From NCBI RefSeq assembly GCF_002280675.1, contig NZ_NCEN01000004.1, positions 248,001-312,000 of the forward strand: 64,000 bases of DNA, in the 5' to 3' direction. A program made the translations under genes and the position numbers. Positions 1 through 64,000 of this stretch are shown here, in pieces. The notes beneath the pieces were generated by a model. That model was not told where the DNA came from and searched no databases. It saw nothing but the letters and a program-made list of their open reading frames with translations. This DNA is from Novosphingobium sp. 32-60-15. GTDB lineage: Bacteria; Pseudomonadota; Alphaproteobacteria; Sphingomonadales; Sphingomonadaceae. The first letter of the stretch is position 1. Each line of letters opens with the position of its first letter.

Positions 1-1
1 G

Positions 2-73
2 GAACCGAAGAGCTTGGTGATGCTTCTATTACGTAAAGGGGCATCTATGACTTTTACAAAGACTCTTCGGTTC
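2..73 (+). promoter_or_regulatory. 11-bp inverted repeat enclosing a ribosome site and start codon
   Basis: Bases 2-12 (GAACCGAAGAG) are the exact reverse complement of bases 63-73 (CTCTTCGGTTC). The loop between them holds the ribosome site and the ATG at 47. In RNA this would be a long-range stem that could reduce translation of the secreted protein gene. The repeat is seen; the regulatory role is inferred. Confidence 0.4.
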
Positions 74-715
74 GCACTGCTTTGTGGCGCATATATTTTT
101 GCCGCACCAGCGTCTGCCCAAACAGCCGTTGCGCAAGACCGCGTGTCTGCAAGCGATGTTGCCACCACGCCGCTCAGCGACTTCAACCTCAAGAAGGATG
201 AAGTGCCCGCAGTCCTGATCACAGCCCGCGAAAAGCCCTATAATCTGGCCGGGATGACGCGGTGCACGGCGATTTCGACGGAGATTGCGCAGCTTGATGC
301 AGTATTGGGCGATGATATCGACATCGCCCGGGACGATGGTGGCGCAAAAGTCAGTGTTGGCAGTGTTGCCAAATCCTTGGTCCGTTCGCTCATTCCGTTC
401 GGCGGGGTTATCCGCGAATTGAGCGGAGCCGGCGGCCAAGAGCGCATGTGGAACGAAGCAATCTACGCAGGCTCGGTGCGCCGCGCTTTCCTGAAAGGTG
501 TTGGCCAACAACGGGGCTGCAAATACCCGGCTCGCAGCGCAAGTATGGCAGATTCAACGAAACTGTGGGCCAATCGTGACGCTGCCGGAGCTGCCGAAAA
601 AAACAGCAAATCGGACAACCGCAAATCTGATGACGAGAAGTCCAAAGCTTCGAAAGATGACAAGGACAAACCGGTGAAGTTTGAAGCCCGCCCCGTCGTG
701 CAATCAGCTAATTAG
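47..715 (+). CDS. Secreted protein of unknown function
   Basis: 222 residues starting at ATG 47, which has a GGGG ribosome site a few bases upstream; a start at 14 has none. Residues 1-25 form a typical Sec signal peptide ending in ASA-Q, so the product should be periplasmic. The mature part has two widely spaced cysteines (in RCTAI and RGCKYP) that could form a disulphide, a central hydrophobic stretch around SLIPFGGVIREL, and a highly charged Lys/Asp/Ser-rich C-terminal tail of about 45 residues. I recognise no catalytic motif. It converges on sdhA with a hairpin between them. The mRNA around the start can form an 11-bp stem (see findings). Function unknown; that it is a real gene is likely from the signal peptide and ribosome site. 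Confidence 0.7.
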   Translation: MTFTKTLRFALLCGAYIFAAPASAQTAVAQDRVSASDVATTPLSDFNLKKDEVPAVLITAREKPYNLAGMTRCTAISTEIAQLDAVLGDDIDIARDDGGAKVSVGSVAKSLVRSLIPFGGVIRELSGAGGQERMWNEAIYAGSVRRAFLKGVGQQRGCKYPARSASMADSTKLWANRDAAGAAEKNSKSDNRKSDDEKSKASKDDKDKPVKFEARPVVQSAN

Positions 716-720
716 AAAGC

Positions 721-746
721 AAAACGCCGGGATCACAATCCCGGCG
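721..746 (-). terminator. Intrinsic terminator of the sdhCDA operon
   Basis: A 9-bp perfect stem (725-733 with 738-746, loop CACA) is followed on the minus strand by TTTT. It lies between the convergent ends of the secreted protein gene and sdhA, and the T run faces the sdhA direction. It may also work weakly for the opposite gene. Confidence 0.75.
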
Positions 747-786
747 CAAGCTCTTACATCCTGACGCCAAAGCGCCCGGTTTGATT

Positions 787-2607
787 TTAGTATACGCGCT
801 TCTTGGGCTTGATGTACTCTACATCGTCGGTCAGCGTGTATTCGTGGACCGGGCGGTAATCGATCTTGATCTCGCCACCTTTGCCGCCCCAGCCATTGAA
901 CCAGGCTGCGGTGTGCTTCATCCATTCAGCATCGTTGCGATCAGGGAAATCTTCGTGCGCATGTGCGCCACGGCTTTCCTTGCGGTTGTGCGCGGAATGC
1001 ATGGTCACGGCAGCCTGGCTGATCAGGTTATCGAGTTCCAGTGTTTCGACCAGATCGGTGTTCCAGATCAGCGAGCTGTCCGACACGTTGATGTCTTCCA
1101 TCCGCTTGTAGGTATCGGCCAGCTTGACCTTGCCTTCTGCCATCAGTTCGTCGGTGCGGAACACAGCGGCATGCATGGACATGGTTCGCTGCATTTCCGT
1201 GCGCACTTCTGCAGTGGGCGAGCCACCCTTCGCGTGACGGAAGTGATCGAGGCGACCGAGTGCCAGATCGGCGCTATCCTTTGGCAAGGAAGCGTGAGCC
1301 GTACCGGGCTTGATCAATTCCTTCAGGCGCAGGCCGGTTGCACGACCGAACACGACAAGGTCGATCAACGAGTTCGAACCCAGACGGTTGGCGCCGTGGA
1401 CCGAAACGCAAGCAGCTTCACCAACGGCAAAGAGGCCCGGAATGATCGTTTCAGGATTGCCGTCGGCACCGATTGTCACGACTTCGCCATGATAATTGCA
1501 CGGAATGCCGCCCATGTTGTAATGCACGGTTGGCACCACAGGCAGCGGCTGGCGGGTCAGGTCGACACCGGCAAATATCTTGCCGCTTTCGGTAATGCCC
1601 GGAAGGCGTTCTGCCAGAACGTTCTGGTCAATATGATCGAGGTGCAGGAAGATGTGGTCCTTGTGCGGACCAACGCCGCGACCTTCGCGGATTTCCAGCG
1701 CCATCGAACGCGAAACAACATCACGCGAGGCGAGGTCTTTGGCCGATGGAGCATAACGCTCCATGAAGCGTTCGCCCTCGGAGTTGGTCAAATAACCACC
1801 CTCGCCACGCGCGCCTTCGGTGATCAGCACGCCTGCACCGTAGATGCCGGTCGGGTGGAATTGCACGAATTCCATGTCCTGCAGCGGCAGACCAGCGCGC
1901 AGCACCATGCCGCCACCGTCGCCGGTGCATGTGTGCGCCGATGTTGCCGTGAAGTAAGAACGGCCATAACCGCCCGTTGCCAGAACGACAGCATGGCCAC
2001 GGAAGCGGTGGATCGAACCATCGTCCATGCACAGCGCGATAACGCCACGGCACACGCCGTTTTCCATGATCAGGTCAATGGCGAAGTATTCGATGAAGAA
2101 GTCTGCATCGTACTTCAGGCTTTGCTGATACAGCGCGTGAAGCATGGCGTGGCCGGTACGGTCAGCCGCAGCGCAAGTACGCTGGACCGGCGGGCCTTCA
2201 CCCATGTTCTGCATGTGGCCGCCGAACGGACGCTGGTAAATCGTGCCTTCAGCGTTGCGGCTGAAAGGAACGCCTGCGTGCTCAAGTTCATAGACCGCAG
2301 CGGGTGCTTCGCGCACCATGTATTCGATCGCATCCTGATCGCCCAGCCAGTCCGACCCCTTGACGGTGTCGTACATGTGCCAGGTCCAGTGGTCCGGGCT
2401 GTTGTTGCCAAGCGAGGCTGCGATACCGCCCTGCGCTGCAACGGTGTGGGAGCGGGTCGGGAAGACCTTGGTTATGCAAGCGGTGCGCAGGCCAGCCTGA
2501 GCCGAACCCATCGTTGCGCGCAGGCCCGATCCGCCAGCACCGACGACGACAGTGTCGTAGGTGTGGTCAATGATCTTGTAGGCAGGCTGAGTTGAACTGG
2601 AAGCCAT
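787..2607 (-). CDS. sdhA: Succinate dehydrogenase flavoprotein subunit
   Basis: 606 residues, the usual length for SdhA. It oxidises succinate to fumarate on the cytoplasmic face of the membrane, passing electrons through covalent FAD to the iron-sulphur subunit and quinone. Visible are the N-terminal dinucleotide fold ([13 protein letters not shown]), the FAD-histidine motif SHTVAAQGG, a second FAD motif ([11 protein letters not shown]), the catalytic region with GARGEGGYL and the C-terminal motif near [12 protein letters not shown]. It begins 3 bp after sdhD and ends at a terminator, so it is the last gene of an sdhCDA operon. The iron-sulphur subunit gene sdhB, normally next, is not in the window. 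Confidence 0.97.
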
Positions 2608-2610
2608 GAT

Positions 2611-2994
2611 TTATGCGCCTCCCAAGGCGATACGAAGGACCGAGAACACGCCGAATGCGGCGGCTACGAACGGTACGATGTTGACCAGCAGCCAGGCGGC
2701 GATCTTGCCACCTTCTGAGTGGATATAATCCTCGAGCATGACCTGAACGCCCATACGTGCATGGGTGAAGGTATTGATCATGATCAGGATCAGCGCGATC
2801 GAGGGCAGCGGCCGTGCCACCCAACCGCGTACTGTAGCGTAAGCATAGTCAGGCAGCAGCAAGAGGCTGACGATCAGGAAAGTGATCAGGACCAGGTTAC
2901 CCACCGCCGTCAAACGCGAAGTGAGCCAGTGGTGTGTGCCTTGATGGCTTGAACCGAGGCCGCGTACGCGACCGATTGAGGTGCCGTTACCCAT
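2611..2994 (-). CDS. sdhD: Succinate dehydrogenase membrane anchor subunit
   Basis: 127 residues with three hydrophobic membrane segments (roughly residues 31-50, 62-82 and 98-122). With SdhC it anchors complex II and binds haem b and ubiquinone. The segment around THARMGVQVMLEDYIHSE carries the conserved histidine and the Asp-Tyr pair typical of SdhD. It sits between sdhC and sdhA, 3 bp before sdhA, which fits the standard operon order. Confidence 0.93.
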   Translation of the reverse strand: MGNGTSIGRVRGLGSSHQGTHHWLTSRLTAVGNLVLITFLIVSLLLLPDYAYATVRGWVARPLPSIALILIMINTFTHARMGVQVMLEDYIHSEGGKIAAWLLVNIVPFVAAAFGVFSVLRIALGGA

Positions 2995-3034
2995 TAGGTG
3001 ATGCCTCTATAAGAGTGCCAAATCCCACCGGCGC

Positions 3035-3460
3035 TTAGCGCAGCAGCAGGAAGGCCCAGAGCAGGATGGTAGCGATTGCCGAGAAAGCAATCGTAATGAC
3101 CGACCAACGCGAGTTGGCTTCAAGTTCGTAACCCGCCCCGATATCGAGGATCAGGTGGCGAATGCCCGAAGCCGCATGCTGAAAGAATGCCCACGTCAGA
3201 CCGATCAACACAACCTTGCCAAAGATCGCGGTTACAGCTTGCAAACCGTCGCCCGCGCCGGTCCAGGTGTAGTCCAGGAACGACTGGTAGCTTTCCGGAC
3301 CGCTTGCCAATGCACCGATCCACCACAGCAGCAAACCGAGGCCTGCGAAGGCCAAACCGTTGCCGGTGACGCGGTGCAGGATCGAAACCAGCATGGCCGG
3401 ACCCCAGCGCCAAATCTGGAGATGCGGCGAAATCGGCCGTGCTTTGCGCGCCTGCGCCAT
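3035..3460 (-). CDS. sdhC: Succinate dehydrogenase cytochrome b556 subunit
   Basis: 141 residues from ATG 3460, which has a strong AAGGGGG site 7 bases upstream; a TTG six bases earlier would lie on top of that site. The protein has the SdhC signature SILHRVTGNGLAFAG (quinone-site Ser and Arg), three membrane segments, and a haem-ligand histidine region in HAASGIRHLILDIG. It is the first gene of the sdhCDA operon. The 150 bp upstream contain a hairpin-forming repeat (3487-3508) near the presumed promoter. Confidence 0.94.
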   Translation of the reverse strand: MAQARKARPISPHLQIWRWGPAMLVSILHRVTGNGLAFAGLGLLLWWIGALASGPESYQSFLDYTWTGAGDGLQAVTAIFGKVVLIGLTWAFFQHAASGIRHLILDIGAGYELEANSRWSVITIAFSAIATILLWAFLLLR

Positions 3461-3486
3461 GAACAAACCCCCTTGAAGTCAACAAA

Positions 3487-3508
3487 GATTGCGAAACAGG
3501 CCGCAATC
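3487..3508. promoter_or_regulatory. Inverted repeat upstream of sdhC
   Basis: GATTGCG (3487-3493) and CGCAATC (3502-3508) form a 7-bp dyad with an 8-bp spacer, 27 bp before the sdhC start and about 105 bp before the divergent beta-lactamase start. It could be a regulator site or a 5' UTR hairpin. No specific regulator can be named. Confidence 0.3.
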
Positions 3509-3614
3509 GGGATGCGATTCGTATTAGTCGAAATGATCGACCGTGCAAGCGCGCGAGAGATGTAAATAAGGACACACCGTTGCGCGGGCTTGCGCTGCCC
3601 CCTAAACAACGCCC

Positions 3615-4508
3615 ATGACCATTCGTCCACTGCTGTTTTGCAGCATCGCCCAAATTATCGCCCTGACCATCGCCGCCCCTGCCCTTGCGGCCCCCGAAGC
3701 TGCCGATCCGGCAGCGGGCCAGCGCTTAACCGAGCAATGCAAGGGCAAAGAGACGTTTGACGATCCCGCACCGCCGGTGCGCATCTTTGGCAACGTGTGG
3801 TATGTGGGCACATGCAACGTCACCGTCCTGCTGCTGGCTTCGCCAAAAGGGCACGTATTGCTGGATTCTGCGACGGAAGAAGCCGCACCGCAAATCATCG
3901 CCAACATTCGCACGGCAGGGTTTGACCCGAAAAACGTGCGCTGGATCGTGTCGAGTCATGAGCATTTTGACCATGTTGGCGGACTGGCGTTCGTGAAAAA
4001 AGCGACCGGTGCCAAAGTGATTGTACGTGACGAGGCGGCAGCTATTTTCCGCAGCGGAAAGGTTAGCCCGGCCGATCCGCAAGTGCAGGAAATCCACGGT
4101 TTTGATCCGGTAAAGCCGGACCGCGTGATGAAAGCGGGGCAAACTTTGCGCGCGGGGCCACTGCGGCTTACGATGTTGGCAACGCCAGGGCATACCGAGG
4201 GTTCGACGAGCTGGACGTGGCAAAGCTGTGCGGAGAGCGAGTGCCACAAGTTCACTTACCTTGACAGTATTTCGGCCCTGCAACTGGGGACGTACCGGTT
4301 CAGTGCAAATCCTGAGCGCGTGGCGATGTTCCGCCAGACTTTTGACGCAATCGACAAGATGGACTGCGGCATCGTCCTCACCCCCCACCCCGGCGTCAGC
4401 GCGATGGCGCAGCGGATGGCGGGCACAGAGCCGCTGTATGAAGAAGAAGATTGCCGCGTTATCGTGAAGTCTGCCCGCGCGCGGCTTGATACGGCACTGC
4501 TGCCATGA
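3615..4508 (+). CDS. Subclass B3 metallo-beta-lactamase
   Basis: 297 residues with a Sec signal peptide (about residues 1-26, ending ALA-A), so periplasmic. It has the full zinc ligand set of subclass B3: the HEHFDH motif (His115, His117, Asp119, His120), His193 in PGHTEGSTSW, and His258 in TPHPG. These enzymes hydrolyse penicillins, cephalosporins and carbapenems. The layout and the GHTEGSTSWTW block resemble MIM-1 of Novosphingobium pentaromativorans and other environmental B3 enzymes. A role in a different hydrolysis (for example of lactones) cannot be excluded from sequence. Its stop overlaps the start of prmA by 4 bp, so the two are probably cotranscribed. No recognisable AmpR-type regulator is adjacent. 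Confidence 0.9.
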   Translation: MTIRPLLFCSIAQIIALTIAAPALAAPEAADPAAGQRLTEQCKGKETFDDPAPPVRIFGNVWYVGTCNVTVLLLASPKGHVLLDSATEEAAPQIIANIRTAGFDPKNVRWIVSSHEHFDHVGGLAFVKKATGAKVIVRDEAAAIFRSGKVSPADPQVQEIHGFDPVKPDRVMKAGQTLRAGPLRLTMLATPGHTEGSTSWTWQSCAESECHKFTYLDSISALQLGTYRFSANPERVAMFRQTFDAIDKMDCGIVLTPHPGVSAMAQRMAGTEPLYEEEDCRVIVKSARARLDTALLP

Positions 4509-5410
4509 GTTGGAAAATCACTGCATTTGCGGCGCGTGACGTGGTGCAAGCCGCTTTGGTGGCGCATGAGGACGCGTGGGATTGGGACCACGATATCGTG
4601 ATCGCGGGAAGCGAGATTGCCGAGGACAAGCCTGACGACTGGCAATTGGAAGCATGGCTTGATCGCAAGCCGACCAAGGCCGACCGTGCGGCGATCAGCG
4701 CCTTGTTTGCCGGTGGTGCGCCCAAGCTATTGGTCGAAGAATTGCCCGATGAAGACTGGGTAACCCTGAGCCAGCAGGGCGTAGAGCCGATCCGCGAGGG
4801 TGTTTTTTATGTTCATACGCCTGATTATCCCGCGACGGATGATGCGGGCGTGCGCGACTTTGTGATCCCGGCGAGTCAGGCGTTTGGCACTGGACAGCAT
4901 GCGACGACCGCCGGGTGCCTGACGATGTTGAGCCATATGAAAGCCAGCGGCGTGGTGGTGCGCAATCTGGCGGACATCGGCACGGGCACAGGGCTGCTGG
5001 CCTTTGCCGGGCTACATTTGTGGCCGCGCGCACGGGCTGTGGCGAGCGACATCGATGCAGTGTGCGGGCCAGTGGTGGCCGAGAACGCGGATAACAACGG
5101 GATCCAGTTGGGCGACGGCGGCGGCCAGTTGGCAATGGTGATTGCTGAAGGGATGGACCATCCACTGCTGCAGGCGGCCGGGCCTTATGACCTGCTTATT
5201 GCCAACATCCTTGCGGGGCCATTGGTTGAATTAGCGCCACACTTTGCCGGAGCGGTGATGCCTGGCGGCAATGTGTTGCTGGCAGGCCTGTTGGAAACGC
5301 AAGAGGCGACAGTGCGCGCGGCCTACCGGCGGGCGGGCTTTAGGCTGGCAGCGCGCATGGTGCGCGGGGACTGGTCGATTCTATGGTTGCGGCGTCGGGC
5401 TGTTCGCTGA
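4505..5410 (+). CDS. prmA: Ribosomal protein L11 methyltransferase
   Basis: 301 residues. PrmA trimethylates ribosomal protein L11 using S-adenosylmethionine. Evidence is the SAM-binding glycine-rich motif DIGTGTGLLAFAG (about residue 158), an acidic residue at the end of the next strand (VASDID), the family motif FGTGQHATT before it, and the ANILAGPLVELAP block that corresponds to the catalytic NILA/NLL region. Start ATG 4505 lies within the stop of the beta-lactamase gene (ATGA overlap), so translation is probably coupled. Confidence 0.93.
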   Translation: MSWKITAFAARDVVQAALVAHEDAWDWDHDIVIAGSEIAEDKPDDWQLEAWLDRKPTKADRAAISALFAGGAPKLLVEELPDEDWVTLSQQGVEPIREGVFYVHTPDYPATDDAGVRDFVIPASQAFGTGQHATTAGCLTMLSHMKASGVVVRNLADIGTGTGLLAFAGLHLWPRARAVASDIDAVCGPVVAENADNNGIQLGDGGGQLAMVIAEGMDHPLLQAAGPYDLLIANILAGPLVELAPHFAGAVMPGGNVLLAGLLETQEATVRAAYRRAGFRLAARMVRGDWSILWLRRRAVR

Positions 5411-5465
5411 CAACAGCTCCAATAACCTTAAAAAGCCTCTGCGCCACGCAAACGCAGGGTTTACA

Positions 5466-5966
5466 TCAGGGATGTGCAGCCAATGTATCGCGCAGAAGCG
5501 TGAGCGCGCCTGCCGTAAAGGCCTGCATATTGGCGAGCCGGTCATTGCTGCCGGTTTCAATACGGCACGAGGCGGTGATGCCGTTCGGCCCGACCACGGC
5601 GAACGCGCTGGTGCCCGATGCCACGCCAAGCGGATGCGCGCTGCCACCACCCGCCGCGCCGGTTTCGGCAATGCCCCAATCCGCGCCAAGCCGTTCGCGG
5701 ATAAGGCGCGCCTGTTCGGTCGCATAGGCTTCGGTTGCTGAGGTAAAAGCGCGCAAGGACCCTGGCGCATGGTCCAGCGCGATCCGTCGGCCTTTCATGG
5801 AATAAATCACGCTTCCACCGAGGAAATAGGCCGAAGCGCCGGTCATCGCGAGGAGACTGGCCGAGATCAGACCGCCGGTTGCACCATCGACAACGGCGAT
5901 CTTCTGACCACGCGCTTTAAGCATGGCTCCGGCTTCGGCGGCGATTGCGGCGAGGTCCTCGAGCAT
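5466..5966 (-). CDS. CinA/PncC-like amidohydrolase-family protein with altered active site
   Basis: 166 residues from ATG 5966, chosen because GGGAG lies 6 bases upstream; a longer frame to 6041 would overlap the LysE gene. The fold is that of the CinA C-terminal domain, which in PncC deamidates nicotinamide mononucleotide. The usual active-site block AESCTGG reads VDGATGG here (residues 26-32), and the usual YSNEAK block reads YSMKGR (55-60), so the catalytic Ser and the canonical Lys position are both changed. The ASAYFLGGSVIYS segment fits a known alphaproteobacterial CinA subgroup. The domain assignment is good; NMN deamidase activity is doubtful. It converges on prmA and is transcribed after the LysE gene. 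Confidence 0.75.
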   Translation of the reverse strand: MLEDLAAIAAEAGAMLKARGQKIAVVDGATGGLISASLLAMTGASAYFLGGSVIYSMKGRRIALDHAPGSLRAFTSATEAYATEQARLIRERLGADWGIAETGAAGGGSAHPLGVASGTSAFAVVGPNGITASCRIETGSNDRLANMQAFTAGALTLLRDTLAAHP

Positions 5967-6000
5967 GACATTCTCCCAACCGCCTGATGCGGCGTTGTTT

Positions 6001-6627
6001 TTATGACCGCGACCCCAGCATCGCCAATCCAAAGGCGACAAACACGCCGCCCGTGATGCGGTTGAAAAGCGTCCTCAAGGAAGGCCGCGTGAGCGCCGAA
6101 GCGATGGACCGCCCGCCAAGCGCGTAAACAAAGAACCACGAAATTTCGGTCACGCCAAACGTCAGGATCATCACCGCGAACTGGGGCAGTTCGGGCTTGG
6201 TGGAATCGATGAATTGCGGAAGGAACGCGGCGGCAAACAGCAGCGCCTTGGGGTTGGATATGCCGACAGTGAAGGCCGTGCGGAAAATCCGCCAGTTCGA
6301 AATAGTTGGTACGCGTTGTCCGTCAACGAGATCAACAGGGGCATCTTTGGCAGTCCACGATTTATAGCCAAGCCACAGCAAATAGCCCGCACCCAAGACC
6401 CGCAACACCGTGAATGCTCCGGGCAGCGCCGCGAGCAAGGCAGCAAGGCCAAGCGCGGAGGCCGAAAGAAGCATGACCACGGCAATAAAGCACCCCGCCA
6501 TCGCCAAAGTGGAACGGGCAAGGCCAAGTTCAACACTACGCGTCATGACATGGAGCATGTTGGGGCCGGGTGAGCCGGAGATAAAGAACACGGTGACGAC
6601 AAACAGCCACCAAGTGTGAAACGCCAT
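6001..6627 (-). CDS. LysE/RhtB-family amino acid exporter
   Basis: 208 residues with about six hydrophobic segments. The N-terminal motif FFISGSPGPNMLHVMTRS is the LysE/RhtB signature (PGPNML), and the later segment VGISNPKALLFAAAFLPQF is the second family motif. Members export amino acids or their analogues, such as lysine, homoserine lactone or threonine; the substrate here cannot be told. It lies 6 bp downstream of ligA and 34 bp before the CinA-like gene, so it may belong to the recN-ligA transcript. Confidence 0.88.
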   Translation of the reverse strand: MAFHTWWLFVVTVFFISGSPGPNMLHVMTRSVELGLARSTLAMAGCFIAVVMLLSASALGLAALLAALPGAFTVLRVLGAGYLLWLGYKSWTAKDAPVDLVDGQRVPTISNWRIFRTAFTVGISNPKALLFAAAFLPQFIDSTKPELPQFAVMILTFGVTEISWFFVYALGGRSIASALTRPSLRTLFNRITGGVFVAFGLAMLGSRS

Positions 6628-6633
6628 AGCCAG

Positions 6634-9112
<2,479 letters not shown>

Positions 9113-9116
<4 letters not shown>

Positions 9117-10777
9117 GCCTGCTCCAGCAAGCGATCTGCCTGTGCGCGGGCCTCGGCGGTCACTTCGGCGCCGGAGAGCATGCGCGCGATTTCTTCCTTG
9201 CGGGCAGCAGCATCAAGCAGGCCGACCGAGGTGCGGGTGACAGTACCTTGGGACGATTTGGCAATCATGTAGTGCCTGTCACCACGCGCGGCGACTTGCG
9301 GGCTGTGCGTGACGGCGAGGAGTTGGCCGGCAGACGCGAGGCGCGCAAGGCGTTCTCCGATGGCGCTGGCGACTGCGCCGCCAACGCCGCGATCAATCTC
9401 GTCGAAGATGATCGTGGCGGCCCCGCCCTCTTCTGCCAGCGCGACTTTGAGCGCGAGAATGAAGCGCGAGAGTTCGCCGCCTGAGGCGATTTTGCCCAGC
9501 GGTGCAAAATCGGCTCCAGGGTTGGTGGAGATAAGAAATTCAACCGCGTCCATGCCGCCTGCCCCCCAGCGATCTTCAGGCAAGCGCAAGACGGCGGTGT
9601 GGAATTTGGCCGCGTCCAGTTTCAACGGAGCGAGTTCTGCTGCAACGGCCTTATCAAGCCGGCTAGCGGCTTCGGCGCGGATGACCGAAAGAGCTTCTGC
9701 TTTGGCCTGATAATCAAGCGCGGCTTCGCGGGCGGAGCGTTCAAGCGTGCCGATTTGTGCCTCACCGCCTTCAATAGCGTCGAGAGCTGCGCGCATTTCG
9801 ATCATTTTGGCGGGCAGTTCATCGACCGTGCAATTGTGCTTACGGGCAGCCGCGCGCAGTTCGAACAGGCGGGTTTCGATGCGATCCAGCATGGCTGGAT
9901 CGTGGGCAAGCAATTCAGCGGCGCGGGCAAGCTTGTCTTCAGCCTCGCCCGCCTCGACCACCGCACGGTCGAGGGATTCCAGAGCTTCGGCCAGCATCGG
10001 GTGTTCGCTGGCGATACGATCAAGCCGGCGGGCGGCACTGCGCAAGCCTGCCAGTGCAGAGTCAGAGCCTTCCCAAAGGCGTTGCAGTTCAATCAGGTCG
10101 CCCGAAAGGCGTTCACCCTTTTGCATATCGGCGCGCTGGCCGGCGAGTTCGTCTTCCTCGCCTGCTTCGGGAGCCAAAGCGGCAAGTTCGGTGAGGTGTG
10201 CGAGGAGCAAGTCTTGCTCTTCAGCGGCCTTGCTGATGGCAGCGCGGGCCTGTGCCAGCGCGTCTTCTGCTTTGCGCCATTTGCCCCACGCCTGTTCGAC
10301 TGCGGCAACTTCTCCACCAGCGTAACGATCAAGCAAGGCGCGGTGGCCGCGCGCGTTAACGAGGCCGCGATCATCATGCTGGCCGTGGAGTTCCACAAGA
10401 TTGCGGGCAATATCCCGCAAAAGCGCAACGCCGACGGGCTGATCGTTGATGAAGGCTTTGGAACCGCCATCAGCCTTTAAGCGGCGTTTGACGATCAGCG
10501 GTTCACCCGGTTCAAGATCGACGGCGGCATCGGACAGCGATGTACGGATGGGATCGGGAAGCTGGGCAAATTCAAACGTGGCGGTGACACTGGCCTGATC
10601 TTCGCCGCCGCGCACAAGGCCGCTATCGGCGCGATCACCCAGAACGAGGCCGAGCGCATCAAGCAGGATCGACTTGCCCGCGCCGGTTTCTCCGGTCAAC
10701 ACACCGAGGCCGCCGCTGAACGAGAGGTCCAGCGCTTCGATGAGCACGACGTTGCGGATCGATAGGCTGGTGAGCAT
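9113..10777 (-). CDS. recN: DNA repair protein RecN
   Basis: 554 residues from ATG 10777 (MLTSLSIRNVVLIEAL, the usual RecN N-terminus). RecN is an SMC-like ATPase acting in double-strand-break repair. Seen are the Walker A GETGAGKS near the N-terminus, a long coiled-coil middle rich in Ala/Glu/Arg, and the C-terminal block with the signature ASGGELSRFILALK, Walker B TIIFDEIDRGVGG and the LAVTHSPQVAA segment. It starts an operon with the monooxygenase-domain gene and ligA. It is divergent from plcP. Confidence 0.95.
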
Positions 10778-10816
10778 TGCGGTTGATTCTCTAGCGGCTT
10801 GTTCGCGGTTCGTCAC

Positions 10817-10845
10817 CTGTCGATGTCATGTTACGTTCTTGTCTT
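10817..10845 (+). promoter_or_regulatory. Candidate PHO box upstream of plcP-agt
   Basis: Three 7-bp units at an exact 11-bp period, CTGTCGA (10817), ATGTTAC (10828) and TTGTCTT (10839), each match the PhoB repeat CTGTCAT/C at 5 of 7 positions, in the direction of plcP. The site ends 80 bp before the plcP start. The spacing is what is known for PhoB sites; binding is inferred. Confidence 0.45.
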
Positions 10846-10925
10846 GTTTCACATGCGTGACACCCTGCCACACGGACGCAACGAGAATCCGCCAAAGCGT
10901 GACGAACTGATGAAAGGTGCGCTTC

Positions 10926-11837
10926 ATGGCTTCTCGCGCGAAATCGGGCGGTTCTGTCCCGTTTAAATCCTCGGCAGATCTGTTTGCGTCGATACCAGCA
11001 TGGCTGGACATGCCAGAACCGCGAGGGTTCCGGCCCAAGCGAAAGCTGCGCACAGTATGGATTTCCGACCTCCATCTGGGCACCCGGGGCTGCAATGCTA
11101 CCTTGCTGCTGGACTTCCTGGCGTCGATTGAGTGTGAGACGCTCTATCTGGTCGGCGATATTGTGGATGGCTGGCGTTTGAGCAAGGGCTGGTACTGGCC
11201 CGATGCACACAACGAGGTGATCCGCCGCATCCTGAAGATGGCGCACCGCGGCACGCGGGTGGTGCTGATCGCGGGCAACCATGACGAGATGTTGCGCCCT
11301 TATGCAGGGATGGAATTTGGCGGCGTGGAACTGGCACTTGAGGCCATCCACGAAACGGCGGACGGACGGCGCTTGCTGGTGACTCATGGCGACGGCTTTG
11401 ACGGCGTGGTGCTTTATGCCCGCTGGTTGGCCTTTGCAGGGGACAAAGCCTATTCGCTGCTGCTGCACGCGAACGGGTGGTTCAATGCGGTGCGGCGGCA
11501 GTTCAAGATGCCGTACTGGTCGCTTTCGGCTTATCTGAAGAAGCGGGTGAAGAACGCGGTCCAGTTTGTCTGCGACTTTGAAGAAGCTGTGGCCCATGCC
11601 GCGCGCGACATGGGCGTGGACGGAGTGGTCTGCGGGCACATCCACTGCGCCGAAATCCGCCAGATCGGCGACGTGACCTATTATAACGACGGCGATTGGG
11701 TGGAAAGCTGCACCGCTCTGGTCGAAGAGCGCGATGGCGCAATGTCGATCATCGACTGGGCCGAAGAGACGCGCCGTGCGGCGGCGGTGAAGGCTGCGCT
11801 GGCGCCCATTCCTGCACTTGAGGAGGAATTGGCATGA
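10926..11837 (+). CDS. plcP: PlcP-type phospholipase C (metallophosphoesterase)
   Basis: 303 residues from ATG 10926, with AAAGG 8 bases upstream. It has the calcineurin-type metal motifs in order: DLHLG (Asp48, His50), GDIVDGW (Asp78), GNHDE (118-121), VTHGDGFD and GHIHCAEI. Annotation pipelines usually call this family UDP-2,3-diacylglucosamine diphosphatase-like. The Sinorhizobium meliloti member SMc00171 is PlcP, which splits phosphatidylcholine and other phospholipids to diacylglycerol when phosphate is scarce. The glycosyltransferase overlapping it by 4 bp and the candidate PHO box upstream support the PlcP reading. No signal peptide is evident, so it should act at the inner face of the membrane. 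An LpxH-like role is less likely. Confidence 0.82.
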   Translation: MASRAKSGGSVPFKSSADLFASIPAWLDMPEPRGFRPKRKLRTVWISDLHLGTRGCNATLLLDFLASIECETLYLVGDIVDGWRLSKGWYWPDAHNEVIRRILKMAHRGTRVVLIAGNHDEMLRPYAGMEFGGVELALEAIHETADGRRLLVTHGDGFDGVVLYARWLAFAGDKAYSLLLHANGWFNAVRRQFKMPYWSLSAYLKKRVKNAVQFVCDFEEAVAHAARDMGVDGVVCGHIHCAEIRQIGDVTYYNDGDWVESCTALVEERDGAMSIIDWAEETRRAAAVKAALAPIPALEEELA

Positions 11838-12898
11838 GGATCGCGATCTGCACGGACGCCTGGCATCCGCAAGTCAACGGAGTGGTCCGTACTCTGGCTG
11901 CTACAGTCGAGCGCTTGAGCGCGCGCGGGCATGAGGTTGAATTGATCACGCCGGGGCAATTCCGCACAATGCCCCTGCCCGGCTATAGCGAAATCCGGTT
12001 GGCGATGGCTCCACGTTTTGGCACGCGCCGCACTTTGGCCGACTTTGCGCCCGATGTGGTGCATATCTCGACCGAAGGTCCTATTGGCTGGAGCGCGCGG
12101 AGTTGGTGCAAGGCCAATGGCGTACCGTTTACCAGCGCATTTCACACGCGCTTTCCCGACTATGCCGCCGCGCGCACGGGTTTGAACGCGGACATGTTTT
12201 GGCCTGTCATGCGCCGCTTCCATGCGCCAAGCCGTGCGGTTTTGGTATCAACCCCGACACTGGCAGGCGAATTGGCAGCGCAAGGCATTGGCCAGACACG
12301 TATCTGGACCCGGGGCATTGACCGCACGTTGTTCCGTCCGGGTCACGCCATCCTGCCCGCACTAGCCGGGATCGCAAGGCCTGTGTTGCTGAGCGTCGGC
12401 CGGGTGGCGATTGAAAAGAACCTGACAGCGTTTCTGGACGCCGATGTCGAAGGCACGAAAGTTGTCGTCGGTGACGGTCCGGACCTGATCCGCCTGAAGG
12501 CGCGCTATCCTGATGTGCGCTTTTTGGGCGCGCTGCATGGCGAGGCGTTGGCGCAGGCCTATTGCTCAGCTGATGTGTTCGTATTCCCCAGCCGCACGGA
12601 TACTTTCGGATTGGTGATGATCGAAGCGCTGGCTTGTGGTGTGCCTGTAGCGGGCTACCCTGTGGCAGGGCCACTCGATATTGTCGGAGCCGGTGGCTAC
12701 GGGCCTGGCGCAGATTTGCCGATGAAGATTGGTGCGCTTGACGAGGATTTGAGCGTGGCCATCCAGAAGGCACTGCGCTGCGATAAATTGGGCGCTGCGG
12801 TGCATGGCGCTTCGTTCAACTGGGACCGCGCGACAGATCAATTCATTGATGCGGTTAGCGAAGTTGCAAAGCCGGTGAGGCAATTGCAGGTCGCCTGA
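11834..12898 (+). CDS. agt: Glycosyltransferase for phosphate-free glycolipids (Agt-like)
   Basis: 354 residues, GT-B fold of family GT4. The N-terminus CTDAWHPQVNGVVRTL is typical of diacylglycerol glycosyltransferases such as Agrobacterium Atu2297 and of related mannosyltransferases; the nucleotide-sugar site is FPSRTDTFGLVMIEALACG (the E-x7-E region). The start codon overlaps the plcP stop (ATGA). In many marine and soil alphaproteobacteria this pair turns phospholipid-derived diacylglycerol into glucosyl- or glucuronosyl-diacylglycerol during phosphate limitation. The sugar used here cannot be read from sequence. A strong terminator follows. Confidence 0.82.
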   Translation: MRIAICTDAWHPQVNGVVRTLAATVERLSARGHEVELITPGQFRTMPLPGYSEIRLAMAPRFGTRRTLADFAPDVVHISTEGPIGWSARSWCKANGVPFTSAFHTRFPDYAAARTGLNADMFWPVMRRFHAPSRAVLVSTPTLAGELAAQGIGQTRIWTRGIDRTLFRPGHAILPALAGIARPVLLSVGRVAIEKNLTAFLDADVEGTKVVVGDGPDLIRLKARYPDVRFLGALHGEALAQAYCSADVFVFPSRTDTFGLVMIEALACGVPVAGYPVAGPLDIVGAGGYGPGADLPMKIGALDEDLSVAIQKALRCDKLGAAVHGASFNWDRATDQFIDAVSEVAKPVRQLQVA

Positions 12899-12923
12899 GA
12901 ATCATTGTTAAGAGGGAGAAAGG

Positions 12924-12954
12924 CCCGGCAAGCGATTGAGCTTGCCGGGTTTTT
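12924..12954 (+). terminator. Intrinsic terminator of plcP-agt
   Basis: A perfect 9-bp GC-rich stem (12924-12932 with 12941-12949, 8-base loop) is followed by five T. It ends the plcP-agt transcript just before the convergent end of katE. Confidence 0.9.
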
Positions 12955-12956
12955 AG

Positions 12957-15119
12957 TTACGCCAAGTCGCGGACTTTGGGTTCGCGTGCCCAGTGGCGGA
13001 CCGGGCCAACGGTGAGGAGTTGGTCATTGGGGACCACACCTTCGTCTGGAAGCACACCCGCCTTGTCGAGGATCACTTGTGTGCCTTTGCAATGGGCGAT
13101 GGTTTTGCAATGGCCATAGGCATCCATGAACCACTGAACCGCCGCGCCTTGGGTGGCCAGTTTGGCTGCGGCGTCTGGCATCAGAACAGAAGCGACGGCA
13201 TCAAACAGGACCGAAGGCGAGCCTTCCAGTTTGCCGTGGGCTTTTAGCGTGCCCCCTTTGACCGGAATACCGCCGACTTTGGGGGCGACAAGGAAGACCG
13301 TGCCGCCTTCGGCTTCGATACCTTTTGTCAATTCATCAATGGTCGCCTTATCCGAACCATCTGCAAAGAGAATACCGACTTTCCGGCCTTCAAATGTCTT
13401 CATGGCTTGCTTCTGGATCGACAAGGCATCGGATAGTGGAAGCTTGACCGCCTTGCGGGCGGCAGGTGCAGCCTTGGGCAAGTCCATGGCCAGACCATCG
13501 GCCACACGCGCAGCCAGATCTTCATCCACATTGCGCAGGCGTGAAAGCACGCGCAGCCGAACGTGTTCGAGGCTTACTTTCGAGAGTTCGAACACCAGTG
13601 CAGAGGCGATGTGTGCCTGTTCATTGGCGGTCTGCGAGAGGTAGAACATCGTCGCCTGGCTGTAATGATCGGCGAAAAGTTCGGCGCGGACGCGGACCTT
13701 TTCGGTGGGATCATTGCGTTCGGCGTTCTCGGCAAAGCTGGTGAAACCGGTGGCAGGTGCTGCGCGCGGGCCTGCGTCCTCGCCTGCTTCATCAAGGCTG
13801 TTGGGTTCGTAATTGGCGCGACCTGTCGGCACGAGCGTTTGCATCATCCCATCGCGCTGCATGTTATGGAAAGGACACTTGGGGGCGTTGATGGGTATCT
13901 GGTGGAAGTTGGTGGTTCCAAGACGCGATTTTTGCGTATCGAGGTACGAGAACAAGCGCCCTTGGAGCAGCGGGTCATTGCTGAAATCGATGCCCGGAAT
14001 GACGTTTGTCGGCAGGAACGCTACCTGTTCTGTTTCAGCAAAGAAATTGTCGACATTGCGGTTGAGCGTCATCCGCCCGACGATATCGACGGGGATGACT
14101 TCTTCAGGGATGAGCTTGGTCGCGTCGAGCACATCGTAAGGCTGCTGGGTGGCCCATTCTTCGTCGAACACCTGAACGCCCAGATCCCATGCGGGGAAGT
14201 TTCCGCTATCAATGGATTCGAACAAATCGCGGCGGTGAAAATCCTGATCGGCTCCGGCGATTTTGACAGCTTCGTCCCAGACCAGCGATTCAAGGCCGAG
14301 CACTGGCTTCCAATGGAATTTGACGAACTTGCCCTCGCCCGCATCATTGACGAAGCGGAAGGTGTGAACGCCAAAGCCTTCGATGTTGCGCAGCGTCCGT
14401 GGGATCGCGCGGTCAGACATGGCCCACATGATCATGTGCATGGCTTCGGGCATAAGGCCGATGAAATCCCAGAACGTATCATGCGCGCTGGCAGCCTGCG
14501 GATAGCCCCGGTCAGCCTCCATTTTGACAGCGTGGACGAGATCGGGAAACTTCATCGCATCCTGGATGAAAAACACCGGGATGTTGTTGCCGACCAGGTC
14601 CCAATTTCCCGCTTCGGTGTAAAATTTGACGGCAAAACCGCGAACATCCCGAGGGGTGTCGACCGAGCCAGAGCCGCCTGCAACGGTGGAAAAGCGCACG
14701 AACACGGGGCAAGTTGCGCCCACTTTTTGCAGGATCGCGGCTTTGGTGAGGCCGGGGATTGCCTTGGTGCATTCAAACACACCATGCGCGCCCGATCCGC
14801 GCGCGTGCACGATGCGTTCAGGGATACGTTCGTGATCGAAGTGGAATATCTTTTCACGCAGTACAAAATCTTCGAGCAGCGTTGGCCCGCGCGCGCCTGC
14901 CTTCAAGCTGTTTTGATTATCGGCAATGTGGTGACCGAAGTTGTCAGTGAGCACGGAATGGGCTTTGCCGGTATCTAGCGTGGTATTCTGATGGGTTTCG
15001 CCACCTGCACCTTCATCTGTCTTATAAGAAGCTGCGCCCTGTCCCGGCTGATGATCGTGAAGCGCGTTGTCGAGTGTGGGTGACGAATCGGCGGTTGATG
15101 ATTGAGCGTCGGGTTTCAT
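12957..15119 (-). CDS. katE: Large-subunit catalase (HPII type)
   Basis: 720 residues from ATG 15119, with GGAGA 5 bases upstream. It is a large-subunit haem catalase that breaks down hydrogen peroxide. The core has the distal His region ([19 protein letters not shown]), the Asn region with [15 protein letters not shown], and the proximal haem Tyr block ([15 protein letters not shown]). The C-terminal 150 residues form the extra flavodoxin/DJ-1-like domain ([17 protein letters not shown]) found only in large catalases. It has an EcfG-type general-stress promoter 50 bp upstream of the start (see next entry). Confidence 0.96.
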
Positions 15120-15170
15120 GGAAGTCTCCGAACAAGCAGTGCGAAAGCGCAAGCAAAGGGTTGCGGCTTG

Positions 15171-15195
15171 AACGGTCAGTGCCGCGGGCGGTTCC
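15171..15195 (-). promoter_or_regulatory. EcfG-type general stress promoter of katE
   Basis: On the minus strand GGAAC (15195-15191), 16 bases, then CGTT (15174-15171) match the known alphaproteobacterial EcfG consensus GGAAC-N16/17-CGTT exactly. It lies about 50 bp before the katE start, at a suitable distance. This predicts control of katE by the PhyR-NepR-EcfG cascade, which is not in the window. Confidence 0.75.
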
Positions 15196-15293
15196 ATGGG
15201 CGGCACAATTGTGTGTTGGAAAGGTGTGGCAATAGCGGACTGATCTCGTTAGGTTTTGTCGCTCGATAAACCGTATGCCGAGGACGATTTTCT

Positions 15294-16268
15294 GTGATTG
15301 CTTGCTTTGCCGTTCTGGCAACCGCTGCCGCGCTGTCCGCGCAGGTGCCAGCGCAGGACATCACGGCAGATTCCGAGCTTCTGCCACCAGGCGTGGCCGC
15401 CGTCCTTGATGCGGCTTTGGCATCGGACGATGCGGCAGGGATCGAGGCGGTGGCGCGATTTGCGCGGCAGGCGCACCCGCAGACGATTGCCGAAATTGAC
15501 CGGCGGATTGCAAACTGGCGAAACGCGGCGGGATTTGTTGCCCTTGCATCAAACTCTCTCTCGCCCACCCCTATGACCAACGCACCAGCTTTCACGCAGG
15601 ATACGGTGGCTGACGCCGTCCCTGTGATCAGGAAATGGACAGGTGAAGGCGAGATCGGTGCGTTTACCAGTAGCGGCAATGCGCCCGGGGTCGGCTTTGT
15701 CGGAAGCGTCAAATTGCTGTTGGAAGGCCAGAACTGGCGGATCGGATCGGCGGGCCGCGTTGACTATCAAGAGATCGCAAACGTAGTGACGCGCGATCAA
15801 ACCCGTCTTTCGGCCGAACCGAATTACAAGTTCAGCCAGCGCGGCTATGTTTTCGGGCTGGGCCAGTACGAAAAGGACCGTTTTCAGGGCTTCATGTCGC
15901 GGTACAGCATGTCTGGCGGATTGGGGTATAGCCTGTTTGCGCAGGACAACGCCAAAGTGAACGTCAAGGCAGGCCCGGCCTGGCGGCGCACGACAGCGAC
16001 GACCGGAGAACAGGAGACCATCGTAGCGGGGCTGGCCTCGGTCGACGTCAATGTAAAGCTGACGCCTTCATTGCAGTTTACCCAGGATGCCAGCGCTTAT
16101 GTCGATGCTCACGGCAGCACGCTTTATACGCTGGCTGCGCTGGATACGAAGTTGCTGGGCAAGCTGAAGGCGCGCTTTTCGTATATGGTGCAGCATGAAA
16201 CCGCACCGGAAACGGGAGGCGTGGGGACCGATGCAACCAGCCGGCTGACGCTGGTCTACGGGTTTTAG
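15294..16268 (+). CDS. DUF481-family outer membrane protein
   Basis: 324 residues starting at GTG 15294, with GAGG about 10 bases upstream; no ATG is available in this frame nearby. A signal peptide covers about residues 1-21 (ending AQ-DI). Residues 22-85 are a helical Ala/Arg-rich region, and from about 115 on there are alternating strands ending in VYGF, with a C-terminal Phe as in outer-membrane beta-barrels. The barrel half is typical of DUF481, a family annotated as salt-induced outer membrane protein YdiY. The function is unknown. It is divergent from katE. Confidence 0.78.
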   Translation: MIACFAVLATAAALSAQVPAQDITADSELLPPGVAAVLDAALASDDAAGIEAVARFARQAHPQTIAEIDRRIANWRNAAGFVALASNSLSPTPMTNAPAFTQDTVADAVPVIRKWTGEGEIGAFTSSGNAPGVGFVGSVKLLLEGQNWRIGSAGRVDYQEIANVVTRDQTRLSAEPNYKFSQRGYVFGLGQYEKDRFQGFMSRYSMSGGLGYSLFAQDNAKVNVKAGPAWRRTTATTGEQETIVAGLASVDVNVKLTPSLQFTQDASAYVDAHGSTLYTLAALDTKLLGKLKARFSYMVQHETAPETGGVGTDATSRLTLVYGF

Positions 16269-16291
16269 CGCGGGGCCATACGTCCCGAGCC

Positions 16292-17110
16292 TTAGATGGC
16301 AGTGGTGCCCGGAGCGTGCTTGTTCATCAGATTGAACGAGCGTTCGTACCACTTGCTACCGGGATAATTTGCACCGAGAACGGCAGCGACCTTTTGCGCT
16401 TCGACCGGCAGGCCAAGCGAAAGGTAGCTTTCAACCAAGCGGTACAAGGCTTCAGGCGCGTGGCTGGTGGTCTGGAATTTGTCCGCAACGGTCCGGAAGC
16501 GCAATGTACCGGCAAGCCATTTGCCGCTGCGCTGGTACATCCGGCCGATTTCCATTTCCTTACCCGCAAGGTGATCATTGATCAGATCGATCTTGAGGCG
16601 GGCATCGGCGGCGTAATCCGTGTTGGGATAGCGGCGGACCAGTTCATTCATCGCGGTCAACGCTTGTTGCGTGATCTTCTGATCGCGGGTGACGTCGCTG
16701 ATCTGTTCGTAATAGCAAAGCGCGATCAAATAGTAGGCGTAAGGCGCGTCTTTGTTGCCGGGGTGGATCGACAAGAAGCGCTGCGCCGATTGCACCGACT
16801 TTGAATAATCGCGCGAGACGTAATAGCTGAACGCGCTCATCAACTGGGCGCGGCGGGCCCATGGCGAATAGGGATGTTGGCGTTCAACTTCGTCAAACAG
16901 CGCAGCGGCCTGTTTGGAATCACCACGATCAAGCCGGTCTTTGGCAGCCACATAGAGCGTATCCACGTCGCGGGCGACGTAAGCGACGTCCTTTTTGCCT
17001 TTACTACCGGCACAGCCAGCGGTCAGTCCCATAGCGACTGTGGCAGCAGCAAGGATGGCGAGGCGCAGCGGGCGGCGAAGGCCGGATTGCGTTTGAGCAG
17101 AAGACGTCAT
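16292..17110 (-). CDS. bamD: Outer membrane assembly lipoprotein BamD
   Basis: 272 residues. The N-terminus is a lipoprotein signal with lipobox LTAGC (Cys33). The rest is a series of TPR helices (YVAAKDRLDRGDSKQAAALF, HPYSPWARRAQLMSAFSYY, YRLVESYLSLGLPVEAQK), as in BamD, a subunit of the BAM machine that inserts beta-barrel proteins into the outer membrane. In many alphaproteobacteria bamD sits right before recN. Here the two are about 5.5 kb apart, with plcP-agt, katE and the DUF481 gene between. Confidence 0.93.
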   Translation of the reverse strand: MTSSAQTQSGLRRPLRLAILAAATVAMGLTAGCAGSKGKKDVAYVARDVDTLYVAAKDRLDRGDSKQAAALFDEVERQHPYSPWARRAQLMSAFSYYVSRDYSKSVQSAQRFLSIHPGNKDAPYAYYLIALCYYEQISDVTRDQKITQQALTAMNELVRRYPNTDYAADARLKIDLINDHLAGKEMEIGRMYQRSGKWLAGTLRFRTVADKFQTTSHAPEALYRLVESYLSLGLPVEAQKVAAVLGANYPGSKWYERSFNLMNKHAPGTTAI

Positions 17111-17197
17111 GGTGACCCTATAGCCAGCCGGTTCCTGAACGCCAAGTGAAGTTCACCACCCCACCACAGCTTTCGTTGTTTATCGAGGGGACGGAGA

Positions 17198-17632
17198 TCA
17201 CGCGTCGGTGAACGGCGCTTCAATCGCAATGGGATCAGCCAGCGACAGCCGGTCAAGGATTGCGGCGGTTTCATCGCGCAACAGCAGCATCAAACCGCGC
17301 AACCGGCATTCAGCTTCGGGCAGGCAATTGTTGCATGTTTCATGGGCGTTGCGGCTGGCGCAAGGAACAAGCGCGAGGCTGCCGCGTGTTAGGCGAATTA
17401 TATCACCATAGCGGATATCGACCGGTGGCAGCGCCAGTTCATACCCGCCATCGCGGCCACGGTGAGAAATCACGATTCCTTCACGCGCCATTTCAGAAAG
17501 GATGACGGTGAGGAACTTGCGCGGAATATTTTGCGTTTCGGCAATCGCATCAAGCCGAACGGCGCCTTGGCCCCAAGTACCGGCCAAGTGCTGCAATGCC
17601 CGAATTGTATAGCGCGTCTTTTGCGAAAGCAT
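17198..17632 (-). CDS. Rrf2-family transcriptional regulator with cysteine cluster
   Basis: 144 residues from ATG 17632 (MLSQKTRYTIRALQHLA, the usual Rrf2 start). The N-terminal winged helix contains IAETQNIPRKFLTVILSEM and the wing HRGRDGGYELA. Four cysteines follow in CASRNAHETCNNCLPEAEC (residues about 100-118), a pattern fit to hold an iron-sulphur cluster, as in IscR, NsrR or RsrR. The target is unknown; no isc/suf genes are in the window. The cytochrome c gene lies upstream in the same direction. Confidence 0.88.
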   Translation of the reverse strand: MLSQKTRYTIRALQHLAGTWGQGAVRLDAIAETQNIPRKFLTVILSEMAREGIVISHRGRDGGYELALPPVDIRYGDIIRLTRGSLALVPCASRNAHETCNNCLPEAECRLRGLMLLLRDETAAILDRLSLADPIAIEAPFTDA

Positions 17633-17739
17633 GGTTAAGAAATGGATGTTCGAACGCAAAAGTCAACGGGGATGGTAGAATTAACCCTTCGAATTTGGAA
17701 CGACGCACAAGTGCGTACCCCGTGGCGGGGCCCTGCGAA

Positions 17740-18114
17740 TTACCGCGCTGATTGGCCGAGAAACGCAATCAGATCAGCGCGATCTTGCGCATTGACCATG
17801 GCCGGAAAAGCCATGCGGTTGCCGGGAATGAATTTTTTCGGTGAAGCCAAATAGGCATCGAGCGTGGCTGCGTTCCACACCACGGCTTTGTCTTTCATGG
17901 CCGTAGAATACGTGAACTTAGGCATGGTGCCTGACGTACGCCCGACGATACCTTTGAGCGATGGCCCAAGCCGCGTTGCACCGGTGTTGAGATCATGACA
18001 GGCGGCGCACCGTGCGAACACTGTTTTGCCGCGCGCAGGATCGCCCGCAGGCTGCGCCGTTGCGACGCCAGAAAAAGCAAGCGCAGCGATTGCGGTCAGG
18101 GCAAAACGCGTCAT
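17740..18114 (-). CDS. Periplasmic cytochrome c (class I, c2-like)
   Basis: 124 residues from ATG 18114, with an AAAGGA ribosome site. It has a signal peptide (residues 1-20, ending ATA-Q), one haem motif CAACH, the RLGPSLKGIVGR segment typical of class I cytochromes c, and a distal Met in MAFPAM. It should be a soluble electron carrier in the periplasm. It is about 60 bp from the MarR gene, in the same direction. Confidence 0.92.
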   Translation of the reverse strand: MTRFALTAIAALAFSGVATAQPAGDPARGKTVFARCAACHDLNTGATRLGPSLKGIVGRTSGTMPKFTYSTAMKDKAVVWNAATLDAYLASPKKFIPGNRMAFPAMVNAQDRADLIAFLGQSAR

Positions 18115-18179
18115 GGCAGAAGATCCTTTGAACATAAACGATGCCGTAGGCTGGCAAGGCTTTCGCAGCCCTGAATAAG

Positions 18180-18659
18180 TCAGCCTTTTGCCGGAGCCAG
18201 CAAATAGAGCTTCATCAAAATGCGGAACAATTCGGACTTTTCCCGCGACGTGAGGCTGGATGTCACGACTTCTTCATGATGGACAATTGCGGCGCGCGAT
18301 TGGGTCAAGACATCCTTGCCTTCATCGGTGATCCACAAGCCCCCTGCTCGCCGATCAAGCTTTGATGGCTCATTGAGCAGAAAGCCGTTCTTGATCAACT
18401 GGCGCACGAATTGGTGCACGGTGGGGCGTTCGATCTGGAAGAACTTGGACAAATCCGTCTGTTTAACGCCCGGGTTCGCGTTTACCAGCCACAGGATTGC
18501 AACCTGTTTTGGCGTCACCCGGAGCGGATCGAGCTGCTTTTCAAGCCGCGTGACGAACAACGTGTTCACCGTACCGACGTGAAGCCCGAGGACGGAATCA
18601 ATACCGTCAAGATCCAGTTCTGGGACAACCGACTGCCGGGTAATCACTGCCGTGGCCAC
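18180..18659 (-). CDS. MarR-family transcriptional regulator
   Basis: 159 residues from GTG 18659, which has GGAAGG upstream; a longer frame from TTG 18701 lacks a ribosome site. The winged-helix core reads RVTPKQVAILWLVNANPGVKQ, with recognition helix IERPTVHQFVRQLIKNGFL and wing DRRAGGLWIT. MarR proteins usually repress genes for stress, efflux or aromatic catabolism and respond to small phenolic ligands. It is divergent from the DUF3237 gene, a possible target. Confidence 0.87.
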   Translation of the reverse strand: MATAVITRQSVVPELDLDGIDSVLGLHVGTVNTLFVTRLEKQLDPLRVTPKQVAILWLVNANPGVKQTDLSKFFQIERPTVHQFVRQLIKNGFLLNEPSKLDRRAGGLWITDEGKDVLTQSRAAIVHHEEVVTSSLTSREKSELFRILMKLYLLAPAKG

Positions 18660-18874
18660 ACAAGGTCCTTCCAACGCAAGGTGATCAAGTGCCCGGTTCA
18701 AGGCAAGTTTGCCAGAATTCCGGGGAATTTGATTTCGACGCCCTTAGTTAAGCCGACAATTTTGTGCAATGCGGTTTGACAACACAACAAAGCTGTACCG
18801 GATTGCCGTGAGCACATTAGCCGCGCAGTTTCCAGCCAATCTGGTTGGGTGCATCGGCATAAGGGAAATGATGG

Positions 18875-19414
18875 ATGTTTGCGAAAAGGATCGGGTCGGT
18901 TACACTATCGTTGGCCGTTGCAGTTTGCCCGGTGTTGGCAGCAGACGGTCCGGCGGCCCCTGCACCTTCGCTGACATATGCCTTTTCGGTACGCGCGACT
19001 TTGGATCCGGTCGTTGAACAAGGCGAAGTTGATAGCGGGCGGCGGCGCTTTATTCCTGTCACAGGGGGCACCGTTGACGGTCCCGCCATGTCCGGAACCG
19101 TGCTGCCGGGGGGCGGTGATTGGCAAGTCATTCTACCCGGTGGCCTGACAAGCATCGAAGCGCGCTATTTCATCAAGGCCAGCGACGGTACAGTCATTGA
19201 AGTGACCAATCCCGGCGTCCGCACGGCAGCGCCCGATGTCATCGAAAAACTGGCAAAAGGAGAGCCGGTTGATCCTTCGGCATACTACTTCCGCACCACG
19301 CCGCGTTTTGTGGTGAAGGATGGGCCACACGGGTGGATGCGACGCAAGGTATTCGTCGCGCGCGGGGTACGGAACCCGGACAACGTGGTGATCGACTTCT
19401 ATACGGTGGAATGA
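18875..19414 (+). CDS. Secreted DUF3237-domain protein
   Basis: 179 residues with a signal peptide (about 1-22, ending VLA-A). The DUF3237 block spans roughly residues 32-175, with GRRRFIPVTGGTVDGP, GGGDWQVI and YFIKASDGTVIEVTNPG. Many members sit near aromatic-degradation genes, but no activity is established. It is divergent from the MarR gene. The gene call is confident; the function is unknown. Confidence 0.78.
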   Translation: MFAKRIGSVTLSLAVAVCPVLAADGPAAPAPSLTYAFSVRATLDPVVEQGEVDSGRRRFIPVTGGTVDGPAMSGTVLPGGGDWQVILPGGLTSIEARYFIKASDGTVIEVTNPGVRTAAPDVIEKLAKGEPVDPSAYYFRTTPRFVVKDGPHGWMRRKVFVARGVRNPDNVVIDFYTVE

Positions 19415-19418
19415 ACTC

Positions 19419-20885
19419 TCAGGCTTCGACCGGCGCGGTGGTGAGGCCCAGCGCCGGAATGCCGACCGAACGCCTGCCGCCGTAATCGGTGCGCACCACG
19501 ATCAAGTCGCTCTTTTCAAGGTGTTCCAGCAAGCGGCGGATGCGGCCCGATGAGCGGGTGCCGTAAATGGTGGCAAGAGCTTCGTCATCAGGGCACGGCG
19601 CACCTTCGGCCGCAGCGCGCGCCAACACGAGAAACGGGGCGAGCAGGTCATCGGCGACATCGCGGGCGATGTGCAACAGATCGGCCCATCGGGCTTCGCT
19701 GTCATCAGCGATACCAGCCACGGCCATGGCGAAGCGGCGGCGGAAAACGTTGAGGTCCATTCCCGGCAAGATGCGCAACATGCGACAGCGCACGGTGAAA
19801 TCCTGATAAAGCTGGGCGGCAGGCTGGAAAGTGCAGTCCGGCTCCAACGCCATTTCTGCCAGCACGGCGGCAATGCTGGCGGCGGTTTCTTCTGCGGCGA
19901 ACAGGCTGGGCTCAACCGGCGGTTCAACCTTTTCGCCCGCTGGCACAAATTCGGCGATCCGGCCGAGCAATTCATCGCTTTCCACCGGCACAACTTCCGG
20001 TTCGGGCGGGCGCGGAATGGGCTCCATAGCCAGTGGTTCTGACAGGAGGAGCGATTCCATGGCGGCACCGCCAGCATTGGGCAGTGGCATAAGCCCGTGA
20101 ATGACGTTGCGCGCGCTGGTCTGCACATCGGCGATGCGCACACCGACCGGACGGCGGGCGATGGCGGGGCCGAGGCCGAGGAAGTGACCACGTTCGAGAT
20201 CACGGATCTGTTCAGCCTGTTTGCGTTCCATGCCGAGCAGATCGGCAGCGCGGGCCATATCGATATCGAGGAATGTGCGGCCCATCAGGAAATTTGACGC
20301 TTCTGCCGCCACGTTCTTGGCAAGTTTTGCAAGGCGTTGTGTGGCGATGACGCCGGCAAGGCCGCGTTTGCGGCCACGGCACATCAGGTTGGTCATGGCT
20401 GACAAGCTGAGGCGGCGCACTTCGTCCGACACATCGCCAGCGGCTGCGGGCGCGAACATCTGCGCTTCATCGACCACGACGAGCGCGGGATACCATTCAT
20501 CGCGCGGGGCATCGAAGAGGGTGTTGAGGAAGACGGCGGCACAGCGCATCTGCGCTTCGAGTTCGAGGCCGTCCAGCGTGAGGATGACCGAGGCGCGGTG
20601 TTTGCGGATGCGCGCGGCCAGCTTGGCGATTTCAGCGGCGTCATAGGCCGAACCATCGACAACGACATGGCCGAAGGCATCAGCCAGTGTGACGAAATCG
20701 CCTTCGGGATCGATCACGACTTGTTGAACGATGCTGGCGCTTTGTTCAAGCAGACGGCGCAACAAATGCGACTTGCCCGACCCGCTGTTACCCTGCACCA
20801 GCAGGCGGGTGGCCAATAGCTCCTCGACGTCGATCCTGACAGGGGCGCCGGACCGGTCGGCACCGATGACTATGGTTGCGCTCAC
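19419..20885 (-). CDS. HerA-like ATP-binding protein (DUF87-type)
   Basis: About 488 residues. The start is uncertain: GTG 20885 gives the N-terminus SATIVIGADRSG, expected for the family, while TTG 20921 would add 12 residues. Visible are Walker A GNSGSGKSH, Walker B ALVVVDEAQMF, an arginine-rich RGRKRGLAGVIATQR (sensor/arginine-finger region) and the DLERGHFLGLG block. This is the HerA/FtsK-like ATPase family, often annotated as a helicase. No NurA partner is adjacent, so a DNA-end-resection role cannot be assumed. The C-terminal 220 residues are specific to this group. It converges on the DUF3237 gene. Confidence 0.8.
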   Translation of the reverse strand: MSATIVIGADRSGAPVRIDVEELLATRLLVQGNSGSGKSHLLRRLLEQSASIVQQVVIDPEGDFVTLADAFGHVVVDGSAYDAAEIAKLAARIRKHRASVILTLDGLELEAQMRCAAVFLNTLFDAPRDEWYPALVVVDEAQMFAPAAAGDVSDEVRRLSLSAMTNLMCRGRKRGLAGVIATQRLAKLAKNVAAEASNFLMGRTFLDIDMARAADLLGMERKQAEQIRDLERGHFLGLGPAIARRPVGVRIADVQTSARNVIHGLMPLPNAGGAAMESLLLSEPLAMEPIPRPPEPEVVPVESDELLGRIAEFVPAGEKVEPPVEPSLFAAEETAASIAAVLAEMALEPDCTFQPAAQLYQDFTVRCRMLRILPGMDLNVFRRRFAMAVAGIADDSEARWADLLHIARDVADDLLAPFLVLARAAAEGAPCPDDEALATIYGTRSSGRIRRLLEHLEKSDLIVVRTDYGGRRSVGIPALGLTTAPVEA

Positions 20886-20960
20886 GCTGGCTTCTGTGGC
20901 GTAGTGAGGCAGAGTCGGCAAGGCCGGACCTGCGCTATTTCCCCGACCTTATGGCAATAT

Positions 20961-21003
20961 GAAATAAGACGGCGACGTGGCCATTGTATGCCACGCCGCC
21001 GTC
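20961..21003 (-). terminator. Terminator downstream of ahpF
   Basis: Two 14-base arms (20968-20981 and 20990-21003) pair with a single mismatch across an 8-base loop and are followed on the minus strand by TTATTT. The position, 50 bp after the ahpF stop, fits the end of the ahpC-ahpF transcript. Confidence 0.6.
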
Positions 21004-21052
21004 CTGCGACCCGAAAGGGCTGAGGGGGAGCGCCCCTTCCGGAAACCGCTGA

Positions 21053-22609
21053 TTAGTTGCGGATCAAGTGATCGAAGGCTGAAAGTCCTGCCTTTGACCC
21101 CTCACCCATGGCGATGATGATCTGCTTGTACGGTACGGTCGTCGCATCACCTGCTGCAAACACGCCGGGAAGGCTGGTGGCGCCGCGCGCATCGACTTCA
21201 ATTTCACCGCGCGGAGACAATTCGATCGTGCCCTTCAGCCATTCAGTGTTGGGGACAAGGCCGATCTGCACGAAGATGCCTTCGAGTTCGACGGTGTGCA
21301 GTTCGTCGGTCTCGCGATCCTTATACACAAGGCCCGTTACCTTCGCGCCATCGCCGAGCACTTGCGTGGTGAGCGCTGAGGTTACGATGGTGACATTGGG
21401 CATCGAGCGCAGCTTTTTCTGCAAGACGGCATCGGCGCGCAACTGGTTGTCAAATTCGATCAGCGTGACGTGCGCGACGATCCCGGCAAGATCGATTGCG
21501 GCCTCAACACCCGAATTGCCGCCGCCGATGACCGCCGTGCGCTTGCCCTTGAACAGCGGGCCATCGCAGTGCGGGCAATAGGCGACGCCCTTGTTGCGAT
21601 ATTCATCTTCGCCGGGCGCATTCATCTGCCTCCAGCGAGCGCCGGTGGAAAGGATGAGCGTCTTGGTCTTCAGGCTGGCGCCGTTTTCAAGACGAATTTC
21701 GTGCAGGCCATCTGCGCCTGCGGGCACAAGTTCGATGGCCTTTTGCAGGTTCATCACGTCAACTTCGTATTCCTTGACGTGCTGTTCCAGTTGAGCAACC
21801 AGCTTTGGCCCTTCGGTGTGCTGGACCGAGATGAAGTTTTCGATGCCCATCGTATCAAGCACTTGCCCGCCAAAACGTTCGGCAACGACACCGGTACGGA
21901 CGCCTTTGCGGGCAGCGTAGATAGCCGCAGCAGCGCCAGCAGGGCCGCCGCCGATGATCAGGACATCGAACGGGTCCTTCGCGCCGATCTTTTCAGCAGC
22001 ACGCGAGGCGGCATTCGTATCCAGCTTTGCCACGATCTGCGCGAGGTCCATGCGGCCTGAACCGAAAGGCTGGCCGTTCAGGAATACGGTGGGCACAGCC
22101 ATGATCTGGCGACGCTCAACCTCTTCCTTGTACAGTGCACCATCGATGGCGACGTGGGTGATATTGGGGTTCAGCGCAGCCATGATGTTCAGCGCCTGCA
22201 CCACATCAGGGCAGTTCTGGCAGGTCAGCGAGAAAAACGTTTCAAAGTGCAGCGGGCCATCAAGGCCGCGCACCTGATCAAGCAGATCGGCGTCCTCCTT
22301 GGGCGGGTGGCCGCCGACATGCAGCAGGGCGAGGACGAGCGAGGTGAATTCGTGCCCCATGGGCAGGCCAGCGAACACGGCTTGCGCGCGGCCTTCATCG
22401 GCCCGGATCGCAAAGCTGGGTGCGCGTTCATCCGTGCCATCAAAACGGGCGGTTACCTTGTCAGACTGGGCCGCAATCTCTTCGACGAGCGAGCGCATTT
22501 CGGCCGACTTGGGCGATTGATCAAGGGTTGCGACCAGTTCGACCGGACGGCGCAGGTTGGCAAGATAGGCCTTGAGCTGGGCGGTGGTTGGGGCGTCGAG
22601 TACGGACAT
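21053..22609 (-). CDS. ahpF: Alkyl hydroperoxide reductase subunit F
   Basis: 518 residues from ATG 22609; the open frame extends upstream but has no homology there. AhpF uses NAD(P)H and FAD to re-reduce AhpC. It has an N-terminal double thioredoxin-like domain with the CQNC redox pair, an FAD motif [19 protein letters not shown], the CPHC active-site pair in VAYCPHCDG, and an NAD motif [16 protein letters not shown]. It lies 177 bp downstream of ahpC with a hairpin between, so it may be expressed at a lower level. Confidence 0.95.
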
Positions 22610-22744
22610 GGAAGCAAACCTTTCGGGCATACGGCACCGCACGTCACCGGCTGGTCGGCGCGCGGAATAGCGTTGCGGGGAGTATCGAGAAATCGTGGAA
22701 CCGGTCGGCCGCCCAGCTTTGGCACGGCCCGTCCGGGGAAAACT

Positions 22745-22778
22745 GGAAGGAGTGGGCCCCACGAGGCCCGCCCCTTCC
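22745..22778 (-). terminator. Hairpin terminator or attenuator between ahpC and ahpF
   Basis: The arms GGAAGGAGTGGGCC (22745-22758) and GGCCCGCCCCTTCC (22765-22778) form a long GC-rich stem. On the minus strand it is preceded by a T run and followed by AGTTTTCC. It probably ends many ahpC transcripts and lets some read through into ahpF. Confidence 0.6.
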
Positions 22779-22786
22779 AAAAAACA

Positions 22787-23350
22787 TCAGATCTTGCCGA
22801 CGAGGTCGAATGACGGAGCAAGCGTTTCGCCGCCTTCTTCCCACTTGGCAGGGCAAACCTGGCCTGGATTTTCACGCCAGTACTTGGCAGCCTTGATCTT
22901 GCGCAGCAATTCGGTTGCGTTGCGGCCCACGCCTTCTGGCGTGATTTCAACGAGCTGGATCGTGCCGTCAGGATCGGTCACGAAAGTGCCACGGTCCGCA
23001 AGGCCGACGCCTTCGCGCAGGATGCCGAAGTTGTTCGAGATGGTGTGGTTCTGGTCGCCCAGCATGTAGTAGTTGATCTTGCCAACTGCTGGCGAGCTGT
23101 CGTGCCATGCCTTGTGGCTGAAGTGCGTGTCGGTGGATACCGAATAGACTTCGACGCCCATACCCTGAAGTTCGCCATAGATGTTGGCGAGATCTTCGAG
23201 TTCGGTCGGGCAGACGAAGGTAAAGTCGGCTGGGTAGAAGAAGAATACGCCCCACTTGCCGACGACGTCCGCATCGCTGACATCAACGAACTTGCCCTGA
23301 TGGTAGGCAGTTGCCTGGAACGGGAGAAGCTTGGTTCCGACGATCGACAT
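22787..23350 (-). CDS. ahpC: Alkyl hydroperoxide reductase subunit C (peroxiredoxin)
   Basis: 187 residues from ATG 23350 ([11 protein letters not shown]), with AAGGA about 10 bases upstream; an earlier in-frame start lacks homology. It is a typical 2-Cys peroxiredoxin: peroxidatic Cys in [12 protein letters not shown] and resolving Cys in [11 protein letters not shown]. It reduces hydrogen peroxide and organic peroxides with AhpF as reductant. The 343-bp upstream gap is shared with the divergent efflux operon. No oxyR lies nearby. Confidence 0.97.
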
Positions 23351-23693
23351 AAGCTCAAATCCTTCTGATTGGTCGGTTGGGAAACACTGTGTGATGCTGA
23401 GGTAGTGCATCGGAGTCGCTTTTTCCAATGAGCAATTCCGCCCTCATTGATTGAGTTAATCGATCAATAGCGAGATTATTGACAGTTCAGTTAGTGAACA
23501 ATGCATTGTCGGGTTCGGTGGACTCATCTGATGAAGCGCTGAAAACTGAGGCAAAATGGACGTTTAGAACCTTAAAATGCATTTTCTGCAGGGGTCGTGG
23601 CAATTTGTGCACTTGTCAAAACGGCCGCAACAAACCAAGTGGCAAAGTGCAACGAAACGAATTCGTTCAATTTAAGTCACAATTGGAAGATCC
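23351..23693. promoter_or_regulatory. Divergent promoter region between ahpC and the efflux operon
   Basis: 343 bp without a gene. It holds several dyads: ATTGAT/ATCAAT around 23446-23468, the GTTCA/TGAAC operator within a promoter (listed separately), and a 12-bp palindrome AAAATGCATTTT at 23574-23585. The region is AT-rich compared with the flanking genes. I see no ORF with a ribosome site in it. Confidence 0.5.
23479..23507 (+). promoter_or_regulatory. Promoter with embedded operator for the efflux operon
   Basis: TTGACA (23479-23484) can serve as -35, with a weak -10 TGCATT 17 bases on. The spacer contains the inverted repeat GTTCA-GTTAG-TGAAC (23485-23499). An operator lying between -35 and -10 is the usual arrangement for TetR repressors, and a TetR gene ends this efflux locus. 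Confidence 0.5.
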
Positions 23694-24836
23694 ATGGCAG
23701 CCTCCACTGAAACGCTCTCCCCAGCCGATGCAGCAACCAATTCCGGTGACGGACGCAAGAAGACTGTTGGCCGTGTGGTCATGGGCGTCCTTGCCCTTGG
23801 CGCTGCGTACGGGGCCTATTCGCTTTACGGTTATCAAACTGTCGGGCGGTATATGCAGGAGACCAATGACGCTTATGTGAAAGCCGATGGCGTCGCGGTG
23901 AGTTCGAAGCTTGCGGGATATGTTCGCGCAGTGCCTGTTGCGGAAAATCAGGCCATCGCAGCGGGCGGGCTTTTGGTGCAGATTGATCCGAGCGACTTTT
24001 CAACACGGTTGGCGCAGGCCAGCGCGCAAGTTGAAGTGGCGCGAGCAACCGAGGCTGCGACTTTGGCATCGATTAACGAAGCGCGGTCTGCGGTTGGCCA
24101 AGCGCAGGCGGCGCTGGCTGCCAGCCAACGCGATTTGGCGTACCTGAATGGCGAAGTCACGCGGTTCAGGCCTTTGGTGGTAAGCGGTGCAGAACCGCGC
24201 CAGATGCTGGACCAGCTGACTGCCAACCGTGACAAGGCCTCTGCCGATGTTTCGGCCAAGCAGGCGATGCTGGAAGCAGCAAACGACCGTGTGGTGAGCG
24301 CTCGGGCGCAAGCGGGCCAATCCGCCGCGCAGATCAAAGCGGCACAAGCGCAACGCGATGCGGCCGGGAACGATCTGGGCACGACCAGGATCACCGCGCC
24401 AGTTGCAGGACGCATTGGCAATTCAACGGTTCGAGTGGGCCAATTTGTCCAACCCGGCCAACGGTTGATGACGATTGTGCCCACGCAAGCGCTTTATGTT
24501 GAGGCCAATTTCAAGGAAACCCAGATTGGCCTGATGCGCGCGGGACAGCCGGTCAAGATCAGTGTCGACGCGTTGCCCGATGTGGATTTCCACGGAACGG
24601 TTGAAAGCATCACTCCGGGAACGGGCGCAAACTTTTCAATGATCCCGCCGCAAAACGCGACTGGCAACTTCACCAAAATCGTCCAGCGCGTGCCTGTGCG
24701 CATCCGTCTGAATGCAGGGCCTGAATCCCGCAAAGTGCTGGTGCCAGGACTGTCATTGACGGTCGAAGTCGATACGCGGTCAGCAAAATCTGCGGTCGAG
24801 GCAATCCGCAAAGAACAGGAACAGGTGGCCAAGTGA
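23694..24836 (+). CDS. emrA: Membrane fusion protein of an EmrAB-type efflux pump
   Basis: 380 residues, HlyD/EmrA family. A single membrane anchor lies at about residues 27-46 (VVMGVLALGAAYGAYSLYGY). The lipoyl half-motif TNDAYVKADGVAVSSKLAGYV follows, then a long helical hairpin rich in Ala/Gln and the beta-barrel segment RITAPVAGRIGNSTVRVGQFV. It should bridge the inner-membrane pump to the outer-membrane channel. It overlaps the pump gene by 4 bp (GTGA). Confidence 0.92.
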   Translation: MAASTETLSPADAATNSGDGRKKTVGRVVMGVLALGAAYGAYSLYGYQTVGRYMQETNDAYVKADGVAVSSKLAGYVRAVPVAENQAIAAGGLLVQIDPSDFSTRLAQASAQVEVARATEAATLASINEARSAVGQAQAALAASQRDLAYLNGEVTRFRPLVVSGAEPRQMLDQLTANRDKASADVSAKQAMLEAANDRVVSARAQAGQSAAQIKAAQAQRDAAGNDLGTTRITAPVAGRIGNSTVRVGQFVQPGQRLMTIVPTQALYVEANFKETQIGLMRAGQPVKISVDALPDVDFHGTVESITPGTGANFSMIPPQNATGNFTKIVQRVPVRIRLNAGPESRKVLVPGLSLTVEVDTRSAKSAVEAIRKEQEQVAK

Positions 24837-26428
24837 GCGCCCCTGCGACAACCTTGGATGACGCAGAGGCTTTACCCCTAGAGCCGGCGCAGCCTGAAAA
24901 GGCTAATGTTGCGGCGTGGCTGGGTGTTGCGGCAGGCGCCATCGGATCATTGATGGCAACGCTCGACATTTCGATCGTTAATGCTTCTCTGCCAACAATC
25001 CAAGGCGAGATCGGCGCGTCTGCGAGCGAAGGAACGTGGCTGGCCACTTCCTATCTTGTTGCAGAAATCATCATCATCCCGTTGACAGGCTGGCTGGCCC
25101 GGGTGTTTGGGCTCCGCCAGTTCCTCATTTTTGCGGCGACATTTTTCACCTTCTTTTCCGTCGTCTGCGGGCTGTCTACATCTCTAACAATGATGATTGT
25201 CGGGCGTGTTGGCCAAGGCCTGACCGGCGGCGCCATGATCCCGACCGCCTTGACAATCATCGCCACGCGCCTGCCCAAATCACAACAGCCGATTGGCACC
25301 GCGATCTTCGGACTGACGGCGATCATGGGCCCGGTGCTCGGACCACTTGTCGGGGGCTGGCTGACTGAAAACTTTAGCTGGCATTATGCATTCTTCATCA
25401 ACGTCCCGATCGGTGCAATCCTTATGGCCCTTTTGCTCCTGGGCTTGCCAAAAAGCCGGATGCATCTGGACGAACTGGTGAATGCCGATTGGCTTGGCGT
25501 GTTGGGCATGGTGCTCGGCCTTGGCGGGCTGACCGTTGTGCTGGAAGAAGGCCACCGCGAACAGTGGTTTGAATCCGGGACGATCTGGCGTCTGTCAGCA
25601 CTGACCTTGCTTGGTTTTGTGATGATCGGCATCGGTCAGGTTTATGCCAAACGACCCGTCGTGAAGCTAGCCTTGCTGCGCAACCGCGCGTTTGCCTCGG
25701 TGTTTCTGCTAGGGACAGTTCTGGGCGGATCGATGTACGGCACCGCCTATGTTATTCCGCAATTTCTGGCAGGCATTGCCAATTACAACGCGATGCAAGC
25801 AGGCCTGATCGTATTCCTCACCGGCGTACCGGCGATGATGATGATGCCGTTTTTCCCAATCCTTCTGGCGCGCGTCGATCTTAGGGTGATCGTCGCCACT
25901 GGCATGATCCTGCTGGCGACATCGTGCTACATTGACATTGAACTTACCGCTGAATCGCGCGGCGGCGATTTCGTTGTTTCGCAATTGCTACGCGGTCTTG
26001 GCACCGTGTTTTGCATGATGTTCCTCAATCAGGCCGCGATCAGTTCTGTTTCTATCGAAGATGCAGGCGACGGGGCTGGCTTGTTTAACGCCGGACGCAA
26101 TCTGGGCGGGTCAGTCGGCCTTGCCCTTCTGGCTACGTTACAAGACGGACGCATGGAGTACCATCGTTGGACAATCCATAGCGCCCTGAGCGCGAATGAT
26201 GGAGCAGTCCAAGGCTGGGTAAACCAGCAAACCATGGCATTCGGTGGGGGGCCTGAAGGCACCGAAACAGCCATGCGCATGCTTGATGGTATGGTTACAC
26301 GCGACGCTCTGGTCATGGCTTTCGGCGATGATTTCATGGCTTTGACGATCGCAATTTTGCTGGTCACGCCCCTCGTTCTGTTTCTGCGCCCACTTCCCGA
26401 AGGCTATAACCCGAAGGTTTCGCACTGA
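24833..26428 (+). CDS. emrB: DHA2-family (EmrB/QacA) drug:proton antiporter
   Basis: 531 residues with 14 predicted membrane segments. It carries motif A-like and DHA2 signatures: LMATLDISIVNASLPTIQ at the first segment (motif D1), GRVGQGLTGGAMIPTALT (segment 4) and GLTAIMGPVLGPLVGGWL (motif C, antiporter). It starts at GTG inside the emrA stop and ends overlapping the outer-membrane gene by one base. Substrates are unknown; the family exports hydrophobic drugs and uncouplers. Confidence 0.93.
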   Translation: MSAPATTLDDAEALPLEPAQPEKANVAAWLGVAAGAIGSLMATLDISIVNASLPTIQGEIGASASEGTWLATSYLVAEIIIIPLTGWLARVFGLRQFLIFAATFFTFFSVVCGLSTSLTMMIVGRVGQGLTGGAMIPTALTIIATRLPKSQQPIGTAIFGLTAIMGPVLGPLVGGWLTENFSWHYAFFINVPIGAILMALLLLGLPKSRMHLDELVNADWLGVLGMVLGLGGLTVVLEEGHREQWFESGTIWRLSALTLLGFVMIGIGQVYAKRPVVKLALLRNRAFASVFLLGTVLGGSMYGTAYVIPQFLAGIANYNAMQAGLIVFLTGVPAMMMMPFFPILLARVDLRVIVATGMILLATSCYIDIELTAESRGGDFVVSQLLRGLGTVFCMMFLNQAAISSVSIEDAGDGAGLFNAGRNLGGSVGLALLATLQDGRMEYHRWTIHSALSANDGAVQGWVNQQTMAFGGGPEGTETAMRMLDGMVTRDALVMAFGDDFMALTIAILLVTPLVLFLRPLPEGYNPKVSH

Positions 26429-27870
26429 TGTTTGCAATCAACCTAACCCGCACCACCGGCCTGACGGCATTGGTCGCGGCACTGCTTTCAGGCTGCACCA
26501 CTGTTGGTCCAAATTACGCAGGAGCCCCTGACGCAGCCCCGCAGGCCACGGGGCGTTCCGGCTTTTTGCGCGCGCCCGATGCGTTGGCGCAAGCGCCTTC
26601 AGCTCGGTGGTGGGAAAGCCTGAATGATCCGGTGTTGGATCAGATGATCAATGAGGCATTGGCCAGTTCGCCGGCCTTGGCCGCTGCGAACGCAAGAGTT
26701 GCGCAATCACGTGCATCGCTGGCCGCAAGCAAGACGGCTGCACTGCCATCACTGAACACGTCATTCTCTGCGCCTTATATCAACGTGCCAGGCAATCTGG
26801 TTGGTGATGGCGGGGGACGCGATGAATTGAATGCCTACAATCTCGGCTTTGATGCGGCCTGGGAGATTGATTTGTTCGGTGGCCAGCGCCGCAAAGTGGA
26901 AGCCGCAACCGCGCGCGCCGAAGCTTCTGAAGCTAGCGCTGCCGATGCTGTTGTTACTTTGTCGGCCGAAATTGCGCGGGCCTATGTCGGGCTGCGCGCA
27001 AGGCAAGCCATGCATAAGCTGCAAAGCCGTCAGGTTGAAATTGATCGGGCGTTGACGGGACTTGCGCAACAACGTCTCAAAGCGGGCACTACGTCTGCTC
27101 AACCTTTGAATGCGGCTGAAGCAGAAGCCTTTTCCAGCGAGGCGTCTCTGGCAAAAACGGGTGCAGAGATTGCTGTGCTGATGGATCAGCTTGCCGTTTT
27201 AACAGGCAAAGAGCCGGGGGCGCTTGATGCAACTCTCAACCAGGTAGCGGCAATTCCGTTGCCACCTGCCCGCGTTGCCGTGGGCGACCCGGCATCGCTT
27301 TTGCGCAGCAGGCCTGACGTCCGCACAGCAGAGCGCCAGCTTGCAGCAGCCAGCGCTGACGTGGGCATTCAAGTGGCCAATAGATTTCCGAAGATCAGCT
27401 TTCTTGGCCTACTCGGGCTTGGCGGACAGAACATTGGCGATGTGTTTGATCCGGGCAACATTGTGGGACTGGCTCTGCCCCGCCTCAACTGGAGCATATT
27501 TGACGGGGGGCGCGCTGAACGTCAGGTTGACGGTGCCAAAAGCGCTTTGGCCGAAGCCGAGGCCAAGTATCGGCAATCGGTGCTCGGGGCGCTTCAAGAT
27601 GCCGAAGGTTCGCTTGCCCGGTTTGGCGCACAACGCATCGCCTTTGCGCGCGCACTCGACGCAGAGCAGCGCAGCGCGCATTCCTTGAAGTTGCAAAGAC
27701 AACGCCTTTCTGCAGGGACTGGAAGCCTGTCAGATACGTTCAACGCGGAACGGATGGCGTTGCAAATGTCGATGGCGGTTGCAAGTTCGCAAGCTGATTT
27801 GACGACCGCATTCGTCGCGGTGGAAAAGGCGCTCGGCCTTGGCTGGCAAACTCCTGAGGCGCAGAAATGA
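26428..27870 (+). CDS. NodT/OprM-family outer membrane efflux lipoprotein
   Basis: 480 residues, TolC-like channel. A lipoprotein signal ends in LLSGC (Cys24). Two repeats of the OEP domain follow, with the family segments PVLDQMINEALASSPALAAA and RSRPDVRTAERQLAAASAD and the long helices of the periplasmic tunnel. The third gene of the operon, it completes a tripartite pump that spans the whole envelope. Confidence 0.93.
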   Translation: MFAINLTRTTGLTALVAALLSGCTTVGPNYAGAPDAAPQATGRSGFLRAPDALAQAPSARWWESLNDPVLDQMINEALASSPALAAANARVAQSRASLAASKTAALPSLNTSFSAPYINVPGNLVGDGGGRDELNAYNLGFDAAWEIDLFGGQRRKVEAATARAEASEASAADAVVTLSAEIARAYVGLRARQAMHKLQSRQVEIDRALTGLAQQRLKAGTTSAQPLNAAEAEAFSSEASLAKTGAEIAVLMDQLAVLTGKEPGALDATLNQVAAIPLPPARVAVGDPASLLRSRPDVRTAERQLAAASADVGIQVANRFPKISFLGLLGLGGQNIGDVFDPGNIVGLALPRLNWSIFDGGRAERQVDGAKSALAEAEAKYRQSVLGALQDAEGSLARFGAQRIAFARALDAEQRSAHSLKLQRQRLSAGTGSLSDTFNAERMALQMSMAVASSQADLTTAFVAVEKALGLGWQTPEAQK

Positions 27871-28096
27871 GCCGGTTTCGTCCATTTTATAGTATCTTGA
27901 TTCTGCCACAGGTTGAGGCAATATCTTCCCATGATACGCCGAAAAGGCGAGGAGTTGGGACAGATGCGCTGGATTTCGGATGCAAGTTGCCGTATTTGGC
28001 AGGCCTATTGCCAGGGGCTGGTTATGTCGAGCCCGGTTCCACGGCTGGACTGGTGGTGGACGTGCGAACGCGACAGAAAGCAGAGTGTCGCTGGTG

Positions 28097-28783
28097 ATGG
28101 CAAACAATCCAGCCAAATCGACGAAACTACCGTCCACTGATCAGGAATATCTGACACCTGCAGCAGAGCCTTGTAGTCGGCGCGGCCGACCGTCGCTTGA
28201 AGAGGCCCAAAGATTACCATCGCGGATATTACAAGCGGGTTGGGAAGTTTTGGCTGAACACGGGTTCGAAAATTTCACGTTCGACCGCATCGCCCGCCAC
28301 GCTCGTATTGGCAAAGTAACCATTTACAATCGCTTTGCCGGTAAAGCAGAATTTCTGGAAGCACTGCTGAAATTCAAGGTGACAGAACGCCGCATGTCGA
28401 TCCTTGCGGTTGGTGCGCACTTACCCTTGATCGAAAGTTTCTGCCAGCGCGCCGTGGCCGTGATTGAAATCATGCTGTCACCCGAAGGCGTGATGATGGA
28501 GCGCCTGCTCGACTGGTGCGATCAGGAATTTGGTGATGGCGTGAAAAATTATCGTTACGCGATGTATGAAGACGCGCTTATCCATATCGAAGCGCAGTTG
28601 AAAGAAGCAGCCTCGCAACAAGGATTTGTCGTCAGAGACGTGCCGCTCGCCGCGCGTTTCTGGATAGAGGGCCTGCTTGGTCATGCGCGGTTTTTGGGCA
28701 GCGTTTGCAAGTTTGATCGCGAAGAGACGGAATGTTGGGCCCGCCATTATTCCGAATTCTACTTTGCAGCATGGCGTGCATGA
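28097..28783 (+). CDS. TetR-family regulator of the efflux operon
   Basis: 228 residues from ATG 28097; the upstream part of the open frame has no TetR features. The helix-turn-helix is at about residues 45-75 (FENFTFDRIARHARIGKVTIYNRFAGKAEFLEALL). The C-terminal ligand domain is of the AefR-like type. It lies 226 bp downstream of the pump genes on the same strand, so it is likely the local repressor; the dyad inside the pump promoter at 23485-23499 is the probable site. The start codon choice is uncertain. Confidence 0.85.
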   Translation: MANNPAKSTKLPSTDQEYLTPAAEPCSRRGRPSLEEAQRLPSRILQAGWEVLAEHGFENFTFDRIARHARIGKVTIYNRFAGKAEFLEALLKFKVTERRMSILAVGAHLPLIESFCQRAVAVIEIMLSPEGVMMERLLDWCDQEFGDGVKNYRYAMYEDALIHIEAQLKEAASQQGFVVRDVPLAARFWIEGLLGHARFLGSVCKFDREETECWARHYSEFYFAAWRA

Positions 28784-28946
28784 TTAAGCTGCAGATATGC
28801 AGGACGACAGCACCAATTTGAAGCGAACGGATCATTTTCTCTAAGCTGCTGAAGCTTGTTTCTGCCACCAAAGGATTGGCAATCTATCTCGCATTACCGC
28901 TGCCAGCGACTATGGTAAGCCGGTGTTTTCTAAGGAGACGCTTAAC

Positions 28947-29780
28947 ATGTCGAACAGTCCATGGGCGCATCACCGTAGCGCTAGCATTGCCGATGATATC
29001 GATTTCGAGATCAAAGGGCAGGAATTGCAGTTCCTTGAGATCGAGCTTGATCCGGGCGAAAGTGCCGTGGCCGAAGCCGGAGCGCTTGTCTGGAAAGACG
29101 CCACGATCGACATGACTACGGTATTTGGCGATGGCAGCGGCGACAGCGGTGGCGGCTTCATGGGCAAGTTGCTGGGCGCAGGCAAGCGACTGGTGACCGG
29201 GGAAAGCCTGTTCACCACCGTGTTCACCCATAACGGTCAGGGCAAGGCACGGGTTGCATTTGCATCCCCTACGCCCGGCGCGATTCTGCCAATCAAGCTT
29301 TCGGACATGGGAGGGACGCTGATTTGCCAGAAGGACAGCTTTCTTGCAGCGGCGCGCGGGGTTTCCATTGGCGTGGCGTTTCAGCGCAAAGTGTTGACAG
29401 GCCTGTTCGGCGGCGAAGGCTTTATCATGCAAAAGCTGGAAGGCGACGGCTGGGTGTTCGTGCAGATGGGCGGCACCGTTGTCGAACGTGAATTGCGCGC
29501 GGGCGAAGAATTGCATGTCGATACGGGCTGTCTTGCCGCATATACCCCATCGGTCGATTTTGATCTTGTGACCGCAGGTGGTGTGCGTAGCGTATTGTTC
29601 GGCGGTGAAGGACTGTTCTTTGCGCGGTTGCGCGGGCCCGGCAAAGTATGGATTCAGTCTCTACCATTCTCGCGCCTTGCCGGTCGGATGCTGGCAGCCG
29701 CAGGATCGCGCGGGGGGCAGAACCGTGGTGAGGGATCAATCCTTGGCGAGCTGGGAGATTTCATCGGCGGCAATCACTGA
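28947..29780 (+). CDS. AIM24/TIGR00266-family protein
   Basis: 277 residues from ATG 28947, with AAGGAG 9 bases upstream. The family, related to yeast mitochondrial AIM24, forms beta-rich trimer-like folds of unknown activity. Key segments are GQELQFLEIELDPGESAVAE, an internal glycine-rich loop DGSGDSGGGFMGKLLGAGKR, and GGEGLFFARLRGPGKVWIQS near the C-terminus, which is the strongest family signature. It stands alone with its own terminator. Function unknown. Confidence 0.85.
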   Translation: MSNSPWAHHRSASIADDIDFEIKGQELQFLEIELDPGESAVAEAGALVWKDATIDMTTVFGDGSGDSGGGFMGKLLGAGKRLVTGESLFTTVFTHNGQGKARVAFASPTPGAILPIKLSDMGGTLICQKDSFLAAARGVSIGVAFQRKVLTGLFGGEGFIMQKLEGDGWVFVQMGGTVVERELRAGEELHVDTGCLAAYTPSVDFDLVTAGGVRSVLFGGEGLFFARLRGPGKVWIQSLPFSRLAGRMLAAAGSRGGQNRGEGSILGELGDFIGGNH

Positions 29781-29807
29781 TTGCGGTCAAGCGCTGATCA
29801 ACGAAGA

Positions 29808-29833
29808 ACGGGAGCATGGCTGCTCCCGTTTTT
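29808..29833 (+). terminator. Intrinsic terminator of the AIM24 gene
   Basis: Perfect 9-bp stem (29808-29816 with 29821-29829), loop TGGC, followed by a run of T. Confidence 0.88.
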
Positions 29834-29863
29834 CACATCAACACGGTGATTGATCAAATAGCC

Positions 29864-30070
29864 CTACGAAGACGCCACCAAACGGAGTTGCGGGCGATTG
29901 GCAAGTTCCCAACCCATGTCACCTGTCCGGTTTTCGAGACTGTCCCTTAAACAATCAACAGCCATAGCGAGATGCAACGCTGCCATGGCTTGGCCGTGGG
30001 TATCAAGTTCACCCAATGCGTTGGCCAACGATTCATAGACCTGGTCAAGCGACCTTGCTGATGTCTGCAT
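29864..30070 (-). CDS. Small protein of unknown function
   Basis: 68 residues from ATG 30070, chosen because GGGGGC lies 8 bases upstream; in-frame starts at 30085 and 30124 are possible. The sequence MQTSARSLDQVYESLANAL and GQAMAALHLAMAVDCLRDSL looks like two amphipathic helices and is of protein-like composition. No signal peptide or known motif is seen. It converges on the AIM24 gene. Confidence 0.5.
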   Translation of the reverse strand: MQTSARSLDQVYESLANALGELDTHGQAMAALHLAMAVDCLRDSLENRTGDMGWELANRPQLRLVASS

Positions 30071-30595
30071 AACGACAGCCCCCATCCTTGTCTCGTTTGA
30101 CCGACAGACCGGTTGGTCCTTCAAAGGTCATCGCGTTGGTCGCCTGTGCTTAGCGACACAATGCCCAAGAAAAAGCAAAGAATGCACCGCTTATGATCAA
30201 ACCACGCGAGTAAGATTGCGGTCTATGATGGAGAGATTCGCAAAATACTTACAGTTCTGACAGTTAGCCAGACAAACGAAGCCGCAATGCAATATCTGGC
30301 TTTTCAAAAAAATCTGCAAAATTTCGTTCATTTTGGCCGAATTGCGAATATGCGCGAACGCAAGCGTATTCGAGCAAGATTTTGCGCCTTGCATAAAGTC
30401 GTCACTTCCGAATGATTCGGTTTTGGAGTGCAACCGCTGGCCAAGACCGAGGCACAAAAACCGGTCAAATGCCGCGCCAGATAATGCACCAGTGCTATGG
30501 CGTTAATTATTCCAAACCCGAACAGTTCGCAGCCGCGAAGACACGTTTTTGCAGTGCACTTTTGATGGGCACAAATGCGATTTCGGGGAATTGCT
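30071..30595. other. 525-bp AT-rich intergenic stretch, no gene supported
   Basis: Clearly AT-richer than its surroundings. It must contain the promoter of the small minus-strand gene to its left and the 3' end of the kinase operon to its right. A frame on the plus strand (30287-30415, 42 residues from an ATG) is open but has no ribosome site. I see no strong terminator, tRNA or repeat. Confidence 0.4.
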
Positions 30596-31663
30596 TTACC
30601 GGCAACGCTCCATGGCTTCGCGGGCGAGCCTTGCGAGCACGGGGAAAGCCTCGGCACGATCCTTAGCGCTGGCAGAGGCGGCCGTTCCGCGCAAATACCG
30701 CCCTTTTATGCCGTGAAAAATTGCCGCAAGCCGGAAATAATTAAACGCCACATAGAAGTCCCACGACGCAATGGCTTGGCGATTTGTGCGGCGGCAATAA
30801 GCGGCAACATATTCCGCTTCTGTTGGAATGTTAAGCGCCGCCAAGTCTACGCCTTCAAGGCCTGCGACGATATTTGCCGGCATGTGATACATCATCGCAT
30901 GATAAGCAAAATCAGCGAGCGGATGACCAAGCGTCGAAAGCTCCCAGTCCAATACCGCAATCACGCGCGGTTCGGTTGGATGGAAGATCATGTTATCACA
31001 GCGGAAATCGCCGTGAACCACGCTGGTTTCATCACCTTCGGGAATGGCCGTTGGCAGCCATTCGACAAGAGCATCCATGTTGGGATCGCGCCCGGCCAAC
31101 TCGTCTTCCAGATACTGACGCGACCAGCGGCCAACTTGACGCGCAAAGTAGTTTCCAGGCTTGCCATAATCACCAAGGCCGACTGCTTCGGGATCAATCG
31201 CGTGAAGTTGTGCGATGGTTGCGTTCATCGCATCAAAATACGCGGGTCGATCTTCACGGGACACTTCAGGGAATGTCGCGTCCCAAAAAATGCGGCCCTC
31301 GACCATTTCCATCACATAGAACCAACTGCCGAGCACGGCATCGTCTGTGCATAGGCCATAAACCTTGGCGACCGGGAAACCGACCGACCCCAGCGCCGTC
31401 AGGACCTGGGCCTCACGCTCAACCGCGTGGGCACCCTTTAACACCGGCCCTGGTGGTTTGCGGCGCAAGACATAGCTGCGTGTCGGGGTAACCAACTTAT
31501 ACGTCGGGTTTGATTGACCGCCTTTAAACTGTTCAACGCTTAGTGGGCCATCAAAGCCTGCGACGTGTTCGGTCATCCACGCGACGAGCGCTGCCTGATC
31601 AAAGCTGTAACCTTCACGGACAGGGGTGGTGCCCGCGTTGGCGTTTTGTGCGGTTGCGTTCAC
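30596..31663 (-). CDS. APH-family acyl-CoA-associated kinase (LvaA/ACAD10-like)
   Basis: 355 residues from GTG 31663, whose GTGA overlaps the stop of the acyl-CoA dehydrogenase gene; longer frames would run far into that gene. It has the aminoglycoside-phosphotransferase fold: the glycine-loop region GGQSNPTYKLVTP, the Brenner motif VVHGDFRCDNMIFHP (catalytic Asp and Asn) and the metal-binding AVLDWELSTLGHP. Genes of this type paired with acyl-CoA dehydrogenases are not drug-resistance enzymes. In Pseudomonas LvaA and in the kinase domains of mammalian ACAD10/11 they phosphorylate 4-hydroxyacyl-CoA so the partner can remove the hydroxyl. The chain length of the substrate is unknown. Confidence 0.85.
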   Translation of the reverse strand: MNATAQNANAGTTPVREGYSFDQAALVAWMTEHVAGFDGPLSVEQFKGGQSNPTYKLVTPTRSYVLRRKPPGPVLKGAHAVEREAQVLTALGSVGFPVAKVYGLCTDDAVLGSWFYVMEMVEGRIFWDATFPEVSREDRPAYFDAMNATIAQLHAIDPEAVGLGDYGKPGNYFARQVGRWSRQYLEDELAGRDPNMDALVEWLPTAIPEGDETSVVHGDFRCDNMIFHPTEPRVIAVLDWELSTLGHPLADFAYHAMMYHMPANIVAGLEGVDLAALNIPTEAEYVAAYCRRTNRQAIASWDFYVAFNYFRLAAIFHGIKGRYLRGTAASASAKDRAEAFPVLARLAREAMERCR

Positions 31664-32850
31664 GCTGTTACCGGCTGTGCTTGGCGCCAATCGCGGCGGA
31701 TCTTCTTGGCAAGGCTCCACTTATGGACTTCGGTCGGGCCATCATAGATACGGAAGGCGCGGACTTCGCGGAACATTTGTTCGACGATGGTATCGGTGGT
31801 TACGCCGCTGCCACCCATCACCTGCACGCATTTATCAGCCACGCGCATCAGCGCTTCGGACACGGCGACTTTGGCCATCGAACTTTCGACCGTGCCGAGC
31901 GATCCGGTATCGAGCACGCCTGCGCACCAATCAATCATCAGTTCAGCCTGCTTCAGATCAATCATATTTTCGGCGAGCATGAAGCCGACGCCTTCATGTT
32001 CGATCAAGTGTTTACCAAAGGCCATACGCTTGCAAGCATATTCCGTAGCGATTTCTTGCGACCGGATGCAACCGCCAAGCCAGCGCATGCAATGCGACAA
32101 GCGCGCCGGACTGAGCCGGATTTGGGCATATTTGAAACCTTCGCCGGGTTCACCCAGCATATGGTCTGATGACACGCGCAAGTTTTCGATAGCGATTATG
32201 GCATGGCCGCCCGGCATATTGCTATCGATCGTATTTGGGACGCGTTCGATACGGATTGCCGGATCGGGCAGGTCAACCAGGAACATACATGCCCCGCCCT
32301 GTTCATCTTTGGCCATGACAATGCCCACTTTGGCACCCTTGGCCCCGGTGATGAACGCCTTGCGACCATTGATGACCCAGTGATTGCCATCGCGCTTGCA
32401 AAGCGTTTGCATCATCAAAGGATCAGACCCGGCGCCGCCTTCGCTGGCAGGTTCGGTCATGAAGAACGCCGAGCGTGATTCGCCCGATACAAGCTGCTTA
32501 AGGAAGCGATCCTTTAGTTCGGGGCTGCCTACTTTGCCGAGCAGATACATGTTCCCCTCGTCCGGCGCCTGCGTGTTACACGCCAACATGCCGAGCGGAG
32601 ACAGGCCCGAGCGGATCAAGACAACGGCAGTCTCACGCTGGTTCAAATGGCGACCGTCGGGCAGAATATGGGGCGTCAAAACGCCAGCTTCACGGGCAAG
32701 TGCGCGCATTTCGTGCACCATCTCGTCAAGCGGGGCACCGTGATCGTCACGGCGGGGATCGCTTTCGTAAGGGATGATGACATCGCGGACGAAACGTTCA
32801 ACACGATCTGCAATTTCCAATGCAGCGTCCATGCCTATGCCCGGTGTCAT
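31660..32850 (-). CDS. Acyl-CoA dehydrogenase paired with an APH kinase
   Basis: 396 residues from ATG 32850, with AGGAG 7 bases upstream. Acyl-CoA dehydrogenase fold: FAD-binding segment MTEPASEGGAGSDPLMMQT, the WVINGRKAFITGA strand, the helix ALMRVADKCVQVMGGSGVTTDT and the C-terminal YDGPTEVHKWSLAKKIRRD. It is closest in architecture to the dehydrogenase half of ACAD10/11. It is the first gene of a two-gene operon with the kinase, and divergent from a TetR gene. Confidence 0.9.
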   Translation of the reverse strand: MTPGIGMDAALEIADRVERFVRDVIIPYESDPRRDDHGAPLDEMVHEMRALAREAGVLTPHILPDGRHLNQRETAVVLIRSGLSPLGMLACNTQAPDEGNMYLLGKVGSPELKDRFLKQLVSGESRSAFFMTEPASEGGAGSDPLMMQTLCKRDGNHWVINGRKAFITGAKGAKVGIVMAKDEQGGACMFLVDLPDPAIRIERVPNTIDSNMPGGHAIIAIENLRVSSDHMLGEPGEGFKYAQIRLSPARLSHCMRWLGGCIRSQEIATEYACKRMAFGKHLIEHEGVGFMLAENMIDLKQAELMIDWCAGVLDTGSLGTVESSMAKVAVSEALMRVADKCVQVMGGSGVTTDTIVEQMFREVRAFRIYDGPTEVHKWSLAKKIRRDWRQAQPVTA

Positions 32851-32961
32851 TCGCACTCTCCTGTTTCGCGGTCAGCTTCGTGTTTTGATCAATCGACCCG
32901 CCATCTTGCAAGCGAACGATACCGAGCCACATACTGATTTGGCAACTCTTCAGAATAATAG

Positions 32962-32975
32962 CTACTGACAAGTAG
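32962..32975. promoter_or_regulatory. Dyad operator between the dehydrogenase and TetR genes
   Basis: CTACT-GACA-AGTAG is a perfect 5+5 inverted repeat, 14 bp in all, placed midway in the 213-bp divergent region. It is a candidate site for the neighbouring TetR protein. Confidence 0.4.
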
Positions 32976-33063
32976 GTATTGAGATTTCGGGTATCGAGGA
33001 GAAGCAGGAGATGCGATACCGTAATTCCTCTTTCAAACCGGCATTTGCGATTGGTGAAACACG

Positions 33064-33693
33064 ATGGTGAGTGACATTCCAATTGTGAAATCACCATTCA
33101 AATCCCAACAAGAGCGGCGCGACGAGCGTGAGGCGAAGCGTATGGCGGTGCTGACTGCGGCGGTGAAGATGTTCAACGCCCGGGGATATCACGCAACGTC
33201 GCTTGATGACGTGGCTGCAAGTTTGGGAGTGTCGAAGCCCACAATCTATCACTACCTTGGCAACAAAGAGCGTGTTCTGGTGGAGTGCCTGACCTTTGGT
33301 ATGGACCAGTTGCTGACCGCCGCCGCTGATGCGCGCGCAGGATTGGGCCGAGGGATTGATCGGCTGCGTGCGTTCTTGATCAGCTATGCCGAAGTCAACA
33401 TGGAAGACTTTGGGCGCTGCAACATCCTGACAGCGAATGAGACGCTGTCCCCCGATGCCCGTGAGACGATCCGGCTACTAAAGCGGCGGATTCATGCAAC
33501 GATGCAAGAACTGGTTGAAGAGGGTATTGCCGACGGATCGATTGCGCCGTGCTATGCCAAGTTCGCCGCACTGACATTGGCAAGCGCGCTGAATGGCCCC
33601 TCGCGGTGGCACAGTCCGGATGGACCGCAATCGCCTCCTGAAATCGCCGTCGCTTTGGTCAATTTCCTGACAGCAGGACTAGCGCCGCGCTGA
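33064..33693 (+). CDS. TetR-family regulator
   Basis: 209 residues. The N-terminal helix-turn-helix spans about residues 30-65 (MFNARGYHATSLDDVAASLG and VSKPTIYHYLGNKERVLVEC). It is divergent from the acyl-CoA dehydrogenase-kinase operon with a dyad between, which suggests it controls that operon, in line with the many TetR regulators that sense acyl-CoAs. Its stop codon abuts that of the convergent cytochrome c gene. Confidence 0.88.
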   Translation: MVSDIPIVKSPFKSQQERRDEREAKRMAVLTAAVKMFNARGYHATSLDDVAASLGVSKPTIYHYLGNKERVLVECLTFGMDQLLTAAADARAGLGRGIDRLRAFLISYAEVNMEDFGRCNILTANETLSPDARETIRLLKRRIHATMQELVEEGIADGSIAPCYAKFAALTLASALNGPSRWHSPDGPQSPPEIAVALVNFLTAGLAPR

Positions 33694-33703
33694 TCAGCGC
33701 GGC
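33684..33703. repeat. 20-bp perfect palindrome across two convergent stop codons
   Basis: GCCGCGCTGA and its reverse complement meet exactly between the stop of the TetR gene (TGA, 33691-33693) and the stop of the cytochrome c gene (33694-33696 on the minus strand). Both proteins thus end in Pro-Arg. As RNA it would be a hairpin in either direction without a T run; it may help end both transcripts. Confidence 0.6.
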
Positions 33704-34215
33704 TTGTAGAAATCGCGGAAGCTGGCAGGAGCGCCGCATTCACGGATCGACGTTTCAACGTGGCGCTTGCGTTCTGCAACAAGCGAAGCGGACGTCAGCG
33801 CATGATGGCGTTCAAAGCCGACTTCCTTCGCGGTGAACGGTTTGGTGCCGGGAAGCACACTCTGTCCGCCGATGCCAAACACCATGAAATTCAACATGTC
33901 GGCCAGTTGCTGATTATCGCTCAACCGGCTTTTGGCAATATTGGGCAAGCGCAACAGATAAGCGCGGGTGGCAGGCGTGCACATCATGTAGCCGACACGC
34001 CCGCGCAGTTCTGGCAATTTGGCTGGGGCGGAAATCCCCTGCACGCCGTGACATCCGGCGCAATGTTCAACGTAGTCCGCTTTGGCAAGGTCTGGATCGG
34101 TGATTGCGGCCAGGCCTTGCGCAATCGTGGTCGAACGTTGGTCATCCTTGGCAGCAAGCGCAGGAGACAGCGCGGCAAGCGCTGCTACTACACCGGCAAG
34201 AGAGGTCCAGCGCAT
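33694..34215 (-). CDS. Periplasmic monohaem cytochrome c of the amine dehydrogenase cluster
   Basis: 173 residues with a signal peptide (1-21, ending ALA-A) and one haem site CAGCH (Cys52, Cys55, His56). It starts 9 bp after the amine dehydrogenase small subunit gene and is the last gene of that operon. In the Alcaligenes faecalis aau cluster a small periplasmic monohaem cytochrome gene (orf-2) follows aauA in the same place. It could take electrons from the TTQ enzyme or help build the cofactor; the sequence does not decide. It has only one haem, so it is not a MauG, which has two. Confidence 0.85.
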   Translation of the reverse strand: MRWTSLAGVVAALAALSPALAAKDDQRSTTIAQGLAAITDPDLAKADYVEHCAGCHGVQGISAPAKLPELRGRVGYMMCTPATRAYLLRLPNIAKSRLSDNQQLADMLNFMVFGIGGQSVLPGTKPFTAKEVGFERHHALTSASLVAERKRHVETSIRECGAPASFRDFYKPR

Positions 34216-34224
34216 GGGGTTGGC

Positions 34225-34767
34225 TTACGCCGCGCCGATCATGATCGCGGTGGAGCAGTGGTATTCCATGCTGCTTGTACCGAAGCACCAGATCACGTTG
34301 TTGTTGAGTTGTGGCAGATAGACTTGCGTTTCACGGTCGGTGTTATCGCACCCGCACTGGCCGCAAGCAGGCTTGCCGCAGCAATCGCGATAGGCAATCA
34401 TGTAGGCCTTGCCGTCTTCCGGATTGATGCAAGACCCGACCCACGATACCGGCGACGGTTCCGAACCTGCCGGGCACGTATGAACGCCGCCACCGCAGCA
34501 CGTGCAAAGCGACCCGTCGATAGCGCAATACCGCCAGTAATCGCACTTGGTATCATCCTTGGTCTGGGCATTGCGCGCGAATGCGGTTTTGGCCTCTGGC
34601 GTACGGTCGGGCTTGGCTGCCTCGGCACGGCTGACGGGCAGGACCGGGAAAATGGGCGCGGCGACAAGGGCGATTCCGAGGCGCGAGATGATGCTCCGCC
34701 GTGAAGTGCGGCCAGCAAAGCGCCGCAGCAGCTTTTCGCCAATCGCGTCGGGATTAAACGTCTTCAT
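34225..34767 (-). CDS. aauA: TTQ amine dehydrogenase small subunit
   Basis: 180 residues with an AGGGGG ribosome site. A long leader carries twin arginines (RTSRRSIIS, then a hydrophobic stretch to about 50), so Tat export is likely. The mature part is cysteine-rich (CDYWRYC, CTCCGGG, DCCGKPACGQCGC), with disulphides typical of the family. Trp109 (in VSWVGSC) and Trp160 (in NVIWCFG) fall at the two positions crosslinked to tryptophan tryptophylquinone, and Asp128 (in YRDCCG) matches the catalytic Asp of aromatic amine dehydrogenase. It oxidises primary amines to aldehydes plus ammonia. Gene order favours the aromatic (aau) over the methylamine (mau) type, but substrate specificity is inferred. 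Confidence 0.93.
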   Translation of the reverse strand: MKTFNPDAIGEKLLRRFAGRTSRRSIISRLGIALVAAPIFPVLPVSRAEAAKPDRTPEAKTAFARNAQTKDDTKCDYWRYCAIDGSLCTCCGGGVHTCPAGSEPSPVSWVGSCINPEDGKAYMIAYRDCCGKPACGQCGCDNTDRETQVYLPQLNNNVIWCFGTSSMEYHCSTAIMIGAA

Positions 34768-34799
34768 GCAATTGCCCCCTATTCACGATTTTCCGGCGC

Positions 34800-35405
34800 T
34801 CATGCTGCCTGAACTTTAAGCTGCGATATGTAGTCCTGGACCGAAGCGATGCCCATTTCATGCGCAATGACAAGGCTTTCGAGATGTTCACGGCTGTTGA
34901 CGAGGCCCTTGGAAAGGATCGTGCCTTCGCTGTCGAGCAGGACAGCATAGGGCAGTTTGCCAACTTCGAACGCCTGGCCAACTTCAGGGCCGTTGATGAA
35001 ACGGTATCTTTCCAGTCCATGCTGGGCGATCATCGCCTGCTGCGCCGAAACTTCGTCATCACCAACGAATGTCAGGTCCAGCCGTTCGTCATGTGCGAAA
35101 GACCGCGCTGCGGGGATCAAGCCCTTGCACAGCGGGCAAGTTGCCGAGACGAACATGAGCAGGCGCAGCGGCATGGACTTTGCTTGCCCTCCAACGATGA
35201 CAGACTTGCCTTCAAGCGTTTGTGCGGGAACCGCTGGCGCTTTGCTGCCAACGGCTGCTGAACCACCGCTGGTCGTGAGCGCGCCTGCAGGAGCGACACG
35301 CATATGCAGCACGCCAACTTGACGAGCGAGCGCGAGCAGCATCAGCACCAGGCCAAGAATGACAAGCCAGGAAATGACCTGGCTGACGATGAGGGCAGTC
35401 ATCAT
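34800..35405 (-). CDS. aauD: MauD-type thioredoxin-like disulphide protein
   Basis: 201 residues from ATG 35405, with AAGGA 7 bases upstream; the ATG overlaps the stop of the mauE-type gene. It has an N-terminal membrane anchor (about residues 5-27) and a periplasmic thioredoxin-like domain with the redox pair CPLC (Cys90, Cys93) in FVSATCPLCKGLIP. MauD is needed to form the many disulphides of the small subunit. It lies between mauE and the small-subunit gene, as in both mau and aau clusters. Confidence 0.9.
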   Translation of the reverse strand: MMTALIVSQVISWLVILGLVLMLLALARQVGVLHMRVAPAGALTTSGGSAAVGSKAPAVPAQTLEGKSVIVGGQAKSMPLRLLMFVSATCPLCKGLIPAARSFAHDERLDLTFVGDDEVSAQQAMIAQHGLERYRFINGPEVGQAFEVGKLPYAVLLDSEGTILSKGLVNSREHLESLVIAHEMGIASVQDYISQLKVQAA

Positions 35406-35953
35406 CGGGAATTCCTTTCCATGGTAGCAAGCGGCCCTGCGGCCAGCGCCGCAAGCACATTGACCAGATGAGTCAAAAGATAGAGCGCGACACCGCCAGC
35501 CAGCGCTATCAACCATTCGGCGGTTGCAAAGGCAGGCGTCGTGACGAGCGTGGGAACGAGCAACATGGCCAAGGCCAGATTGCGGAAAACCAATGTACGG
35601 CTGAGCGGTTGGCGCAGTTCAGACCGGCCGCAACCGCAATCAATGTGGGCGCGGCCCCTCCCGATATTAATCGCCATGGCAGCAGCAAACGCAAGCAGCA
35701 GTGCAATGGCCGGAGCTGCAAACAGGCCAATCCCCACGACCAGAGACACGCCCACAACACATTCGAGCACAGGCAGCGCAAATGCGACGGGTGCGACCAA
35801 AGCTTCGGGCAGCAACCGGTAATTGGCGACGACACCGGGAAAGACGCGGCGGCTGCGCAATTTGGCAAGACCTGCGGTGATGAAAACAAGACCTACGCCC
35901 ATGGCCGCAGCCCCACCGGTAATGGCAATGGCAGATGTGCCAAGCGGGTTCAC
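35402..35953 (-). CDS. aauE: MauE-type membrane protein
   Basis: 183 residues, about four to five hydrophobic segments, DoxX-like/MauE family. It starts at GTG in a GTGA overlap with the large-subunit gene. A CGCGRSE pair of cysteines (DCGCGRSEL) in a loop could exchange electrons with MauD. MauE is required with MauD for folding and export of the small subunit. Confidence 0.88.
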   Translation of the reverse strand: MNPLGTSAIAITGGAAAMGVGLVFITAGLAKLRSRRVFPGVVANYRLLPEALVAPVAFALPVLECVVGVSLVVGIGLFAAPAIALLLAFAAAMAINIGRGRAHIDCGCGRSELRQPLSRTLVFRNLALAMLLVPTLVTTPAFATAEWLIALAGGVALYLLTHLVNVLAALAAGPLATMERNSR

Positions 35954-37116
35954 ATCGGCTCCACGACAGTGATGTGGCCGCCGCCAGCGTTCTCGATTGC
36001 ATGCTTGATCTCGCCAGTCTTGGCATCAAGGATGGTGGCATTGTTCTTGCGATCAGTGATCATGATCAAAGCAGCATCGTCTTGCGTCACTTCAATGTTG
36101 TGCACCGGGCTTTTGATCGGGATGCGCTTCGTGACCTTTTTGGATGTCAAATCAAGCGCCCAGATTTCATCCCCGCCGTGCTTGTGTGTCCAGTATTCAC
36201 CCATGTGCATCAGCACATAAAGCGTGGAGGTAGGGCGATGAAGCGCCATGACTTGCGAGCCGCCGGGGAACCACGCAATATCCAGCGGCTTGGTATCGGC
36301 AGCGCGCAATCCGGCTGCTTGCTGGATTGAAAAGGGTTCACTGACCACCGGCTTGGCGCTGATCGCGGCCGTGCGGACCATGCCGGTATAGCTCAGAAAC
36401 ACCGCCTGCTTCTTTTTACGATCATAAGCGAAGTTGGCAAAAATGGGATCCGCTGCCGCATCAAAGAAGGGTTCTGTGCGGGTAATCTCTTGCGAGGCCC
36501 CTTTGACCGCAATAGTAGCCAACGTGCCATCTGCGCACAGAGACGAGAAACCGACGCCGGGATTGGGGATCAGGTTGGCGCATCCGGGCAGTTCGATGGC
36601 GCGGACAAACTTGCGCTTCACCAAATCGATCACGTTGACTGACGAGGCTGGATCGAAGTTGTAATCGTAAGCGGTTTTGCCATCATCGCTCAACATGAAG
36701 TTGGTTTTCAACCCGCCAATGATGAGCCGCCCCGGTGTCGGAATTTCCGTGAGGAGCTTGAGCGTCTTGGCATCATACACAGCTACGAGATCTTGCCGCG
36801 TGCCGCGATTGCCCTTGGTCCAGATCGTTTCGGCAACGTAATAGACCTTGCCTGCCGGATCGATAGCCATATCGGAATCGCGGCCTGTTGCGATCATACC
36901 GATCATCTTGCCTGTGGCGGAATCAAAGATGCTCGACCCTGCCGAACCCCAACCGCCCTTCACGAAAAACCAGCCAGTTTTGGGTGGTTCAAGCGTGTTG
37001 ACCGTCGCTTCTTCAGCCTCGGCCACGATCGTTTCGGCGAGCGCCGGCATGGCCAGCGAACTTGCGACAACGCCCGTCAAAAGCATACACGCCAACTTGC
37101 TGCGCAACAGCGTCAT
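35950..37116 (-). CDS. aauB: TTQ amine dehydrogenase large subunit
   Basis: 388 residues from ATG 37116, with AAGGGGG 5 bases upstream; the open frame continues upstream without homology. A Sec signal peptide ends at about residue 25 (MPALA-E). The body is the seven-bladed beta-propeller of the amine dehydrogenase heavy chain, with repeated segments such as KVYYVAETIWTKGNRGTRQD, YVLMHMGEYWTHKHGGDEIW and the C-terminal TGEIKHAIENAGGG. Two large and two small subunits form the periplasmic enzyme. It is the first gene of the five-gene operon. Confidence 0.92.
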   Translation of the reverse strand: MTLLRSKLACMLLTGVVASSLAMPALAETIVAEAEEATVNTLEPPKTGWFFVKGGWGSAGSSIFDSATGKMIGMIATGRDSDMAIDPAGKVYYVAETIWTKGNRGTRQDLVAVYDAKTLKLLTEIPTPGRLIIGGLKTNFMLSDDGKTAYDYNFDPASSVNVIDLVKRKFVRAIELPGCANLIPNPGVGFSSLCADGTLATIAVKGASQEITRTEPFFDAAADPIFANFAYDRKKKQAVFLSYTGMVRTAAISAKPVVSEPFSIQQAAGLRAADTKPLDIAWFPGGSQVMALHRPTSTLYVLMHMGEYWTHKHGGDEIWALDLTSKKVTKRIPIKSPVHNIEVTQDDAALIMITDRKNNATILDAKTGEIKHAIENAGGGHITVVEPM

Positions 37117-37175
37117 CATGGCCCCCTTAAATGATGATTGAAGTTTTGACGCATGTCCAGATTCGGTCAAGTTCC

Positions 37176-37193
37176 TTTTCGCAATTGCGAAAA
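37176..37193. promoter_or_regulatory. 18-bp perfect palindrome in the amine dehydrogenase promoter region
   Basis: TTTTCGCAATTGCGAAAA has no mismatch and lies 60-77 bp before the aauB start, downstream of the TetR gene. An intergenic perfect palindrome of this length is a typical repressor site. The neighbouring TetR protein is the natural candidate to bind it. Confidence 0.6.
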
Positions 37194-37225
37194 TTTTGGG
37201 CTGGCCTTGTTGAATCTGTCGGCCA

Positions 37226-37909
37226 TCAAGGACGGTCAGCAAGGCCTGCAATTTCGCGCGACGTGATGGTTTGGGCCAGTTGAACCAGCGCATGCGCCGC
37301 AATGGCGGTGAACGCCCGCATATGGTGCGACCAAGGCTTCTCATAGCCCAGAAACGGGGTCGCTCCTTCCATCGAGGCGCTGATGTAAATCGCGACAGAG
37401 CGAACTTCGTTGGGAGTGAGCGCCGGGTTCAATTCGGTGACATATTCCGCAATGGTGTTGTGCACGCTGTCATAAAAGAGGCGCACGCGATCAGCAACGA
37501 ATTCATTGTGATTGGCCAGGGCCCACAATTCGGTGAACAAGCGGGTCGTACGTTTGCCGCCGATGTCATCAAGGCAAAGGACAACGATCAGCCGAAGACG
37601 TTCTGCAGCATCAAGGCCGGGCTGGCGCACGGTGCGCGCCAAAACCTTGTCGTAATTGCCGATAATATCATCCAGCAGGGTCTGGATCAGCAGTTCCTTT
37701 TTGGGGAAATGATAGCTGACGTTGCCCACTTTCATGCCGCATTCTGCAGCGATGCGGCGGATGGTAAAGGCCCCTGCCCCTTCGTCGATCAAAACGCGCA
37801 ATGCGGCTTTGATAATGGCATCAACCGTTTCAGCACCACGCACATAGGTTCCCGGACGCGGGGACGAAGGCAGTTCGGTTACACGATGCTCAGGTCGGGC
37901 TGGGGCCAT
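37226..37909 (-). CDS. TetR-family regulator next to the amine dehydrogenase operon
   Basis: 227 residues from ATG 37909. The helix-turn-helix is at about residues 40-75 (GAGAFTIRRIAAECGMKVGN and VSYHFPKKELLIQTLLDD). The C-terminal domain is like that of BetI/PfmR-type TetR proteins. It lies upstream of the aauBEDA operon on the same strand, with the 18-bp palindrome in between, and is preceded by another dyad just before its own start, which suggests autoregulation. Confidence 0.87.
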   Translation of the reverse strand: MAPARPEHRVTELPSSPRPGTYVRGAETVDAIIKAALRVLIDEGAGAFTIRRIAAECGMKVGNVSYHFPKKELLIQTLLDDIIGNYDKVLARTVRQPGLDAAERLRLIVVLCLDDIGGKRTTRLFTELWALANHNEFVADRVRLFYDSVHNTIAEYVTELNPALTPNEVRSVAIYISASMEGATPFLGYEKPWSHHMRAFTAIAAHALVQLAQTITSREIAGLADRP

Positions 37910-37911
37910 AA

Positions 37912-37945
37912 TTGGCGCATAACACCAGAGTTTGGTCTGCGCCAA
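37912..37945. promoter_or_regulatory. Inverted repeat just upstream of the TetR start
   Basis: TTGGCGCA (37912-37919) and TGCGCCAA (37938-37945) are perfect 8-bp arms 18 bp apart. An inner ACCA/TGGT pair adds to the dyad. It begins 2 bp upstream of the TetR start codon, so it overlaps the ribosome-site region: either an operator or an RNA hairpin controlling translation. Confidence 0.45.
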
Positions 37946-38120
37946 CCGCAATGACAATCAATCGACAAGTTGTGACAGTTCCCGCTTGTCTTGTCACCCT
38001 GAACAAGGCGCTTGACCACGGTGGCAACTCTGTTCAATTTTCACGGATAACTGTGGTGATTGGTCGTGTAGTAACGGTTTCCACCCCGGACTTTCTCCGG
38101 GCATTCAAGGACATAAGCCG

Positions 38121-38624
38121 ATGAGCGTTTCCCTCACCGTAAATGGCCGCAAGCGCGTGGTTGAAGCTGAGGCTGACAAGCCATTGCTTTGGGTGCTGCG
38201 CGAGGACCTTGATATGCCGGGAACCAAGTTTGGCTGCGGTGCGGGCTTGTGCGGTGCCTGCACCGTCCACCTTGATGGTGAGGCTGTCCGTTCGTGCCAA
38301 ACGCCGATTGCCGATGCCGCAGGCAAAACAATCACGACGATTGAAGGCATCGCCACCAACGCAATCGGCAAGCGTGTGACAGAAGCGTGGGCAGCGCTGG
38401 ACGTGCCGCAGTGCGGCTATTGCCAGGCGGGCCAGATCATGTCAGCCACCGCGCTGTTGAAGCAAAACCCCAAGCCGTCGGCAGAAGATATAGATGGTTG
38501 GATGAGCGGGAACATCTGCCGTTGCGCGACATATTTGCGCATCCGTGCGGCAATCCGCCAGGCAGCGGGACTGGCTCCGGAGATTGTCGCTGCGGGCAAT
38601 GCCGGCGGGGAGCAAGTCGCATGA
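38121..38624 (+). CDS. iorA: [2Fe-2S] small subunit of a molybdenum hydroxylase (IorA-type)
   Basis: 167 residues. Two [2Fe-2S] sites are visible: the plant-type motif [15 protein letters not shown] with a later Cys in VRSCQTP, and the C-terminal helical cluster CGYCQAGQ ... GNICRC. It passes electrons from the molybdenum centre to an acceptor. There is no FAD subunit gene nearby, as in isoquinoline 1-oxidoreductase IorAB. It overlaps the large-subunit gene by 4 bp. Confidence 0.93.
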
Positions 38625-40783
38625 GCAATGCTGCTGTCTTGAACCGCCGTTCCTTCATGGTCGCCTCGCTGGCGGGTGGAGCCGTGCTGACGCTGGATGC
38701 GACAGTCGTTCTGGCGGCACCTGCAAAAGGTGCGCCCGCCGATGTTTTGAACGCGTTCGTACGGATCAATGCCGATAATAGCGTAACCATCGGCGCAAAG
38801 AACCCCGAGATTGGCCAAGGCGTGAAAGTCATGCTGCCGATGCTGATCGCAGAAGAGCTCGACCTGGCGTGGGAGCAGGTGAAAATCGAGCAGACCGATG
38901 CGGACGAGACGAAATACGGCATTCAAACCGCTGGCGGCAGCACGGCGACGCCGCGCAATTGGCTGCCGATGCGCCAAGTGGGCGCAGCAGCCCGTGCGAT
39001 GCTGATCGCAGCGGCGGCGCAACAATGGGGCGTTGAGACAGCAACACTCACCACCGCGCGCGGTGCGGTACTGCACAAAGCCACCGGCAAAAGCCTGACG
39101 TATGCCTCTCTGGCAAAAGCAGCGTCGACGCAAACTCCGCCCGACCTTGCCAAAGTTTCGCTGAAGGATCCTTCGGCCTTTTCGATTATCGGCAAGTCGA
39201 AGCCGGGCGTTGATGTGCCCAAGATCATCAAGGGTGAGCCGTTGTTCGGCATCGACACGCGCTTGCCCGGCCTTGTCCATGCTGCGGTGGTGAAGTGCCC
39301 GGCACACGGCGGCACTGTGGCATCGATCGATGATGCTGCGGTAAAGGCTATTCCGGGTGTCGTCGCGGTGGTGGCGGTTAACAGCGGCTTTGTTCCGGCG
39401 GGCCAAAACGATACCGTGTTGATCGTGGCGGACAGCTGGTGGAAAGCCAGCAAGGCGCGGGAAAAATTGGTTGTGGTGTGGGATGATGCCGCAGTATCCG
39501 GCTTTTCCACTGCGGGATACGAAAAGGCCGCCGCTGGACTAGTGGCCAATCCGCCACAAGTAAGCCTGTTCAAGGCGGGCGATGCGGATGCTGCGCTGAT
39601 ATCGGCAGCGAAAGTAGTAAAGGCCGATTACGAATATCCATTCCTTGCCCACGCCACGCTGGAACCGCAAAATTGCACAGCGCTGTTCAAGGACGGTAAG
39701 CTGGAAATGTGGGCGCCGAGCCAGTCTCCTGCCAACGGCAGGACCGAAACTGCCAAGCTTTGCGGCATCGCGCCTGAAGATCTGACGATCCATCTGACAC
39801 GGATCGGTGGTGGCTTTGGGCGACGTTTGTTGAACGATTACATGGCGATTGCCGGACAAGTGGCCAAAGCCGTACCCGGCAAACCCGTGAAGGTCATTTA
39901 TGACCGGACCGATGATTTTCGGCACGATTTCTACCGCCCCGCAGGATGGCACCGGTTTAGTGCAGGGCTGGATGCCAGCGGCACGATTGTGGCGCTGAAG
40001 GATCACTTCGTCACGTTCGGTAAGGACGGAAAAGGCCTGCGCGCAGCCGATATGGCAGCCACCGAATTCCCCGGCCCGATTGTGCCCAATGTCGATTACG
40101 GCGTAAGTTACATGGCAACCAACCTTGGCACCGGCTGGTTGCGCGCGCCGACATCCAACGCAATGGCATTCGTGTTCCAAAGCTTTCTTGATGAAGTGGC
40201 AGAAGCGGCGGGGCTGGATTTGCCGGAATTGATGCGGCGGACACTGGGCCAATCGCGTGAAATTCCAGGTGGGCGCGTACCGTTTCATACAGGCCGTGCG
40301 CGCGGAGTGATTGACGCAGTCTGTAAATCTGCCGGTTGGAAAGGCCGCGAAAAAGGCCGCGGATTTGGCTTCTATTTCTGCCACCTTGGCTACTTTGCCG
40401 AGGTTGTTGACGTGACGATCAGCGATGGCGTTGTGAAAGTCGATAAAGTCTGGGTGGCGGGCGACGTTGGATCGCAAGTGATCAATCCGATCAACGCGAT
40501 GCATCAAGTGCAAGGCGCAGTGATCGAAGGTCTGGGTCAGGCCATGCTGGGCCAAAAGATCGTGCAGGAAAACGGCGTCGTTACTGCCGAAAACTTTGGT
40601 GACTTTGCGCTGATGCGGATGGAGGGTGTACCGCGCGAAATCGCGGTGGAATTCATCAAGACCGATTTTCCACCAACAGGCCTTGGCGAACCTGCCCTGC
40701 CCCCGGTCATTCCCGCGCTGGCCGGTGCGATTTATTCCGTCACCGGAAAACGTCATCGCCGATTGCCATTGGAGCTGATATAG
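38621..40783 (+). CDS. iorB: Molybdopterin-binding large subunit (IorB-type hydroxylase)
   Basis: 720 residues from ATG 38621 in an ATGA overlap; a longer frame to 38387 lies over iorA and is rejected. The N-terminus [13 protein letters not shown] is a Tat-type leader, so the complex should be exported. It belongs to the xanthine oxidase family, IorB subgroup: molybdopterin segments IGGGFGRRL and [12 protein letters not shown], and the catalytic glutamate in GLGEPALPP near the C-terminus. It hydroxylates N-heteroaromatics or oxidises aldehydes; the true substrate is unknown. Confidence 0.92.
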
Positions 40784-40793
40784 CCCCGCCACA

Positions 40794-41771
40794 ATGATCG
40801 CTAACACGCCTACTGACATTCTGCAGTTCATCGTCGAATGTGACGCTGAAAATATTGAAACGGTCTTGGTTACGCTGGTCGGGATAGAAGGCGGATCTTC
40901 CCGGGCCATTGGTGCGCAAATGGCTGTGGCCGCCGATGGGCGCCGTGTCGGATCTTTTTCGGGCGGCTGTGTCGAAGATGCGGTTGTAACCGAAGCACTG
41001 GAGACCTTAAGCGAAGGCTGGGGCCGGGTTGTGCGATATGGCTTGGGATCGCCCTATATCGATGTGCGTTTGCCTTGCGGCGGCGGCATCGATCTGCTGT
41101 TTACGCCGCGACCTGATGCCAGCGCAATCCGGACTGCCTTGGACAAGCTTGGCCAGCGCGAGGCCGTAGGTTTGGCCTTGGAATGTGATAGCATATTGCT
41201 CTTGCCAGCACCCACACCGCGCGCATGGGACGGGCAAAGCCTGCATCAGTCATATCAACCCGCTTTGCGGATTTTCGCGCTAGGCCAAGGTGAAGACCTT
41301 GCCGCTTTTGCGCGGCTGGGTGCATATTTTGGTGCAGAGGTTCATGCACTGACACCCGATCAAAACACCGTAAATTTGCTGAAAAGCGAAGGGATTCATG
41401 CCACGCTGCTGGCTACACGGAATGCTTTGCCAATAGCGCAAAGCGATGCCTGGACAGCAATCGTATTCCTGTTCCATGGGCGCGATTGGGAAGAAATTCT
41501 GTTGCAGCAGGCCCTCGCCCTGCCGTCATTCTATGTCGGTGCGATTGGCAGCCGCCGCACGCATGCGGCGCGGCTTGCGATGCTGGAAGAGTGCGGCGTC
41601 TCGCCAGAAAGGATTGCCAGTGTTCGTGGCCATATCGGGTTGATCCCGGCCACGCGTGATCCTGCAACCCTTGCACTATCCATCTTGGGCGAGATTGTGG
41701 CCGATTTTAACACGCTGGCGCAATGGTCACACTGGATGGGGCAGGCGTTGGCTGCGCCATCGACTGCATGA
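40794..41771 (+). CDS. XdhC/CoxI-family molybdenum cofactor maturation protein
   Basis: 325 residues. The N-terminal XdhC domain contains GIEGGSSRAIGAQMAVAADG and SGGCVEDAVV. The C-terminal Rossmann-like domain contains FYVGAIGSRRTHAARLAML and GHIGLIPATRDPATLALSI. XdhC proteins bind the molybdenum cofactor and help add its terminal sulphur before insertion into hydroxylases. It lies 10 bp after iorB, so it serves that enzyme. Its stop overlaps the mocA start. Confidence 0.93.
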   Translation: MIANTPTDILQFIVECDAENIETVLVTLVGIEGGSSRAIGAQMAVAADGRRVGSFSGGCVEDAVVTEALETLSEGWGRVVRYGLGSPYIDVRLPCGGGIDLLFTPRPDASAIRTALDKLGQREAVGLALECDSILLLPAPTPRAWDGQSLHQSYQPALRIFALGQGEDLAAFARLGAYFGAEVHALTPDQNTVNLLKSEGIHATLLATRNALPIAQSDAWTAIVFLFHGRDWEEILLQQALALPSFYVGAIGSRRTHAARLAMLEECGVSPERIASVRGHIGLIPATRDPATLALSILGEIVADFNTLAQWSHWMGQALAAPSTA

Positions 41772-42328
41772 CCGCGCTGGTCATGCTTGCTGCGGGGCGT
41801 GGGACACGGTTCGGCGGCGGGAAATTGAATGCACCATTGGCTGGAAAACCACTCGCACAGCACGTTGCCGATCGCCTTGGTAGTCTGCCATTCAGCCGGT
41901 TGATTGCCGTTTGTGCAGATGCGACGCCCGAACTTCCCGGTTTCGAACGGGTGATGCTAGCCCCCGCCGATGGGCCGCTTTCGCGATCAATTGCCGCAGG
42001 GATTGCAGCGCTTCGGGACGATACGTCAGTTCTGATTGCATTGGCCGACATGCCACTGGTCCCATCAGCACATTTTCAAGCACTTTTGGCTGCATTTGAT
42101 GGCGATGTTGTGGCGTCGGGTGTCGGTGCATTGGCGATGGTGCCTGCCGTGTTTGGAGCGCGTCATTTTGCAGCCTTGCAGCAACTGACTGGTGACCAGG
42201 GTGCAGGTGCATTGTTGCGTGTTGCGCCAAGGATTGTGCTTGATCCGGCGCTGGCGCTTGATGTTGATACACCAGACGATCTGCTGCGTGCCGCGCGCGT
42301 TATTTTGGCGTCGGACCCGATCACATAA
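41768..42328 (+). CDS. mocA: MocA-type molybdenum cofactor cytidylyltransferase
   Basis: 186 residues from ATG 41768 (ATGA overlap). The nucleotidyltransferase signature is LAAGRGTRFGGGKLNAPLAGKP, with the Asp-containing ALADMPLVP and the late DVDTPDDL. MocA attaches CMP to molybdopterin to give the dinucleotide form used by xanthine-oxidase-family hydroxylases. This completes the iorAB-xdhC-mocA set: structural subunits plus dedicated cofactor enzymes. Confidence 0.9.
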   Translation: MTALVMLAAGRGTRFGGGKLNAPLAGKPLAQHVADRLGSLPFSRLIAVCADATPELPGFERVMLAPADGPLSRSIAAGIAALRDDTSVLIALADMPLVPSAHFQALLAAFDGDVVASGVGALAMVPAVFGARHFAALQQLTGDQGAGALLRVAPRIVLDPALALDVDTPDDLLRAARVILASDPIT

Positions 42329-42547
42329 GGCAACAGACATGAGGCCACGCTGGAACTGACAACGGGTGGATGCCAAAACCGGGGCACTCCTGATCGACAT
42401 ACGTCAAACGGCCCATAGCGGGTTGGGCCCAGCACGGTATCTCTTGGCCCATCAAAATCCTGTGACGCTCTGGCCTTCCCCGTGTTTTGACGAAGAAGGC
42501 TTGCTGCAGCGAAGCCGAGCATTTTTCCGTGTTACCTGCGAAGACCT

Positions 42548-42583
42548 GGCCGCTGATCCGATGAGATTGGCGGCCATTTTTTG
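42548..42583 (+). terminator. Intrinsic terminator downstream of mocA
   Basis: TGGCCGC (42548-42554) pairs with GCGGCCA (42571-42577) and is followed by six T. It points rightward but lies 220 bp after the mocA stop, leaving a long 3' untranslated stretch. The opposing sulfotransferase gene ends just beyond it. Confidence 0.72.
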
Positions 42584-42590
42584 GTGCTTC

Positions 42591-44159
42591 TCAATCGAGC
42601 GGGATGCCATTGGCAACGAAAAACTCCATCACTTCACCAAGCCGGTGCTCATGCGTTCGCCAACGTCCAACGGCGCGAGAATTGATCGGCTGTCGTACTT
42701 GTTGGGCACTGGGCGTTGCAACCGCCGCTTCGTTGCGGTGAAAATCAAGGCAGGCCGGATCCCACGCAAGGCCGCAATGCGCCAACATGCGCCGTGATTG
42801 CACCTCTTGATCTGCGACCAATTGTTCGTAGCTGATCTCATGAATACGGCCCGGAAAGCGCTGCCGCCAGAACCCCATGATCCGCTGGAACATCAAAACG
42901 TAACGGGCTGTATCCATCAGATCATAAGACCACCGGTAATAGGGCGAACCGGTGGCAAACAAGTGTTTGTAATTGCTCCAAACACTATCCATCGCGCCGC
43001 GCCGGAGGCACACGATATTGGCATTGGGCAAAGCTTCGATGATCCAGCCGATATAGAGAAAATTGAGCGGAAACTTATCAACAAACCGCATGCTTTGCGC
43101 ACCACTATTCTGGCGGGCACGCGCAAGATAAAGTTCCCCCAATGCCTGCGCGGAAAGGCTCGACAGGCCCGCGATGGTCGGCTCATCCAGGACAAGGCGT
43201 GAAGGCGTTTTTGCCATTTGCTTCACCGCCAACGGCATCGCTTGCAGTTCCCCGGCCGAGGTAACTTGCGGATGCGATGAAAGAATCCGGTCAACCAGCG
43301 TGGTGCCGGTACGCGGCAATCCAACTACAAAAATTGGCGCGTCGGGAAGCACACTGTCGCTTATCATTGGCAAGGTGTGAGCAAAGGTATGACGCAGCGC
43401 TTCAAACAAACCTTCGTCGCGGGTTATGTCGTAGTCAATGCGCGCCCTGTGTTCGGCATTGCCTTGGGCAAGGTGCGCAAATGCTTCGCCATCCCGCCCC
43501 GTATCTTCAAGTGCTGCTGCAGCCGCATAGTGCAGACGCACCGCATCGAGCGGGTCGGTTACAGCCTTTAACGCTGCTTCAATCTTGTCAACCAGCGCAG
43601 GGGTTGCCTTTCGCCTTAATCCCGCAAGGCCGAGATGCGCGCGACCATGGGTGGGGTTACGCGCAATGATCGCTTCGTATTGCTCGGCGGCATCATCAAC
43701 TTTGCCAAAGAAGCCAAGCGTGCTGGCAAGGTTGAATCGGAAGTCCAGAACATCCGGCGCAATTCCCACGGCCCGCTCAAACAAAGGCAAAGCCTCTTCA
43801 TGTGCACCAAGGCGCGCAAAGACACAGCCAATCGTATCAAGCACGAAAGGGTCAGAACTGGTAAGTTGAGATGCAGCCTTGGCAGCAGCCAGCGCTTCTG
43901 CTTCGCGCCGCGCGGTAATGAGAATGCGTGCTTGCTGGGCAAGGTATTCAACATTGGCAGGCTCTTCCGTAACCGCCAAGGCAATTTGCGCCAGAGCTTC
44001 TCCGAGTTTGCCAGCTTCAATGAATATGATCGCCGCCACAAAAGCAGCTTCGTGATTTTTCGGGTTGTTTTCGAGCGCTAGGGCAGCCTCACGCAGGGTG
44101 CGCGCCTTGTCTCCTGATGCCATCAATTGGCGCAGATCGGGTTGCACAGATCCAGTCAT
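42591..44159 (-). CDS. TPR-sulfotransferase fusion protein
   Basis: 522 residues. Residues 1-250 are tetratricopeptide-like helices (EPANVEYLAQQARILITA, LGAHEEALPLFERAVGIAP, VDDAAEQYEAIIARNP). From about residue 274 there is a sulfotransferase domain with the PAPS 5'-phosphosulphate motif PIFVVGLPRTGTTLVDRILS, and a 3'-phosphate region further on (FVDKFPLNFLYIGWIIEALP). Such TPR-sulfotransferases are common in sphingomonads; the acceptor (protein, lipid or glycan) is unknown. There is no signal peptide, so it acts in the cytoplasm. Confidence 0.87.
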   Translation of the reverse strand: MTGSVQPDLRQLMASGDKARTLREAALALENNPKNHEAAFVAAIIFIEAGKLGEALAQIALAVTEEPANVEYLAQQARILITARREAEALAAAKAASQLTSSDPFVLDTIGCVFARLGAHEEALPLFERAVGIAPDVLDFRFNLASTLGFFGKVDDAAEQYEAIIARNPTHGRAHLGLAGLRRKATPALVDKIEAALKAVTDPLDAVRLHYAAAAALEDTGRDGEAFAHLAQGNAEHRARIDYDITRDEGLFEALRHTFAHTLPMISDSVLPDAPIFVVGLPRTGTTLVDRILSSHPQVTSAGELQAMPLAVKQMAKTPSRLVLDEPTIAGLSSLSAQALGELYLARARQNSGAQSMRFVDKFPLNFLYIGWIIEALPNANIVCLRRGAMDSVWSNYKHLFATGSPYYRWSYDLMDTARYVLMFQRIMGFWRQRFPGRIHEISYEQLVADQEVQSRRMLAHCGLAWDPACLDFHRNEAAVATPSAQQVRQPINSRAVGRWRTHEHRLGEVMEFFVANGIPLD

Positions 44160-44396
44160 TCCGCGACGACAAGCGTGTCGGCGTTTGCAAAGATGGCAAG
44201 CGAGGCATCATGCAGATGAAGCATTTGCTTCAATACCGTTTCTGGACGACTTGATCCATGTTGCACGTCTGATCACCCTGACTGCGCCTACTGCGCTATT
44301 CCTTATTGTTGCTGCGACGCTACCCCTGCCTACTCCTGCCATTCGTACGTCTAATGACGCATTTCAAAACGAAAATGACGCTCAAACGAATCCACA

Positions 44397-44867
44397 TTAG
44401 GCGGTGGGGAAACGGCGGACAGGGTAACCTCGCATTGGTTTGATCCGACGCAGCGAAAAACTTGATCGCATGGCCGAAACGCCCGGCAGACGCGCAAGGC
44501 AATCACGGTGAATTGCATCAAAATGGCCCAGATCGGCCGCAGCTACACGCAGCAAATAATCAGCGTTTCCAGACATGAGGTGGCATTCCAGAACATCGTC
44601 AAAATCGTCGACCGCGCTTTCGAAACGGTCCATCGCCTCGCGGCTTTGGCTGGTCAAAGTGATCTCGACAAAGACTTCGACCGTCAAGCCCAGCTTGCGT
44701 GGATCGAGGCGCGCGCCGTAGCCAGAAATAATTTCGGTCTGTTCAAGTGCTTTGACCCGGCGATGGCATGCCGAAGGAGATAGTGCGACCTTTTCCGCCA
44801 ATTCAGCAATGGATAGCGCCGAGTCGGCTTGCAGCGCTTCAAGCAAAGCAATGTCTGCACGATCCAT
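44397..44867 (-). CDS. Lrp/AsnC-family regulator, probably of ald
   Basis: 156 residues from ATG 44867 (a start at 44882 is also possible). The N-terminal winged helix is LLEALQADSALSIAELAEKV with recognition helix LSPSACHRRVKALEQTEII, and the C-terminal RAM ligand domain contains VFVEITLTSQSREAMDRFE and ECHLMSGNADYLLRVAAAD. It is divergent from alanine dehydrogenase with a dyad between, as in AldR-ald pairs where the regulator senses alanine. Confidence 0.92.
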   Translation of the reverse strand: MDRADIALLEALQADSALSIAELAEKVALSPSACHRRVKALEQTEIISGYGARLDPRKLGLTVEVFVEITLTSQSREAMDRFESAVDDFDDVLECHLMSGNADYLLRVAAADLGHFDAIHRDCLARLPGVSAMRSSFSLRRIKPMRGYPVRRFPTA

Positions 44868-44880
44868 GACAATCTTTCCC

Positions 44881-44907
44881 ATATTTTGACGATATATCAG
44901 AAAATAT
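44881..44907. promoter_or_regulatory. Lrp-type operator between lrp and ald
   Basis: ATATTTT (44881-44887) and AAAATAT (44901-44907) flank an inner palindrome GATATATC (44891-44898) that is centred within half a base of the outer pair. This AT-rich double dyad 13 bp upstream of the lrp-type start is a good candidate for autoregulation and activation of ald. Confidence 0.55.
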
Positions 44908-45011
44908 CACCAGAATTGTATGTGACCAAGCCGAGAATTTGCAAGTTCTGGCGGAAACAATGCGATATCCTGACGTTACGAGATAGGCTTGTGAACCCAA
45001 GGAGCATTGCC

Positions 45012-46127
45012 ATGCGCGTCGGAACTGTCCGTGAGATCAAGAACCACGAGTACCGTGTTGGCCTGACGCCCGAAAGTGTGCGCGAATTGGTGGCTCATGG
45101 GCATGATGTGTGGGTGGAAACCGGCGCAGGCACTGGCATTGGTGCAAGCAATAACGATTACGTTGCAGCGGGTGCGGTGATCCAGCCCGACGCCAAAACC
45201 GTCTTTGATGGTTGTGAACTGATCGCAAAGGTCAAGGAACCGCAGGCGGTTGAGCGCGCGATGCTGCGCAAGGGCCAGATCCTTTACACGTACCTGCACC
45301 TTGCCCCCGATCCTCAACAGACAGCTGATCTGGTAAAGTCTGGCGTGACCGCGATTGCCTATGAAACCGTGACCGGCGCGGGCAATACCCTCCCCTTGCT
45401 GAAACCGATGAGCCAGGTGGCCGGGCGCATGGCGATACAGGCTGGCGCGACGGCGTTGGAAAAGGCCAATGGCGGGCGTGGCGTACTGCTTGGTGGCGTT
45501 CCGGGGGTGTTACCGGGCAAAGTTGTGGTTATCGGCGGCGGTGTTGTGGGCGTGAATGCTGCACAAATGGCCGTTGGCATGGGTGCAGACGTTACCATCC
45601 TTGATCGCGATCCCGATGTGCTCGAACGGCTCGACAATCACTTTGAAGGCCGCGCACGAACCCTGTTCTCTGGCAAGGCTGCACTTGCAAGCCTTGTTGC
45701 CGAAGCCGACCTTGTGATTGGTGCGGTGCTGATCCCCGGCGCTGCTGCGCCCAAGCTGGTGACGCGCGAAATGTTGGGCACAATGCAGCCGGGCTCAGTG
45801 CTGGTCGATGTTGCGATTGACCAAGGGGGTTGTTTTGAAACCAGCCATGCGACAACCCATGCCGATCCGACCTATATAGTCGATGGGGTGGTGCATTATT
45901 GCGTCGCCAATATGCCAGGAGCCGTTGCGCGCACCAGCACGTATGCGCTGAACAACGTCACCCTGCCCCACGCCTTGCGCATTGCCAATATGGGCTGGCA
46001 AGCCGCCTTGCACGCTGACAAGAACCTTGCTGCAGGCCTGAACGTGCACGAAGGCAAAGTCACATATGAAGCTGTGGCGCGTGAGCTTGGCTATGACTAT
46101 ACTCCGGTGGAAAACGTCTTGGGCTAA
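45012..46127 (+). CDS. ald: Alanine dehydrogenase
   Basis: 371 residues from ATG 45012, with AAGGAG upstream; the longer open frame is rejected. Ald converts L-alanine to pyruvate and ammonia with NAD. Motifs: N-terminal [17 protein letters not shown] with the substrate Arg and a later Lys (AKVKEPQ), NAD site [21 protein letters not shown], and catalytic His/Asp region in the C-terminal third ([19 protein letters not shown] reads YCVANMPGA here). Length and motifs are normal. Confidence 0.96.
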
Positions 46128-46137
46128 AGCAGACTGA

Positions 46138-46668
46138 TTAGTTATCGCGCACGACGCCATAGCCGCGCGCCATGAAGTTCGCGATTGTGATCATGGCCAT
46201 CAGGTCCAGTTGGACGACCGGATGCAATTCTTCCCGCGTATAACCGTGGCCTAGATAGGATTGGCCGCAAATGCGGATGGAAACTCCGGCACTGGCCAAT
46301 TCTTCCAGCAACACGCGGTTCGGGTTGGGCGTTCCAATGCGCTTTGTGTGCGCCGCATCGGTCAACAAGATGGTGTCTGGTGCGCCGTGAACCACGATGG
46401 CGATGTCACCAGCCTTGGGCTTCACCCCGTTGGCAGCCATGGCATTGAGCATGCTGGCGGCACGTTGCAGCGTTTGATGCGGCTCCGCCTTGTCCCTTGG
46501 CGGGGCTGAGATATCGAACAAGATGCGATAGGCAAGCGCGGGATCAGGCCGTTCCGCAGCCCCCGCAATATCGCGCGGCATCCCGGCTGACGGCACAGCT
46601 TTTAACAGCCCCTGCCCGACCGCCGGCGACGCTAACAATGCCGCAAACGCAAAAACCGCAACGCGCAT
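46138..46668 (-). CDS. Secreted DsrE-family protein
   Basis: 176 residues with a signal peptide (about 1-19, VGQ). The DsrE/DsrF-like fold is suggested by AYRILFDISAPPRDKAEPHQ, ASMLNAMAANGVKPKAGDIAI-type strand-helix units and the final VRICGQSYLGHG region (reads SIRICGQSYLGHG). One cysteine is in the position often active in sulphur transfer. Function in the periplasm is unknown. It converges on ald. Confidence 0.75.
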   Translation of the reverse strand: MRVAVFAFAALLASPAVGQGLLKAVPSAGMPRDIAGAAERPDPALAYRILFDISAPPRDKAEPHQTLQRAASMLNAMAANGVKPKAGDIAIVVHGAPDTILLTDAAHTKRIGTPNPNRVLLEELASAGVSIRICGQSYLGHGYTREELHPVVQLDLMAMITIANFMARGYGVVRDN

Positions 46669-46738
46669 GACCGCTCCCCTTTTCTAAAAATTGCTCTGCG
46701 TAGTGATGTAGCGAATGATCGCCCCTTGCGCTTCACCA

Positions 46739-48352
46739 TCATCTGCGATGCAGCAGTTTCCATACGATTGAACGGTCACGGATGATTTCGGCTGCTGCGT
46801 TGTGGCCCGGTGCGCCGGTTACGCCGCCGCCGGGATGCGTGCCCGATCCGCATATATAGAGGCCTGTGATGGGGGAGCGGTAATCTCCGTGGCCCAGCAC
46901 AGGGCGCGCGGCCCATAGTTGGTCCAGGCCCATTGTGCCGTGGAATATATCGCCGCCGATCAGACCGAACTTGCGTTCGAGATCGAGCGGAGAGTGAATC
47001 TGCCGGGCGATGACGCTGGCTTTGAAGTTTGGCGCGTGCTCGGTGACGGTATCGATGATCAGGTCAGCTACGTCTTCGCGCACATCGTCCCAGCTTTTAC
47101 CGTGGCCAAGCTGCGGCGCGAATTGTTGGCAGAACAGGCTGGCGACGTGTTGGCCCGGAGGAGCGAGGCTATCGTCCACGGTTGACGGGATTTTGATTTC
47201 GACAATCGGCTTTTTCGACCAGCCGTACTGCTGCGCATCGATGAACGCCTGATCCATGTAATCCATGCCGGGCGCGATGATAATTCCGGCGGTGTGATGT
47301 TCCGCCAAGGTCTTGCCGGGCAACACGGTGAAATCTGGCAATTCCGATAGTGCCACGTTCATGCGGAAGGTGCCCGAGCCGGTCTTGTAACCCTTGATCC
47401 TGCGGCTGAAATCCTCGTCCAGATCGCCGGGATCAACCAATTGGCGATAAAGCAGCGCGGGGCCGACGTTGGCGGCAACGATGGGAGCGAAAAGCTCTTC
47501 GCCGCCCTCCAGCTTAACGCCCTGCGCTTTGCCATTGTTGACCAGCACTTTGGCGACAGGTGCTTCGAGCGTGATCTCTACGCCTGAATCGGTGCAAGCC
47601 TTGGCCATTGCTTGTGTGATTGCGCCCATGCCGCCCACTGCATGACCCCACGCGCCAAGCTTGCCATTCACCTCGCCAAACACATGGTGCAACAGGACAT
47701 AGGCAGAGCCGGGAGTGGAAACGCCCGCGTAATTGCCAACGACGGCGTCAAAAGCGAAAGCAGACTTTACGTGATCGTCTTCGAACCAGCCATCAAGGAA
47801 ATCCCGCGCGGATTTGGTGAATATGTCGAGCAAATCGCGCTGGGTGGATAAATCCATTTGCGACAGGGGCCAGCCCTGTTGCGCCGCGGCAAATAACGAA
47901 CGTATACCGCCGCCGATGTTGGGCGGACATTGCAATGCAAGATCGCGCAAAACATTCGCCATTTTTTCCAGTGCAGCGTCATATGCGGGATAAGCCGCAG
48001 CGTCTTTTCGGGAAAAACGCGCGAACTCGGCCTCGCTGCGCCCCGGACCTCCTCCCAGTTTGAGGTACGTGTTTTCGAATGGAAAGAAGTTGCTGATTGT
48101 GCGTTCGATCACGCGATAGCCGTAATCGTGAAGCGCCATGTCTGCGATGACTTTGGGCCGAAGCAGACTGACCGTGTAGCTGGCGGTCGAATTGCGGAAA
48201 CCGGGATGGAACTCCTCGGTGACTGCCGCGCCACCAACAATATCGCGCCGTTCCAGCACACGCACCTTCATCCCCGCTTTGGCCAGGTAGAAGGCGCATA
48301 CAAGGCCGTTGTGGCCACCGCCGATAATCAGCGCGTCATAGCGATTGGTCAC
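46739..48352 (-). CDS. FAD-dependent oxidoreductase, PYROXD2/phytoene-desaturase-like
   Basis: 537 residues from GTG 48352. The N-terminal FAD site is ALIIGGGHNGLVCAFYLAKAG with the following ERRDIVGGAAVTEEFHPGF, and the C-terminus has the flavin-closing segment GLYICGSGTHPGGGVTGAPG. This is the CrtI-related family that includes human PYROXD2. No carotenoid genes are nearby, so a carotenoid role is unlikely. The substrate is unknown. It lies 226 bp after the hydratase/lyase gene, same strand. Confidence 0.83.
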   Translation of the reverse strand: MTNRYDALIIGGGHNGLVCAFYLAKAGMKVRVLERRDIVGGAAVTEEFHPGFRNSTASYTVSLLRPKVIADMALHDYGYRVIERTISNFFPFENTYLKLGGGPGRSEAEFARFSRKDAAAYPAYDAALEKMANVLRDLALQCPPNIGGGIRSLFAAAQQGWPLSQMDLSTQRDLLDIFTKSARDFLDGWFEDDHVKSAFAFDAVVGNYAGVSTPGSAYVLLHHVFGEVNGKLGAWGHAVGGMGAITQAMAKACTDSGVEITLEAPVAKVLVNNGKAQGVKLEGGEELFAPIVAANVGPALLYRQLVDPGDLDEDFSRRIKGYKTGSGTFRMNVALSELPDFTVLPGKTLAEHHTAGIIIAPGMDYMDQAFIDAQQYGWSKKPIVEIKIPSTVDDSLAPPGQHVASLFCQQFAPQLGHGKSWDDVREDVADLIIDTVTEHAPNFKASVIARQIHSPLDLERKFGLIGGDIFHGTMGLDQLWAARPVLGHGDYRSPITGLYICGSGTHPGGGVTGAPGHNAAAEIIRDRSIVWKLLHRR

Positions 48353-48578
48353 AGCGTTTTCACTTGGCCAGAACAGTTTCCAGATTGTGGTGATAGGTCA
48401 CGGCGGGTTGGCTGCAAATGGGCAGCGTGCAAATTCTTGCTCATTCAAACAGTTCTTATGTGCGCCAAGCTGGCCGGAGACATGCGCGCTTGCAACCGCT
48501 TTTTTAGGCCATCCGCAAATGCGAAAGCCCCGGCCACTTGCGCGACCGGGGCTTGAGATGCCTGCACCAATTGGAGAA

Positions 48579-49430
48579 TTAGCGCTTGATCTTGCTCGTA
48601 TCGAACGTGCCCAGACCGGGCTTGAAGCTCTTTTCGTCAAGGAATTGACGCGTTGCTTCTTTGCGCGCTTCGACGCCGCCAAAGTTGTGCAGCGCTTCTT
48701 GCGCACGGATCAGATAATCTTCGGCGTTGTCATAGGTCATTTCGGTCATGCGACGCACGGCCCACTTGGTGGCGCGCAAGGCATGGCCATCCTTCTTTGA
48801 CAGAGCTTCGGCGATTTCAAGAACGCGTGCCTGAAGCTGATCGGCGGGCACCGCTTCGGTAACAAGGCCCTGCGCTTCGGCTTGCTTGCCGGAGAGGTTT
48901 TCACCCATCATCGCGTGATACACAGCTTTGCGCAGCGGCATGAGATCGGCAACGACTTTGGATGCGCCGCCACCGGGAAGAATGCCCCAGTTGATTTCTG
49001 AAAGGCCAAATTGCGCGTCTTCGGCAGCAATCGCGATGTCGCAAGCGAACAACGGACCATAGCCGCCGCCAAAGCACCAGCCGTTGATCATGGCGATGGT
49101 TGGCTTTTCATACCAGCGAAGGCGCTCCCACCACGAATAGGCTTCGCGCTGCGCCTTGCGAATGGCACCAAGACCTTCGGCTTCGGTTTCGCGGAAGTAT
49201 TCCTTGAGGTCCATACCAGCTGACCAGGCTTCACCCTCGCCCGAAAGCACGAGGACCTTTACGTCATCGCGGAATTCAAGGTCGGCAATCACTTTGCCCA
49301 TTTGCCGGTTGAGCTTCGGGCTCATGCAGTTGCGCTTTTCCGGGCGGTTGAATTTTACCCAAGCGATGCCGTTTTCGACAGTGAAGGCAACGGTATCTTC
49401 TTCTGCGCGTTCAATTTTCTGTTCGGTCAT
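48579..49430 (-). CDS. ferB: p-Hydroxycinnamoyl-CoA hydratase/lyase (feruloyl-CoA type)
   Basis: 283 residues from ATG 49430, with GAGGA upstream. Crotonase fold with the marks of hydroxycinnamoyl-CoA hydratase/lyase: GEAWSAGMDLKEYFRETEAE (the Tyr-containing DLKEYF is characteristic), oxyanion-hole INGWCFGGGYGPLFACD, EINWGILPGGGASK with the catalytic Glu, and TYDNAEDYLIRAQEAL. It converts feruloyl-, caffeoyl- or coumaroyl-CoA into the aldehyde (vanillin and relatives) plus acetyl-CoA. The aldehyde dehydrogenase is 22 bp upstream. The feruloyl-CoA synthetase gene (ferA) is not in the window. Confidence 0.93.
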   Translation of the reverse strand: MTEQKIERAEEDTVAFTVENGIAWVKFNRPEKRNCMSPKLNRQMGKVIADLEFRDDVKVLVLSGEGEAWSAGMDLKEYFRETEAEGLGAIRKAQREAYSWWERLRWYEKPTIAMINGWCFGGGYGPLFACDIAIAAEDAQFGLSEINWGILPGGGASKVVADLMPLRKAVYHAMMGENLSGKQAEAQGLVTEAVPADQLQARVLEIAEALSKKDGHALRATKWAVRRMTEMTYDNAEDYLIRAQEALHNFGGVEARKEATRQFLDEKSFKPGLGTFDTSKIKR

Positions 49431-49452
49431 GGTTTGTCCTCTCGGGATAATC

Positions 49453-50853
49453 TTAGATGGGGAAGTGGCCGGGCTGTGTTTCCATGGTGATCCAGCGCAG
49501 TTCGGTGAAGCTGTCGATGCCAGCCTTGCCGCCGAAACGACCGTAGCCGGACGCGCCTGTACCGCCGAAAGGCATTTGCGCTTCGTCATGCACGGTTGGA
49601 CCGTTGACGTGGCAAATACCGGAATGGATCTGGCGGGCAACGCGCAGGCCACGGGCGGTATCGCGGGTGAATACGGCGGCAGACAGGCCATATTCGCTAT
49701 CGTTGGCCAATTCGATGGCATGGGCTTCATCGCGCGCGTGGATTATCCCCACGACAGGACCGAAGCTTTCATCACGGAACAGCTTCATGTCTTGCGTAAC
49801 GCCATCAACAACGTGGGCTGGCATAAGCACATTGTGGGTCGTTTCTCCGCCGGTCAGCAATTGCGCGCCATGGGCAACGGCATCGGCGATCAGGCTTTGG
49901 CAATGGGCAACGGTTTTGGCATCGACCACAGCGCCCAGTGGCGTCTTGCCTTCACGCGGATCGCCGACGGCCATGGTCGCGACCTTAGCCTTAAAGCGGG
50001 CTGCAAAGTCGGCAGCGACGGATTCGACCACAATAATCCGCTCAGTCGACATGCATATCTGGCCTTGGTTCATGAACGCACCGAATGCGGCGGCTTTCAC
50101 CGCTTCGTCCAGATCGGCATCTTCGAGCACGATAAGCGGTGCTTTGCCGCCCAGTTCCAGCAAGCAAGGCTTGAGATGTTCGGCCGCGCGCTTGGCAATG
50201 ATCTTGCCAACGGCAGTGGATCCGGTGAAGTTGATGCGCTTAACAGGCCGTGCGTCAATCAATGCGCCAACAACCTCTGGCGCGTCAGCCGGTGCATTGG
50301 TTACGACATTGACCACGCCGTCAGGAAAGCCTGCGTCGGCAAAAGCCTCAATGATCAGAGAATGCGTCCGCGGGCATTGTTCCGATGCCTTGAGAATCAC
50401 TGCGTTGCCGCAGGCGAGTGGCACGGCAATTGCGCGTACACCCAGAATGATGGGGGCGTTCCAAGGGGCGATACCGAGAATTACGCCAACAGGTTCACGC
50501 AATGCCATGGCCACGCAGCCGGGCTTGTCAGACGGGATCACTTCGCCCGAAATCTGGGTCGTGAGTGCGGCAGCTTCGCGAACCATCGATGCTGCGAGAC
50601 CAAGGTTGAATAGCGCCCAGCCTTTGGTTGCGCCGATTTCGCCCATCATCGCTTCGACGAATGCATCAGTGCGGGCTTCAAGTGCGGTCGCAGCTTTCAT
50701 CAGGACGGCGCGGCGGGCATTGGGTCCCATTGCGGCCCAAGCTGGAAATGCCGCCGCTGCGCGGGCGGTTATCGCTGGAATATCTGCCGCGGTCATTGCT
50801 TCTGCTTGCGAAGCAACCGCTCCGGTCATCGGGTTGATGCGTTCAAACAACAT
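49453..50853 (-). CDS. ligV: Aromatic aldehyde dehydrogenase, vanillin type
   Basis: 466 residues from ATG 50853, with GGGAGAG upstream. Aldehyde dehydrogenase superfamily: NAD site FTGSTAVGKIIAK, catalytic Glu in LELGGKAPLIVL, catalytic Cys in MNQGQICMSTERI, and the C-terminal HVNGPTVHDEAQMPFGGTGASG typical of the vanillin/salicylaldehyde group. Next to the hydratase/lyase gene it should oxidise vanillin to vanillate. Relation to LigV of Sphingobium SYK-6 is inferred from context and group features. Confidence 0.88.
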   Translation of the reverse strand: MLFERINPMTGAVASQAEAMTAADIPAITARAAAAFPAWAAMGPNARRAVLMKAATALEARTDAFVEAMMGEIGATKGWALFNLGLAASMVREAAALTTQISGEVIPSDKPGCVAMALREPVGVILGIAPWNAPIILGVRAIAVPLACGNAVILKASEQCPRTHSLIIEAFADAGFPDGVVNVVTNAPADAPEVVGALIDARPVKRINFTGSTAVGKIIAKRAAEHLKPCLLELGGKAPLIVLEDADLDEAVKAAAFGAFMNQGQICMSTERIIVVESVAADFAARFKAKVATMAVGDPREGKTPLGAVVDAKTVAHCQSLIADAVAHGAQLLTGGETTHNVLMPAHVVDGVTQDMKLFRDESFGPVVGIIHARDEAHAIELANDSEYGLSAAVFTRDTARGLRVARQIHSGICHVNGPTVHDEAQMPFGGTGASGYGRFGGKAGIDSFTELRWITMETQPGHFPI

Positions 50854-50971
50854 GGCGTCTCTCCCTTTATGTTATGATTTATAGCAATCCTTCAGCAGCC
50901 ATGCAACATCAGAATAGGCCCGGCATTGGATGCGCACGGATTGCAGGAGTTTGCGACTGCCCGCGACGGTA

Positions 50972-50988
50972 GTTGCATTTTATGCAAC
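50972..50988. promoter_or_regulatory. Operator-like inverted repeat upstream of the vanillin operon
   Basis: GTTGCAT-TTT-ATGCAAC is a perfect 7+7 dyad 119 bp before the dehydrogenase start. On the minus strand the word TGTTGCAT recurs around 50902-50909 close to the start, next to the same TTCTGAT/ATCAGAA context. A regulator of hydroxycinnamate catabolism (for example a FerC-like MarR protein) could bind here; none is encoded nearby. Confidence 0.5.
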
Positions 50989-51025
50989 AATTCTGATGCA
51001 TTTCGCACTTGCACAAAAAGGATAT

Positions 51026-51107
51026 GCCGCCCAATCAGGACAGGCCTTTCAGGCATCCTCTCCCAACCTTTCAAGGGCCGCCCGGCAACGGTGCGGCCCC
51101 TTTTTTT
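51026..51107 (+). ncRNA. Candidate small RNA
   Basis: A GC-rich hairpin (51074-51081 with 51093-51101) followed by seven T is oriented rightward, yet no rightward gene precedes it for several kb. Upstream there is a smaller hairpin (51037-51058, arms AGGA...TCCT with inner GCC/GGC) and then an open pyrimidine stretch CTCTCCCAACC, the kind of sequence that pairs with ribosome sites. The 5' end is a guess and no clear promoter is seen. Confidence 0.35.
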
Positions 51108-51217
51108 GGCCTGTAGCAGGGAGAGACTGAGGTGCGGCAACGCTGCCGTTGTAGCAGTGCCCATTGGGGCAGGTGCCACTTGTTCCGCTATCTTAACGGA
51201 TTTTCAGCGCGTGGGTT

Positions 51218-52141
51218 TTAGCCGCCCAGAACTTTGATCGCCATGGCAGCGGCGGCTGCGCGGGTTTCAACGCCCAGCTTTTCATAAATGCGCTCAAGGT
51301 GCTTTTGCACGGTGCGCGGGCTGATCAACAGGACTTCTGAAATCATCCCGTTGGATTTGCCATAGCTTATCCAAAGCAGAACTTCAGCCTCGCGGTCGGT
51401 CAGAGACAAGCGCTGCTGGAGTTTCATCACGTCTGCTTTGGGGTTCAACTCGTTCAGCCGGATCAAAATCTCGTTCTCGCGGTATTGCGCGATAATGACG
51501 AGTTCGAGGGTGTTTTCGCCCTGATCGACTTTGGCCGAAGCGCCTTGTGGCGTCGTGCTTCTGCCTAACAAGCGCTCAAGCGGAGCGCGCAAGATGCTGG
51601 GCAGCGCGCCCTTTTCACGGTTCCAATCCGGGCTAACCCGGCTGATCGCCTGTTCGGCCATTGGCGTGCACCACAACAACAGACCACGGTTGTCAGTTGC
51701 CATCATCAAGCGCCCGGTGGCATCAAGGCCCGCAGCACCTGCCTGCATGGCGCGGGCATGACCGATGTGGACGCGCACGCGCGCAAGCAATTCATGGACG
51801 TTTACGGGCTTGCGCAAATAATCGACACCGCCAACCTCGAAGCCTTCGATCACATGCTCATTCTCGGTCAAGCCAGTCATGAACATGACCGGCACATGGA
51901 CGAGGTTGGGCCGCGCCTTGATGCGGGCAGTCGTTTCGAAGCCGTCGAAGCCCGGCATCACTGCGTCCATCAGGATCAAGTCTGGAACGACATGTTCGAG
52001 AAGATCGAGTGCGGAATTGCCGGACGTGGCAACCAGCACGGTGATTCCTGCCCCTTCGAGCGTATCGGTGAGGAAACGCAGGGAGTCGGGTTTATCGTCC
52101 ACGACGAGGACTGTATCGCGCCGTGCACTGCCGCCACTCAT
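51218..52141 (-). CDS. LuxR-type response regulator with long linker
   Basis: 307 residues. Receiver domain at 8-125 with phosphoacceptor Asp59 (LILMDAVMPG), acidic pair VVDDKPDS and late Lys in LRKPVNVHE. A C-terminal LuxR/NarL helix-turn-helix lies at about 243-300 (LTDREAEVLLWISYGKS and SPRTVQKHLERIYEKL). In between are about 110 residues of unknown fold. The start follows the kinase stop by 1 bp, so kinase and regulator form one operon and one signalling pair. The targets are unknown. Confidence 0.92.
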   Translation of the reverse strand: MSGGSARRDTVLVVDDKPDSLRFLTDTLEGAGITVLVATSGNSALDLLEHVVPDLILMDAVMPGFDGFETTARIKARPNLVHVPVMFMTGLTENEHVIEGFEVGGVDYLRKPVNVHELLARVRVHIGHARAMQAGAAGLDATGRLMMATDNRGLLLWCTPMAEQAISRVSPDWNREKGALPSILRAPLERLLGRSTTPQGASAKVDQGENTLELVIIAQYRENEILIRLNELNPKADVMKLQQRLSLTDREAEVLLWISYGKSNGMISEVLLISPRTVQKHLERIYEKLGVETRAAAAAMAIKVLGG

Positions 52142-52142
52142 C

Positions 52143-53804
52143 TTACAAATCCTCCAACGTCCGCCCGAGCGCGGTTAGATCAAACCGGTCAAGGCAGTCG
52201 TAAAGCTTCGCAACCAGCAAGGCAGCACTGGGGTCTGCACGCTCAAGATTTCGAATTTCTTCTTCCATTGCGCGTACATGCCCAATTCGCAACAGCGATT
52301 TCAATTTTTCCGTGTGGACCCGTGCGGCGTCAGAAAGCGAAGCATCGGCCGCTACATCGCCGGACTGCGGAGATGGGACAGCCTTGGGCCAAATCCAGTT
52401 AAGCACGAGCAGCCGCCCCAAGACATCGATCAGGACTGACAGGTCTATCGGCTTGAGCAGAAAATGGTCATGGTTGGCAGCTTGCCCGTCCAAGCCGTGC
52501 CGTTCATCAGCATTAGCCGACAACATCAATATGGCCAAGCTGCGGCCATGGACTGCGCGCAGATGCGCCGCCGTTTCCCAACCGGATATTCCGGGCATGC
52601 TGACATCAAGGATAACCGCATCAAACTGGCCGCGCTCTGCCATAGCCAAGGCGGTGTGCCCATCGCTGGCATGGGCGATTTCGAACCCAAGTTCCCCCAA
52701 TGCGCTGCGCAACAAAGACAGGTGATCAGGGTTATCATCGACAAGCAACAATGACCGGCGTTCGCCGGTGTAGCCTGTCGGGCGCAAAATAGCCCCGGCC
52801 TTGCTTTCAACGAAGCCTGAAACCTGCGGCATCAACAAACGCAATTTGAAGCAAGACCCTTGGCCTGCGATGCTTTGCACCTGCAAATCGCCGCCCAACA
52901 TTTGCACAATTGCGCGGGAAATAGCGAGGCCAAGCCCCGCCCCCGCATTCCCGCTGTGTGGAGTATCGCCGCTGCGTTCGTAAGGTGCGAAGACCTGCTC
53001 TTGTTGCGCTTCGCTTATGCCGGGCCCTGTATCGCGCACTTCGAAAGTGGCAGTTTGCCCTGACCAGCCAAGCGCCAACACCACTTCGCCGTGATCTGTA
53101 AACTTGACCGCGTTCGAGACAAGATTGATCAGGACCTGGCGAACCCGGCGCGTATCCATGCGCACAAATTCGGGCAAACGTTCGGGCAGTTCACACCTGA
53201 ATACGAGCCCCTTTTGCTCTGCTTGTGGACGGAACATTTCAGCCACTTGTTCAACCAATGGGGCAAGCCGCACAACGGCGCTGTCAATGCGCACGACGCC
53301 CTGTTCAACCGAGGCAATATCCAGCAATCCCTCAACCAGATTGGTCAGGTGTTCAGCGCTGCGGCGAATGATGCGGGCGGCGTCTTTGGGATCAACCGCC
53401 GCTTCCTGCTCAATCAACTGGGCGTACCCGTAAATGGCATTCAGCGGCGAGCGAATTTCGTGGCTTACATTGGCAAGATAGCGGCTTTTCGCAGCACTGG
53501 CTGATTGCGCGGCTTCAAGGTCGCGTTGCATTTTCTCCGCAGCTTGGGGATCAAACATCTTGCGTTGAAGGGCAATCGTGCCACCGGAAACCAGCAGGCA
53601 CAGGCCAATAGAAATGGCCAAATGCGCTGGCCAACTTTCCCCGGCGAAAAACACACCCAATGCAATAAGAACAACAATGCCCAACAAGATTGTCGGCAGC
53701 GCGATGGAAGCGATGCGCGCAGTGCCCGCATCACGCTCGCCTTTGGCTAACGTCCCGTCTGAGGAAACATAGCGGATCGGGCCAAAGTTCACACTTTGAC
53801 CCAA
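52143..53804 (-). CDS. Hybrid histidine kinase/response regulator
   Basis: 553 residues; the start (TTG 53804) is uncertain because no good ribosome site is seen. Two membrane segments (about 32-52 and 58-80) are separated by only a few residues, so there is no periplasmic sensor. A dimerisation domain with His115 (ANVSHEIRSPLNAIYGYAQL) follows, then a kinase domain (N box at Asn231, DTGPGISEAQQEQVF, GAGLGLAI) and a receiver with Asp400 (AVILDVSMPGISGWE). The C-terminal 80 residues may be a short phosphotransfer-like helical tail. The signal probably comes through the membrane part or a partner protein. Confidence 0.9.
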   Translation of the reverse strand: MGQSVNFGPIRYVSSDGTLAKGERDAGTARIASIALPTILLGIVVLIALGVFFAGESWPAHLAISIGLCLLVSGGTIALQRKMFDPQAAEKMQRDLEAAQSASAAKSRYLANVSHEIRSPLNAIYGYAQLIEQEAAVDPKDAARIIRRSAEHLTNLVEGLLDIASVEQGVVRIDSAVVRLAPLVEQVAEMFRPQAEQKGLVFRCELPERLPEFVRMDTRRVRQVLINLVSNAVKFTDHGEVVLALGWSGQTATFEVRDTGPGISEAQQEQVFAPYERSGDTPHSGNAGAGLGLAISRAIVQMLGGDLQVQSIAGQGSCFKLRLLMPQVSGFVESKAGAILRPTGYTGERRSLLLVDDNPDHLSLLRSALGELGFEIAHASDGHTALAMAERGQFDAVILDVSMPGISGWETAAHLRAVHGRSLAILMLSANADERHGLDGQAANHDHFLLKPIDLSVLIDVLGRLLVLNWIWPKAVPSPQSGDVAADASLSDAARVHTEKLKSLLRIGHVRAMEEEIRNLERADPSAALLVAKLYDCLDRFDLTALGRTLEDL

Positions 53805-53975
53805 TCGTTACCATGGACCAACCCTGTTTGGTCCTTTGCGCAAGTGACCATCTTTTAGACCCCATGCGCCCGTTGTTGTTATTGGTGCGCTTCCCTTTTG
53901 TGCACTGCAAACGAATGTAACTCAAGCCCTGAACTTTTGGGCTATTTTCATCAAGTGACCGAATGAAATTGCTTC

Positions 53976-54179
53976 TCAGATGACCTGGTCACGTTGCAGC
54001 CGTTGCAACAACCGCACAGCTACAGAATGACGGATCGCCTTGCCTTCGCGCAGCTTGACCCATGTATTCAATCCGATCCCAAAGTGGGTTTGAATGACTT
54101 CAGGTTTTTGGCTTTGCAGGACCGATGCCATCTTGTTGACCACAGTGGGTTCAACTTGAGTAAGACGTTGGATAGTCAT
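53976..54179 (-). CDS. Small HTH-like protein of unknown function
   Basis: 67 residues from ATG 54179, with GAGGGA just upstream. The segment VIQTHFGIGLNTWVKLREGK followed by AIRHSVAVRLLQRLQRD looks like a helix-turn-helix, as in small DNA-binding proteins. It stands alone between the kinase gene and a TonB receptor gene that runs away from it. The assignment is tentative. Confidence 0.6.
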   Translation of the reverse strand: MTIQRLTQVEPTVVNKMASVLQSQKPEVIQTHFGIGLNTWVKLREGKAIRHSVAVRLLQRLQRDQVI

Positions 54180-54442
54180 ATTCCCTCACACGTTCGGTTT
54201 ATGGCGCCAGCATATTTTGCAGCGCAGCACATGGGATACGTCATTTACCGCATGTCATTCCCGTACATATGTCATAATTTGGGGGCTTAACTCCGTGGCA
54301 TTGAAAAGAGCCTGAATTTGCAGGACGCGAGGCTTTCCGGCTAAAACAGGCGCTTAACAACACCATTTTCACGCTAGCGAATCAGCCCAGCTTCACTATG
54401 GCCGCGCTTCACCGCCCGTTGGCGGCCCGATGGAGTTTTTCG

Positions 54443-56494
54443 ATGCGGCGAATCGCCCCTGTTGCGACCTTTGCTTTGCCTTTGCCATTGCTGATCCTTG
54501 CTGCGCCGGCAGTTGTGCAAGCTCAGGACATCGTCGTCATCGGCGCAGGGCTGGAAGCGCCTCCTGCCGCACCTGCTTATAATGCCCAGACGATTGACCG
54601 TGATCGACTGCTGGAAACAGCATCAGGTCGCCTCGAAGATGCCCTTTCATCTGCCGCAGGATTCCAACAGTTCCGGCGTTCCGATAGCCGTTCGTCGAAC
54701 CCCTCGGCGCAAGGTGTGACGCTGCGCGCCTTGGGTGGAAATGCGACCAGCCGAACGCTCGTGCTTTTGGACGGCGTCCCTATGGCAGACCCGTTCTTCG
54801 GATTCATCCCGTTCGGCGCCATTGCGCCGGAACGGCTGGCTTTAGCGCGCATAACCCGCGGCGGTGGAGCAGGCGCATTCGGTGCAGGTGCCGTCGCCGG
54901 AACGGTCGAACTCGACAGCGCCAATGCTGATCAACTCGGGCTTATCCAAGCGAGTTTGACTGGCAACGATCGCGGTGAAACCGAAGCGTCGGGCACGTTT
55001 GCCCCACGCCTTGGTCAAGGGTTTGCTGTCTTGTCTGGCCGTTGGGATCGCGGCAAGGGTTTCTGGACCACGCCGGAAAATCAGCGCGTGCCGGCAAGTG
55101 CGCGGGCATCGTTTGATTCATGGTCCGCAGGCCTTCGTGCGGTAGCGCCCATTGCACCCGATATTGAACTGCAACTGCGCGGACTGGTGTTCGAGGATCG
55201 CCGCACATTGCGGTTTGCCGGAGCCGATACTGCATCGACCGGACAAGATGCATCGCTGCGTTTGGTGGGTCGGGGCAATTGGGCATTTGATGTGTTGGCC
55301 TATGTGCAGGCGCGCAATTTCTCGAACATCGTGATCAGTTCAACGAGCTTCCGCAAGACGCTGGACCAACGCGCGACGCCATCCACCGGGCTTGGCGGCA
55401 AAGCTGAGTTGCGGCCGCCGGTCGGTGGCAATCACGTGCTGCGGCTTGGGGCCGATTTGCGCCTTAACGATGGCGATATGGCTGAAGACGCCTTCTCCGC
55501 CGTTACCGGCCTTGTCACCGCGCGGCGCCGTGCGGGAGGGCAGACTGGTGACCTTGGGCTGTTCCTTGAAGATGACTGGACGTTGGGGCGGCTGGTGCTG
55601 ACTGCGGGCGCGCGGGCGGATCGTTGGTCCATCAGTGAAGGGTACTTTATTGAAACCACGCCTGCCGGAACGCCGACGACCAATCTTGCATTCGCAAACC
55701 GCCAGGCATGGCAAAGCAGTTTTCGCGGTGGAGCGGTGGTTGCTGCCACCACCGCGCTATCGTTGCGCGGCGCTGCCTATACGGGCCTGAGGCTACCGAC
55801 GCTCAATGAATTATACCGCTCGTTCAACGTTGTTGCACCGCGCAGTGGCGGCGGCGTTACAATCACGTCCACCCAGCGCAATGATGCGTTGCGGATCGAA
55901 CAACTTGAAGGGTTTGAAGCAGGGTTGGACATCACCCCCCTGCCCGGCGTGTCGTTAAGCGCGACCGCGTTCGACAATCGCATCAAGCACGCCATTGCCA
56001 ACGTCACGTTGGGCGTAAGCGGCAATACGGTTACCCGTCAGCGTCAGAATGTTGACGCGGTTCATGCCCGCGGAATTGAGTTGGGCGCAAGAGTACGGGC
56101 GGGCAAAGTATCGTTCGACGGATCGTTAGCCTACACCGACGCCGAGATGGATGCGTCTGGCGCATCGGCCTCGCTGAATGGCAAACGCCCTGCGCAAACT
56201 CCGCGTTGGGCGGGTACTGCGACCGTGTCCTATCGACCTGCAGCACGATGGGCGCTGGGGCTGACTTTGCGGCATATTGGCAGCCAGTTTGAAGATGATC
56301 TTGAGACGGATCTGCTGCCGCCGGCAACGACCATCGATGCTTTTGCGCAAGTGCCCTTGCATGGCCCGGTCAGCCTGATTCTGCGCGGAGAAAACCTGGG
56401 CGGCGAAACGATTGTTACGCGGCTGCAGGATGGTTCGATGGATATTGGCACCCCGCGCACGTTCTGGGCAGGCATCCGCATCGAGATCCGTTGA
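54443..56494 (+). CDS. TonB-dependent outer membrane receptor
   Basis: 683 residues from ATG 54443, with GGAG 7 bases upstream; a start at 54398 would add 15 residues before the signal peptide. Signal peptide to about residue 33 (VVQAQ). A TonB-box-like DIVVIGAG follows, then the plug domain (PSAQGVTLRALGGNATSRTL, VLLDGVPMADPFFGFIPF, GAGAVAGTVEL) and a 22-strand barrel ending in FWAGIRIEIR. The substrate is unknown; no siderophore, B12 or sugar genes are adjacent. The 263 bp upstream are AT-rich and hold the promoter. Confidence 0.9.
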   Translation: MRRIAPVATFALPLPLLILAAPAVVQAQDIVVIGAGLEAPPAAPAYNAQTIDRDRLLETASGRLEDALSSAAGFQQFRRSDSRSSNPSAQGVTLRALGGNATSRTLVLLDGVPMADPFFGFIPFGAIAPERLALARITRGGGAGAFGAGAVAGTVELDSANADQLGLIQASLTGNDRGETEASGTFAPRLGQGFAVLSGRWDRGKGFWTTPENQRVPASARASFDSWSAGLRAVAPIAPDIELQLRGLVFEDRRTLRFAGADTASTGQDASLRLVGRGNWAFDVLAYVQARNFSNIVISSTSFRKTLDQRATPSTGLGGKAELRPPVGGNHVLRLGADLRLNDGDMAEDAFSAVTGLVTARRRAGGQTGDLGLFLEDDWTLGRLVLTAGARADRWSISEGYFIETTPAGTPTTNLAFANRQAWQSSFRGGAVVAATTALSLRGAAYTGLRLPTLNELYRSFNVVAPRSGGGVTITSTQRNDALRIEQLEGFEAGLDITPLPGVSLSATAFDNRIKHAIANVTLGVSGNTVTRQRQNVDAVHARGIELGARVRAGKVSFDGSLAYTDAEMDASGASASLNGKRPAQTPRWAGTATVSYRPAARWALGLTLRHIGSQFEDDLETDLLPPATTIDAFAQVPLHGPVSLILRGENLGGETIVTRLQDGSMDIGTPRTFWAGIRIEIR

Positions 56495-56876
56495 TACACG
56501 CAGACGTATTCACCCCGACTTTATGAGCAACCTTGTCTATCGCGCTCCATGTGGAGAGTGTGACAAAAACGACCATTAAACAGCTGGCTCGACCGGGCGG
56601 AGCTCTGCGTTGCGGGGTAGCCTGCGCCACTATCGCTGATTTCCTTTCAGGAAATTTTGCGTCGCGCCCAATTCGCCGCTTGCCGTCGGCGCGCGCACTG
56701 TCATACCAAATACTCAGGGGGTTTGATGAAACGCCGTCCGGCATCGCAAGGAGCGACCACGCGTCATTCCGTTACAAGTGCGGGCAGATGGCGATGAAAG
56801 GCCGGTGCAAAGGGTTCCGGTTCGCAGGTGGCATTGCCCGCCTTTGCGACGGAAGCAACAGGGTGGGACGTGTACC
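56495..56876. other. 382-bp gap between the TonB receptor and the glycogen operon
   Basis: It holds an AT-rich hairpin (ATTTCCT/AGGAAAT, 56639-56655, followed by TTT) that may end the receptor transcript, then the presumed promoter of glgP. A 23-codon frame with a GGGGG site (56726-56797) could be a leader peptide. Open frames that continue into glgP have no family resemblance. Confidence 0.45.
56726..56797 (+). CDS. Possible 23-residue leader peptide before glgP
   Basis: ATG 56726 is preceded by AGGGGG with suitable spacing and opens a 23-codon frame starting MKRRPASQGATT and ending before TGA 56797. It is basic and has no known match. It might control translation of the glycogen operon or be chance. 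Confidence 0.22.
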   Translation: MKRRPASQGATTRHSVTSAGRWR

Positions 56877-59288
56877 ATGAGCCTCGACATCAATTCCAAG
56901 GCTGCGCAGATTGACGCGCAAATCCTTGATGTACTGCGTCATCGCGTGGGCAAGGATGAACGCGCCGCCAAACCGCATGACTGGTACACCGCAACCGTGC
57001 TGACATTGCGCGATGCCATCATTGACCGATGGATGGAATCCACCCGCAAGACATATGCCGAAGGTGCCAAGCGGGTCTATTACCTCAGCCTTGAATTCTT
57101 GATCGGTCGGTTATTACGCGATGCGCTGTCGAACATGGGCCTGACGCGGGACATGGAAAAGGCCCTGCGCGAACACGGGTTCGATCTTGCAGCGCTTGAG
57201 GACCTTGAGCCTGATGCGGCGCTGGGCAACGGTGGGCTTGGCCGCCTTGCTGCCTGCTTCATGGAAAGCCTCGCCAGCCTTGATATCCCGGCTTACGGCT
57301 ATGGCATCCGCTATGTGAACGGTATGTTCCGCCAGAGGATTGACGATGGCTGGCAGGTCGAACTGCCCGAAACATGGCTGAGTCATGGCAACCCTTGGGA
57401 ATTTGACCGTCGCGAAAGCGCCTATATTATCGGCTTTGGCGGAGAAGTGGTTGACGTTGGCGATGGCGTGGAATGGCGTCCGGCGGAAAAGGTGGAAGCC
57501 AGCGCAGTGGATACGCCGGTCGTTGGCTGGCGCGGAAAACGCGTGAATACGCTGCGTTTGTGGACAGCCCATTCGTTCGATCCGTTGAAACTTGATGCGT
57601 TCAATGCGGGCGATCATTTGGGCGCGTTGACCGATCAGATGCGCGCCGACAGTCTTGTGCGTGTGCTTTATCCTGCTGACTCAACCCCCGCTGGTCAGGA
57701 ATTGCGGTTACGGCAGGAGTACTTCTTCACCTCGGCTTCAATCCAGGACATCGTACGCCGCCACGTGCAGCTTCACGAAGATATCCGCACCCTGCCTGAT
57801 AAGGCCGCCATCCAGCTAAACGATACGCACCCGGCCGTTGCTGTTGCTGAACTGATGCGCCTGATGGTCGATGTCTATGGCCTTGAATTCAGCGAAGCGT
57901 GGGAAGTGACCAAGGCGACCGTTGGTTATACCAACCACACGCTGCTGCCCGAAGCACTGGAATCATGGCCGCTGCCATTGTTTGAACGCCTACTGCCGCG
58001 CCACATGCAAATCGTTTACGCGATCAACAGCCGCGTTCTGCGTGAAGCGCGCAAGGCTGGTATGGATGACCGGGCAATCTCTGCGATCAGCCTAATTGAC
58101 GAAGGTGGCGAACGCCGTGTGCGCATGGCCAACCTTGCATTTACTGGCGCACACAGTGTCAATGGCGTGGCCGCGCTGCACACCGACCTGATGAAGTCCA
58201 CCGTCTTTTCAGACCTGCACAAGCTTTATCCGCAACGCATCAACAACAAGACGAACGGCGTCACGCCGCGCCGCTGGCTGCAGCAATGCAATCCCGGCCT
58301 GACTTCTGTGTTGAAAGACGCGATTGGCGATGGCTTCCTTGATGACACTGCCAAGTTGGTCGAACTTAATGCCTTGGCCGATGACGCATCTTTGGGTGAA
58401 CGCATTGCCGAAGTGAAGCGGTCTAACAAGGTTGCGTTGGCCAAGCATCTCAAAGACCTGACCGGCATTCGCCTTGATCCCGATGCGCTGTTCGACGTGC
58501 AGATCAAGCGCATCCACGAATACAAGCGCCAGTTGCTGAACTTGATCGAGACGGTTGCACTTTACGATCAGATCCGCAGCCATCCGGAACGTGATTGGGT
58601 GCCGCGTGTGAAGATTTTTGGTGGAAAGGCCGCATCGAGTTATCACAACGCCAAATTGATCATCAAACTGTCGAACGACATTGCGCGCAGGGTCAATGCC
58701 GATCCATCGGTTGGCGGACTGCTAAAGGTTGTGTTCGTGCCGAATTACAACGTAAGCCTTGCCGAGCGGATCATCCCCGCAGCAGACTTGTCAGAACAAA
58801 TCTCGACCGCGGGCATGGAAGCTTCGGGCACCGGCAACATGAAGTTTGCTTTGAACGGCGCGCTGACTATCGGCACCCTGGATGGCGCGAACATCGAGAT
58901 CAAGGACCATGTGGGCGATGCGAATATCGAAATCTTCGGCCTGACCGCCGACGAGGTTGAGGCTCAGCGCGCCAATGGCTATAACCCGCGTGAAGTCATT
59001 GAAAATTCGCGTGAATTGCAACAGGCTATCGCCGCTATCGCCACCGGCGTGTTCTCGCCCGATGATCCTGACCGCTATAAGGACCTAATGGGCGGCATTT
59101 ATGACCACGACTGGTTCATGGTTGCCGCCGATTTTGACAGTTACCACACCGCACAGCGCAATATCGACAAGCGTTGGGAAAATCAGGCGGGTTGGCGCGC
59201 TTCTGCAATCCGCAACATTGCCAACGTAGGCTGGTTTTCGTCTGATCGCACGATCGGCGAATATGCCCGCGATATCTGGGGGGTCTGA
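56877..59288 (+). CDS. glgP: Glycogen phosphorylase
   Basis: 803 residues from ATG 56877, normal family length. It releases glucose 1-phosphate from glycogen. Seen are the N-terminal YLSLEFLIGRLLRDALSNMG, the ALGNGGLGRLAACFMESLA block, RINNKTNGVTPRRWL, QIKRIHEYKRQLLN and the pyridoxal-phosphate lysine motif EASGTGNMKFALNGALTIGT. It is the first gene of a glgP-glgB-glgC-glgA operon with gaps of 8 bp, 17 bp and a 4-bp overlap. Confidence 0.97.
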   Translation: MSLDINSKAAQIDAQILDVLRHRVGKDERAAKPHDWYTATVLTLRDAIIDRWMESTRKTYAEGAKRVYYLSLEFLIGRLLRDALSNMGLTRDMEKALREHGFDLAALEDLEPDAALGNGGLGRLAACFMESLASLDIPAYGYGIRYVNGMFRQRIDDGWQVELPETWLSHGNPWEFDRRESAYIIGFGGEVVDVGDGVEWRPAEKVEASAVDTPVVGWRGKRVNTLRLWTAHSFDPLKLDAFNAGDHLGALTDQMRADSLVRVLYPADSTPAGQELRLRQEYFFTSASIQDIVRRHVQLHEDIRTLPDKAAIQLNDTHPAVAVAELMRLMVDVYGLEFSEAWEVTKATVGYTNHTLLPEALESWPLPLFERLLPRHMQIVYAINSRVLREARKAGMDDRAISAISLIDEGGERRVRMANLAFTGAHSVNGVAALHTDLMKSTVFSDLHKLYPQRINNKTNGVTPRRWLQQCNPGLTSVLKDAIGDGFLDDTAKLVELNALADDASLGERIAEVKRSNKVALAKHLKDLTGIRLDPDALFDVQIKRIHEYKRQLLNLIETVALYDQIRSHPERDWVPRVKIFGGKAASSYHNAKLIIKLSNDIARRVNADPSVGGLLKVVFVPNYNVSLAERIIPAADLSEQISTAGMEASGTGNMKFALNGALTIGTLDGANIEIKDHVGDANIEIFGLTADEVEAQRANGYNPREVIENSRELQQAIAAIATGVFSPDDPDRYKDLMGGIYDHDWFMVAADFDSYHTAQRNIDKRWENQAGWRASAIRNIANVGWFSSDRTIGEYARDIWGV

Positions 59289-59296
59289 AAACCGGA

Positions 59297-61462
59297 ATGA
59301 AACCATCGGCGAGCGCCATCGAAGCTCTTTTAGACGGGACGCACGCCGATCCTTTCTCGTTGCTGGGTATCCATGAAGGTCCCGAAGGCGCTTTTGCGCG
59401 GGCTGTTTTGCCCGGAGCGGAAACGGCGGTTGCGTGGTCGCTGTCGGGTGAGCATCTTGGTGGACTGGCCCGCGTTGACGGGCGCGGACTGTTTGAAGGC
59501 AAAGTCAGCGGACCGCGCCAACCTGTGCGCTATGCCTGCAAGGCGGGCGATCACGAATGGCTGGTGACTGATCCCTATACTTTTGGGCCGGTCTTTGGCC
59601 CGATGGATGATTTCCTGATTGCCGAGGGCACCCATCTGCGCCTGTTCGACAAGATGGGCGCACATCTGATCGAGCATGAGGGCGCAAGCGGCGTTCACTT
59701 TGCCGTCTGGGCGCCCAACGCCAGCCTTGTCAGCGTGGTGGGAGATTTCAACGATTGGGACCATCGCCGCCACCCGATGCGCCGACGTGTGGACATTGGC
59801 GTGTGGGAAGTGTTCATTCCGGAAATCGGCGAACACCGGACCTACAAGTATCGCGTGGTTGCCGCTGATGGTACTGTCATGCCGCTGAAGGCCGATCCTT
59901 TCGCGCTGGCGTCAGAGTTCAGGCCAAGCACCGCTTCGATCACGGCGCATCCGGTAAAGCTCGATTGGGGCGATCAGGGCCACCGCGATCATTGGGCCAG
60001 CGTTGATGCGCGCCGCCAGCCCATGTCGATCTATGAAGTTCACCCCGGATCATGGCAAAAGCCCCATGATGAGGGCTTTTACACATGGGATGAACTGGCT
60101 GAACGGCTAATCCCCTACGTTACCGAGATGGGCTTTACGCACATCGAATTTCTGCCCGTTTCCGAACACCCCTATGACCCGAGTTGGGGGTATCAGACAA
60201 CCGGCCTTTACGCCCCGTCTGCCCGCTTTGGCCCGCCGGAAGGCTTTGCCCGCTTTGTTGATGGCGCGCATCGTGCGGGCGTTTCTGTCCTGATTGATTG
60301 GGTGCCCGCCCACTTCCCGACCGACGAACACGGCCTCGTCAAATTTGATGGAACCGCGCTCTATGAACATGAAGACCCGCGCCTTGGCTTCCACCCCGAT
60401 TGGAACACGCTGATCTACAACTTCGGGCGCAATGAAGTCGTCAGTTTCCTTGTGAATAACGCGCTGTTCTGGGCCGAGCGCTATCATGTTGATGGCTTGC
60501 GCGTCGATGCTGTCGCCTCGATGCTGTACCGTGACTATTCGCGCAAGGCGGGCGAATGGATCGCCAATGATGAAGGCGGGCGCGAGAACTGGGAGGCTGT
60601 GGCTTTCCTGCAAAAGATGAACCGAGCGGTCTATGCCAGCCATCCCGGTTTCCTGACAATTGCCGAAGAATCAACGTCTTGGCCGGGCGTCAGCAAGCCT
60701 GCATTCGATGAAGCCCCGCGCGAGCATTTGGGCTTCGGCTTCAAATGGAACATGGGTTTCATGCACGATACGCTGCAATATATGGCGCGCGACGCCATTC
60801 ACCGCAGCTATCACCACAACGAAATCACCTTCGGGCTGACATACGCGTTTTCCGAGAATTTCGTCCTCCCGATCAGCCATGATGAAGTCGTCCACGGCAA
60901 GGGCAGTTTGTTGACGAAAATGAGCGGCGATGATTGGCAGAAGTTTGCCAACTTGCGCGCCTATTACGGGTTGATGTGGGGCTATCCCGGCAAAAAACTG
61001 CTGTTCATGGGGCAGGAGTTTGCCCAACGCCGCGAATGGAGCGAAGCGCGTTCGCTTGATTGGGACTTGCTGGGTGCCCCCGCCCATGAAGGAGTTCGGC
61101 GTTGGGTGCGTGATCTCAACCGCATCTATTCCGCCCGCCCTGCCCTGCACGCCCGCGATTGCGAGCCGGAAGGGTTCGAGTGGCTGGTAGTTGATGATGC
61201 ACAAGCATCTGTTTTTGCGTGGGTCCGCAAGGCACCCGACGCAAAGCCGATTGTGGTGATTTGCAATATGACCCCGCAAGTCCATGATCACTATCGCCTG
61301 CCATTGCCGCACGATGGCGCGTGGCGCGAAGTGCTGAACAGCGATGCGCAGGATTATGGCGGCAGCGGAATTGGCAATCTCGGGCAAGTCATCGCACAGG
61401 ACGGCGCGGCCTATGTCGTTTTGCCACCGTTAGCCACACTGATGCTTGAATTCGAAGAATAA
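59297..61462 (+). CDS. glgB: 1,4-alpha-glucan branching enzyme
   Basis: 721 residues. It makes the alpha-1,6 branches of glycogen. Domains: N-terminal carbohydrate-binding modules ([36 protein letters not shown]), then the GH13 barrel with HPGSWQ, nucleophile Asp in [18 protein letters not shown], acid/base Glu in [13 protein letters not shown], and [16 protein letters not shown], then a C-terminal beta domain. It starts 8 bp after glgP. Confidence 0.97.
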
Positions 61463-61479
61463 GAGACGGAGAACAGGGG

Positions 61480-62739
61480 ATGCGGGAAACTTACTCACAG
61501 CCGCTCGCGCGTGATGCGATGGCCTATGTCCTTGCAGGCGGGCGCGGCAGCAGGTTGAAGGAATTAACCGACAACCGCGCCAAACCTGCGGTCTATTTCG
61601 GCGGCAAATCACGGATCATCGATTTCGCACTGTCGAACGCGATCAATTCGGGCATCCGCCGCATCGGTGTCGCCACGCAGTACAAGGCGCATTCGCTGAT
61701 CCGGCACATGCAGCGCGCGTGGAATTTCATGCGCCCTGAACGCAACGAAAGCTTCGATATTCTGCCTGCATCCCAGCGCGTGTCCGAGCATCAGTGGTAT
61801 GAAGGCACGGCGGATGCGGTCTACCAGAACATCGATATCATCGCAGCCAATGCACCGAAATATATGGTTATTCTGGCGGGCGATCACATCTACAAGATGG
61901 ATTACGAACTGATGCTGCGCCAGCATGTGGAAAGCGGCGCGGATGTTACCATCGGCTGTCTGGTCGTCCCGCGCGCCGAGGCGACCGGCTTTGGCGTCAT
62001 GGCCGTTGACACCTCTGACACAATCACAGCCTTTGTCGAAAAGCCTGCCAACCCGCCGGGAATCCCCGGCAATGAAGGCATGGCGCTGGCATCGATGGGC
62101 ATCTATGTTTTCGACACGAAGTTCCTGTTTGATATCCTGCGCAAGGATGCCGCAGACCCCAATTCGAGCCGCGATTTCGGCAATGATATCATTCCCTACA
62201 TCGTCAACAACGGCAAAGCGGTAGCGCACCGTTTCACCGCCAGTTGCATTCGCGCTGCTGAAGAAATTGAAGAATACTGGCGCGATGTCGGCACACTGGA
62301 CGCCTATTTTGAAGCCAATCTCGATCTCACCGATGTTGTGCCAAAGCTCAACATGTATGACCGTGACTGGCCGATCTGGACCGACCAGATCATCGCTGCA
62401 CCTGCCAAGTTCGTGCATGATCAGGATGGCAGGCGCGGCATGGCGATTTCATCGCTGATCAGCCAGGATTGCATTGTTTCGGGTGCTACGGCGCGTCGGA
62501 GCCTGTTGTTTACAGGCGTAAAAATGGGTTCATTCTCGTCTTGTGAAGAGGCAGTGATCCTGCCGTATTGCAACATTGGACGCGGGGCGCGGCTGTCCCG
62601 CGTGATCCTTGATTCCGGCGTACGCATTCCCGAAGGACTGGTGGTTGGCGAAGATCCGGTGCTGGATGCGCAGCGTTTTCAACGCACTGAAAGCGGAGTG
62701 TGCCTGATTACCAAGCGGATGATCGACCAACTCGCATGA
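61480..62739 (+). CDS. glgC: Glucose-1-phosphate adenylyltransferase
   Basis: 419 residues. It makes ADP-glucose, the glycogen precursor and the regulated step of the pathway. Motifs: [22 protein letters not shown] (nucleotide loop), [52 protein letters not shown] and the C-terminal left-handed helix domain ([23 protein letters not shown]). Its stop overlaps the glgA start. Confidence 0.97.
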
Positions 62740-64000
62740 CGATCAAGGTCCTGTCCGTTGCCTCGGAGGCTGTGCCGCTGGTCAAGACCGGCGGACTGGC
62801 CGATGTGGCTGGCGCTTTGCCATCTGCTGTTGCGCCGCATGGCGTTGAAATGACGACATTATTGCCGGGGTATCCGGCAGTGATGAAAGCACTGGTTCGT
62901 CCGCGCGCCTTGCATACATGGGATTCGCTGCTGGGCGAAAAGGCACGTCTTCTGGGCGCGAAAATTAACGGCCACCCGCTGCTGGTTGTCGATGCGCCCG
63001 CCTATTACCAGCGCGATGGCGGGCCTTATAGCGATGCTGACGGGCGCGATTGGGTGGACAATTGGCGGCGTTTCGCGGCGTTTGGACGTGCAGCGGCAGA
63101 CGTCGCGGGCGGAATGATCAAGGCCAGACGTTTCGACGCAGTCCACGCGCACGATTGGCAGGCGGCAATGGCGCTTGCCTATATGCGATTTGCCCCGCCC
63201 GAAGGAACCAAGCCCCTGCCCTCGGTCATGACGATCCACAACATGGCGTTTCAGGGCTTTTATGGCGCCGACAAATTTCCCGCGCTTGGTCTGCCATCGC
63301 AGGCCTGGTCGCTGGATGGCGTGGAATACCACGGTGGCGTCGGTTTCCTCAAGGCGGGCCTTGAAGCTGCCAGCGCGATTACCACCGTCAGCCCCACTTA
63401 TGCGCGCGAGATCCGCACTGCGGAGTTCGGCATGGGTCTTGAAGGGTTGATCCTGAGCCGGGGCGAAAAGGTTTCGGGCATCGTCAATGGCATAGACACA
63501 GCACAGTGGAATCCGGAGACCGACCCTGCGCTGGCTTCACGCTTTAACGCCAGAGCACTTGCCAAACGCCAAGCCAACAAGGGCGCACTTGAGGCCGAGT
63601 TTGGCCTCGAATCCGGCGACGGGCCACTGTTTGTCGTGATTACGCGGCTGACATGGCAAAAGGGCATGGACGTCCTGCTCGAAGTGATCGACCACCTTGT
63701 CGGGATCGGTGGTCGGCTCGCCCTGTTGGGGTCGGGCGACAAGGCGATGGAAAATGCGTTCCACGCCGCAGCCATGCGCCATCCCGGAAAGATCGGCGTG
63801 CGCATCGGGTATGACGAGGCGCTTTCGCACCGGATGCAGGGAGGCGGCGATGCGATCCTTGTGCCGAGCCGGTTTGAACCTTGCGGGCTGACCCAGCTTT
63901 ATGGCCTTGCCTATGGCTGTGTGCCGGTTGTGGCGCGCACCGGCGGGCTGGCTGATACCGTGATCGATGCCAATCTTGCCGCAATCATGGGCGGTGTTGC
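62736..64000 (+). CDS. glgA: Glycogen synthase (partial, runs off the right edge)
   Basis: About 421 residues are present of an expected 480 or so; the 3' end is outside the window. Start ATG 62736 lies in the glgC stop (ATGA). GlgA adds glucose from ADP-glucose to glycogen. Motifs: [13 protein letters not shown] (ADP-glucose binding), [22 protein letters not shown], and the C-terminal [20 protein letters not shown] with catalytic Glu and RTGGLADTV. It is GT5 family and completes the synthesis set of the operon. Confidence 0.96.

Follow-up and report, generated by a model that had tools for sequence, protein, structure and literature searches.

A monohaem cytochrome that accompanies TTQ amine dehydrogenase operons without MauG is a candidate for completing the cofactor

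The standard account of TTQ biogenesis is built on the accepted mechanism of MauG, which employs two haems and a bis-Fe(IV) state. The aau cluster of Alcaligenes faecalis, arranged as aauBEDA-orf2 with a terminal monohaem cytochrome, is not known to contain mauFGLMN, and its dehydrogenase (AADH) has been crystallised with azurin (PDB 2h47, 2iaa). In Paracoccus denitrificans, MauG is required for the completion of TTQ, according to literature cited in PMC7876137 and PMC6405878. Here we describe a TTQ operon from a Novosphingobium genome, contained in a 64,000-nucleotide stretch of DNA (the window), and the cytochrome encoded at its end.

The operon runs from 37119 to 33694 on the minus strand and consists of five overlapping or closely spaced genes in the order B-E-D-A-cytochrome. 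B (35950-37119) encodes a 389-residue aauB/mauB-like large (beta-propeller) subunit with a Sec-type signal peptide (PF06433, 1.1e-43), whose closest solved structures are the heavy chains of A. faecalis AADH (1.3e-35) and of MADH (3.9e-34); its start is the ATG at 37119, the first-pass annotation having taken another ATG, at 37116. E (35402-35953; PF07291, 3.4e-22) begins with a GTG, overlaps the 3' end of B and encodes a MauE-like membrane protein, a disulfide/export accessory, and D (34800-35405, ATG at 35405) encodes a 201-residue MauD-like accessory protein of thioredoxin fold (TIGR02661, 1.5e-49; 168 bits against a cut-off of 188.6 for MauD). The aauA/mauA-like small subunit, A (34225-34767; 180 residues), carries a twin-arginine leader, matches PF02975 (2.5e-52) and aligns with the AADH and MADH light chains. 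The last gene (33694-34215) encodes a monohaem cytochrome c of 173 residues, here called X, with a signal peptide and one CxGCH motif, for which we built a 156-member family alignment. Both dehydrogenase subunits score below the cut-offs of the MADH equivalog models (B against TIGR02658, 151.6 bits, cut-off 454.45; A against TIGR02659, 190.9 bits, cut-off 196.85).

The two tryptophans of TTQ, W109 and W160, and the catalytic D128 are found exactly in the window's A. All three are present without exception across 173 light chains, among which two disulfide pairs are dispensable, a pattern that indicates that the cofactor is fully constrained in lineages without MauG. Across 44 genomes of the order (Sphingomonadales), the light-chain gene is followed by that of a monohaem cytochrome at 56 of 56 loci, and homologues of B and D occur at nearly all of these, so that the B-E-D-A-cytochrome arrangement is far above chance. 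The window operon is confirmed as real, with five genes and intact TTQ residues. None of mauF, mauG, mauJ, mauM or mauN is present in the window's TTQ locus, and no gene other than B, E, D, A and X is common to all loci surveyed. From the DNA letters alone, the first-pass annotation had recognised a TTQ amine dehydrogenase operon in a sphingomonad, with a single-haem cytochrome and with no maturation genes in the cluster, and the family matches, the invariant residues, the host, the single CxxCH and the absent mau genes bear it out on each of these points.

Directly upstream of B lies the gene for a TetR/BetI-type regulator (37226-37957, minus strand; PF00440, 2.7e-11; PF13977, 3.1e-11), which is probably the regulator of the operon; a TetR gene of the same cluster is present at 39 of the 56 loci. 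The gene for a second TetR-type regulator (33064-33693, plus strand; PF17932, 6e-25; PF00440, 3e-16) is convergent with the operon and abuts the end of X. Also on the plus strand are genes for the [2Fe-2S] subunit (38121-38624; PF01799, 1.7e-27) and the molybdopterin-binding subunit (38621-40783; PF02738, 2.4e-35; PF20256, 3.2e-31) of a molybdenum hydroxylase, the latter with a weak, sub-threshold match to a TAT signal. They are accompanied by genes for an XdhC-like Mo-cofactor insertion protein (40794-41771; PF13478, 2.6e-22) and a MobA-like nucleotidyltransferase (41723-42328; PF12804, 4.6e-28), which are close to the TTQ operon at nine and eight of the 56 loci, respectively. Possibly the hydroxylase oxidises the aldehyde product of the amine dehydrogenase, which would place the two in one pathway.

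The host genome, a 61-contig draft, is 99.97% complete and carries a second TTQ operon (C10). The first-pass annotation had proposed that TTQ is made by a MauG encoded elsewhere or by another route, and had named a genome-wide search as a check. Neither the PF03150 profile nor the P. denitrificans MauG query found a MauG-family protein in the host genome; we therefore reject a MauG elsewhere, which leaves the other route. With the same profile and query, 43 TTQ-encoding genomes gave no MauG-family match, and TTQ genomes that are closed or nearly so (G043, G076, G454, G582, G782 with one contig) are also MauG-negative. The P. denitrificans MauG search detected its three positive controls, and PF03150 recovered a member of its family in E. 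coli as well as those mau MauGs that were tested. A literature search, with the key aau papers outside its reach, returned neither a name for X nor a route to TTQ that dispenses with MauG.

A tree of A and B places the subunits of the window on the MADH half, separated by a 100/100 split from the AADH-like loci of Burkholderia and Pseudomonas; A. faecalis AauA joins this AADH-like group in the light-chain tree, and the host's second operon is also on the AADH half. The likeness to aau that had been claimed for the window thus holds for gene order and the terminal cytochrome and fails for the grouping of the subunits: the small subunit, for which a tree had been suggested, goes with the MADH half. 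MauG-type dehydrogenases form one clade nested among the X-type, so MauG looks like the exception, and the contrast between X and MauG, which in the main follows a single branching of the family tree, is close to one evolutionary event.

The profile of X matches Thermus thermophilus c552 (4e-25) in two blocks and skips c552 residues 52-72, a segment that contains Met69, the axial haem ligand of that protein (PMC10635480). An AlphaFold model of X, with haem absent, matches the c552 fold with a Z score of 10.7 over 112 residues at 30% identity, and X is in essence the Thermus c552 fold minus a loop of about 18 residues bearing Met69. The Met-loop region spans 11-12 residues in most X proteins as against 28-32 in a paralogue, Y, which retains the Met ligand lost from X, and no conserved Met, His or Lys replaces Met69 in the 156-member X alignment. 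Both the alignment and the model suggest that X lacks a conserved distal haem ligand. Since the Met-bearing loop is lost, the iron of X is expected to be five-coordinate or to carry a water ligand; c552 without Met69 has a five-coordinate haem, and ligand exchange has been used to engineer a peroxidase (PMC10635480). About half of the X members carry an extra Cys pair with perfect co-variation (C58-C139 of window:33697-34152), which is probably a disulfide. That X is a fragment of MauG was considered and rejected, as it has one CxxCH and no PF03150 match, and its sequence and fold matches point to c552; VIA-align and Foldseek returned no MauG among the matches listed for X, which by itself proves nothing. 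Pfam and NCBIfam contain no specific model for X, which to judge from its sequence is a distinct, unnamed monohaem cytochrome family with no conserved distal ligand. The first-pass annotation had passed over both this conserved family and the host's second operon.

X accompanies TTQ operons that lack MauG. Full-length X (E <= 1e-34) is encoded in 33 of 33 tested genomes with aau-type TTQ operons and in 0 of 47 TTQ-negative genomes. A survey of 64 genomes yielded 80 TTQ loci, 78 with X in the locus, one with X in trans and one of mau type. Three genomes (G1077, G1089 and G1090) have X not beside A but in a second, fuller operon, and G1088 retains X even though it is fully unlinked. All 12 mau-type clusters have MauF and MauJ, 11 have MauG and none has X; genomes whose only cluster is of mau type (n = 6) lack X, and the two that have both systems (G1057 and G1331) keep both X and the MauG route. 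Part of the co-occurrence of X with TTQ is explained by operon linkage. X is the sole operon cytochrome at about half of the loci and has Y beside it at about half, and Y alone never substitutes for X at the loci surveyed. X also co-diversifies with A and B (mirror-tree r of 0.79 and 0.82), correlations that cannot tell an acceptor from a maturase.

By analogy with known enzymes of A2B2 type, the operon product would be a periplasmic, TTQ-dependent amine dehydrogenase that oxidises a primary amine to the corresponding aldehyde. E and D would see to the disulfides of the Cys-rich small subunit and to its export through the Tat system, as is thought for MauE and MauD. We infer that TTQ, the crosslinked and oxygenated W109-W160 pair, forms in the window protein and that X catalyses its oxidation. 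Its universal association, the missing ligand loop and the absence of MauG together make X the prime candidate for the maker of the cofactor, and we put at about 0.5 the probability that it is a peroxidase-like cytochrome with an open haem, one that takes over the part of MauG in finishing TTQ. Without the distal-Met loop, its five-coordinate or water-ligated iron would react with H2O2 or O2, and the oxidised haem would pull electrons remotely from the precursor tryptophans, as MauG does with two haems. A little more tentatively, X may be the monohaem TTQ synthase in most of the family, a c552 that became a peroxidase through loss of its Met loop, with the MauG route a derived exception confined to the MADH clade.

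Against a maturase role it must be set that MauG uses two haems and X has one, that X could be the electron acceptor where it is the sole operon cytochrome, that its contrast with MauG goes back to about one event in the tree, that operon linkage accounts for part of its co-occurrence with TTQ, and that the missing distal ligand is deduced from sequence and from a haem-free model. Cytochrome c genes beside dehydrogenases usually encode acceptors, and X might be a dedicated, obligate one, the counterpart of the amicyanin that most X-less mau clusters carry, with TTQ made by another route; its solitary presence at about half of the loci and its co-diversification with A and B would fit. However, the electron-transfer Met loop is gone from X and kept in Y, the better candidate for an acceptor, yet Y alone never replaces X, and X is kept unlinked in G1088. 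A. faecalis AADH uses azurin, so the operon cytochrome is not needed there as acceptor. On balance we consider a dedicated acceptor, the main rival reading, to be the less likely one.

Less probable still is that TTQ forms by autocatalysis, by the action of some non-specific oxidant in the periplasm, or through an enzyme of a different class encoded away from the operon, such as a flavoprotein of the kind used for CTQ, with X doing something else: only B, E, D, A and X are conserved at all loci, and P. denitrificans depends on MauG, as reported in the sources cited above. A neighbouring gene for a flavoprotein or some other enzyme that might make TTQ was sought and rejected, none being conserved beyond these five genes. 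A divergent MauG-like dihaem protein acting in trans could have escaped both searches if very divergent, the more so in a 61-contig draft, but the PF03150 controls and the negative results in closed or near-closed genomes make this highly improbable.

Most sampled TTQ operons are of the non-MauG type, many of them in genomes in which no MauG relative was found, and an unrecognised maturation route should therefore exist. Singling out X as the candidate catalyst turns the old question of the origin of TTQ in aau systems into a test of one gene, and, should X prove to be the catalyst, one c-type haem is enough to oxidise tryptophans at a distance.

The window operon shares with the aau cluster of A. 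faecalis its order, monohaem cytochrome included, the TTQ residues with their numbering and the lack of mauFGLMN, although the window subunits occupy the other half of the tree and it is the host's second operon that falls with AADH. With the MADH mau clusters of Paracoccus and Methylobacterium it shares homologues of B, E, D and A and the tree half; unlike them it lacks MauF, MauJ, MauG, MauM, MauN and amicyanin, has X, and scores below the MADH cut-offs. X would share with MauG its proposed role and a c-type haem expected to be five-coordinate, whereas MauG is a dihaem CCP_MauG protein and X, with a single haem and a length of about 150 residues, is related to the c552 fold and has no PF03150 match. 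With T. thermophilus c552, X has in common the fold and a C-terminal PFTAEEV..LR extension, and it differs in the missing Met69 loop, an extra N-terminal helix and, in about half of its members, the Cys pair. QHNDH, with its CTQ cofactor, also follows a MauG-independent route to a tryptophylquinone, through QhpD and QhpG (PMC7876137), but that route is cytoplasmic and uses a radical SAM enzyme and a flavoprotein, and the QHNDH subunits are unrelated to those of the window.

The first-pass annotation had described a five-gene operon here, and it is borne out, positions included: on the minus strand lie genes for the large subunit B (37119-35950), the MauE-like E (35953-35402), the MauD-like D (35405-34800), the light chain A (34767-34225) and a monohaem cytochrome c, X (34215-33694), with the families of B, E, D and A confirmed by Pfam and NCBIfam. 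The light-chain residues W109, W160 and D128 are exactly as described, and they align with AADH and MADH light chains of solved structure. Because the TTQ residues are invariant across lineages that have no MauG, the cofactor is very probably formed in those lineages as well. Four light-chain cysteines are more variable: C91 and C135 (window positions) are each retained in 161 of 173 sequences, and C90 and C138 each in 146, which suggests that two disulfides among them have been lost pairwise in some members, such as that at locus L063. An unannotated light-chain sequence on a Sphaerotilus plasmid (L106:7878-8695) lacks one Cys and stands without an annotated heavy-chain neighbour; it is probably a decayed copy.

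Operons with the aau gene order that lack mau maturation genes are already known. The 2001 aau paper reportedly found no analogues of mauFGLMN but did describe orf-2, which encodes a small cytochrome with one haem. In a 2005 study, aauBEDA together with orf-2 is said to have given active AADH in P. denitrificans. As P. denitrificans has its own MauG, that production leaves the need for MauG undecided. What is new, as far as the literature searched shows, is that MauG is missing from entire genomes, that X is universal and specific, and that its ligand loop is deleted.

The profile of the MauG family, PF03150, which detects MauG of P. denitrificans, Methylobacterium and Indioceanicola, has zero matches in the host genome (a Novosphingobium, 3.76 Mb, 99.97% complete). 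It is likewise absent from 29 of the 44 genomes of the order that have a TTQ light chain, from 9 further genomes of the class/phylum survey and from 5 other named genomes with TTQ. With P. denitrificans MauG as query, the same 43 TTQ genomes, several of them single-contig assemblies and a few less than 90% complete, were negative and three control genomes positive. The earlier proposal that a MauG encoded elsewhere in the genome makes TTQ is thus rejected here, the host being negative by both searches. The mau cluster at L244 (genome G1199) comprises mauFBEDA, amicyanin and mauJ, and no MauG was found within 13.5 kb of it.

In every one of the order's 56 light-chain loci, A is followed by a CxxCH protein. 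These cytochromes are of two kinds: Y, with a Met in a YxGVMPxQ-type loop, and X, without that loop. When HMMs of both were searched against all loci, X was detected in all loci of the order and in 22 of the 24 from the class/phylum survey. One exception, L209, is of the mau type and encodes MauF, MauJ and MauG; the other, L206, is a B-A pair whose genome holds a full X operon elsewhere (L207). Among named-genome and plasmid loci, X is missing from L135 (an incomplete contig), L099 (the P. denitrificans mau cluster), L156, L165, L184 and L185. Whole-genome search found X in the genomes of all the last four loci, within another TTQ operon in three and wholly unlinked in the fourth, the K189A-clade genome G1088. 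Since some loci are duplicated between collections, the clean count is that of the 80 loci in 64 survey genomes. The unlinked gene (L229:10152-10592, minus strand), separate from the TTQ operon, adjoins a histone deacetylase/acetylpolyamine amidohydrolase-like gene. Komagataeibacter europaeus (G1089; L227, L185) has three TTQ loci: a B-A pair, B-A-X and B-E-D-A-Y-X.

Full-length X (profile, E <= 1e-34) occurs in 33 of 33 TTQ genomes tested and in none of 47 TTQ-negative genomes, many of them from the same genus, which gave partial profile matches at most (<=46 bits). In the reverse test, MauF was sought in the order of genome G586, yielding seven mau genomes; six lack full-length X, and in the seventh, G1331, X sits in a distinct B-E-D-A-X operon. 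Genome G1057, too, has an X operon as well as a mau cluster. Since the six mau-only genomes are without full-length X, and G1331 and G1057 carry an X operon in addition to the mau cluster, X accompanies the aau-type enzyme rather than the organism.

The first-pass annotation had likened the gene order and terminal cytochrome to the Alcaligenes aau cluster and proposed a tree of the small subunit with AauA and MauA; by tree, the window subunits side with the MauG clade and stand apart from AADH-like loci. In the light-chain tree, MauG-type sequences form a single clade (100/100) and A. faecalis AauA clusters with aau-like loci of Burkholderia, Pseudomonas and Paracoccus. In the unrooted A+B tree of 99 loci, a 100/100 split separates the window operon, together with Acetobacteraceae loci and the MauG clade, from a group made up of AADH-like loci and the host's second operon. 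Unless the root falls in the MauG branch, X would be the older state and MauG its replacement; because the X/MauG contrast is close to one event, the tree lends weak statistical support to a functional replacement.

The host's second TTQ operon (contig C10, L003:9179-19055) runs TetR, B, E, D, A and two cytochromes, Y then X, and is followed by a TonB receptor and then by aldehyde dehydrogenase-like and acyl-CoA ligase-like genes. Adjoining the window operon, and divergent from it, are genes for a [2Fe-2S]/molybdopterin hydroxylase, XdhC and MobA (38121-42328, plus strand); acyl-CoA dehydrogenase and APH-family genes lie downstream in the window. The hydroxylase is a plausible aldehyde-oxidising partner of the amine dehydrogenase. 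Parts of this block recur at several related loci, and the presence of an XdhC gene in 9 of 56 loci suggests molybdenum-dependent oxidation of the aldehyde product. In L061, the TTQ operon has a block for a quinohemoprotein amine dehydrogenase (CTQ) nearby (10908-15694; alpha subunit, gamma subunit and radical SAM protein confirmed by Pfam), as it does in L050, L053 and L063.

Across 156 aligned X members (residue numbering as in window:33697-34152), CxGCH, P47, R63, P70, N88, E110, R115 and R128 are invariant or nearly so, whereas neither Met nor Lys nor a second His is conserved. The two cysteines Cys58 and Cys139 occur together in 80 members and are missing together from 76, as expected of a disulfide. 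The AlphaFold model is confident (pLDDT 92), and the nearest relative by both sequence profile and structure is Thermus thermophilus cytochrome c552. The X profile covers c552 residues 11-51 and 73-130 and skips 52-72, which bear the axial ligand Met69; this Met is retained in Y. Between the conserved R-x-Y-L and the helix that follows, most X have 11-12 residues and Y has 28-32.

We favour X as a TTQ-maturation haem protein, with a probability of about 0.5, because only B, E, D and X are otherwise conserved with A, and because X is retained without Y, in split operons, and in genomes with a true MauG that serves another enzyme, and because the features that make c552 an electron carrier are lost in X. 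X could instead be an electron acceptor, a reading we consider less likely. In a maturation role, the predicted open haem of X would oxidise tryptophan. The conserved E110, R115 and R128 are common to c552 and hence not peculiar to X. In engineered c552, loss of Met69 gives a five-coordinate haem, and ligand exchange yields an artificial peroxidase (PMC10635480).
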